From: Nocardioides sp.
GTDB lineage: Bacteria > Actinomycetota > Actinomycetes > Propionibacteriales > Nocardioidaceae
Assembly (NCBI RefSeq): GCF_016462705.1
Contig: NZ_JAEMSS010000021.1
Location: 1-35,650, forward strand
DNA: 35,650 bases
Direction of reading: 5' to 3'
Shown: piece by piece, positions 1-35,650 of the stretch
How the letters are laid out: each line of letters opens with the position of its first letter
Numbering within the stretch: the stretch's first letter is position 1
Translations under genes and position numbers: made by a program
The notes under the pieces: model-generated
The model's input: only the letters and a program-made list of their open reading frames with translations
The model's database searches: none
Told to the model about the DNA's origin: nothing

Positions 1-417
1 GCGCAGGATCTCGTCGGCCAGGTAGGTGTAGTCGGGGCTCGCGTCGAACCCGCCGCTGACGTTGAGCCACTCGACGAGCACGGTGCCGTTGAAGTCCGCG
101 GCCGGTGGGCGCCGGACGACGACCCGGGTCGCGTAGGGCTCCTCGAAGGCGGTGCCGAGGTCCCACCTCCCGTCGGTCGGCAGGTCGCCGTCGCTGGTGT
201 ACGTCGTCGCGGTGCCGGACACCGCCAGCTCCTCCTCGACCCAGCCCTCGGGTAGGGAGGGCAGCTCTTCCGAGCTGGCCAGGAACATGCCGTCGCCGCC
301 GTCGAGCGGGCGGACCCGCAACCCGGACCCGTCGCCGTCGGGCGGCTCGGACGAGTCGGCCGAGCACGAGCAGACCAGGACCAGCACCAGAAGGGGCAGC
401 ACGGCACGGCGGAGCAC
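1..417 (-). CDS. Putative lipoprotein, alpha/beta-hydrolase-domain protein (N-terminal part)
   Basis: Only the first 139 codons lie in the window; the gene continues past base 1. The GTG at 415-417 is followed by a short basic stretch (LRR), a hydrophobic run, and cysteines at residues 16 and 18, then Ser/Asp-rich linker. This fits a lipoprotein signal, although Cys at the -2 position of the lipobox is unusual. Residues 105-120 read GTVLVEWLNVSGGFDA, a stretch I associate with the large secreted 'alpha/beta hydrolase domain' family (Abhydrolase_10). The catalytic triad would lie outside the window, so the substrate is unknown. A TACGTT -10-like hexamer (424-429, complement) ends six bases before the start codon, suggesting a leaderless mRNA. 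The gene diverges from the SDR gene across a 53-base gap. Family assignment is moderately sure; lipidation is inferred. Confidence 0.7.
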   Translation of the reverse strand, partial: MLRRAVLPLLVLVLVCSCSADSSEPPDGDGSGLRVRPLDGGDGMFLASSEELPSLPEGWVEEELAVSGTATTYTSDGDLPTDGRWDLGTAFEEPYATRVVVRRPPAADFNGTVLVEWLNVSGGFDASPDYTYLADEILR

Positions 418-445
418 GGAGTCAACGTAGACGCAGCGGACCGAA

Positions 446-463
446 ACTAGAACTCGTTACAGT
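446..463. promoter_or_regulatory. KstR-like palindromic operator between divergent genes
   Basis: The 18 bases ACTAGAACTCGTTACAGT form a hyphenated palindrome, ACTnnAACnnGTTnnAGT. The core matches TnnAACnnGTTnnA, the published motif of the TetR-family steroid repressor KstR. The last six bases (TACAGT, 458-463) are a -10-like hexamer ending seven bases before the SDR start codon. The other half lies near the expected -35 region of the divergent lipoprotein promoter. A bound repressor could therefore block both genes. No KstR gene is in the window, so the regulator is inferred. Confidence 0.55.
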
Positions 464-470
464 CCTGCCC

Positions 471-1295
471 GTGAAGACCTACGTCGTCAGCGGCGGAGCC
501 TCCGGTATCGGCGCCGCCACCACCGCCCGGCTCCGCGACGACGGCCACCGGGTGGTCACCGTGGACCTGCGCGACGCGGACGTCGTCGCCGACCTGGCCA
601 CGGAGGCCGGGCGGGCCGCGGCGATCGCCGGCGTCCAGGACCTCGTCGGGCCCGACGGCGCCGTGCACGGCCTGGTGCCGGCGGCCGGCATCGGCGGGTT
701 CACCGGCGTCGACCCGGCGCTGCTCATGTCGGTCAACTACTTCGGCGCGATCGCCCTGGTCGAGGGTCTCCGGCCCCAGCTGGCGGCGGCCCGGCAGACG
801 GGGGCGGGCGCGGCGGTCGTCTTCCTGGCCTCGAACTCGATCACCGGCCAGCCCGGCTGGGACTCCGGGGTGGCGGGCCTCTGCCTGCGCGGCGACGAGG
901 CCGCCGTCCGGGAGGCCGCGTCCAGCACCGAGGCGGTGATGGTCTACCCCGCCAGCAAGGCCGCGCTGGCCTGGTGGGCGCGCCGCGAGGGCGTCAAGCC
1001 GGAGTGGATCGGCGCCGGCATCCGGATGAACTCGGTGGCCCCCGGCAAGATCGCCACCCCCATGGTCGACCAGCTGATGGCCGACCCGGTCTTCGGACCG
1101 CTGTCCGAGTCCTACCCGAGCGCCATCGGTCGCGACGGCCGCCCAGAGGAGGTCGCGGCCGCCATCGCCTTCCTGCTCTCCGACGAGGCGTCGCTCATCG
1201 TGGGCTCGGTCCTCTACGTCGACGGCGGGACCGACGCGATCCTGCACCCGGTGTCCCCCGAAGGCTGGGACGTCGCCCCGCTGGAGCCGTCCTGA
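471..1295 (+). CDS. Short-chain dehydrogenase/reductase, 3-alpha-hydroxysteroid dehydrogenase-like
   Basis: This 274-residue cytosolic SDR should carry out NAD(P)-dependent alcohol/ketone interconversion. The Rossmann glycine motif is GGASGIG near residue 10, the family SVNYFGA segment is in mid-protein, the catalytic Ser is in FLASNS, and the Tyr/Lys pair is in VYPASKAAL. The N-terminus (TYVVSGGASGIGAAT, then VDLRDADVVADL) and the VSVNYFGA region resemble, from memory, 3-alpha-hydroxysteroid dehydrogenase/carbonyl reductase of Comamonas testosteroni (HsdA type). The frame stays open upstream to base 105, but homology begins exactly at the GTG at 471, and TACAGT seven bases before it fits a leaderless transcript. 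No Shine-Dalgarno sequence is visible. The upstream KstR-like operator supports a steroid or sterol role, but the actual substrate is not established. Confidence 0.85.
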   Translation: MKTYVVSGGASGIGAATTARLRDDGHRVVTVDLRDADVVADLATEAGRAAAIAGVQDLVGPDGAVHGLVPAAGIGGFTGVDPALLMSVNYFGAIALVEGLRPQLAAARQTGAGAAVVFLASNSITGQPGWDSGVAGLCLRGDEAAVREAASSTEAVMVYPASKAALAWWARREGVKPEWIGAGIRMNSVAPGKIATPMVDQLMADPVFGPLSESYPSAIGRDGRPEEVAAAIAFLLSDEASLIVGSVLYVDGGTDAILHPVSPEGWDVAPLEPS

Positions 1296-1324
1296 GCCGG
1301 GAGGTCGAGCAGCAGAACCGGCGC

Positions 1325-1684
1325 ATGCTCCGAGCCCGGGACGCGATGGACCGGCGGTTCGCCGAGCCGCTGGACATCCCCGCCCTGGCGCGGATCGCCC
1401 ACGTCTCGGAGGCGCACTTCATCCGCACCTTCCGCGCGACGTTCGGCGAGACCCCGCACCGCTACCTCCAGCGTCGCCGGGTCGAGTGGGCGATGGCGAT
1501 GCTGTGCTCCACGGACCGGTCGATCACCGACATCTGCATGTCGGTCGGTTTCTCCAGCCTGGGCACCTTCAGCCGCACCTTCCGCGACGTCGTCGGGCAG
1601 CCGCCGTCCCAGTACCGCGCGACGACCCCGCGGGTCGATCGGGTGCCGACCCACTTCTCGATGGCCTGGACCCGGCCACGCTGA
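1325..1684 (+). CDS. AraC-family DNA-binding protein (stand-alone HTH domain)
   Basis: The protein is about 119 residues and consists almost only of the AraC/XylS double helix-turn-helix domain. The first HTH is IPALARIAHVSEAHFIRTFR, followed by the conserved GETPHRYLQRRRVEWA linker. The second HTH is ITDICMSVGFSSLGTFSRTF, ending in the usual GQPPSQYR. There is no ligand-binding domain, so it may be a constitutive activator or respond through a partner. The start is uncertain: ATG 1325 is used here, but in-frame CTG 1292 overlaps the SDR stop as CTGA and would add 11 residues. GGGAGG at 1299-1304 is too far from 1325 to be ideal. It lies 29 bases after the SDR gene and about 100 bases before a VOC-fold gene, a pairing I recall as common in actinobacteria. 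Its targets are unknown. Confidence 0.85.
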   Translation: MLRARDAMDRRFAEPLDIPALARIAHVSEAHFIRTFRATFGETPHRYLQRRRVEWAMAMLCSTDRSITDICMSVGFSSLGTFSRTFRDVVGQPPSQYRATTPRVDRVPTHFSMAWTRPR

Positions 1685-1785
1685 GTCGAGGTCGAGCAGT
1701 TTCGGAGAAGGTCGTGGCCGCCCGAGCACCTAGCGTCGTCGGCGACCGCTCCAGCCCACGACCACGACGTCCCGAGCGGACCTCC

Positions 1786-2196
1786 ATGTTCACCAGCATC
1801 AACGTCTCCCAGATCTTCGTCCTCGACCAGGACGAGGCGCTCGACTTCTACGTCGGCAAGCTCGGCCTCGAGGTCCACAGCGACGTCGACATGGGCTTCA
1901 TGCGGTGGCTCACCGTCAACGTGCCGGGACACAAGGACCGCCAGATCCTGCTCGAGCGACCCGGCCCGCCCTCGATGGACGAGGAGACCGCGGCCCAGGT
2001 GCGCGAGCTGATCAGCAAGGGGGTCATGGGCGGCTGGGTCGGTTTCGTGACCGACGACTGCCAGGCGACGTACGACGAGCTGTCGGCTCGGGGCGTCGAG
2101 TTCACCGACGGCCCCAACGAGCAGCCGTACGGCATCGACGCCGGCATCCGTGACCCGTTCGGCAACAAGCTCCGGTTCGTCCAGCACCGGGCCTGA
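1786..2196 (+). CDS. VOC-superfamily (glyoxalase/bleomycin-resistance fold) protein
   Basis: This is a 136-residue single-domain protein of the vicinal oxygen chelate fold with its two babbab modules. The first module is INVSQIFVLDQDEALDFYVGKLGLEV and the second ends in GIRDPFGNKLRFVQ, the usual closing motif. Members bind a divalent metal and act as dioxygenases, glyoxalases, isomerases or antibiotic-binding proteins, and the sequence alone does not say which. ATG 1786 is preceded by a weak GGA-rich site. The gene follows the AraC-type regulator by 101 bases in the same direction, so regulation by that protein is plausible. It ends just before a hairpin at 2213-2246. Confidence 0.85.
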   Translation: MFTSINVSQIFVLDQDEALDFYVGKLGLEVHSDVDMGFMRWLTVNVPGHKDRQILLERPGPPSMDEETAAQVRELISKGVMGGWVGFVTDDCQATYDELSARGVEFTDGPNEQPYGIDAGIRDPFGNKLRFVQHRA

Positions 2197-2212
2197 CGCG
2201 GGAGGGCCCTGG

Positions 2213-2246
2213 CCCGTTCGGGTCCGCCGTGGGGGGCCCGAACGGG
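2213..2246 (+). terminator. Stem-loop after the VOC gene
   Basis: CCCGTTCGGG (2213-2222) and CCCGAACGGG (2237-2246) form a perfect 10-base-pair stem with a 14-base loop, 16 bases after the VOC stop codon. There is no T-run, as is common for actinobacterial hairpin terminators. It separates the SDR-AraC-VOC group from the M20 gene. Confidence 0.5.
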
Positions 2247-2308
2247 TCATGGGCGACAGCCCCCTTCACCGCTTACGGTCTCCTCACCCGAAGGGATGAG
2301 GAGAGCCG

Positions 2309-3619
2309 ATGGCCCACCGCGACCTGGCGGACCTCGAGCTGCGTGCTCTGGCGTTCGTCGACGAGCGAGAGCTGGTGCGTGACCTGGTCGACCTCGTCGC
2401 GGTGCCCTCCATCAGCGGCTCCGCGGCCGAGGCCGACATCCAGCACCGGCTGGCCAAGCAGCTGCGCCGGCTCGACCTGGACGTCGACCTGTGGCCCATC
2501 GACCTCGACCGGGTCACGGCGGACCCGGACTTCCCCGGCTGGGAGGTCGAGCGGTCCGAGTCGTGGGGGCTCGTGGCCGGACCGGACCTGACCGCGGGCG
2601 GCCCTGAGATGCCACCTGCGCTCGTGCTCCAGGGACACGTGGACGTGGTCCCGCCCGGCGACCTCAGCCGGTGGTCGGGCGAGCCCTTCCTCCCCCGGGT
2701 CACCGGCGACCGGGTGCACGGGCGCGGCACCGTCGACATGAAGGCGGGGGTCGTCGCGTCGCTCGCCGCCGTCCGCGCCGTGCGGGCGGCAGGCATCCAG
2801 CTCGAGCGGGACTACGCCCTGCACCTCGTGGTCGGCGAGGAGGACGGCGGGCTCGGCGCCTTCGCCACCTTGCGCCGGGGCCACCGCGGCGAGGTCTGCG
2901 TGATCGCCGAGCCCACCTCCGGGACGGTCACCACCGCGAACGCCGGCGCCCTCACGTTCGAGATCTCCGTCCCGGGCTCGGCCACGCACGGGAGCACCAG
3001 GTACGCCGGGGTGAGTGCCTTCGAGGCGTTCCTCCCGGTCAACGCGGCGCTGGCGGGGCTGGAGGCGCGCCGCAACGCCGCGGTCGACCCGTTGATGCGG
3101 GAGTACCCGGTGGCCTACCCGCTCTCGATCGGCCGGGTCCGCTGCGGGGACTGGGCCAGCAGCGTGCCCGACCTCCTGGTCGCCGAGGGCCGGCTCGGCG
3201 TCGCGCTGGACGAGGACCCGGACGACGCCCGCGCCGAGCTCGAGCACGTGGTGGCCGACGTCGCCGCCGCCCACCCGTGGCTCCGCGACCACCCGCCCAC
3301 GGTCACCTGGTCCGGGGGGCAGTTCGCGAGCGGCCGGTACAACGACGACCGGTACGCGGGCGACCACGGGCGGCTCCTCGAGACGGTGCGGTCGGCGCAC
3401 GCGGACGTCACGGTCGGACCGCCGCCGCGCGAACGCGGGGCGCCGTACGGCAGCGACCTGCGGCTCTACGCCCAGGCAGGGATCCCCACGCTGCACTACG
3501 GCCCCGGCGACGTCCGCCTCGCGCACGGCCCGGACGAGTCGGTGGCCGTCTCCGAGCTGGTGACGGTGACCGAGGCCCTGGTGCTGACCCTGCTGCGGAC
3601 CTGCGGCGCGCACGTCTAG
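2309..3619 (+). CDS. M20-family metallohydrolase (ArgE/DapE/aminoacylase type)
   Basis: This 436-residue protein is a zinc-dependent amidohydrolase of the M20 family, which cleaves amide bonds of N-acyl amino acids or small peptides in the cytosol. Visible motifs are GHVDVV (His110, Asp112), the bridging-Asp motif VDMKAG (Asp143), the general-base Glu pair GEED (Glu177-178), and a late His in TLHYGPGDVRLAH. The lid/dimerisation domain inserts around residues 210-330 (THGSTRYAGVSAFEA). The length fits acetylornithine deacetylase or succinyl-diaminopimelate desuccinylase relatives, but no arg or dap gene is nearby, so the substrate is left open. A good Shine-Dalgarno sequence (GAGGAGA) precedes ATG 2309. 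Confidence 0.9.
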   Translation: MAHRDLADLELRALAFVDERELVRDLVDLVAVPSISGSAAEADIQHRLAKQLRRLDLDVDLWPIDLDRVTADPDFPGWEVERSESWGLVAGPDLTAGGPEMPPALVLQGHVDVVPPGDLSRWSGEPFLPRVTGDRVHGRGTVDMKAGVVASLAAVRAVRAAGIQLERDYALHLVVGEEDGGLGAFATLRRGHRGEVCVIAEPTSGTVTTANAGALTFEISVPGSATHGSTRYAGVSAFEAFLPVNAALAGLEARRNAAVDPLMREYPVAYPLSIGRVRCGDWASSVPDLLVAEGRLGVALDEDPDDARAELEHVVADVAAAHPWLRDHPPTVTWSGGQFASGRYNDDRYAGDHGRLLETVRSAHADVTVGPPPRERGAPYGSDLRLYAQAGIPTLHYGPGDVRLAHGPDESVAVSELVTVTEALVLTLLRTCGAHV

Positions 3620-3677
3620 CGGGTGTGGCTCACGTCGTCCAGGCGTGAGGGCCCTCGCCGGACAGGGCCGCGAGGAA

Positions 3678-3699
3678 AAGAAACGTACGTACGTTTCTT
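3678..3699. promoter_or_regulatory. Perfect 22-base palindrome, likely TetR-type operator or terminator
   Basis: Both strands of 3678-3699 read the same, from AAGAAACGTAC to GTACGTTTCTT. A palindrome of this length at about 32% GC stands out sharply from its roughly 70% GC surroundings. TetR-family operators often look like this. It could instead fold as a 9-base-pair hairpin with an ACGT loop followed on the minus strand by TTCC, ending bkd transcripts about 300 bases past bkdC. The operator reading is preferred because of the regulator-like remnant next to it. Confidence 0.45.
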
Positions 3700-3794
3700 A
3701 TTCCGGGGCGTCCCTCGCGTGAGGCACGGCTCTCCTGTGGAGAACCTGCCACCGATGCACCCGGCCAGGGGGTGGTCGGTGCTCGGCTGGGCAC

Positions 3795-3990
3795 ATGCCC
3801 CGCCGCCCCGACTCCTGCGACCGCGGCGACGTGCTGACCGACGGCGTCATGGCCTGCGACCGAGGAGGACGTCGAGGACTGCCACGTCTGGTTCGCGTTC
3901 TGCGACCTGGCGACGACCGACCCCGTCCTGGCCGAGTGCGTCGCCCACCAGCGCGCGGAGGAGCGCCCGGGGACCCGACGCCAGAGACCC
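3795..3990 (+). pseudogene. Possible remnant of a TetR-family regulator
   Basis: ATG 3795 opens a frame beginning MPRRPDSCD. In the +1 frame, from about 3851, the translation becomes TEEDVEDCHVWFAFCDLA and continues TTDPVLAECVAHQRAEERPG. This resembles the ligand-domain helix of TetR/BetI-type regulators (VWLxFWxxAxxDPxLAxxxxxxxxxW). No start codon precedes it in its own frame because a TGA lies upstream, and no helix-turn-helix is present between the two parts. The simplest reading is a gene that lost its DNA-binding region and its frame. The resemblance is from memory and short, so this is tentative. Confidence 0.3.
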
Positions 3991-3998
3991 GGGAGACG

Positions 3999-5486
3999 TC
4001 AGAACAGCATGGCCGTAGCCGGGTCCTCCAGGACGCCGGCCACGTCGGCAAGGAACCGCGAGCCCTTCTCGCCGTCGATGTGCCGGTGGTCGAAGGACAG
4101 CGCCAGCGTGGTGACCTGACGGACCTCGATCTGGTCCTCACCATCGACGTCGACCACCCACGGCTGCTTCTTGACCGCGCCGAAGCACAGGATCGCGGAC
4201 TCACCGGGGTTGATGATGGGCGTGCCCGCGTCGACGCCGAAGACGCCGACGTTGGTGATGGTGAACGTCCCGCCGCTCATCTCCGCCGGCTGGGTCCGGC
4301 CCTCGCGGGCGACCGCGGCCAGGTCGTTCAGGGCCGTGGCCAGCTCGAGCAGCGACAGGTCCTGGGCGTCCTTGACGTTGGGCACCACCAGGCCGCGCGG
4401 GGTGGCGGCCGCGATACCGAGGTTGACGTAGTGCTTGAGCACGACCTCGCCGGCCGCCTCGTCCCAGAACGAGTTGATCTCGGGCGTACGTCGCATCGCC
4501 AGGATGCTCGCCCGGGCCAGGACCAGCAGCGGGGACACCTTGACGTCCCGGAACTCGCGCCTCTTCTTCAGCCGGTCGACGAGCTCCATGGTGCGGGTGG
4601 CGTCGATGGTCACCCACTCGGTGACGTGCGGTGCCGTGAACGCGCTCTGCGTCATCGCGCCGGCCATCATCTTGCGGACGCCCTTGATCGGCTCGCGCGT
4701 CTCCCGAGCCCCACCGGTCCCGCTGGTTGAGGAAGGCGCGCCAGCGCCTGTCTCGAAACCAGATGAGCCGGCGCTGGAACTCGATCCCTCCACGTCCGCC
4801 CGCGTCACGGTCCCGTCGGGCCCGGTCGGCGTGACCGTGGCCAGGTCCACGCCGAGGTCCTTGGCGAGCTTGCGCACCGGGGGCTTGGCGAGCACCCGGG
4901 TCTCCGCCGGGGTGACCGCCGCCGGCGGCGACGGGGGCATCTCCGGAGCACCGCCTCGCTGCTCCTCGGCGTCGGCGAGCACGGTGTCGACGATCCGCTC
5001 GACCTTCTCGTGCTGGGCCGGAGCGCCCGGGTTGAAGACGTCGTGGACGTCGGCGCGCGCCGTGAGGACCCCGGCGACCTCCAGACCGGGCTTGCGCCGG
5101 GGCCGCCGGGTCGGGCCGCGGTCGGCCTTGTTGCGGCCGACCAGGCTCTCGCCCTCGCCGCCACCGGAGGCGGCCGGGTTGGACAGGTCGATCTCCATCT
5201 CCGACTCGGTGGTGGAGCCGCCGCGAGGACCGGGGCGTTCCGAGACCTCGGACGGGTCGCCCACCGCGATGATCGGCGTGCCGACCGCGACGGTCGTGCC
5301 CTCCTCGACGAGGATCGCGGTCACCGTGCCGGCGTACGGCGAGGGCAGCTCGACCAGCGACTTGGCGGTCTCGATCTCGACGACGATGTCGTTGACGGCG
5401 ATCACGTCGCCGACCTTGACCTTCCAGGCCACGATCTCGGCCTCGGTCAGACCCTCACCGACATCGGGAAGCAGGTACTCGGCCAT
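3999..5486 (-). CDS. bkdC: Branched-chain 2-oxoacid dehydrogenase E2 (dihydrolipoamide acyltransferase)
   Basis: This 495-residue protein transfers the acyl group made by E1 to CoA and forms the core of the complex. The lipoyl domain occupies residues 1-78, with the lipoylated Lys42 in ETAKS. A long disordered Ser/Pro/Gly linker follows, then an E3-binding domain (PPVRKLAKDLGVDLATVTPT) around residues 195-230. The acyltransferase domain covers residues 265-495, with the catalytic His motif FDHRHIDG near the C-terminus. It ends an operon with E1-beta (3-base gap) and E1-alpha. Coexistence with split E1 subunits and the 2-oxoacid motifs fit a bkd system, although pyruvate dehydrogenase cannot be excluded. 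The linker is longer than in mycobacterial BkdC (about 390 residues), and part of it is encoded by a REP-like palindrome at 4723-4762. Confidence 0.9.
   Translation of the reverse strand: MAEYLLPDVGEGLTEAEIVAWKVKVGDVIAVNDIVVEIETAKSLVELPSPYAGTVTAILVEEGTTVAVGTPIIAVGDPSEVSERPGPRGGSTTESEMEIDLSNPAASGGGEGESLVGRNKADRGPTRRPRRKPGLEVAGVLTARADVHDVFNPGAPAQHEKVERIVDTVLADAEEQRGGAPEMPPSPPAAVTPAETRVLAKPPVRKLAKDLGVDLATVTPTGPDGTVTRADVEGSSSSAGSSGFETGAGAPSSTSGTGGARETREPIKGVRKMMAGAMTQSAFTAPHVTEWVTIDATRTMELVDRLKKRREFRDVKVSPLLVLARASILAMRRTPEINSFWDEAAGEVVLKHYVNLGIAAATPRGLVVPNVKDAQDLSLLELATALNDLAAVAREGRTQPAEMSGGTFTITNVGVFGVDAGTPIINPGESAILCFGAVKKQPWVVDVDGEDQIEVRQVTTLALSFDHRHIDGEKGSRFLADVAGVLEDPATAMLF
4723..4762. repeat. 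REP-like extended palindrome inside the bkdC linker
   Basis: The outer arms CTGGTT (4723-4728) and AACCAG (4757-4762) continue inward through GAG/CTC. They enclose a second stem, AGGCGC/GCGCCT (4734-4739 and 4744-4749), with a GCCA loop. The pattern GGTTGAGGA...TCTCGAAACC is one I recognise as a dispersed intergenic repeat in Nocardioides genomes. Here it is read through in frame, giving about 14 residues (around 242-255) of the flexible E2 linker. No other copy was noticed in this window. Confidence 0.6.
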
Positions 5487-5489
5487 GGC

Positions 5490-6485
5490 TCAGAACTCCA
5501 GGGATCGGTCGACGGCGTCCAGGACCCGGTCGAGGTCGGGGAGGAAGTCCTCCTCGATCCGGGACGCCGGGTAGGGCGTGTCGAAGCCACCGACGCGAAG
5601 CACCGGAGCCTCCAAGGAGTAGAAGCACTCCTCGGTGATCCGCGCGGCGAGCTCGGCGCCCATGCCCAGGTTGACGTGCGCCTCGTGGACGACGATGGCT
5701 CGGCCGGTGCGGCGCACGGAGTCGAGCACCGGCGCCATGTCGAGCGGCGAGAGGGTGCGCAGGTCGATGACCTCCAGGGACCGCCCCTCGCCGGACGCGG
5801 CCTCGGCCGCCTTGAGGGCCGTCTTCACCGTCGGCCCGTAGGCGAGCACGGTGACATCGCCGCCCTGGCGCACCACGCGCGAGGTGAACAGCGGTTCCGG
5901 CGTGACCGTGTCGTCGAGCTCGGCCTTGTCGGCGTGGTACTGCCGCTTGGGCTCCAGGAAGATCACCGGGTCGTCGCAGGCGATGGCCTGCTGGATCATC
6001 CAGTAGCCGTCGACCGGGTTGGAGCAGGCGACGACCTTGAGGCCGGGGGTGTGCGCGAACTGCGCCTCCGGCGACTCGCTGTGGTGCTCGACCGCCCCGA
6101 TGCCGCCACCGAACGGGATCCGGATGACGATCGGCATCGGGACCCGGCCCTTGCTCCGGTAGCGGATCTTCGCGACCTGGCAGACGATCTGGTCGTAGGC
6201 CGGGTAGACGAAGCCGTCGAACTGGATCTCGACGACCGGCCGGTAGCCCCGCATGGCCATGCCGACCGCCGTGCCGACGATGCCCGACTCGGCGAGAGGG
6301 CTGTCGATGACCCGGTCCTCGCCGAAGTCCTTCTGCAGCCCGTCGGTGATCCGGAAGACGCCGCCGAGCTTGCCGACGTCCTCGCCCATGATCAGCACCT
6401 TGGGGTCGGCCTCCATGGCCTTCCGCAGGCCCATGTTGAGGCCCTTCGCGAGGGTGATCTTCTGAGCTTTCTCCTGGGCGGCCAT
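5490..6485 (-). CDS. bkdB: Branched-chain 2-oxoacid dehydrogenase E1 beta subunit
   Basis: This 331-residue subunit forms the alpha2beta2 thiamine-diphosphate-dependent E1 that decarboxylates branched-chain 2-oxoacids. Conserved stretches include VLIMGEDVGKLGGVFRIT near residue 30, the AESGIVGTAVGMAMRG segment, the GGGIGAVEHHSES loop and the transketolase C-terminal domain beginning around residue 205 (VVRQGGDVTVLAYG). The frame is open far upstream, but ATG 6485 is chosen because homology starts at the ITLAKGLNMGL region just after it. This ATG also shares its A with the TGA of bkdA, implying coupled translation. It is the middle gene of bkdA-bkdB-bkdC. Confidence 0.92.
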   Translation of the reverse strand: MAAQEKAQKITLAKGLNMGLRKAMEADPKVLIMGEDVGKLGGVFRITDGLQKDFGEDRVIDSPLAESGIVGTAVGMAMRGYRPVVEIQFDGFVYPAYDQIVCQVAKIRYRSKGRVPMPIVIRIPFGGGIGAVEHHSESPEAQFAHTPGLKVVACSNPVDGYWMIQQAIACDDPVIFLEPKRQYHADKAELDDTVTPEPLFTSRVVRQGGDVTVLAYGPTVKTALKAAEAASGEGRSLEVIDLRTLSPLDMAPVLDSVRRTGRAIVVHEAHVNLGMGAELAARITEECFYSLEAPVLRVGGFDTPYPASRIEEDFLPDLDRVLDAVDRSLEF

Positions 6486-7645
6486 CAGCGCGCTCCCTCG
6501 AAGCTGTCGAGGTAGGCGGCGAACCCGTCGCGCTGCGCGCCGAGCTCGTCGGTCATCTCGGCGTAGACGTTGTCGAACATGCTCATGGGCTGCGGGTCGG
6601 GCAGCGCCTTGCAGCCCTCGCGGAGCGTGGCTCCGAGCTCGTCCGCCTCGGCGGCGACATCGGCGAAGAAGTCCGCGTCGGCCAGGCCGTTGCGCTTCAC
6701 GTAGGCCTCGACCCGGGCGATCGGGTCCTTGAGCTTCCAGCTCTCGACGTCGCCGGAGAGCCGGTAGCGGGTCGGGTCGTCGGTCGTGGTGTGGGCGCCC
6801 ATCCGGTAGGTGTAGGCCTCCACGAAGGTCGGGCCCTGCCCGTCGCGGGCCCGCTGCAGCGCGGCCTGCGTGACGGCGTACGTCGCGAGCACGTCGTTGC
6901 CGTCGACGCGGACACCCGGGAAGCCGAACCCGAGCGCGCGCTGGTAGAGCGGGATCCGGCTCTGGCGCTCGATCGGCTCGGAGATCGCCCACTGGTTGTT
7001 CTGGCAGAAGAACACGACCGGGGCGTTGTAGGACGCGGCGAAGATGAACGCCTCGTTGACGTCGCCCTGGCTGGAGGCACCGTCCCCGAAGTGCGCGACG
7101 ACGGCCGCGTCGCGGTCGGGGTCGCCGGTGCCGACGACGCCGTCGCGCTGCATGCCCATCGCGTAGCCGGTCGCGTGCAGGCACTGGGCGCCGATGACGA
7201 TCGTGTAGAGGCCGAAGTTGTAGTCGGCCGGGTCCCAGTTGCCGTGGTCGACGCCGCGGAAGAGCCCGAGCAGCTTCAGCGGGTCGAGCCCGCGGCACCA
7301 GGCGACGCCGTGCTCGCGGTAGGTCGGGAACACGAAGTCCTGTGGCCGGAGTGCCCGGCCGGCGCCGACCTGGGCGGCCTCCTGGCCGAGGAGCTGGGCC
7401 CAGATGCCGAGCTCGCCGTGCCGCTGGAGCGCGGTGGCCTCGGTGTCGAGGCGTCGGACGAGCACCATGTCGCGGTAGAAGCCGCGCAGCTGCTCGGCGG
7501 AGAAGTCGAGGTCGAACTGTTCAAGACCAGGTGGCAGGTGGTGCACCCGCTCACCCTCGGGCGTCAGGAGCTGGACGAGCTCGGGGCCGCCGTCGCTCTG
7601 GGAGGGGCCGAATACCTCGGCCAGGTCGGGACCGAAGGGGTTCAT
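6485..7645 (-). CDS. bkdA: Branched-chain 2-oxoacid dehydrogenase E1 alpha subunit
   Basis: This 386-residue subunit carries the thiamine diphosphate motif GDGASSQGDVNEAFIFAASY followed by FFCQNN, together with the conserved FPTYREHG and phosphorylation-loop-like YRMGAHTTTDDPTRYR segments. It is the N-terminal partner of BkdB in E1, which decarboxylates 2-oxoacids from Leu, Ile and Val and supplies primers for branched fatty acids in many actinobacteria. ATG 7645 is the first gene start of the operon. The nearest Shine-Dalgarno sequence (AAGGAG, 7668-7673 complement) is 22 bases away but sits perfectly before a five-codon mini-ORF whose stop overlaps this start. The upstream gap is shared with the divergent phosphatase gene. 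Confidence 0.92.
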   Translation of the reverse strand: MNPFGPDLAEVFGPSQSDGGPELVQLLTPEGERVHHLPPGLEQFDLDFSAEQLRGFYRDMVLVRRLDTEATALQRHGELGIWAQLLGQEAAQVGAGRALRPQDFVFPTYREHGVAWCRGLDPLKLLGLFRGVDHGNWDPADYNFGLYTIVIGAQCLHATGYAMGMQRDGVVGTGDPDRDAAVVAHFGDGASSQGDVNEAFIFAASYNAPVVFFCQNNQWAISEPIERQSRIPLYQRALGFGFPGVRVDGNDVLATYAVTQAALQRARDGQGPTFVEAYTYRMGAHTTTDDPTRYRLSGDVESWKLKDPIARVEAYVKRNGLADADFFADVAAEADELGATLREGCKALPDPQPMSMFDNVYAEMTDELGAQRDGFAAYLDSFEGAR

Positions 7646-7659
7646 GGCGCTGTGCTCAT
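7642..7659 (-). CDS. Five-codon leader mini-ORF overlapping the bkdA start
   Basis: ATG 7659 (complement) encodes MSTAP and ends in a TGA that overlaps the bkdA ATG as ATGA. An AAGGAG Shine-Dalgarno sequence lies eight bases upstream of this mini-ORF, whereas it is 22 bases from bkdA. Ribosomes may therefore load here and re-initiate on bkdA. Translation is inferred from spacing only. Confidence 0.35.
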   Translation of the reverse strand: MSTAP

Positions 7660-7966
7660 TCGTCGGGCTCCTTCGCAGTCGCGGCCGTGCGGGGTCTCCG
7701 CGTGCCGGGCTCCGTCAGTGGTCGAGTCACCTCGGGCCCGGTCACGTCTCCGCAGGGGTGGTGCGGGGCTGTGAGCCGGGCCACATCCGTCGGCGCCAAT
7801 GTATCGGGCCCTCGGGTGCGGCGCGAAACGCCCCGGGACCCCGGGTGAATTTGCGCGGTTCTGCCGCCGCCGGGCGGCGGATGTGCCTACGGTTGGGTAC
7901 TGGTCCAGACACTCTCGGGGGGTGCTGACCGGCGGAGCCACCGCCGGAGGACAAGGGCACCGACAC
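7660..7966. other. Divergent intergenic region between bkdA and the phosphatase operon
   Basis: This 307-base stretch must hold the promoters of two outward-facing operons. On the minus strand a GATACATTGG segment (about 7796-7805) could serve as a -10 for bkd. On the plus strand GGTTGGGTACTGG (7891-7903) is promoter-like, with no confident -35. A GC-rich palindrome CCGCCGCCGGGCGGCGG lies just before it. GGAGG at 7946-7950 is the likely Shine-Dalgarno region of the phosphatase gene. No coding sequence is evident; the open frames here are shadows. Confidence 0.4.
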
Positions 7967-9223
7967 ATGGGTTTGCACACAGGGCTGCAGCGTCCGGCCC
8001 GCCTGGAACGCCGGCGTTCGGATCGCCCGGACGGCCGGGAGCCGCGCGACCCCTCGCGCGAGGAGCGGCGCCAGCGAGCCGTGGACTCGCTCGGTCTGGG
8101 CGAGGACCAGCGCCACGAGCGGTTCGACCGGATCACCCGGGTCGCGCAGACCCTGCTCGGGGCGCAGATGAGCACCATCACCGTCCTGGACCGCGACCGG
8201 GCCTGCTACCCGGGCGCCGCCGGCTACGACGGGAGCCCCCTGCCCCGCGACCAGACGTTCTGCGCGACCACGACCAGCGAGGACCGGCTCACCGTCGTCG
8301 CGGACGCGCGGCTGGACCCGCGGTTCGCCGACCTCCAGCTCGTCCGGCAGGGGGCGGTCCGCTTCTACGCCGGCGCGCCGCTGCGCGATCCCGTCGGCAA
8401 CGTGGTGGGCGTGCTCTGCGTGTTCGACCCGGAGCCGTCCACCCTCGACGGCGAGCGCCGCACCGCCTTCCAGGACCTCGCCGTCTGGGCCGAGCAGGAG
8501 CTCACCTCCGCCTCGGACAGCGCCGCCGCCGCCCGCGTGCAGGCCTCGCTGCTGCCTGCCGAGCCGCTGCGGCACCAGGGCTGGGAGGCCGCCGGCGTCT
8601 GCGTCCCCGCGCTCGCGGTGGGCGGGGACTTCTACGACTACGGCGTCGGCCGGGGCGTCCTGCACCTGGGCCTCGGGGACGTCATGGGCAAGGGCACGGG
8701 TGCGGCCCTGGTGGGCGCGGGCATCCGCGCCGGGGTCCGGGCGGCCCACTTCGACGTGGTCGCCGGCGCGGACCTCGGGCAGACGGCGACCCGGGTCGCG
8801 CTCACCCTCGCCAACGACCTCGAGCGGGCCGGCTCGTTCGCGGCCCTGTTCGAGGCCGCCATCGACCTCACCACGGGCGACGTCCGCTACGTCGACGCGG
8901 GGCTGGGGCTGGCCGTCGCGGTGCGCACCGACGGCCGCGTCGACCGGCTGACCAGCACCGACCGGCCGTTCGGGATCCTGCCGGGCGACACCTGGGCCCA
9001 GCACCGGGCCAGGCTCGAGCCGGGCGACCTGCTGGTCGTGTTCAGCGACGGCCTGCTCGACCTGCTCGACGACCCCGTCGCCTGGTGGGAGCCCGTGGGC
9101 GCGCTCGCCGCCGGCTCCGGCGGCGTGGAGGGGCTGCTGCGGCGGATCGCCGGGATGACCCGGGACGGGCTCCCCCTCGACGACGTCACCGCCCTCGTCG
9201 TACGCCGGGGGGACGAGTCGTGA
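7967..9223 (+). CDS. GAF-domain SpoIIE/RsbU-type serine phosphatase
   Basis: The 418-residue protein has a basic N-terminus, a GAF sensor domain at about residues 45-180 (FDRITRVAQTLLGAQMSTIT...GNVVGVLCVFD), a short helix, and a PP2C-like SpoIIE phosphatase domain at about 190-415. The metal-binding motifs are VGGDFYDYG, LGLGDVMGKGTGAAL and VVFSDGLLD. These enzymes dephosphorylate STAS-domain anti-sigma-antagonists. Its likely substrate is the STAS protein two genes downstream. ATG 7967 is taken as start because upstream residues are arginine-rich and non-conserved. It overlaps the glycosyltransferase start by four bases (GTGA), so the two are translated together. The GAF ligand is unknown. 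Confidence 0.9.
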   Translation: MGLHTGLQRPARLERRRSDRPDGREPRDPSREERRQRAVDSLGLGEDQRHERFDRITRVAQTLLGAQMSTITVLDRDRACYPGAAGYDGSPLPRDQTFCATTTSEDRLTVVADARLDPRFADLQLVRQGAVRFYAGAPLRDPVGNVVGVLCVFDPEPSTLDGERRTAFQDLAVWAEQELTSASDSAAAARVQASLLPAEPLRHQGWEAAGVCVPALAVGGDFYDYGVGRGVLHLGLGDVMGKGTGAALVGAGIRAGVRAAHFDVVAGADLGQTATRVALTLANDLERAGSFAALFEAAIDLTTGDVRYVDAGLGLAVAVRTDGRVDRLTSTDRPFGILPGDTWAQHRARLEPGDLLVVFSDGLLDLLDDPVAWWEPVGALAAGSGGVEGLLRRIAGMTRDGLPLDDVTALVVRRGDES

Positions 9224-11226
9224 CGAAGCGGCTCCTGCTGATCCGGTTCGTGGTCCTCGTGACCGCGCTGCTCGGGATCAACTACGTCGCCTGGCGCTGG
9301 CTGTTCTCGGTGCACTGGTCGGCCTGGTGGATCGCGGTGCCGCTCGTGGTCGCCGAGACCTACAGCCTCGTCGACTCGCTGCTCTTCGGGATGACCGTGT
9401 GGCGCGCGAAGGGCCGGGGCGAGCCACCGGCGCCGCTGCCCGACCGCACCGTCGACGTCTTCATCACCACCTACAACGAGCCCGTGGAGATGGTCATGCG
9501 GACCGCCCGGGCCGCGAAGGCGATCCGCTACCCGCACCAGACCTGGGTGCTCGACGACGGCGACCGAGCGGAGATGCGGGCCGCGTGCGAGGCCGAGGGC
9601 ATCGGCTGGGTCACCCGGGCCGCCCACTGGGAGGGCCGGCCCCGGCACGCCAAGGCCGGCAACCTCAACAACGCCCTGCTCGCCACCGAGGGCGAGTTCC
9701 TGCTGATCCTCGACGCCGACCAGGTGCCCTCGCCGGAAATCCTGGACCGCACGCTCGGCTACTTCGAGGACGAGCGGATGGCGCTGGTCCAGACGCCGCA
9801 GTGGTTCGAGAACGTGCCGCCGAGCGATCCGCTCGGCAGCCAGGCACCCCTCTTCTACGGACCCATCCAGCAGGGCAAGGACGGGTGGAACGCGGCCTTC
9901 TTCTGCGGGTCCAACGCCGTCATCCGCCGCGAGGCGCTCATGCAGCTCGGCATCACCGGGTACGTCGGCGAGGTCGAGGTGGGCGTGCACCGGGCCCTGC
10001 GCACCGCCAGGCGGGTGGTCACCCGGGCCCGCCGGCAGCTCGGGCCGGACCAGGCGGACGTGCGGGCCGGGCTCGACACCATCCTCCAGGACCTCGGCCG
10101 GGCTCGCCGTGAGCTGGCCCAGGGCGAGGCCCTGTTCGACGTCACCTACCGGTTCCAGCGCCGGGTCGACGAGGTGCACCGCCGGCTCGTCGCGGCCGAC
10201 CTGACCGCGGTCCGCGAGGACCTGTCGGCCATCGCCGAGCTCGAGGGCATCGGCGCGGGTCCGGACGCGCGCCTGGCCACCGTCGACGACGAGGCGCTCG
10301 ACCGGATCGCCTCCCGCGAGTGGTCGCCGCTCGGCGCCATCGAGACGGTCCAGGCGCTGGTGGACGCCGTCGACGTCGGGCGTGCGGACGAGGCGCAGCC
10401 CGTCATGCCGCTGGCCACCATCTCGGTCACCGAGGACATGGCGACGTGCATGCGGCTGCACGGCCTCGGCTGGCGCACGGCGTACGTCGACGAGGTCCTC
10501 GCCCACGGCCTGGCACCCGAGGACGTGGAGACCATGCTCACCCAGCGCCTCCGCTGGGCGCAGGGGACCATGCAGGTCTTCTTCCGCGAGAACCCGCTGC
10601 TCCAGCGGGGCCTGACGTGGCCGCAGCGGCTCATGTACTTCTCCACGATGTGGAGCTACCTCTCCGGGTTCGCCGCCGTCGTCTACATCGCCGCACCGGT
10701 GGTCTACCTGACGCTGGGGGTCCTGCCGGTCGATGCCTGGAGCGGCGAGTTCTTCCTGAGACTGATCCCCTTCCTGGTCGTCAACCAGCTGCTCTTCTGG
10801 CTGGTCGCCGACGGCCGCCCCACGTGGCGCGGCCAGCAGTACTCCCTCGCGCTGTTCCCCACCTGGATCAAGGCCGTCACGTCGGCCTTCGCCAACGTCT
10901 ACCTCGGCCGGCCGCTCGGTTTCGCCGTCACGCCGAAGACCCGGCGCGAGCAGGAGGGCGGACGGCCCTGGCGGCTCGTCCGGCCCCAGCTCGTCGCGAT
11001 GGTCGTCCTGGTGCTCGCCGTCATCGCGGGTGTCGTCCGGCTGGAGGCCTTCGACGAGGGCAGTCCGCTCGGGGTCTACGCGAACCTGTTCTGGGTCTGC
11101 TTCGACCTCGTGGTCCTCTGGGTCGTGGTCCGCGCGGTGCGCTACCGCGGTCCCGAGACGGATACCGGGGGTGCGGCCGCCCTGGCCGTCGCCACGACCA
11201 GCACCCGAGGAGGACCCCCGGCATGA
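9220..11226 (+). CDS. BcsA-like family 2 glycosyltransferase (membrane polysaccharide synthase)
   Basis: This 668-residue inner-membrane protein resembles the catalytic subunit of cellulose synthase. Two N-terminal helices (about 5-28 and 33-55) precede the GT-A domain. That domain has VFITTYNEP, LDDGD (111-115), DAD (165-167), TED (404-406) and QRLRW (442-446), followed by at least four C-terminal helices. All residues for processive beta-glycosyl transfer from a nucleotide sugar are present. No PilZ domain follows, so classic cyclic-di-GMP control through BcsA is not evident. Oddly, about 155 helix-rich residues (245-403) separate GSNAVIRREALMQLG from TED, where BcsA has only a few. GTG 9220 overlaps the phosphatase stop, and the end overlaps the STAS start. 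The polymer is unknown. Confidence 0.88.
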   Translation: MTKRLLLIRFVVLVTALLGINYVAWRWLFSVHWSAWWIAVPLVVAETYSLVDSLLFGMTVWRAKGRGEPPAPLPDRTVDVFITTYNEPVEMVMRTARAAKAIRYPHQTWVLDDGDRAEMRAACEAEGIGWVTRAAHWEGRPRHAKAGNLNNALLATEGEFLLILDADQVPSPEILDRTLGYFEDERMALVQTPQWFENVPPSDPLGSQAPLFYGPIQQGKDGWNAAFFCGSNAVIRREALMQLGITGYVGEVEVGVHRALRTARRVVTRARRQLGPDQADVRAGLDTILQDLGRARRELAQGEALFDVTYRFQRRVDEVHRRLVAADLTAVREDLSAIAELEGIGAGPDARLATVDDEALDRIASREWSPLGAIETVQALVDAVDVGRADEAQPVMPLATISVTEDMATCMRLHGLGWRTAYVDEVLAHGLAPEDVETMLTQRLRWAQGTMQVFFRENPLLQRGLTWPQRLMYFSTMWSYLSGFAAVVYIAAPVVYLTLGVLPVDAWSGEFFLRLIPFLVVNQLLFWLVADGRPTWRGQQYSLALFPTWIKAVTSAFANVYLGRPLGFAVTPKTRREQEGGRPWRLVRPQLVAMVVLVLAVIAGVVRLEAFDEGSPLGVYANLFWVCFDLVVLWVVVRAVRYRGPETDTGGAAALAVATTSTRGGPPA

Positions 11227-11558
11227 TCGAGATCGAGGTCACCACCGACCCGCGCGGCATCGGCGTCGTGGTCCCGCGGGGCCGGCTCAACATGGTGTCG
11301 GCGGGCCGGCTGCGTGAGGCCCTGGGCGAGCTGGCCACCGCCGGGACGCACCGGATCGTGGTCGACCTGGCGGAGACGACGTTCCTCGACTCCTCCGGTC
11401 TCGGGGCCCTCATCGCCGGCCTCAAGTCCGCGCGCCAGGCAGGCGGCGACCTGCGGGTCGCGCGCCCGACCCGCGAGGTCATGACCGTCTTCGAGCTCAC
11501 CAACCTCGACAAGGTCCTCCGGCCCCGCGCGGACCCGGAGACGGCCTTCGATGACTGA
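11223..11558 (+). CDS. STAS-domain protein (anti-sigma-factor antagonist type)
   Basis: This 111-residue single-domain protein belongs to the SpoIIAA/RsbV family. The phosphorylatable serine lies in FLDSSGLGAL, where DSSG occupies residues 56-59; the N-terminal strand and the LKSARQAGG helix are standard. In partner switches the unphosphorylated form binds the RsbW-type kinase and the SpoIIE phosphatase restores that form. Both partners are encoded in this operon. ATG 11223 overlaps the glycosyltransferase stop as ATGA, and its own end overlaps the next gene by eight bases. Whether its final target is a sigma factor elsewhere or the glycosyltransferase itself is open. Confidence 0.93.
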   Translation: MIEIEVTTDPRGIGVVVPRGRLNMVSAGRLREALGELATAGTHRIVVDLAETTFLDSSGLGALIAGLKSARQAGGDLRVARPTREVMTVFELTNLDKVLRPRADPETAFDD

Positions 11559-11997
11559 GGCCCCGGCCTCGGTCACCGTGACGGCCGCGGCGACGCCCGC
11601 CGCCCTGGACCTGGTGCAGAACCAGCTGGCCGACCTCTGGAGGAGCAGCCCCGGCGTCTCTGCGAGGGACCGGGCGCGGTTCGAGATGGGCCTGGTCGAG
11701 ATGGTGGCCAACGTCGTCGAGCACGCCTATCGTCGCGACGACTCCGGCGCCGCCGGGAGCGGTGCCCGCGAGCTGTCGGTGCGCATCACGGTCACGGACG
11801 ACAGCCTCGAGGCCGAGCTGGGTGACAACGGCATGCCGGTCGAGATCGACCTGAGCGACGTCACCCTGCCCGACCCGGAGGCCGAGTCGGGCCGGGGCCT
11901 CGCACTGGCCCTGGCGAGCCTCGACCACCTCGAGCACCGCCGCGACGGGGGCCGCAACGTCTGGGTGCTGCGCTGTGTGCGGGGCCGCGACGCCTGA
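11551..11997 (+). CDS. RsbW/SpoIIAB-like HATPase (serine kinase / anti-sigma type)
   Basis: This 148-residue protein has the GHKL ATP-binding fold. The N-box is EMVANVVEHAY (about 50-60), the G1 box is DNGMP and the G2 box is SGRGLALALAS. The size and domain match RsbW-type anti-sigma factors that phosphorylate a STAS partner. No sigma factor gene follows; the next gene runs on the opposite strand. It is the last gene of the four-gene overlapping operon and probably phosphorylates the STAS protein encoded just before it. Its bound client could be a remote sigma factor or the operon's synthase. Confidence 0.88.
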   Translation: MTEAPASVTVTAAATPAALDLVQNQLADLWRSSPGVSARDRARFEMGLVEMVANVVEHAYRRDDSGAAGSGARELSVRITVTDDSLEAELGDNGMPVEIDLSDVTLPDPEAESGRGLALALASLDHLEHRRDGGRNVWVLRCVRGRDA

Positions 11998-12003
11998 CGG
12001 CGC

Positions 12004-12918
12004 TCAGCCCCGGCCGTGCGGCTCGTCCCAGACCGCCGGGTCGGGACCGGCCGGCACGATGCCGGTCGGGTTGATGTCCTCGTGCACGACGTAGTAGTGC
12101 CGCTTGATCTGCTCGAAGTCGGTGTTGTCGCCGAACCCTGGCGTCTGGAACAGGTCACGGGCGTAGCCCCAGAGCGCGGGCATCTCGGTCAGCTTCTGCC
12201 GGTTGCACTTGAAGTGGCCGTGGTAGACGGCGTCGAACCGGGCCAGCGTCGTGAACAGCCGGATGTCGGCCTCGGTGATGGCGTCCCCCATCAGGTAGCG
12301 CCGCTCGCCCAGGCGCTCCTCGAGCCAGTCCAGGGTCGCCCACAGACGGTCGTACGCCGCCTCGTACTCCTCCTGCGAGCCGGCGAAGCCGCAGCGGTAG
12401 ACGCCGTTGTTGACCTCCGTGTAGACGCGCTGCATGACCTCGTCCATCTCCTCACGGACGTCGGCCGGCCACAGGTCGGGCGCGTCCGGGCCGTGGTGGT
12501 CCTTCCACTCGAAGAAGAGGTCGTGGGTGATCCAGGGGAAGTCGTTGGTGACCACCTGGCCGGTCGGCACGTCGACGACGGCCGGCACGGTGATGCCCTT
12601 GTCGTAGTCGGGGAAGCGGGCGAGGTAGGCCTCCTGCAGCCGCTTGATCCCGAGCACAGGGTCGACCTCCCCCGGGTCGAGGTCGAAGCTCCAGCTGCGC
12701 TCGTCGTGGGTGGGTCCGCACAGACCCATCGAGATCACATCCTCCAGGCCGAGCAGCTGGCGCACGATGATGGCCCGGGTCGCCCACGGGCAGGCCCGCG
12801 CGGCCACCAGCCGGTAGCGCCCCGGCTCGACCGGCCACACCGGGTCGTCCCGCCTGATCCGGTCCGGGATGTAGTCGGTGTCGCGCTCGAAGCCGCCGGC
12901 CTGCACGTAGCTGTTCAC
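12004..12918 (-). CDS. Glutathionyl-hydroquinone reductase-like GST-family protein
   Basis: This protein of about 304 residues belongs to the Xi-class glutathione transferases (YqjG/PcpF/ECM4 type). It has the redox-active Cys in RACPWATR, and the family pattern of a thioredoxin-like N-domain followed by an all-helical C-domain with ITEADIRLFTTLARFD and FKCNRQKLTEMPALWGYARDLFQ. Known members reduce glutathionyl-hydroquinones. Most actinobacteria use mycothiol instead of glutathione, so the thiol partner is uncertain. GTG 12918 (VNSYVQAGGFERD) is preferred to GTG 12948, since homologues begin near this point and the upstream codons lie inside a terminator hairpin. Its stop is six bases from that of the convergent ATPase operon. 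Confidence 0.85.
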   Translation of the reverse strand: MNSYVQAGGFERDTDYIPDRIRRDDPVWPVEPGRYRLVAARACPWATRAIIVRQLLGLEDVISMGLCGPTHDERSWSFDLDPGEVDPVLGIKRLQEAYLARFPDYDKGITVPAVVDVPTGQVVTNDFPWITHDLFFEWKDHHGPDAPDLWPADVREEMDEVMQRVYTEVNNGVYRCGFAGSQEEYEAAYDRLWATLDWLEERLGERRYLMGDAITEADIRLFTTLARFDAVYHGHFKCNRQKLTEMPALWGYARDLFQTPGFGDNTDFEQIKRHYYVVHEDINPTGIVPAGPDPAVWDEPHGRG

Positions 12919-12945
12919 GGGTGGGCGGTACCCAGCCGGACACGG

Positions 12946-12980
12946 CACGAGGGCCCGGCGCGTTGCACCGGGCCCTCGTG
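12946..12980 (-). terminator. Strong stem-loop after the secreted-protein gene
   Basis: CACGAGGGCCCGG (12946-12958) and CCGGGCCCTCGTG (12968-12980) pair perfectly over 13 bases with a nine-base loop. It lies 26 bases after the stop codon of the minus-strand secreted-protein gene and just before the reductase-like gene. No T-run follows. The palindromic stem could act in either direction. Confidence 0.7.
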
Positions 12981-13005
12981 TCGAATCGTGTCGACGTTCA
13001 GCAGG

Positions 13006-14019
13006 TCACGAGCAGGCGACGTGGCTGCTCGTCACCTCCACGGTCTTGGCCGGCTTGCCGGGCTTGGGCTTCAGCAGCTTGACCTTCGCGGTGACGTCGG
13101 CGTCGACGTCGGTCGCGACCGGCAGGCTGTAGGCCTCACCCTTCTTGGGGTTGCCGTCACTGAGGACCTTCTTGTCGTTCACCAGGAAGGTGACCTTGTT
13201 GATCTTGTCGACGCGCTTCGCCTTGGTGGTGATGGCCGCCGCGAGCGTGTTGGTGGCGCAGCTGCGGGCACCCAAGGTCACGTACTTCGCACCCTTGCCG
13301 GTAGGCGCCGCGGACTGCGATCCGGCCACCGCGAAGGACGCCTCGATCGTCGCCTGGGTCGTGAACGTCCGGTCCGAGGTCCCCTCGAAGTCGATGTCGG
13401 TCTCGATGTCGCCGGAGTAGGTGCCTGCCGGCAGGAAGACCGTCTTCGTGGAGCGGTGCTTCAGCTCGTAGGCGTAGTTCTGCTCGTAGCCACCCGTCGT
13501 CCGCTCGATCTCGAACTCGGTGTAGGTGTTCCCCGCGGACCGCGACTCGATGGTGAGCCAGCCGGCCTGGGTCACCGTGAAGTCGAACTCGCCGTAGGCG
13601 CCGGCACCCGCGTGGATGTCGCACTCCGACGTCGCGAGGGCGGTGTCGATCGTGCCGTTGCCCGACAGCGACATGCTGATGGTGTCGAGGTTGGTCCCGA
13701 CCGACGTGACCTTGGTGGTGATCGTCGCCGCGGTCGACACGGTGGCGGTGTCGGCCGGGACGGTGTCGTGCTGGATCGTTGCGCTGGCGGAGCCGTTGTA
13801 GGTGACGGCCGGGCCGTTCTCGACGACGGGGACGTCGTCCGAGTCCGGCGTCGCGACCTCGGTCTCCGTGCAGCTGCCGGAGTCGTCGTGGGCCCACGCG
13901 TAGCCGTCGACCTCGGTCGAGGTGAAGACCGGAGCGGCCTGCGACGGTGTCGAGGTGAGCGTGGCGGCCGAGAGCGCGATCGCGCTGGCGATCGCGAGGC
14001 TTCGTACGGGTGCGCGCAT
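13006..14019 (-). CDS. Secreted protein of unknown function
   Basis: This 337-residue protein has a typical Sec signal peptide (MRAPVRSLAIASAIALSAA..., cleavage probably after SQAA near residue 30). The mature part is rich in Thr, Ser, Val and Asp, with alternating beta-type stretches such as ATVSTAATITTKVTSVG and EFDFTVTQAGWLTIESRSAG. A Lys-rich C-terminal part with a beta-sandwich feel (KVTFLVNDKKVLSDG, then KVKLLKPKPGKPAKTVEV) follows. Three cysteines (in GSCTE, SECDI and RSCATN) plus one near the C-terminus could form disulphides. I do not recognise a named family. ATG 14019 is preceded by GGAGG at suitable distance; the open frame extends further upstream but without protein-like composition. 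A strong hairpin follows the gene. Confidence 0.75.
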   Translation of the reverse strand: MRAPVRSLAIASAIALSAATLTSTPSQAAPVFTSTEVDGYAWAHDDSGSCTETEVATPDSDDVPVVENGPAVTYNGSASATIQHDTVPADTATVSTAATITTKVTSVGTNLDTISMSLSGNGTIDTALATSECDIHAGAGAYGEFDFTVTQAGWLTIESRSAGNTYTEFEIERTTGGYEQNYAYELKHRSTKTVFLPAGTYSGDIETDIDFEGTSDRTFTTQATIEASFAVAGSQSAAPTGKGAKYVTLGARSCATNTLAAAITTKAKRVDKINKVTFLVNDKKVLSDGNPKKGEAYSLPVATDVDADVTAKVKLLKPKPGKPAKTVEVTSSHVACS

Positions 14020-14099
14020 GCGAATGGTGTCCTCCGTTGAGCAAGATGATGGATGGGGCTGGGACAATCTAGGGGCTACGTCGCGACCCGGCGGCGATC

Positions 14100-15083
14100 T
14101 CAGGGCTTGTCGGCGCGGCGCAGTGCCCACGGCTGCAGCCGCTCGTAGCCCTTCACTGAGGTCCGCCTCAGCTTGCGGAACCGGAACGGGGAGTCCTCGG
14201 ACGACAGGCGGTCGTGCGCGCCGTCGTCGACCAGCACCGAACCCGGCCTGGCGATCGACGTGAGCCGCGAGGCGATGTTGACCGTCGGCCCGAGGACGTC
14301 GCCGAGCCGGGCCACGACCTCGCCGTACGCCAGCCCTGCGCGGACCGAGGGGAAGTCGTGGTCGTCGTCCCCACCGCGGGTGGTCAGCACCAGCGCCGCT
14401 TCGGCCGCGGCCGCCGGGTCGTCGGCCACGAAGAGGACCTCGTCGCCGATGTTCTTGATGACCCGGCCACCGTGGTCCTGCACGACCGCGGAGCACTCGG
14501 CCTCGAAGAACTCGATCCACGTGACGAGCTCGGCGTCGGTCAGCTCCTTGCTCCGCGAGGTGAAGCCGACGATGTCCACGAAGGCCACGGCGAGCTGGGT
14601 GACGTCCGAGCCGAGGGAGTCGGTGGTCAGCATCCGGCGGGAGGCCTTGGCCAGGTGCTGTCGCCACACGTAGTTCTGCAGCGTCTCCAGCCGCGGCATG
14701 ACCTCCCCGGTGAGGGCTGCGATCTCCACGACCGGGTCGTCGCGCTCGAGGGCGACCTCGGTGAGCAGGCGGGTCTGCCACTCGGCGAGCCGGGCGAAGC
14801 TCCGGCCCCAGGTGCGCACCAGCGCGGCCTGGCGCTCCGGGCTGAGGATGCCCAGCCGCATCAGGTCGTGGCTGTAGCGCAGCGCCTGGACGTCGGCCTC
14901 GGTGAACGCGATGTCGTCGTCGTCCTGCTCGGCGAACCCGAGCAGCCGCCACAGCTCGCGGGCCACGTCGAGCGGCACGCCCGCCTGCTCGGCGACCTGC
15001 ACCCGGGTCAGGTGCGGTGCCTCACCGAGGATCAGCTCCTCGATCGCGTCCAGACCGGCGGAGAGGTCGACCGGGTCGGTCAC
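14100..15083 (-). CDS. Class III adenylate cyclase with N-terminal regulatory domain
   Basis: The 327-residue protein has an N-terminal helical domain of about 160 residues resembling the autoinhibitory/pH-sensing region of mycobacterial Rv1264-type cyclases. The class III catalytic domain follows. Asp170 in VDIVGFTS and the Asp in KNIGDEVLF bind metal, the Lys of KNIGD and the Asp in GDVLGP are the purine-selecting pair, and Asn/Arg of VNIASRL stabilise the transition state. All are present, so active ATP-to-cAMP conversion is expected. It starts four bases after the stop of a cAMP-binding-domain gene and is probably co-transcribed with it. No membrane segment is visible, so it is likely cytosolic. 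Confidence 0.9.
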   Translation of the reverse strand: MTDPVDLSAGLDAIEELILGEAPHLTRVQVAEQAGVPLDVARELWRLLGFAEQDDDDIAFTEADVQALRYSHDLMRLGILSPERQAALVRTWGRSFARLAEWQTRLLTEVALERDDPVVEIAALTGEVMPRLETLQNYVWRQHLAKASRRMLTTDSLGSDVTQLAVAFVDIVGFTSRSKELTDAELVTWIEFFEAECSAVVQDHGGRVIKNIGDEVLFVADDPAAAAEAALVLTTRGGDDDHDFPSVRAGLAYGEVVARLGDVLGPTVNIASRLTSIARPGSVLVDDGAHDRLSSEDSPFRFRKLRRTSVKGYERLQPWALRRADKP

Positions 15084-15087
15084 TGCC

Positions 15088-15462
15088 CTAGCTCGAGGGG
15101 AACCGCTCGGCCGCGGTCCGCTCCAGCGCCTCGTGAAACGCCGGCATCTCGACGTTGAGCTTGTCGAGCTGCTCCTTGGTGAAGTGGATCAGCTCCAGCG
15201 GGGTGAGCGCGACGACGGTCGCCGTGCGCAGCGAGTGGTTGACGATCGCGGCCTCACCGATGATGTCGCCCGGGCCGAGCTGCGCCACCTCCTGGCCGTG
15301 CGCGCGCACCGATACGGTGCCCTCGAGGATGACGTACGCCTTGTCGGCGCCGGTCCGCTCCGAGATCGGCGCCCACCCCTCGGGGAGGGTGACGTGGGTT
15401 CCCGACGCGCTGATCCGCGCGATCTCCTCGGGGGTGAACATCGAGAAGAACGTCTCTGCCAT
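15088..15462 (-). CDS. Single-domain cyclic-nucleotide-binding protein
   Basis: This 124-residue protein is essentially one CNB (CRP-like cAMP-binding) domain. The phosphate-binding cassette GDIIGEAAIVNHSLRTATV keeps the Glu and Arg that contact cAMP. The N-terminus has a short helix (FFSMFTPEEIARI), and the C-terminus is a helix without a DNA-binding or catalytic domain. It may act as a cAMP sink, sensor or adaptor. ATG 15462 is chosen over an in-frame upstream start because homology begins just after it. It precedes the adenylate cyclase gene by four bases, so producer and receptor of the signal are made together. Confidence 0.88.
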   Translation of the reverse strand: MAETFFSMFTPEEIARISASGTHVTLPEGWAPISERTGADKAYVILEGTVSVRAHGQEVAQLGPGDIIGEAAIVNHSLRTATVVALTPLELIHFTKEQLDKLNVEMPAFHEALERTAAERFPSS

Positions 15463-15520
15463 GGGGTTCAGCCTTTCGTCGAGGACCTGCGCCTCCCCAA
15501 CGCGGAACCCTAGTGCTTGG

Positions 15521-16750
15521 TCACGCGGTCGGGAGCGGGTCACGCGAGACGGGGCACGACATGCACCGCGGGCCTCCGCGTCCCGAGCCGAGCTCGGAGC
15601 CCGCGATCCGGACCACCTCGATGCCGGCGTCCTCGAGCCGGGCGTTGGTCTCGTCGTTGCGCTCGTAGGCCACGGCGACCCGCGGAGCCAGGGCCAGGGT
15701 GTTGTTGCCGTCGTCCCACTGCTCGCGCTCCGCGGTCACCGGGTCCAGGCCGGTGTCGATCTGGTGCATCCTGTCGATGCCCATCGCCCGGGCCGCGGCG
15801 ACGAGGAACGGCTCGGCCTTCCCGACCTCGAGGACCAGGTCACCATCCGCCTCGGCGTCCCCGGTCGGCCGGACGGTGAAGGCGACCAGCGAGTCGGCGA
15901 CGTTGGGGTAGACGACCATCTTGTCGGTGTCCACCAGCGTGCAGATGGTGTCGAGGTGCATCGTCGCGCGCTCCTGGGCGATCGGCACCGCCAGCACGGT
16001 GTGCGCGAGCCGGCCCTGGAAGCACTGCCGGGCGAGCCGCTCGACCCCGGCCGGGGTGGTGCGCTCCCCGACGCCGACCGCGATCACACCCGGCGCCAGG
16101 AGCAGCACGTCGCCGCCCTCGACGTGCTCGAGGTGGGCGCCGTGCATCGTCGGCGTGCCCGCGAACCGGGGGTGCCGGGTATAGATCAGCTCGGTCAGCT
16201 CGGTCTCCCGCTTGCGGGCGGGCATGGCCAGCGAGGTGATCGCGACCCGGTCCCGCACCCACACCGACGAGTCACGGGTGAACAGCAGGTTGGGAAGCGG
16301 GTCGATGAGGAAGTCGTCGGGCGCGAGCATCGAGGTCACCAGCCCGAACCCGCCGCGCACCTCGTCGTTGCGGATCCCGGCGGTGAGGTAGCCGGTCAGC
16401 TCGGTGGGCGTCGCGTCGCCGAGCAGGCCCTCCAGGTAGCCGCGCATGGTGTCCCCGAGGTCGAGGTCACCGAGCGCCTCCTCGATCGCGTGCCGGCGTG
16501 CGTCCTCCTGCTCCAGGGTCTCGGTCAGCAGGTCGGTCAGGTAGAGGACCTCGACGTCGCGGGCGCGCAGCTCGGCGGCGAACGCGTCGTGCTCGTCCTG
16601 GGCCCGGGAGACCCAGGGGATGCCGTCGAAGAGCAGCTTGTCGTTGTTGCGCGGCGTGAGCCGCTTCAGCTCGTGTCCCGGCCGGTGCAGCATGACCGTG
16701 CGTAGCCGGCCGACCTCGCTGTCCGCCCCGTGCGGGGGCCTCGCGTCCAT
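15521..16750 (-). CDS. arcA: Arginine deiminase
   Basis: This 409-residue cytosolic enzyme hydrolyses arginine to citrulline and ammonia, the first step of the arginine deiminase pathway. Family landmarks are the N-terminal [27 protein letters not shown], the catalytic His region MHLDTICT, and the C-terminal [15 protein letters not shown] with catalytic Cys396. No arcB, arcC or arcD gene is adjacent, so it may act alone or with distant genes. ATG 16750 is chosen because homology starts there. A TACAGT -10-like hexamer ends seven bases before it, consistent with a leaderless mRNA, and no Shine-Dalgarno sequence is seen. Confidence 0.95.
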
Positions 16751-16757
16751 GCCGGGA

Positions 16758-16763
16758 ACTGTA
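16758..16763 (-). promoter_or_regulatory. Candidate leaderless -10 element of arcA
   Basis: On the minus strand TACAGT is followed by seven bases and the arcA ATG, placing the transcription start at or beside the start codon. It lies beside the stop codon of the preceding gene. No clear -35 is seen. Confidence 0.45.
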
Positions 16764-16764
16764 G

Positions 16765-17361
16765 TCAGCGCACGATCTCGACCAGGGTCAGCGTCGCCAG
16801 GAGCAGGCAGACCGCGGCCCCGACGTAGTGCAGGACGTGCAGCGACACGAACCGCAACAGCGTCCGGCCGGCGATCACGGCGAGCCCGCTGACCACCAGC
16901 AGCGCCCCCAGCGCACCGATGAACACGCTCCCGGGCGCCTCGTAGCGGGCGACCAGCGAGATCGTGAGCAGCTGGGAGAGGTCGCCCCACTCCGCCGCGA
17001 ACAGCACCAGGAACGACGCCAGCACCGCCCGGAAGCCGGTGACGTCCTTGGCGTTCTCGACGAACTCGTCCCCGGACGTCTGCTGGTGGCTGCGCCCCTC
17101 CCGCACCAGGAACACGGCGCCGGCGAGGAACAGCAGGAGGGCGATGGTCTTGACGGCGTTCTCGGGAAGGAACGAGGCGGCGTGGCCGAGCACCACGGCC
17201 ACCGTCGTCTGCACCGCGAACGCGGAGCCCACACCCAGCCAGACCAGGATCGGCCGGTACCTGGTCGACAGGACCAGCGTCGCCAGGAACGTCTTGTCGG
17301 GCAGCTCGACGACGAAGATCGCCCCGAAGGTGAGGAACAGCGCGGCGACGTCGAGACTCAC
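16765..17361 (-). CDS. TMEM165/GDT1-family cation exporter
   Basis: This membrane protein of about 198 residues has six predicted helices in two repeats. Each repeat carries the acidic signature: ELPDKT in the first (around residue 20) and EWGDLS in the second. GDT1/UPF0016 proteins exchange Mn2+ or Ca2+ for protons. GTG 17361 is preferred because [13 protein letters not shown] begins the first helix directly and TAGGTT sits exactly seven bases upstream (leaderless pattern). An upstream start at 17439 would add 26 polar residues. It lies just downstream of the channel gene on the same strand, hinting at shared divalent-cation handling. Confidence 0.85.
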
Positions 17362-17368
17362 TCCCCAG

Positions 17369-17374
17369 AACCTA
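17369..17374 (-). promoter_or_regulatory. Candidate leaderless -10 element of the GDT1 gene
   Basis: TAGGTT on the minus strand is separated by seven bases (CTGGGGA) from GTG 17361. This is the same TAnnnT-N7-start layout seen at arcA, larB, the SDR and the DUF4446 gene. Confidence 0.45.
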
Positions 17375-17448
17375 TCCGTTGCCTCGAGCACGTCCACGTC
17401 CCGAGCCTGGCCGAGACCCGCCGGGGGGTCGGACGTCATCCACAGGCG

Positions 17449-18258
17449 CTACTTCGGCAGCCGCGCCTCCAGCGCCGTCACCTGTGCCTTGAGGTCCGCC
17501 AGCGCAGCCAGGATCGCGGCGGTGGACTCGTCGACGGCCTGCTCGACCTCGTCCACCTCGTGCCGCAGCTCCTCGCGGTCCTCGTCGGCCTCCTTCTCCA
17601 GGGCCTCGACCGCGACCGCGATGAACAGGTTGAGCACGATGTAGGTCGCCAGCACGATGTAGACGACGAAGAACACGTAGGACCACGGGTGCTCCGCCGC
17701 GGTCGGCGCGATCACGTTGGCCCAGTCGTCGCCGGTGGTGATCTGGAACATCGAGCGCAGCGAGGCCGCCAGGCTGCCGAAGTGCTCCTCGTCGGTCGAC
17801 CGGAAGAGCTGGGTGGCGACCACGGCGCCGATGTAGATCAGCATGGCCAGCAGGGCGGCGATCGAGGCCATGCCAGGGACCGTGGCGACCATCGCCGCCA
17901 CCACCCGTCGCATCGACCGGACCGTGGACAGCAGCCGCAGCACGCGCAGGACCCGGAGCACCCGGAGGACCGAGTAGGAGCCGGCGCCGGGGATCACCGC
18001 GATGGCCACGACGAAGAAGTCGAAGAGGTTCCAGCCGCCCCGGAAGAAGCGGAGGCCGTAGGCGAAGATCCGCAACGAGATCTCCACGACGAAGATGCCG
18101 ACCGTGACCCACCCGACGACGTTGGTCTCGGACTCGTAGCGCTCCATCCAGCCGGGCGAGACCTCGAGCCCGAGGATCACCGCGTTGACGATGATCACCC
18201 CGATGATCGTCCACTGGAACGGCCCGGACTCCACGAGCCGGCGGACGCGCTCAATCAT
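17449..18258 (-). CDS. Voltage-gated cation channel, bacterial NaChBac/BacNav type
   Basis: This 269-residue channel subunit has six transmembrane helices. S4 (about 96-118) carries arginines at every third position (99, 102, 105, 108, then 114, 117 and 118), the classic voltage sensor. The pore helix FQITTGDDW supplies the selectivity filter, with TGDDW at residues 175-179. The C-terminal S6 (VLNLFIAVAVEALEKE) leads into a long acidic coiled coil (about 225-266), as in homotetrameric BacNav channels. The filter has two aspartates where sodium channels have Glu-Ser, resembling calcium-selective designs. ATG 18258 overlaps the larC stop as ATGA, so it is co-translated with the lar genes. Confidence 0.92.
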   Translation of the reverse strand: MIERVRRLVESGPFQWTIIGVIIVNAVILGLEVSPGWMERYESETNVVGWVTVGIFVVEISLRIFAYGLRFFRGGWNLFDFFVVAIAVIPGAGSYSVLRVLRVLRVLRLLSTVRSMRRVVAAMVATVPGMASIAALLAMLIYIGAVVATQLFRSTDEEHFGSLAASLRSMFQITTGDDWANVIAPTAAEHPWSYVFFVVYIVLATYIVLNLFIAVAVEALEKEADEDREELRHEVDEVEQAVDESTAAILAALADLKAQVTALEARLPK

Positions 18259-19469
18259 CGCCCGTCCTCGGCGTGCAGTCCGCGCGCGGCCGCGTACGCC
18301 TCCGCCAGGACGTCGACGACCGGCCGGTCCAGCGCGGCCGCGACGCGTACGACGTCGTCGTACTCCGGCTGCGCGTTGACGACCGACCCGTCGAGCCGGG
18401 CCAGCTTGACCGCGATCGCCAGGCCGCCCACCTCCACGGAGCTCGTCTCCCGCGGCAGTGCGTGGCGCTCCACGCGGCTGCTGCGGATGCCGATGGTCGA
18501 GGTCTCCCGGAAGATCGCGCGGCGCACCTCGCCCGCGGACTCCGGACGCACCAGGGCGCGGAAGGTGTGCGCCGGCCGGCCCTTCTTCATCAGGATCGGA
18601 GTCAGCCAGACGTCGAGCGCTCCGGCGGCGAGCACCGCGGTGATGACCTCGGGCCACAGCCGCGGGTCGAGGTCGTCGACGTTGGTCTCGAGCACCAGGA
18701 GGTCGTCCACGCCGTCGGGCGTGCTCTCGGTGTCGAGCGCGGAACCGACGAGCAGGCGCAGGACGTTGGCGTGGCCCTCGGGGTCACGGCCACCGGCGCC
18801 GACCCCGACGTCCGCGGTGACCATCGCCGGCTGCGCGCCCCAGCCGGTCGCGAGCGTGGTGAGCAGCGCGGCGCCGGTCGGGGTGCACAGCTCCATGGCG
18901 GGGGCACCCTCCGCCCCGGCGTACGACGGTACGCCCCGCAGCAGCTGCGCGACCGCCGGGGGCGGGACCGGCAGCGTGCCGTGCGCGCCGCGCACCGATC
19001 CCGAGCCGACCGCGACCGGCGAGACGACGACCTGGTCGGCACCGAGGTGGACGAAGCCGGCGCAGACGCCGACCACATCGGCGATCGCGTCCAGGGCGCC
19101 GACCTCGTGGAAGTGGACGTCGAGCGGCTCGCTGCCGTGGACCGCGCCCTCGGCGACGGCCAGCCGCTCGAAGACCCGCAGCGCGAGGTCGCGGACGGCC
19201 TCGTCGAGGGCGGACGCGAGGAGCAGCGACCGGATGTCGCGCCAGGTTCGGCCGTGCACGGAGTCGCCGACCTCGACGTGGCAGCGGGTCGCGGCGAAGC
19301 CGGCGCGGGTCACGGTCTCGACCCGGAGGGAGACCGGCTCGGGGCTGACCGCGTCGACGGCCTGTCGGAGGCTCTCGACCGGGACGCCGGCACCCACGAG
19401 GGCACCGAGCAGCATGTCGCCGCTGGCGCCGGACGAGGCGTCGACCCAGAGGACGACCCGGCCACTCAT
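18255..19469 (-). CDS. larC: Nickel-pincer cofactor biosynthesis protein LarC
   Basis: This 404-residue protein is the CTP-dependent nickel insertase completing the nickel-pincer nucleotide used by lactate racemase and related enzymes. Family motifs are DASSGASGDMLLGAL at the N-terminus, VHFHEVGALDAIADVVG, CTPTGAALLTTLA, ETNVDDLDPRLWPEV and the MKKGRPAHTF segment. It is one continuous frame, unlike Lactiplantibacillus plantarum larC1/larC2, which needs ribosomal frameshifting. The start overlaps the larB stop by four bases and its stop overlaps the channel start. Confidence 0.93.
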   Translation of the reverse strand: MSGRVVLWVDASSGASGDMLLGALVGAGVPVESLRQAVDAVSPEPVSLRVETVTRAGFAATRCHVEVGDSVHGRTWRDIRSLLLASALDEAVRDLALRVFERLAVAEGAVHGSEPLDVHFHEVGALDAIADVVGVCAGFVHLGADQVVVSPVAVGSGSVRGAHGTLPVPPPAVAQLLRGVPSYAGAEGAPAMELCTPTGAALLTTLATGWGAQPAMVTADVGVGAGGRDPEGHANVLRLLVGSALDTESTPDGVDDLLVLETNVDDLDPRLWPEVITAVLAAGALDVWLTPILMKKGRPAHTFRALVRPESAGEVRRAIFRETSTIGIRSSRVERHALPRETSSVEVGGLAIAVKLARLDGSVVNAQPEYDDVVRVAAALDRPVVDVLAEAYAAARGLHAEDGR

Positions 19470-20155
19470 GGGGACGCCGGAGCGGTCTGCCGGGCCACCC
19501 GGGCCGCGAAGACGCCGGCCCCGTATCCGTTGTCGATGTTCACCACGGTGACGCCGGGGGCGCAGGAGTTCAGCATGGTCAGGAGGGCGGCGATCCCGCC
19601 GAACGAGGCGCCGTAGCCGACGCTCGTGGGGACGGCGACGAGGGGGACGCCGACCAGGCCCCCGACCACCGAGGGCAGGGCCCCCTCCATGCCGGCGACG
19701 ACGACCAGGCAGTCGGCCCGCTCCAGCCGGTCGCGGACCGCCAGCAGCCGGTGCACACCGGCCACGCCGACGTCCTCGATCACGTCGACGCCGGCGCCGT
19801 GCACCCGCACGGTCAGGGCGGCCTCCGCCGCGACCGGCGCGTCCGAGGTGCCCGCGGACACCACGGCGACCGAGCCACGGGCGGCCGGCATCGGCCCCAG
19901 GGTCACCGCCCGGGCGACCGGGTGCAGCTCGGCACCGGGCAGGGACGTCGCCACCTGGGCCAGCGCCTCGTCGTCGAGCCGGGTGGCGAGCACTGCCCGC
20001 TCCGGGTGCTTGGCGTGCAGCGTGCGCAGGATCGCCACGACCTGCTCGGGGGTCTTGCCCTGCCCGAAGACCACCTCGGCGTCTCCGGTGCGGCCGGCGC
20101 GGTCGACGTCGACGCGCGCGAAGCCGAGGTCCTCGATCCGCGAGTCGTTCTCCAC
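19466..20155 (-). CDS. larB: Nickel-pincer cofactor biosynthesis protein LarB
   Basis: This 229-residue PurE/AIR-carboxylase-like enzyme carboxylates and hydrolyses nicotinic acid adenine dinucleotide at the first step of nickel-pincer cofactor synthesis. The N-terminal part contains RAGRTGDAEVVFGQGKTPEQ. The PurE-like core shows SAGTSDAPVAAEA, AGMEGALPSVVGGLV and VPTSVGYGASFGG. GTG 20155 has no Shine-Dalgarno sequence, but TAGCCT lies seven bases upstream. It leads the larB-larC-channel group. LarE, which adds sulfur, is not encoded in the window. Confidence 0.93.
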   Translation of the reverse strand: MENDSRIEDLGFARVDVDRAGRTGDAEVVFGQGKTPEQVVAILRTLHAKHPERAVLATRLDDEALAQVATSLPGAELHPVARAVTLGPMPAARGSVAVVSAGTSDAPVAAEAALTVRVHGAGVDVIEDVGVAGVHRLLAVRDRLERADCLVVVAGMEGALPSVVGGLVGVPLVAVPTSVGYGASFGGIAALLTMLNSCAPGVTVVNIDNGYGAGVFAARVARQTAPASP

Positions 20156-20162
20156 GGCGATG

Positions 20163-20168
20163 AGGCTA
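20163..20168 (-). promoter_or_regulatory. Candidate leaderless -10 element of larB
   Basis: TAGCCT on the minus strand is followed by CATCGCC and the larB GTG, giving the seven-base spacing expected if transcription starts on the start codon. The -35 region is not recognisable. Confidence 0.45.
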
Positions 20169-20220
20169 GTCGGCCCGGCACCGGCAGGAGACTCACCGGC
20201 TGCCCGGTGGAACGCACGCT

Positions 20221-20279
20221 CCCCGGCTGACGCTTCAGCGGGGAGGGACCAGTCTCACCCGAGTAGCCGGTGAGACTGG
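20221..20279 (-). terminator. Double stem-loop after the secreted Ig-like gene
   Basis: CCAGTCTCACC (20249-20259) and GGTGAGACTGG (20269-20279) form a perfect 11-base-pair stem with a nine-base loop, ten bases beyond the stop codon of the minus-strand secreted-protein gene. A second, imperfect hairpin (CCCCGGCTGA with TCAGCGGGG, 20221-20243) lies directly behind it. It separates that gene from larB. Confidence 0.7.
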
Positions 20280-20289
20280 CCCCCGCGCG

Positions 20290-21729
20290 TCAGCCGCCCT
20301 TGACGGCCCCCGTGTCGGAACCGAGCGGGCCGCCACCGAGGTAGAGCACGATCAGCTTCTCCCCCGCGAACTTCCTCTTCGGCGAGAGGACCGCCTTGCC
20401 GCCCTTGAGCGTGGCCTTCTTGGACGCGAGCACGCCGTCCTTGGTGACCAGGACGACCTTGCCCTGCGGGGTGCCGAGCGCCTGGGCGAGCTGCTTCTTC
20501 GCCACCTCGACGGTCACCGCGACCTTGCCGGTGGCGAGCCGCTTCGCGGTCACCCGGGACTTCTCACCGACCTTGGACGTCGGGTCCGTGACGGCCGTGC
20601 CGACGAAGTCACCGCGGTAGGCGGTCACCACGAGCCGGATCTTGGCCTTCTTGTCCTTCTTGGTCAGCTTGTACGTCGGGCCGGTCGCCACCGGCTTGGA
20701 GCCGCGCAGCCACTGGTAGGTGTAGTCGGTGTCGGCCGCTCGAACCGACAGCCCGCCACCGCCCTCACCACCGAGCCAGGTGCCCGGGTCCGCCTTCAGC
20801 TTCGACCCGAAGCTGGAGTTGCCGATGATCCGGGGCTCCTCGAGCGCCGTCATCTTGTCGGTGAGTCGCACCGTCACCTGCGTGAAGCTGCCGGCCGCGA
20901 CGGGGAGTGGCTTCGCGTCGGAGTAGGTGCCGTTGCCGCCGAGGAACCTGCTCACGTAGGGCACGTATACGTCGGTCGCGGGGTTGTAGTCCGCCCCGGA
21001 CGCCTGTACGACGTACTTCCCGGGCTCCACCCCTCGGATGTAGACCAGGCCGTCGACCGGGGCGTCCGGGTCGGTACCGGGGTCCCCGCCGTCGGGGTAG
21101 AACTGGTCGTCGCTCGATGTGCTGCCGCCCTCCACGTGCGCCGTGAAAGGATCGGCGGAGTCCGGCTCGAAGAGGGTGGCCGAGCCGTAGCTGGTGACCG
21201 GGGCACCGGTCGCCCCGAGCACCTGCACGATGACGCCGCCGGCGGCCGGCAGCGCCTGGGTGGGTGCCACGGCCGTGCCGCCCGAGGGCACCACGACGGA
21301 CCCGGCGGCGCGCGGGCTCTTGGATCCGCCGAGGCCACGGGCCAGGTAGCCGGTCGCGTGGTAGTCGGCGGGAGCCGCCGGACCCCACCTGAAGAACAGC
21401 TTGAACTCGGTCTCGGCGAGGACCGCAGCGTTGTCGGAGCCGTCGGCGAGGGAGGCCGGGTCGAGGTCGGTGAGGCTGTAGGCGCCGGCGGCGTCGGTCA
21501 CGTCGTGGTCGACGTAGACGGGGGCCGAGCCGTCCGATGGTGTCGTGATGGCCCAGACGTGGACGCCCGCGATCCCGGCGCTGGCCGCGTTGACGACGGT
21601 GCCGGTGATGTCGGGGTCGCCCGGGGCGGCGGACGCCGGCCCGGCGCCCAGGGTCAGGGCGGTGCCGTTCACCGCCAGGGCGGTCAGCGACACGAGGACC
21701 CGGCGGGCGGGTGTGCGGGGACGACTCAC
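20290..21729 (-). CDS. Secreted protein with carboxypeptidase-regulatory-like and Ig-like domains
   Basis: This 479-residue protein has a Sec signal peptide (VSRPRTPARRVLVSLTALAV..., ending at ASA near residue 36). A beta-sandwich of the carboxypeptidase regulatory-like type follows (DITGTVVNAASAGIAGVHVW...DAAGAYSLTDL, about 40-110), then a middle region with further beta repeats. A bacterial Ig-like repeat spans about 325-415 (PRIIGNSSFGSKLKADPGTW...YTYQWLRGS...YKLTKKDKKAKIRLVVTA), and a C-terminal Lys-rich Ig-like domain ends the protein. There is no sortase signal or C-terminal helix. GTG 21729 is preceded by GGAGGAG at good spacing. It is probably a surface or extracellular structural or adhesive protein; no enzyme activity is evident. 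Confidence 0.8.
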   Translation of the reverse strand: MSRPRTPARRVLVSLTALAVNGTALTLGAGPASAAPGDPDITGTVVNAASAGIAGVHVWAITTPSDGSAPVYVDHDVTDAAGAYSLTDLDPASLADGSDNAAVLAETEFKLFFRWGPAAPADYHATGYLARGLGGSKSPRAAGSVVVPSGGTAVAPTQALPAAGGVIVQVLGATGAPVTSYGSATLFEPDSADPFTAHVEGGSTSSDDQFYPDGGDPGTDPDAPVDGLVYIRGVEPGKYVVQASGADYNPATDVYVPYVSRFLGGNGTYSDAKPLPVAAGSFTQVTVRLTDKMTALEEPRIIGNSSFGSKLKADPGTWLGGEGGGGLSVRAADTDYTYQWLRGSKPVATGPTYKLTKKDKKAKIRLVVTAYRGDFVGTAVTDPTSKVGEKSRVTAKRLATGKVAVTVEVAKKQLAQALGTPQGKVVLVTKDGVLASKKATLKGGKAVLSPKRKFAGEKLIVLYLGGGPLGSDTGAVKGG

Positions 21730-21850
21730 GGGAACTCCTCCGAGATCTTCTCGGCACCGTGGCCGAGGACTAGACAGATGTGCGCGACGATAACCCGGGA
21801 GAGGTGCCGGCGCGCCCACTTCGGGCGGCTCCCGCGAGTCCGGCGAGGGG

Positions 21851-22708
21851 TCAGTCGCGGCGGAACGGGTCCGCCGGGTAGACGCCGAGGATCTTCACGT
21901 CGGTGGTGAAGAACCTCAGCTCCTCCAGCGCCCGGGCCAGGCCGGTGTCCGACGGGTGGCCGTCGACCTCGGCCAGGAACTGGGTGGCGGTGAACTCGCC
22001 GCCGACCATGTAGCTCTCCAGCTTGGTCATGTTGACACCGTTGGTGGCGAAGCCGCCGAGCGCCTTGTAGAGCGCGGCGGGCAGGTTGCGCACGTTGAAG
22101 ATGAACGACGTGACGACCGGGCCCTTGCCCGGCTCGGCCTCCACCAGGTCGCGGCTCAGCACCACGAACCGGGTGGTGTTGTGGTCCTCGTCCTCGACGT
22201 CCTCGGCGAGGACCTCGAGGCCGTAGATCTCGGCGGCCAGGGGCGGGGAGAGCGCTCCCTGGGTCGGGTCGCCCGCGGCGGCGATCTCGCGCGCGGCCCC
22301 GGCCGTGTCCCCCGAGATGACCGGGGTGAGGTTGTGCTCGCGGATGATCTTGCGGCACTGGCCCAGCGCGTGCACGTGGCTGTGCACGGTGCGGATGTCC
22401 TCGATCCGCGCGCCGGGGATGCCGAGCAGGTGGAAGCGGATCCGCAGGAAGTGCTCGGCCACGATGTGCAGGCCCGAGCCCGGCAGGAAGTGGTGGATGT
22501 CCGCGACCCGCCCCGCGATCGAGTTGTCGATCGGGATCATCGCCAGGTCCGCGCTGGGCTGCATTCCTGGGGCGCCCTCGACCGCCGCGAAGACGTCCTC
22601 GAACGACGCGCAGGCCACCGCTTCGGCCTCGGGGTAGTGCTGCAGGCACACCTGGTGGCTGTTGGCGCCCGGCTCGCCCTGGTAGGCGATGCGTCGCGGT
22701 GCGGTCAC
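21851..22708 (-). CDS. pheA: Prephenate dehydratase
   Basis: This 285-residue enzyme converts prephenate to phenylpyruvate for phenylalanine synthesis. The catalytic domain (about 1-185) shows IAYQGEPGANSHQ, IPIDNSIAGRVADIHHFL and the catalytic NTTRF motif. A C-terminal ACT domain (about 198-280) begins SFIFNVRNLPAALYKAL and includes GVNMTKLESYMVGG, giving phenylalanine feedback. No chorismate mutase is fused. GTG 22708 lies only 23 bases from the start of the divergent DUF4446 gene. TACGAT on the minus strand (22715-22720) ends six bases before it, suggesting a leaderless transcript. Confidence 0.95.
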   Translation of the reverse strand: MTAPRRIAYQGEPGANSHQVCLQHYPEAEAVACASFEDVFAAVEGAPGMQPSADLAMIPIDNSIAGRVADIHHFLPGSGLHIVAEHFLRIRFHLLGIPGARIEDIRTVHSHVHALGQCRKIIREHNLTPVISGDTAGAAREIAAAGDPTQGALSPPLAAEIYGLEVLAEDVEDEDHNTTRFVVLSRDLVEAEPGKGPVVTSFIFNVRNLPAALYKALGGFATNGVNMTKLESYMVGGEFTATQFLAEVDGHPSDTGLARALEELRFFTTDVKILGVYPADPFRRD

Positions 22709-22714
22709 CGGGGC

Positions 22715-22724
22715 ATCGTAGTTT
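22715..22724. promoter_or_regulatory. Overlapping divergent -10 elements (pheA / DUF4446 gene)
   Basis: TACGAT (22715-22720, minus strand) and TAGTTT (22719-22724, plus strand) overlap by two bases. They lie six and seven bases from the GTG starts of pheA and the DUF4446 gene. RNA polymerase could hardly occupy both at once, so the two promoters should compete. Confidence 0.5.
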
Positions 22725-22731
22725 GGTCGGC

Positions 22732-23136
22732 GTGGAGGTCCTGACCGTTCTCAGCCTGGTGGTCGCTGCCGCCGCCCTGCTCGTCGGCGTCGCCGCGTGG
22801 CGTCGTACGTCGTCGTACGCCGGAGACCCGGACGCGCTGCCCGAGGACGTCGTGGGGCTGCGGCAGGAGGTCGCCGCGCTGCGCGCCGAGGCCAAGGGAT
22901 CCTTCCGGCACCTCGGGGTGGTCCGGTACGACGCCTTCAGCGGCGGCGGGCAGAGCGCGGGTGGGCGGCTGTCCTGGTCGGTCGCCCTGCTGGACGACTC
23001 CGGCAGCGGCGTCGTGATGACCGCGATCCACGGCCGCAGCGAGGCCCGCAGCTACGCCAAGAGCATCAGCGGCTGGGCCAGCGAGCAGCCGTTGTCGCCG
23101 GAGGAGGAGAGCGCGGTCTCGGCGGCCCGGCCATGA
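22732..23136 (+). CDS. DUF4446-family membrane-anchored protein
   Basis: The 134-residue protein has one N-terminal transmembrane helix (VLTVLSLVVAAAALLVGVAAW). A short helical segment (LPEDVVGLRQEVAALRAEAK) and the conserved DUF4446 domain follow (VRYDAFSGGGQSAGGRLSWSVALLDDSGSGVVMTAIHGR). The function of this family is unknown. GTG 22732 follows TAGTTT by seven bases, fitting a leaderless mRNA. The stop overlaps the next start as ATGA, coupling it to the methyltransferase. Confidence 0.85.
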   Translation: MEVLTVLSLVVAAAALLVGVAAWRRTSSYAGDPDALPEDVVGLRQEVAALRAEAKGSFRHLGVVRYDAFSGGGQSAGGRLSWSVALLDDSGSGVVMTAIHGRSEARSYAKSISGWASEQPLSPEEESAVSAARP

Positions 23137-23810
23137 GCGAGCACCTGTCCTGGAGCGAGCTGGCCGACGAGCGCGGTCTCGCCGCGGTCGCGGACGGGGA
23201 CCCCACCCGGTGGTACGAGGAGGTCTGGTCGGCCGGGGCCCGCGGCGCCGTACCCATGCCCTGGGACCGCGACGAGCCGCACGACCTGCTCGAGTGGCAC
23301 ACCCGGGGCGTGGACGGCACCGGCCGCCGGGCCGTCGTGGTCGGCGCGGGGCTCGGCGCGGACGCCGAGCACCTGGCCGGCCTGGGGTTCACGACCACCG
23401 CGTTCGACATCGCGCCGTCGGCGGTCGACTCGGCCCGAGAGCGGCACCCGGGCAGCCGGGTCGACTACCGGGTCGCCGACCTGCTGGACCTGCCGGAGGA
23501 CCTGGTCGGGGCCTTCGACCTGGTCGTCGAGATCTTCACCCTCCAGGCCCTGCACGGCTCGGTGCGCGAGCGGGCCGCTCACGGCGTACGCCGGCTGGTC
23601 GCCCCGGGCGGCACGGTCCTCGTCGTCCAGGTCGTCCGCGACGACGACGAGGAGGTGGCCGCGGAGCCGCCATGGCTGCTCGACCGGGCGGAGATGGAGG
23701 CGCTGGCCGGCGACGACCTGGTCACGACTTCCTTGGACCGGGTGCCCAACCCGGAGCACCCGGACGCGCGCGACCTGTGGCGGATGCTGCTCAGGCGGGA
23801 CGGCCGGTGA
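23133..23810 (+). CDS. SAM-dependent class I methyltransferase (TPMT-like)
   Basis: This 225-residue cytosolic protein has an N-terminal extension with WYEEVWSAGARGAVPMPWDRDEPHDLLEWH, typical of thiopurine-methyltransferase-like enzymes. The SAM-binding motif VVVGAGLGADAEHLAGLGF is followed by the acidic FDIAPSAVD and by VADLLDLP with FDLVVEIFTLQAL. The substrate cannot be told from sequence. ATG 23133 overlaps the stop of the DUF4446 gene. Its last 20 bases overlap the end of the convergent MarR gene. Confidence 0.88.
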   Translation: MSEHLSWSELADERGLAAVADGDPTRWYEEVWSAGARGAVPMPWDRDEPHDLLEWHTRGVDGTGRRAVVVGAGLGADAEHLAGLGFTTTAFDIAPSAVDSARERHPGSRVDYRVADLLDLPEDLVGAFDLVVEIFTLQALHGSVRERAAHGVRRLVAPGGTVLVVQVVRDDDEEVAAEPPWLLDRAEMEALAGDDLVTTSLDRVPNPEHPDARDLWRMLLRRDGR

Positions 23811-24681
23811 CGAACTTCTGCAGCAGGACGACGAGGCGCTGACGGCCGGCCGCGCCGACCGGCCCGAGGATCGACTCGGTGACCGACATCGCGCGGCGCT
23901 GGGCCTCGGCGACGACGTCGTCGGCCCCGGGCAGGAGGTGCAGGGACTGGGTCCGCCGGTCCGTCTCGAGCCGGCGCCGCTCCACGAGGCCGCGCCGCTC
24001 GAGGTGGTCGACGATCTCGACGACGGTGGCGCCGCTGGTGCCCAGGCTGCGGGCGAGCTCGGCCTGCGCGATCACGCCGCGGGCGCGCAGCGCGACCATG
24101 GCTCCGGTGTGCCGCGGCTCGACGTCCAGGTCACGGAGCGCCGTCATGAGCTCGGCGTGGTTCCAGCCGTGGACCCGCGTGACCAGGAACGGGATGCTCT
24201 CCAGCAGCGCGTCGGGCGTCTCGGGTGACAGCCGGGGCTCGGCGACCCGGAGCAACAGGCCACAGAGCTCCTCCCGCTCGGCCTGGCTCAGTCCGACCGT
24301 GAGGCTCTCCTCGAGGTCCTCGACGTGGCGCCGCCACCGCCGGGCCGCGGCCGCGCCGGACGGGGTGCGGGTGAGCGCGTAGGACCGCCGGTCGTCGGGG
24401 TTGCGGACCCGCTCGACCAGACCCTGCTCGACGAGGGCGGCCGCCACCTTGGTCATGGTCGTGCGGCTGGTCGCGACGCTGTCCGCCAGCCACTGCTGGG
24501 AGCGCGCCCGGCCGGCGGCGAGGGCGAGCAGCGCGGCGTACGCGTGGATGTCCACCCCGGGAGGCAGCGAGTCCGCCAGCGCGGCGGTGACCCGCGCCGC
24601 GGCCCGCCAGATGAGGTGACCGGGGATGACCGACAGCTCCGGCAGCAGTGTTCTCACGGCCTCCGGATCGGCGTCGGTCAC
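23791..24681 (-). CDS. Double MarR-domain transcriptional repressor
   Basis: The 296-residue protein contains two MarR-type winged-helix domains in one chain. The first (about 18-150) has the HTH SQQWLADSVATSRTTMTKVA and wing VRNPDDRRSYALT. The second (about 160-296) has AQAELARSLGTSGATVVEIV and wing RRLETDRRTQSLHL. MarR proteins normally dimerise from single-domain chains, so this one probably folds as a built-in pseudo-dimer with two different DNA-reading halves. GTG 24681 is preceded by GGGAGG. The gene diverges from the drug exporter, and the shared gap holds two 24-base repeats that are likely its operators. It should repress the exporter and itself until a toxic ligand binds. Confidence 0.88.
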   Translation of the reverse strand: MTDADPEAVRTLLPELSVIPGHLIWRAAARVTAALADSLPPGVDIHAYAALLALAAGRARSQQWLADSVATSRTTMTKVAAALVEQGLVERVRNPDDRRSYALTRTPSGAAAARRWRRHVEDLEESLTVGLSQAEREELCGLLLRVAEPRLSPETPDALLESIPFLVTRVHGWNHAELMTALRDLDVEPRHTGAMVALRARGVIAQAELARSLGTSGATVVEIVDHLERRGLVERRRLETDRRTQSLHLLPGADDVVAEAQRRAMSVTESILGPVGAAGRQRLVVLLQKFVTGRPA

Positions 24682-24697
24682 ATTTCCTCCCTTGGAG

Positions 24698-24721
24698 AAT
24701 CATTAGGTTCTTGACGAACGG
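24698..24721. promoter_or_regulatory. Operator repeat 1 (over the exporter -35)
   Basis: This is the first of two 24-base direct repeats, with cores TTAGGTTCTTGACGAA here and TTAGGTAGTTGACGAA in the second. They share 19 of 24 bases and begin exactly 50 bases apart. The repeat contains TTGACG (24711-24716), a near-perfect -35 for the exporter promoter. It is likely a binding site of the double MarR repressor. Confidence 0.65.
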
Positions 24722-24738
24722 CTCTTCTCGAGTATCGT
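24711..24738 (+). promoter_or_regulatory. Promoter of the MFS exporter
   Basis: TTGACG (24711-24716) and TATCGT (24733-24738) are separated by 16 bases, putting the transcription start near 24745, about 40 bases before the exporter ATG. The -35 lies inside operator repeat 1, and the start site lies just before operator repeat 2. Confidence 0.65.
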
Positions 24739-24747
24739 ACCGGAGGT

Positions 24748-24771
24748 AATCGTTAGGTAGTTGACGAATCG
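24748..24771. promoter_or_regulatory. Operator repeat 2 (at the exporter transcription start)
   Basis: This is the second copy of the 24-base repeat, lying immediately downstream of the predicted start site. A repressor bound here and at repeat 1 would bracket the promoter. The two sites are on the same side, in the same orientation, about five helical turns apart. Confidence 0.65.
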
Positions 24772-24785
24772 CCTGAGGACGGCCG

Positions 24786-26372
24786 ATGACCGAGACCGAC
24801 GCAGACCGCAGCCAGCGCGACACCGCCGCCCCGGCGGCGGCGGACGCGAAGTGGTGGACGCTCGTCGCCGTCTGCACGGGCGTGTTCATCCTGCTGCTCG
24901 ACATCACCATCGTGAACGTCGCCCTGCCGGACATCCAGGTGGAGCTCGGCGCCTCCCTCTCCGACCTGCAGTGGGTCATCGACGCCTACGCGCTGAGCCT
25001 GGCGGCGCTCCTGCTCACCGCCGGCTCGCTCGCCGACCTGTTCGGCCGCCGGCGGGTGTTCGTGATCGGCACCCTCCTGTTCCTGGTGGGCTCGGTGGCC
25101 TGCGGCGCTGCCCAGGACGTCTTCCTCCTCCAGCTGGCCCGCGGGTTCCAGGGCATCGGCGGAGCCGCGATGTTCGCCACCGCGCTGGCATTGATCGCCT
25201 CGGCGTTCCACGGCCGGGACCGGGGCATCGCGTTCGGCGTGTTCGGCGCGACGACCGGGGTCGCGGTCGCGGTCGGACCGGTCCTGGGAGGGGTGCTGAC
25301 CAGCGGCCTGTCCTGGCGCTGGATCTTCTTCGTCAACGTCCCGATCTGCGTCTTCGCCGTGGTGGTCGCGCTCGTCCGGGTGCGGGAGTCGCACGACCCC
25401 CGGGCCGGGCGGCCGGACTGGTTCGGGTTCGTCACCTTCAGCCTGGCGCTGGCGGCCCTGGTCTACGGCCTGATCCGGGCCGGCCAGGAGAGCTGGGACG
25501 ACACCCGGGTCGTGGCGTGCCTGGTCGCCTCCGCGGCACTGCTGGCGGTCTTCGTGGTGAGCCAGGTGCGGCAGGAGTACCCGATGTTCGACCTGGCCCT
25601 GCTCCGCAAGCCGACCTTCACAGGCGGGCTGCTGGCGGCCTTCGGGGTCTCCGCCTCGATGTTCTCGCTGCTGACCTACCTGGTGATCTACGTGCAGAAC
25701 GTGCTGGGCTACTCGGCCGTCGAGGCCGGCGTCCGCTTCCTCTTCCTCTCCGGCACCGCCTTCTTCGCGGCCGGGATCGCTGGCCGGCTCACCGAGCGGG
25801 TCCCCGCGAAGTGGCTGATCGCGCCCGGCTTCCTGGTGCTCGGCACGGGCCTGCTGCTCCTGCGGGGCATCGAGCCCGACTCCGAGTGGACCCATCTGAT
25901 CCCGGGGCTGCTGGTCGCCGGCGTGGGCATCGGCATGATCAACACCCCGCTCGCGTCCACCGCCGTCGGCGTGGTCTCGGTCGACCGGGCCGGGATGGCC
26001 TCCGGCATCAACTCCACCTTGCGCCAGGTCGGGATCGCCACCGGCATCGCCACCCTCGGGTCGATCTTCAGCCACGAGGTGGCCGACGGCGTGACCAGCG
26101 GGCTGGCCGGCACCCCGGCCGCGGGGGACTCCGACCGGATCTCCGCGGCGATCACCGGCGGCCAGGTCGAGTCCGTGGTGCAGTCCGCACCCGCCGGCGT
26201 GCGCGACCAGATCGCGGCGGTCGCCACCTCGAGCTTCATCGACGCGCTGGACCACATCACCCTGATCGCCGCCGCGGTCGCGTTCGTGACGGCCGTCCTG
26301 TGCTTCGCGCTGATCCGGCAGCAGGACTTCGTGGCCCACCCGGGCGAGGAGTCTCAACCCTCCGACGGTTGA
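24786..26372 (+). CDS. DHA2-family MFS multidrug exporter (14 transmembrane helices)
   Basis: This 528-residue inner-membrane proton antiporter is of the EmrB/QacA type. Helix 1 carries the DHA2 motif LDITIVNVALPDIQ. Motif A is GSLADLFGRRRVFVIG, and motif C is GPVLGGVLTSGLSWRWIFFVNVPI. The length and hydrophobic segments fit 14 helices, including a large loop around residues 435-490 before the last one. It should expel hydrophobic or cationic toxic compounds; the true substrate is unknown. ATG 24786 follows a GAGGA-containing leader. It is controlled by the divergent double-MarR repressor. Its last 19 bases overlap the end of the convergent DUF389 gene. Confidence 0.93.
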   Translation: MTETDADRSQRDTAAPAAADAKWWTLVAVCTGVFILLLDITIVNVALPDIQVELGASLSDLQWVIDAYALSLAALLLTAGSLADLFGRRRVFVIGTLLFLVGSVACGAAQDVFLLQLARGFQGIGGAAMFATALALIASAFHGRDRGIAFGVFGATTGVAVAVGPVLGGVLTSGLSWRWIFFVNVPICVFAVVVALVRVRESHDPRAGRPDWFGFVTFSLALAALVYGLIRAGQESWDDTRVVACLVASAALLAVFVVSQVRQEYPMFDLALLRKPTFTGGLLAAFGVSASMFSLLTYLVIYVQNVLGYSAVEAGVRFLFLSGTAFFAAGIAGRLTERVPAKWLIAPGFLVLGTGLLLLRGIEPDSEWTHLIPGLLVAGVGIGMINTPLASTAVGVVSVDRAGMASGINSTLRQVGIATGIATLGSIFSHEVADGVTSGLAGTPAAGDSDRISAAITGGQVESVVQSAPAGVRDQIAAVATSSFIDALDHITLIAAAVAFVTAVLCFALIRQQDFVAHPGEESQPSDG

Positions 26373-27304
26373 CCGCGCCGTCTCCGGCGGACGCCTTGCC
26401 AGGCGAGCTCCTGGACGGCCAGGGTCAGCCACCCGGCCAGCACCATCCCGCTGATGTTGAGGGCGAGCTGCAGGAGACTCCCGGACACCTCGCCCCAAGC
26501 CCCGAAGGCCAGGCCCAGCGCGACGTTGCCCGCCGCGGGCACGGTGGTGACCGAGATGAAGACCCCGGACAGCCCACCGAGCTTGTCCGAGGTCAGGGAC
26601 AGGACGCCCGCGGCCGCGGCGATCAGGGCGACGATGAAGGACCACTTGTCCGGCGAGTATATGAAGTCGGTCCCCGGACGGGGACCGGTCACGTCGCCCG
26701 CGACCACCCACCCGACGGCTCTGGCCACGAGCGCCAGCAGGGTGGTCATCACGATGGCCACCGCGAAGCCGGTCACCAGAGTCGTGCCGGCCCGGCGGAA
26801 CAGCGACCGGCGGCGGCGCACCATGGCCAGCCCGAGCGCTGCGATCGGCACGAACTCGGGCCCGAGCACCATCGCGCCGATCACCAGCACCTGCGAGTCC
26901 ACCACGATCGCGATGGCCGCCAGCAGCGTGGCCAGGGTCATGAACCACAGATAGGTCCAGTTGAGCTCGGAGTCCTCGTAGGCGCGCTGGGTGACGTCGC
27001 TCCACACGACCGCGTCCGCGCTGGCGCCCGGTGTCACGCGCTCGGCCTGCAGTCCCGCCTTCGACACCCAGCTCCGGACCGGCTCGAGGTGGATGGTGCC
27101 GCGCTCGCCGAGACCCAGGGCGGTCAGCCTCTCGACGAAGTCGCTCGCGGCCTCCCTCGCCACGTCCGCCATCACGATGTCCCCGGTCGGCTGGAGCGAG
27201 GCGCCCGGGAGGTGCGAGAGGTGACTGATCGCCGGGTCGTCGGCGAGCAGGTCCAGGACGGCGTCACTGAGGTCGGCGGGAACGCTGATCCGCAGGTGCA
27301 TCAT
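26354..27304 (-). CDS. DUF389-family membrane protein
   Basis: The 316-residue protein has an N-terminal soluble alpha/beta domain (about 1-85, MHLRISVPADLSDAVLDLL). A membrane domain of about six helices follows, with the family signature DSQVLVIGAMVLGPEFVPIAALGLAMVRRR and a second conserved stretch TVPAAGNVALGLAFG. The function of DUF389 proteins is unknown. It starts seven bases after kdpE ends on the same strand, so it is very likely part of the kdp transcript, suggesting a link with ion or osmotic stress. A basic tail (RRRRRGQPSEG) ends the protein. Confidence 0.88.
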   Translation of the reverse strand: MMHLRISVPADLSDAVLDLLADDPAISHLSHLPGASLQPTGDIVMADVAREAASDFVERLTALGLGERGTIHLEPVRSWVSKAGLQAERVTPGASADAVVWSDVTQRAYEDSELNWTYLWFMTLATLLAAIAIVVDSQVLVIGAMVLGPEFVPIAALGLAMVRRRRSLFRRAGTTLVTGFAVAIVMTTLLALVARAVGWVVAGDVTGPRPGTDFIYSPDKWSFIVALIAAAAGVLSLTSDKLGGLSGVFISVTTVPAAGNVALGLAFGAWGEVSGSLLQLALNISGMVLAGWLTLAVQELAWQGVRRRRRGQPSEG

Positions 27305-27311
27305 CGTCGGG

Positions 27312-27992
27312 TCATGCCTCCAGCGTGTAGCCGAGACCCGGCGAGGTGATGAGGTGCCGCGGATGAGCCGGGTCGTCCTCGAGCTTGCGGCGCAGCTGCG
27401 CGGCGTAGACCCGAAGGTAGTGGCTCTCTCCGACGTGCGCCGGTCCCCACACCTCGCGGAGAAGCTGCTCCCGGGTCACGAGCCTGCCGAGGTTGCGCGC
27501 CAGCAGCTCCAAGAAGCTCCACTCCGTCGGTGTGAGGCGTACGTCGACCCCGGCCCGGGTGACCCGCTTGCGGGCGAGGTCGATGACGAGCGAGCCGACC
27601 TCGACGTCCACCAGCGCCGGCTCGGCCTCCTCCCCTCGGCGGACCGCGGCCCGCAACCGGGCCATCAGCTCGTTCATCGCGAACGGCTTGGTGACGTAGT
27701 CGTCGGCGCCGAGGTCGAGCGCCTCCACCTTGTCCTCGCCGTGCTGACGAGCGGACAGGACCACGATCGGCACCTTCGTCCAGCCACGCAGCCCGGCGAG
27801 CACCTCGGTGCCGTCCATGTCCGGGAGTCCCAGGTCCAGCACCACCACGTCCGGGTGGGTCGTGGCTGCCGCGTCGAGTGCCGAGCGGCCGTCCGCGGCG
27901 GTCACGACCTCCCAGCCGTGGGCGCGCAGGTTGATCGCCAGCGCCCGGGCCAGGGCCGGCTCGTCGTCGACGACCAGCACCTTGCGGCTCAC
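27312..27992 (-). CDS. kdpE: Potassium-transport response regulator KdpE
   Basis: This 226-residue OmpR/PhoB-type regulator activates the kdp promoter. The receiver domain has the acidic pair Asp9-Asp10, the phospho-accepting Asp53 in LDLGLPDMDG, and the switch Lys in YVTKPF. The C-terminal winged helix contains RVTRAGVDVRLTPTEWSFLELL and VYAAQLRRKLEDDPAHPRHL. GTG 27992 overlaps the kdpD stop as GTGA. Its likely target is the repeat-rich region upstream of kdpF. Confidence 0.95.
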   Translation of the reverse strand: MSRKVLVVDDEPALARALAINLRAHGWEVVTAADGRSALDAAATTHPDVVVLDLGLPDMDGTEVLAGLRGWTKVPIVVLSARQHGEDKVEALDLGADDYVTKPFAMNELMARLRAAVRRGEEAEPALVDVEVGSLVIDLARKRVTRAGVDVRLTPTEWSFLELLARNLGRLVTREQLLREVWGPAHVGESHYLRVYAAQLRRKLEDDPAHPRHLITSPGLGYTLEA

Positions 27993-30502
27993 GTCAGGTC
28001 CCTGGGCACCGAGACCACCATGGTCAGCCCGCCGCCCGGGGTGTCCTCGGCGGACAGCTCCCCCTCGATCGCCTCGGTGAGACCACGCGCCACCGCGAGC
28101 CCGAGGCCCAGTCCTCCCGGGGAGGCGTCGTCCAGGCGCTGGAACGGCTCGAACATCCGCTCGCGCTGGTCGGGCGGCACCCCTGGGCCGCGGTCCACGA
28201 CCAGGATCTCGACCGTCGTGGGGAGAACGTGTGCCAGAACCCGCACGGGCGTGCCCCCGGAGACCCGGACCGCGTTGCCCACCAGGTTGGCGACGACCCG
28301 CTCGAGCAGGCCGCGGTCGGTGCGGACGAACGGCACCGACTCGTCGACCTCGAGCGACACCGCACCGGGCTCGTAGCCGGAGACCGCGATGGGCAGGATC
28401 TCGTCGAGGCTGCGCGGCGAGAGCACGGGCTTGACCAGGCCCGACTGGACGCGCGACAGGTCGAGCAGGTTGTCGATCAGCCGCTCGAGCTGGTCGGTCG
28501 CGTCGCCGACGGTGCTCACGAGCGTGGCCCGGTCGGCCTCGTCGAGCCCGTCGGAGACCAGCCCGTCGACGGCCGTGCGCATCGTGGCCAGTGGGGTTCG
28601 CAGGTCGTGGGAGACCGCACGCAGCAGGGCCGTCGAGGTCGCCTCCGCCCCCTCCAGGGCCGCCGCCCGCTCCTCGCGCGCCTTGAGCCTGCGGTACTCG
28701 AGCACCAGCCCGGTCTGGACGGCGAAGGCCTCCAGCACGCGCTGGTCACGGGCTCGCAGCGTCCCGCCGCACAGCGCGATGACGTGGTCCTCGTCAACGC
28801 TCACCCGGGTGTCGCCGTCGTCGGGGTCGGTCGCGCACGGGTGGCCGGACGAGGCCAGCACCGACCAGCCGGTCGGCGAGCGCCTCAGCAGCGACACGGC
28901 GTCCTGGCCGAAGGTCTCCCGCACCTGCTCGACAATCGCTTCCGCGGTGTCCTGTCCGGTGAGCACCGAGCGGGAGAGTGCGCTCATGGTGGCCGCCTCC
29001 GTGCGTGCCTGCGTGGCCTCGATCGAACGCCGGGAGGCCCGGTCGACGACGGACGCGACCCCGGCCGCGACGGCCAGGAAGACGACCAGGACGACGATGT
29101 TGCGCGGCTCGGCGACGGTGAACGTGCCGACCGGTGGGGTGAAGAACCAGTTGAGCACCAGGAAGCCCACGACCGCGGCGAGCAGCGCCGGGAGCAGGCC
29201 GCCCACGAGGGCGACGAGGACCGTGGTCGCGAGGAGGGTGAGGGTGGCCAGCGGCAGCTGGTCGGTGTCCTCGAACAGGTGCAGCACCCAGGCCAGCACC
29301 GCCGGCAGGACCAGCGCCGACAGCCAGCCTGCGAGCTGCCGTCCTGGCGACAGCGTGGACAGCGCCTGCCGCGACCGGCTCGACATGGTCGCCTGGTCGT
29401 GGGTGACGAGGTGCACGTCGATCGCACCGGCCAGCCCGGCGATCTGGTCACCCGTCGAGCCGGTGACCACGCGTCGTAGCCGCCCGTGCCGGGAGACTCC
29501 GACCACGATCATGGTCGCGTTCGCCCCCGAGGCGAAGTCGACCACCGCCGCGGCGACGTCCTCACCGGCGACCGAGTGGAACGTCCCGCCCAGGCCCGCG
29601 ACGAGCTGCTGGGCCCGGGACAGCCGGCCCTCGTCACCGGTCCGCAGGCCGTCGGTGGCGATGACGTGGACGGCGAGCAGGTCGGACCCGGCGGCCCGCT
29701 GGGCGAGCCGGGCGCCGCGCCGGATCAGGGTCTCGCTCTCGGCGCCGCCGGTGACCGCGACGACAATCCGCTCCTTGGCCGGCCAGGTCTCCTGGATCTG
29801 GTGCGTCCTGCGGTAGTCGTCGAGGGCGTCGTCGACGCGGTCCGCGAGCCACAGCAACGCGAGCTCGCGCAGTGCGGTGAGGTTGCCGACCCGGAAGTAC
29901 GACGTCAGGGAGGCGTCGATGTTCTCCGGCTTGTAGATGTTGCCGTGCGCCATCCGCCGGCGCAGCGCGTCCGGGGACATGTCGACCAGCTGGATCGAGT
30001 CGGCGGTGCGGACGACGTCGTCCGGCACGGTCTCCCGCTGGCGGACGCCGGTGATCCGCTCGACCTCGTCGTTGAGCGACTCGAGGTGCTGGATGTTGAC
30101 CGTGGTGATCACGTCGATGCCGGCGGCCCGGATCTGCTCGACGTCGTGCGCCCGCTTCTCGTGCGGACTGCCGGGCACGTTGGTGTGGGCGAGCTCGTCG
30201 ACGCAGACGACCTTCGGGCGCCTCGCGATGATCGCCTCGGTGTCCATCTCGGTGAAGGTGCTGCCCTTGTGCTGCAGCACCCGGCGCGGGACCACCTCGA
30301 GTCCCTCGAGCTGGGCCTCGGTGTTCGCCCGGCCGTGCGTCTCGACGTAGCCGACGACGACGTCGGTGCCGCGCTCGCAGCGGCGCCGGGCCTCGCCGAG
30401 CATGGCGTAGGTCTTGCCGACCCCGGGTGCCGCGCCGAGGTAGACGGTCAGCCGGCCGCGCCGTACCTCCCCGATCTCGGGCTCTGCCACCGGCTTCGCC
30501 AT
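27989..30502 (-). CDS. kdpD: Potassium-sensing histidine kinase KdpD
   Basis: This 837-residue kinase is full length. The KdpD-specific N-terminal ATPase-like domain has a Walker A motif GAAPGVGKT (23-31) and VVCVDELAHTN. A universal-stress-protein domain follows (about 250-370), then four closely spaced transmembrane helices (about 400-500), a GAF-like region, the phosphorylated His in VSHDLRTPLATM and the HATPase domain with VDRGPGVP and GLGLGLAVARGL. It phosphorylates KdpE when potassium is scarce. It starts four bases after the kdpC stop. Confidence 0.96.
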   Translation of the reverse strand: MAKPVAEPEIGEVRRGRLTVYLGAAPGVGKTYAMLGEARRRCERGTDVVVGYVETHGRANTEAQLEGLEVVPRRVLQHKGSTFTEMDTEAIIARRPKVVCVDELAHTNVPGSPHEKRAHDVEQIRAAGIDVITTVNIQHLESLNDEVERITGVRQRETVPDDVVRTADSIQLVDMSPDALRRRMAHGNIYKPENIDASLTSYFRVGNLTALRELALLWLADRVDDALDDYRRTHQIQETWPAKERIVVAVTGGAESETLIRRGARLAQRAAGSDLLAVHVIATDGLRTGDEGRLSRAQQLVAGLGGTFHSVAGEDVAAAVVDFASGANATMIVVGVSRHGRLRRVVTGSTGDQIAGLAGAIDVHLVTHDQATMSSRSRQALSTLSPGRQLAGWLSALVLPAVLAWVLHLFEDTDQLPLATLTLLATTVLVALVGGLLPALLAAVVGFLVLNWFFTPPVGTFTVAEPRNIVVLVVFLAVAAGVASVVDRASRRSIEATQARTEAATMSALSRSVLTGQDTAEAIVEQVRETFGQDAVSLLRRSPTGWSVLASSGHPCATDPDDGDTRVSVDEDHVIALCGGTLRARDQRVLEAFAVQTGLVLEYRRLKAREERAAALEGAEATSTALLRAVSHDLRTPLATMRTAVDGLVSDGLDEADRATLVSTVGDATDQLERLIDNLLDLSRVQSGLVKPVLSPRSLDEILPIAVSGYEPGAVSLEVDESVPFVRTDRGLLERVVANLVGNAVRVSGGTPVRVLAHVLPTTVEILVVDRGPGVPPDQRERMFEPFQRLDDASPGGLGLGLAVARGLTEAIEGELSAEDTPGGGLTMVVSVPRDLT

Positions 30503-30506
30503 GTGC

Positions 30507-31118
30507 TCAGTCTCCCAGCGCCAGCACCGCGAGGTTGAGGAGGAGCACGTTGACCCGCGGTTCGCCGAGCACCCCGAGCGTGCGGCCGGACGTGTTGTCG
30601 TCGACCAGCTCCTGCACCTGACCGACCGTCAGCCCCTGTGCCGCCGCGACCCTGGGCACCTGGAGCTCGGCGTACTCGACCGAGATGTCGGGGTCCAGGC
30701 CGGACCCGGACGCCGTCACGGCGTCCGGCGGGACCTGGGACTCGTCGACGCCCTCGCGCTCGGCGACCGCGGTCCTGAGCTCCTTGATCGAGGCGATCAG
30801 CTCGGGGCTCTCGGGACCGAGGTTCGAGCCGTACGTCGAGAGCAGGTCGTAGCCGGCGCCGGCGACCGAGGGCCGGGGCTGGAACAGCCCCGGGTCCTCC
30901 ACGAGCTGCCCGATGATGGCCGACCCGACGGCCTCCTCGGGGTCGTTGGTGCGCTCACCGGACGCGGTCACCAGCGACCCCCGGGCGTGCCACGGGGAGA
31001 CGGCCGAACCGGCCGCCCACACCGCGGCGGGGTAGAGCAGCCCCAGCACCACGGTGAACAGCATCATGAGGCGGAGGCCGGCCAGGCTCTGGCGGAACAG
31101 CGCGTAGAGGTCCTTCAT
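30507..31118 (-). CDS. kdpC: Potassium-transporting ATPase subunit KdpC
   Basis: This 203-residue subunit stabilises the KdpFABC complex. One N-terminal helix (LMMLFTVVLGLLYPAAVWAAG) anchors a soluble domain with conserved GSAIIGQ, FQPRPSVAGAGYD, SGSNLGP-like YGSNLGPES, SGSGLDPDIS and a late VNVLLLNLAL region. GAAGGAAG precedes ATG 31118. It follows kdpB by 40 bases. Confidence 0.95.
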   Translation of the reverse strand: MKDLYALFRQSLAGLRLMMLFTVVLGLLYPAAVWAAGSAVSPWHARGSLVTASGERTNDPEEAVGSAIIGQLVEDPGLFQPRPSVAGAGYDLLSTYGSNLGPESPELIASIKELRTAVAEREGVDESQVPPDAVTASGSGLDPDISVEYAELQVPRVAAAQGLTVGQVQELVDDNTSGRTLGVLGEPRVNVLLLNLAVLALGD

Positions 31119-31158
31119 CGGGTCTTCCTTCGGTGAGGTGCCGGGTCCGGGTGCCGGG

Positions 31159-33273
31159 TCAGATGCCGGGGACGAGGGAGATGACGAGGTCGAGGAGCTT
31201 GATGCCGACGAACGGCGCGACCAGACCTCCCAGGCCGTAGACGAGGATGTTGCGGCGCAGCAGGTCGCTGGCCGACGACGGCGTGTACCGCACGCCGCGC
31301 AGCGCCAGGGGGATGAGGGCCACGATCACCAGCGCGTTGAACACGACGGCCGAGAGGATCGCGGACTCCGGCGAGGAGAGCCGCATGATGTTGAGGTCGT
31401 CGAGTCCGGGGTAGGCGACCACGAACATCGCGGGCAGGATCGCGAAGTACTTCGCGATGTCGTTGGCCACCGAGAAGGTGGTCAGCGCGCCGCGCGTGAT
31501 CAGCAGCTGCTTGCCGATCTCGACGACCTCGATGAGCTTGGTCGGGTCCGAGTCCAGGTCGACCATGTTGCCGGCCTCCTTGGCTGCGGCCGTGCCCGTG
31601 TTCATCGCGACGCCGACGTCGGCCTGGGACAGCGCGGGGGCGTCGTTGGTGCCGTCCCCGCACATCGCGACCATCCGGCCGCCGGCCTGCTCCTTGCGGA
31701 TCAGGTCGAGCTTGTCCTCCGGGGTGGCCTCGGCCAGGACGTCGTCGACGCCGGCTTCCTCGGCGATCGCCGCGGCGGTCACCGCGTTGTCACCGGTGAT
31801 CATCACGGTGCGGATGCCCATCGCGCGCATCTCGTCGAAGCGCTCGCGCATGCCCTCCTTGACGATGTCCTTGAGGTGGACGACCCCCAGCAGCCGGGCG
31901 CGGCCGGCGCCGACCTGCTCCGCCACCACGAGCGGCGTGCCACCGGTGCGACTGACCCGGTCGACGAGAGCGTCGAGCTCGACGGTCACCTCGCTGGTGG
32001 CGGGGGTGCCCGTGCTGTGCACCCATCGGGCGACCGCGGAGCCGGCGCCCTTGCGGATCCTGCGACCCGGAAGGTCCAAGCCACTCATCCGGGTGCTGGC
32101 GGAGAACGCCACGAGCTCCCCGCCCGAGCCGTCGGCCTCGGTGACGGTGTTGAAGTCCTGTCGGACGAGCGCGACGATGCTCCTGCCCTCCGGGGTCTCG
32201 TCGGCGAGCGAGGACAGCAGTGCGGCCTCGGCCAGCCGTGCGGCGGAGACCCCGCTGACCGGCAGCAGCTCGGCCGCCTGCCGGTTGCCCAGCGTGACCG
32301 TGCCGGTCTTGTCGAGCAGGAGCACGTCGACGTCGCCGGCGGCCTCCACGGCCCGACCGGACATGGCCAGCACGTTGCGACGGACCAGCCGGTCCATGCC
32401 CGCGATGCCGATGGCGGACAGCAACCCGCCGATGGTCGTCGGAATGAGGCAGACGAGCAGGGCCGTGAGCACCAGCAGTGACTGCTTCGCACCGCTGTAG
32501 TCCGCCACGAAGTAGAGCGAGACGACCACCATCACGAACACGAAGGTCAAGGCGCCGAGCAGCACGTTGAGCGCGATCTCGTTGGGCGTGCGCTGCCGTT
32601 CGGACCCCTCCACCAAGGCGATCATCCGATCGACGAAGGACTGGCCGGGGTCGGAGGTGATCCGCACGACGACCTGGTCGGAGAGCACCACGGTGCCGCC
32701 GGTGACGGCGCTGCGGTCGCCGCCGGACTCGCGGATCACGGGGGCCGACTCGCCGGTGACCGCGGACTCGTCCACGGACGCGACGCCCTCGATGACCTCG
32801 CCGTCGCCGGGGATCCGCTCGCCGGCCGCGACGACGACCACGTCACCGGTGCGCAGTTGCGTGCTGGGGACCTCGGCGGTGGGGAGGTCGGCCAGGTTGG
32901 TGGTGTTCCTCAGCTGGTCGAAGCTGCCACGCACCTTGCGGGCCGTGGTCTCGGTCTGGAGCGCCCGCAGGCTGGCGGCCTGTGCCTTGCCCCGGCCCTC
33001 GGCGACCGACTCGGCCAGCGTCGCGAAGAGCACGGTCAGCCACAGCCAGGCGGTGACGAGCCAGCCGAGTGTCGACGGGTCGACGACGGATAGCACCGTG
33101 GTGGCGACCGCGCCGATCTCGACGACCAGCATGACGGGGGTGCTGGCCAGCTCACGCGGGTCCAGCTTGCGGAACGCGCCCGGGAGAGCTTCGCGGAGCT
33201 GTCCTGGGGTCAGCAGAGATGTCGTGCCGGCGGGCTTGGCACCGGCCTTGGGCTTGACGGTCAGGGCGGTCAC
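31159..33273 (-). CDS. kdpB: Potassium-transporting P-type ATPase subunit KdpB
   Basis: This 704-residue catalytic subunit hydrolyses ATP to drive potassium uptake. The phosphorylated Asp321 lies in [10 protein letters not shown]. The actuator motif TGES, the nucleotide-domain KGAGSAV, the hinge [14 protein letters not shown] and the [22 protein letters not shown] loop are all present, with seven predicted helices. GTG 33273 overlaps the kdpA stop as GTGA. Confidence 0.97.
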
Positions 33274-34934
33274 GAGAGGGACTCCACGATCGGTCCGAGG
33301 GCGAGGACAGGGATGTAGGTGAGGCCGACCATTACGAGCGCCACCGACGTGAGCAGCCCGACGAACAGAGGTCGGTGGGTCGGGAGGGTCCCGGTACCGG
33401 GCGGCACGTGGTGCTGGCGGGCGAACCGGCCGGCGAGGGCCAGGACGAAGACCATGGGCAGGAACCGGCCGAACAGCATGCAGAGCCCGAGCAGCGTGTT
33501 CCAGAAGGGCGTCCCCGAGGTGAGTCCACCGAAGGCGGAGCCGTTGTTGTTGGACGCCGACGTGACGGCGTACAGCGCCTCCGACAGGCCGTGGGGACCC
33601 GACTCCTGGAGGCCGGCCAGCCCGTCACCGGCGGTGATCGCCACGGCGATGCCGGTCAGGAGGATGAACGGCGTCACCAGCACGTAGCAGGCGACGAGCA
33701 CGATCTCCCGCTGCCCGATCTTCTTCCCGAGGTACTCCGGTGTGCGGCCGACCATCAGACCCGCCAGGAACACGGTCACCACGGCCAGCATGAGCATGCC
33801 GTAGAGACCGGAGCCGACACCACCGGGCGCGACCTCGCCCAGCATCATGTTGAACATCGTGATGCCGCCGCCGGGGGCGGTGAGCGAGTCGTGCATCGAG
33901 TTCACCGCACCGGTCGAGGTGGCGGTCGTCGCGGCGCCGAAGAGCGCGGATCCGGCGGTGCCGAACCGGACCTCCTTCCCCTCCATGGCACCACCGGCGA
34001 GCTCCGGGGCCGTGCCGGGACCGGCCATCTCCGCCCAGGTGAGCAGGCCGACCGAGACGGTGAGCAGCAGGGCCATGACCGAGAGCACAGCCGCACCCTG
34101 ACGCCGGTCCCTGACGATGAGGCCGAAGGCCCAGGCCATCGCGAACGGGATGAGCAGCAGCAGGTAGATCTCGAGGATGTTGCTCAGCGGCGTCGGGTTC
34201 TCGAAGGGGTGGGCCGAGTTGACGTTGTAGAACCCACCACCGTTGGTGCCGAGCTCCTTGATCGCCTCCTGGCTGGCCACGGGTCCGCCGGTCAGGACCT
34301 GGGTCGCGTCCGAGAGCGTCCTGATGTCGGCGTTGCCGGTGAAGTTCTGCACCACGCCGATGAGGACCAGGACCAACGCGGCGACGAACGCCAGCGGCAG
34401 CAGGACTCGTACGACGCCGCGCACCAGGTCCGCGAAGAAGTTGCCGATCCGCTCCTCCCCGCCGGTCCCGGCCAGGCCCCGGGCGAACGCCGCGGCGACG
34501 GCCATGCCGACCGCGGCCGACACGAAGTTCTGCACCGTCAGGCCGGACATCTGCATGAGATGCCCGAGCGCGGCCTCGCCGGAGTACCACTGCCAGTTGG
34601 TGTTGGTGACGAAGCTGACCGCGGTGCTCCACGACCCGTCGGCGGGCAGGGCCGAGGACCCGAGCGACAGCGGGAGGTGCTGCTGGAGCCGGCCGTAGGC
34701 GTGGAGCAGCAGGACGCCGACCAACGAGAAGCCGAGCACCGACATGGCGTAGCTGCGCCAGTGCTGGTCCGTGTCGGGGTCGACCCGGAGCGCGCGGTAC
34801 GCCACTCGCTCCACCGCCAGATGCTTCGGTGAGGTGTAGACGCGGGCGAGGTGGCGCGCGAGCCGCGGAACGCTGACGGCGAGTAGGACGACCAGGACCA
34901 GGATCTGCCCGAGGGCCGGAGCGAGCTCGCTCAC
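33270..34934 (-). CDS. kdpA: Potassium-transporting ATPase channel-like subunit KdpA
   Basis: This 554-residue subunit provides the potassium selectivity filter and about ten transmembrane helices. Conserved filter and loop segments include [49 protein letters not shown] and [16 protein letters not shown] 34934 is chosen because it begins the first helix and overlaps the kdpF stop as GTGA. The open frame upstream is the out-of-frame shadow of kdpF. Confidence 0.96.
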
Positions 34935-35044
34935 CGGCCACCACCGTCGCTGTCGCCGGAGAGGCGGCGGTCGAGGAGACCCACGAGCAGGGCGATGGCG
35001 ACGAAGCTGGCCACCGTCAGCAGGATGTAGAGGACATCGGGCAC
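34931..35044 (-). CDS. kdpF: Small membrane subunit KdpF
   Basis: A 37-residue frame begins with GTG 35044 and reads [20 protein letters not shown], followed by VGLLDRRL and a polar tail. This is a single membrane helix, as expected for the KdpF peptide that stabilises the Kdp complex. AGGAAGG lies four bases upstream of the start. The stop overlaps the kdpA start as GTGA. Position at the head of kdpABC, length and hydrophobicity agree with KdpF. Confidence 0.85.
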
Positions 35045-35079
35045 CCGGCCTTCCTACGGCGGCGCCGACGGCTCCCACA

Positions 35080-35122
35080 GGGTCCTTGACGGGTCCTTGA
35101 CGGGTGACGGTCCCGTCTTGAC
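35080..35122. promoter_or_regulatory. 11-base tandem repeats upstream of kdpF
   Basis: GGGTCCTTGAC occurs twice in tandem (35080-35090 and 35091-35101). A GGGTGACGGTC unit and then a degenerate copy, CCCGTCTTGAC (35112-35122), follow. On the kdp coding strand this gives three GTCAAG boxes about 10-20 bases apart, one helical turn or multiples of it. The 97-base gap to the upstream kinase gene should contain the kdp promoter, so these are likely KdpE sites. Confidence 0.55.
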
Positions 35123-35141
35123 GACTCTCAGACCCCCGGGC

Positions 35142-35650
35142 TCAGCGCGGGACGCGCACCAGCAGCCGGCCGTGGATGCAGGTCATCCGCAGCTCCCGGC
35201 CGGCGCCGATGGAGTCCCCGTCGAGCTGCCGCGGGGTGTCGCTGGACGCGCGCAGGGTGACGGTGCGGCCGGTCATCCGGTTGATGGTGTCGTCGGTGCG
35301 CGGCCGCTTCGCGAGCACCCGGTAGGCCAGCGGGATCCAGGAGAAGAAGTTGCGGGGGTGCAGGATCACGACGTCGAGCAGCCCGTCGTCGATCGACGCG
35401 TCCGGCAGGAGCGGCATGCCGGCCTGCAGGAAGCCGACGTTGCCGACGACGACCGTGCGGGCGCGGTGCTTGGTGAACTCGCCGCCGTCGACCGAGATCT
35501 CGATCCGGACCGCGGGGAACATCAGCGACTTCAGGCCCGAGATCACGTAGGCGAGCCAGCCGACCTTCTTCTTGATGTCCTCGTTGACGCCCTCCATGAT
35601 CGCGGCGTCGAAGCCCATGCCCGCCATCACCATGAAGTGGGTGTCCTCGA
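35142..35650 (-). CDS. Lipid (diacylglycerol) kinase family protein, C-terminal part
   Basis: About 169 codons of the 3' end are present; the start lies beyond the window. The segment includes the family motif GMGFDAAIM and a beta-sandwich domain with GNVGFLQAGMPLLPDASIDDGLLDVVIL and a final RQLDGD near the C-terminus, typical of DgkB/LCB5-type lipid kinases. These phosphorylate diacylglycerol or related lipids using ATP; the nucleotide-binding N-domain is not visible. It lies upstream of kdpF on the same strand, separated by 97 bases. Confidence 0.88.
   Translation of the reverse strand, partial: EDTHFMVMAGMGFDAAIMEGVNEDIKKKVGWLAYVISGLKSLMFPAVRIEISVDGGEFTKHRARTVVVGNVGFLQAGMPLLPDASIDDGLLDVVILHPRNFFSWIPLAYRVLAKRPRTDDTINRMTGRTVTLRASSDTPRQLDGDSIGAGRELRMTCIHGRLLVRVPR

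Follow-up and report, generated by a model that had tools for sequence, protein, structure and literature searches.

The locus described here raises the question of how DNA is read when two different MarR domains are joined in one chain. Single-domain MarR repressors are textbook symmetric dimers, that is, homodimers on symmetric half-sites; their operators are dyads of about 20 bp lying over promoter elements, and in several of these systems the repressor gene is divergent from that of an efflux transporter. In a stretch of 35,650 nucleotides from Nocardioides sp. (contig NZ_JAEMSS010000021.1; hereafter, the window), a gene coding for a MarR-MarR fusion and a gene coding for an efflux pump are divergent, and a gap of 104 bp (24682-24785) separates the GTG start codon of the fusion (24681, minus strand) from the ATG of the pump (24786). 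A first-pass annotation of this gap had proposed that an asymmetric, fused reader is matched here to an asymmetric, non-palindromic site. We found that this idea can be kept in a refined form, in which the site is a pseudo-palindrome with one fixed, polar half-site difference, oriented in one direction in 61/61 sites; the part that denied any palindrome has to be given up.

The fused protein, the pump and the gap between them

The features of the locus that are referred to below are as follows:
23791-24681, minus strand: MarR-MarR fusion gene, coding for 296 aa from a GTG start, with both MarR matches in the same open frame
24698-24719, minus strand: candidate operator O1, 22 bp, reading GTTCGTCAAGAACCTAATGATT toward the MarR gene (exact pattern match)
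24711-24716, plus strand: predicted -35 box of the pump promoter, TTGACG, within the left half of O1
24733-24738, plus strand: predicted -10 box of the pump promoter, TATCGT, separated by 16 bp from the -35 box
24748-24769, minus strand: candidate operator O2, 22 bp, reading ATTCGTCAACTACCTAACGATT toward the MarR gene (exact pattern match)
24786-26372, plus strand: divergent DHA2-family (EmrB/QacA-type) MFS efflux transporter, the presumed target (528 aa; TIGR00711)

Both PF01047 (76.7 bits) and PF12802 (74.4 bits) match the fusion over two stretches each, with scores above their cut-offs, and the MarR matches fall at about residues 42-100 and 195-243 of a single open frame. Thus, as first proposed, one chain carries two different MarR domains. 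The N- and C-terminal halves are 31% identical over 102 aa, and the recognition helix of the N-terminal domain differs from that of the C-terminal domain, each being largely kept among close relatives. We built a tree from the separated halves of 22 of the 48 fused proteins and from 12 of the 48 single-domain MarR proteins of the control loci described below. The N-terminal domains formed one clade (100/97), and all of the fused domains were placed apart from the single-domain proteins (99/95). The C-terminal domains did not form one clade and the N-terminal clade was nested among them; the bootstrap had not converged. Structure prediction of the chain, which had been suggested as a check, produced a confident two-domain AlphaFold model (mean pLDDT of 86.2, pTM of 0.84), based on a two-sequence alignment.

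The pump matches TIGR00711 with 275 bits against a cut-off of 230.2, which makes it a member of the DHA2 family, and its gene is divergent from the fusion in all 37 loci of the close set defined below (window included). As for the surrounding genes, the end of the fusion gene overlaps by 20 bp (23791-23810) the tail of a convergent ORF that ends at 23810; this ORF is methyltransferase-like in appearance and has no NCBIfam match. Beyond the pump, the region 26354-30502 codes for a hydrophobic protein whose match to TIGR00271 is slightly under the model cut-off, followed by a regulator and a kinase with KdpE and KdpD, respectively, as best matches, under the equivalog cut-offs.

Within the gap, two 24-mers in the same direction (24698-24721 and 24748-24771) are identical at 19/24 positions and begin exactly 50 bp apart, in agreement with the first-pass annotation. 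A 24-mer similarity as high as that of this repeat pair was found in 0/20,000 base-composition shuffles of the gap. The TTGACG-N16-TATCGT promoter is also present (24711-24716 and 24733-24738). The repeats had been said to bracket this promoter, but the -35 hexamer is itself part of the first repeat and does not fall between the two. O2 is located downstream of the predicted -10 box of the pump promoter.

Candidate operators in related loci

Relatives of the fusion were sampled at several taxonomic depths. Within the same bacterial family, 32 of the 294 genomes searched (own included) have a match at an E-value of 1e-20 or better, and within the genus 26 of 215 genomes match at 1e-40; one named relative is Nocardioides flavescens. 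A contig scan for relatives returned two loci, and L035, matched over one domain only, was left out. The close set consists of 37 loci, the window and 36 others at 46.6-64.1% identity, some of the alignments being partial; loci with less than 45% identity were handled separately. In a class-wide profile search of 394 genomes, 13 genomes (own included) showed matches over both domains, with members in four further families, and six further matches were to a single domain. In a phylum-wide sample of 296 genomes there were eight matches, of which two, both from the same class, covered both domains. The distant matches G012 and G032 lie outside the analysed loci.

De novo motif discovery by expectation-maximisation, run on the 36 loci without the window and with both strands allowed, returned AATCGTCAAGTGCTTAACGATTAC, which is the same site. 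Scanning with a symmetrised, orientation-blind matrix then detected 61 sites, present in 37/37 close loci at the threshold used, and the same scan at the same threshold found none in the 127,577 positions tested elsewhere in the same 37 loci. All of the 61 sites point the same way. We distinguished between O1-type sites, in which TTGACG on the pump strand has TANNNT at a distance of exactly 16 bp (23 sites), and O2-type sites, with no -10 hexamer on the pump strand (36 sites, 22 of them in loci that also have O1); two overlapping sites shifted by 15 bp (in L007 and L016) were left out of this division. The spacing between O1 and O2 is exactly 50 bp in 20/22 pairs, and 49 and 45 bp in the remaining two. 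CGTCAA, the other strand of the -35 box, is invariant in the O1-type sites. An imperfect 22-bp dyad of the kind bound by MarR proteins is thus found in every close locus, and in the O1-type sites, 23 in number, it overlaps a predicted -35 box.

The search for other copies of the motif that had been suggested was made in the organism's own genome (88% complete), where the only matches with no mismatch are the two sites in the gap. Allowing up to two mismatches gave 11 matches, compared with four for a backwards control, and the idea of a wide regulon in this genome was rejected. In the window alone, three matches were found with up to three mismatches; shuffled sequences gave 0.45 on average and at least three in 3/100 cases. 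The weight of the case for these candidate operators lies in the comparison between genomes.

Two variations on the site were also seen. Eleven of the 36 O2-type sites have, exactly 15 bp upstream, a further left half-site (TCRTCA) of the same orientation (L007, L009, L010, L011, L016, L017, L019, L020, L051, L052 and L053, but not the window); the remaining 79 offsets tested gave no such half-site. Possibly, it is a third half-site or part of an overlapping second site. In L024, both candidate sites have a changed left half (GCAAAC, compared to GTCAAG elsewhere) and an intact right half, and one of the two passes the scan threshold. The N-terminal wing and the C-terminal recognition helix of the L024 protein also differ. 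Because both of its domains differ, L024 does not decide which domain faces which half-site, and an assignment on this basis was set aside.

Polarity of the site and how it may be read

Taken over the family, the site has the form that a MarR protein would lead one to expect, an imperfect inverted repeat of 22 bp, and for this reason we rejected its description as non-palindromic. The two copies in the window are weak dyads, with 5 and 7 of 11 complementary pairs, but the palindrome, although imperfect, is clear in the family consensus. Among its conserved mirror pairs, one is consistently non-complementary. Position 7 is C in 60/61 sites and position 16 is A in 56/61, the two bases being found together in 55/61; the exceptions at position 16 are C in two O2 sites and G, the symmetric base, in three O1 sites. 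A C in one half and a T at the equivalent place in the other is not what a symmetric reader would be expected to favour.

As controls, we took two single-domain MarR families from the organism's own genome, which is a small number, collected their loci across its bacterial family (18 and 30) and analysed them in the same way. In their best dyads, 7/7 and 6/6 strongly conserved pairs are complementary, whereas in the fused set four are complementary and one is not; in control A, one non-complementary conserved pair is found in each of the dyads ranked second and third. The best hit was reversed in 6 of the 48 control loci (four and two per family). These six, together with one locus that failed the score or length filter, were left out, and the control analysis covers the matches for which a locus was fetched, many others lying outside it.

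Among 11 fused loci at 31-35% identity, seven (L027, L030-L033, L037 and L039) have retained these polar half-sites and their direction, with a spacer of 5 bp as opposed to 4 bp in the close relatives; the half-site pattern was found in none of the other four. The divergent gene codes for an MMPL transporter in L027, L030 and L032, the three site-bearing loci tested by Pfam; the MFS pump is kept in L037, and in L028, which has no site, the divergent gene codes for an ABC transporter. Five further distant fused loci include L076, with one weak site, and L068, with one partial site; no sites were found near the gene in L072-L074. Altogether, of 16 distinct distant fused loci, seven have no site near the gene and in two the site is weak or partial. 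Each of the seven clear distant sites coincides in part with a -35-like box that has TANNNT 17-18 bp away, and they are therefore no independent test of C7.

At O1, C7 belongs to the -35 box, and so its presence there proves nothing. Since the left half overlaps a -35-like box both in O1 and in the seven clear distant sites, and such a box by itself would preserve C7, the case for polarity rests on O2. Of the 36 O2-type sites, 17 have A at position 5 and 20 have a base other than A at position 9. Positions that a -35 box would constrain can therefore vary at O2, and yet C7 is retained in 35 of these sites and A16 in 34. For the 22 O2 sites that are paired with O1, the corresponding figures are 14 with A at position 5, 14 without A at position 9, 22 with C7 and 20 with A16. 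Thus, the half-site difference at O2 is not explained by the pump -35 box, which adds to what remains of the original proposal of an asymmetric site. The bases of O2 may have a role in the direction of the repressor's own promoter. Moreover, orientation and asymmetry are shared by descent, and the 61 sites are therefore not 61 independent events.

We consider it probable that the fused protein is an autoregulated, built-in MarR pseudo-dimer with polar half-sites, one chain of which would occupy each 22-bp site and repress the pump until a ligand intervenes. The fusion, its relatives and the spacing, orientation and half-site difference of the candidate operators can be read from the DNA itself, and from them we infer the binding, repression and release steps. 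In this proposal, the usual MarR homodimer would have been turned into one chain, with two diverged domains packing as a pseudo-dimer, and each chain would sit on one 22-bp pseudo-palindrome with the consensus AATCGTCAAGNNCTTAACGATT. One domain would contact TCRTCA, the left half, and its partner the right half (ATCGTTA when reverse-complemented), and because a different domain would face each half, binding would have a fixed polarity. Protein bound at O1 would cover the -35 box and at O2 the region just past the -10 box of the divergent pump promoter, with repression of the pump and probably also of the repressor gene. A ligand, perhaps the substrate of the pump, would free the protein from the DNA. 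That one chain fills a single site is suggested by the AlphaFold model and by its match to SarS of Staphylococcus aureus (see below); fused chains could also pair into a four-headed assembly. More cautiously, we lean toward the view that the half-site specificities have been split between the fused domains, resulting in a polar operator that is bound in one direction, and that half-sites and spacing could thereby evolve independently (4 bp in close and 5 bp in distant members).

Other explanations would account for part of these observations. The half-site contacts could be equivalent, the C7/A16 pair being a trace of the O1 -35 box (TTGACG) that reached O2 through an ancient duplication and has since been inherited. 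The invariance of CGTCAA in 23/23 O1 sites, the -35-like boxes that also overlap the seven clear distant sites and an orientation that was possibly inherited only once all agree with this symmetric reading. We nevertheless find it unlikely, because the promoter-relevant bases at positions 5 and 9 drift in the O2-type sites while C7 stays, because A16 stays as well with no role in the pump promoter seen for it, and because a fixed mismatch is absent from the best dyads of the control families. Several MarR dimers can bind together, and the exact 50-bp spacing of most O1-O2 pairs could reflect a higher-order assembly, in which two chains pair and place one domain each on each site or O1 and O2 are connected by a single chain that loops the intervening 50 bp; the fusion would then provide a tetramer-like geometry and not half-site asymmetry. 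That 15/37 close loci have no O1-O2 pair at the threshold used, that each site is already a full MarR-sized dyad and that SarS, the match over both halves, is described as not being a dimer (PMC10715151) makes this distinctly improbable. We give hardly any credence to the idea that the repeats bind another regulator and that the MarR fusion is a bystander, as the motif is found with the fused gene in 37/37 close and 7/11 distant loci, in three of the latter next to a different type of divergent transporter, and is exact nowhere else in the genome.

If the built-in pseudo-dimer with split half-site specificity is correct, it would offer a natural test case for the passage from a homodimeric repressor to a directional reader. 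Since the 37 related loci provide exact candidate operators, whether the fused protein reads DNA asymmetrically is a question that comes down to a few simple binding assays. The pump family presumed to be regulated here includes drug exporters.

Comparison with known systems

The fusion shares the MarR domain with single-domain repressors such as MarR, MexR, CouR and MprA. These are one-domain chains, whereas the fusion has two domains per chain and a fixed half-site difference in its predicted site. The pump, in turn, is above the curated TIGR00711 cut-off, as are DHA2 MFS exporters (EmrB/QacA, LfrA, TcmA), but far under the cut-offs of the specific drug-pump models listed.

The known protein most similar in architecture is SarS, of the SarA/MarR superfamily, in which one chain also comprises two MarR-like winged-helix halves. 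In a Foldseek search with the predicted model, SarS (PDB 1p4x) ranked first by E-value (5.3e-5, TM of 0.52 on the query), and with VIA-align it was tied for second by Z (14.7 over 234 residues, rmsd of 5.1). The fit is loose, with rmsd values of 5.1-6.3, and the sequence identity is 9-11%; among the structure matches listed SarS covers both halves, whereas most of the others are single MarR chains over one half. The fusion falls under the cut-offs of the Sar family models, with 25.6 bits for PF22381 (cut-off 27) and 15.8 for TIGR01889 (cut-off 62.6). In PMC10715151, SarS is presented as a single chain with two homologous MarR-like halves, and its binding sites as still to be elucidated as of 2023; for the fusion, in contrast, candidate operators and their polarity are visible. 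Among the titles and opening lines of abstracts in one open-access library, we found no fused MarR regulators outside the SarA family. Fused MarR-fold regulators, then, are already known from SarS, and what is added here are candidate operators with a consistent polarity.
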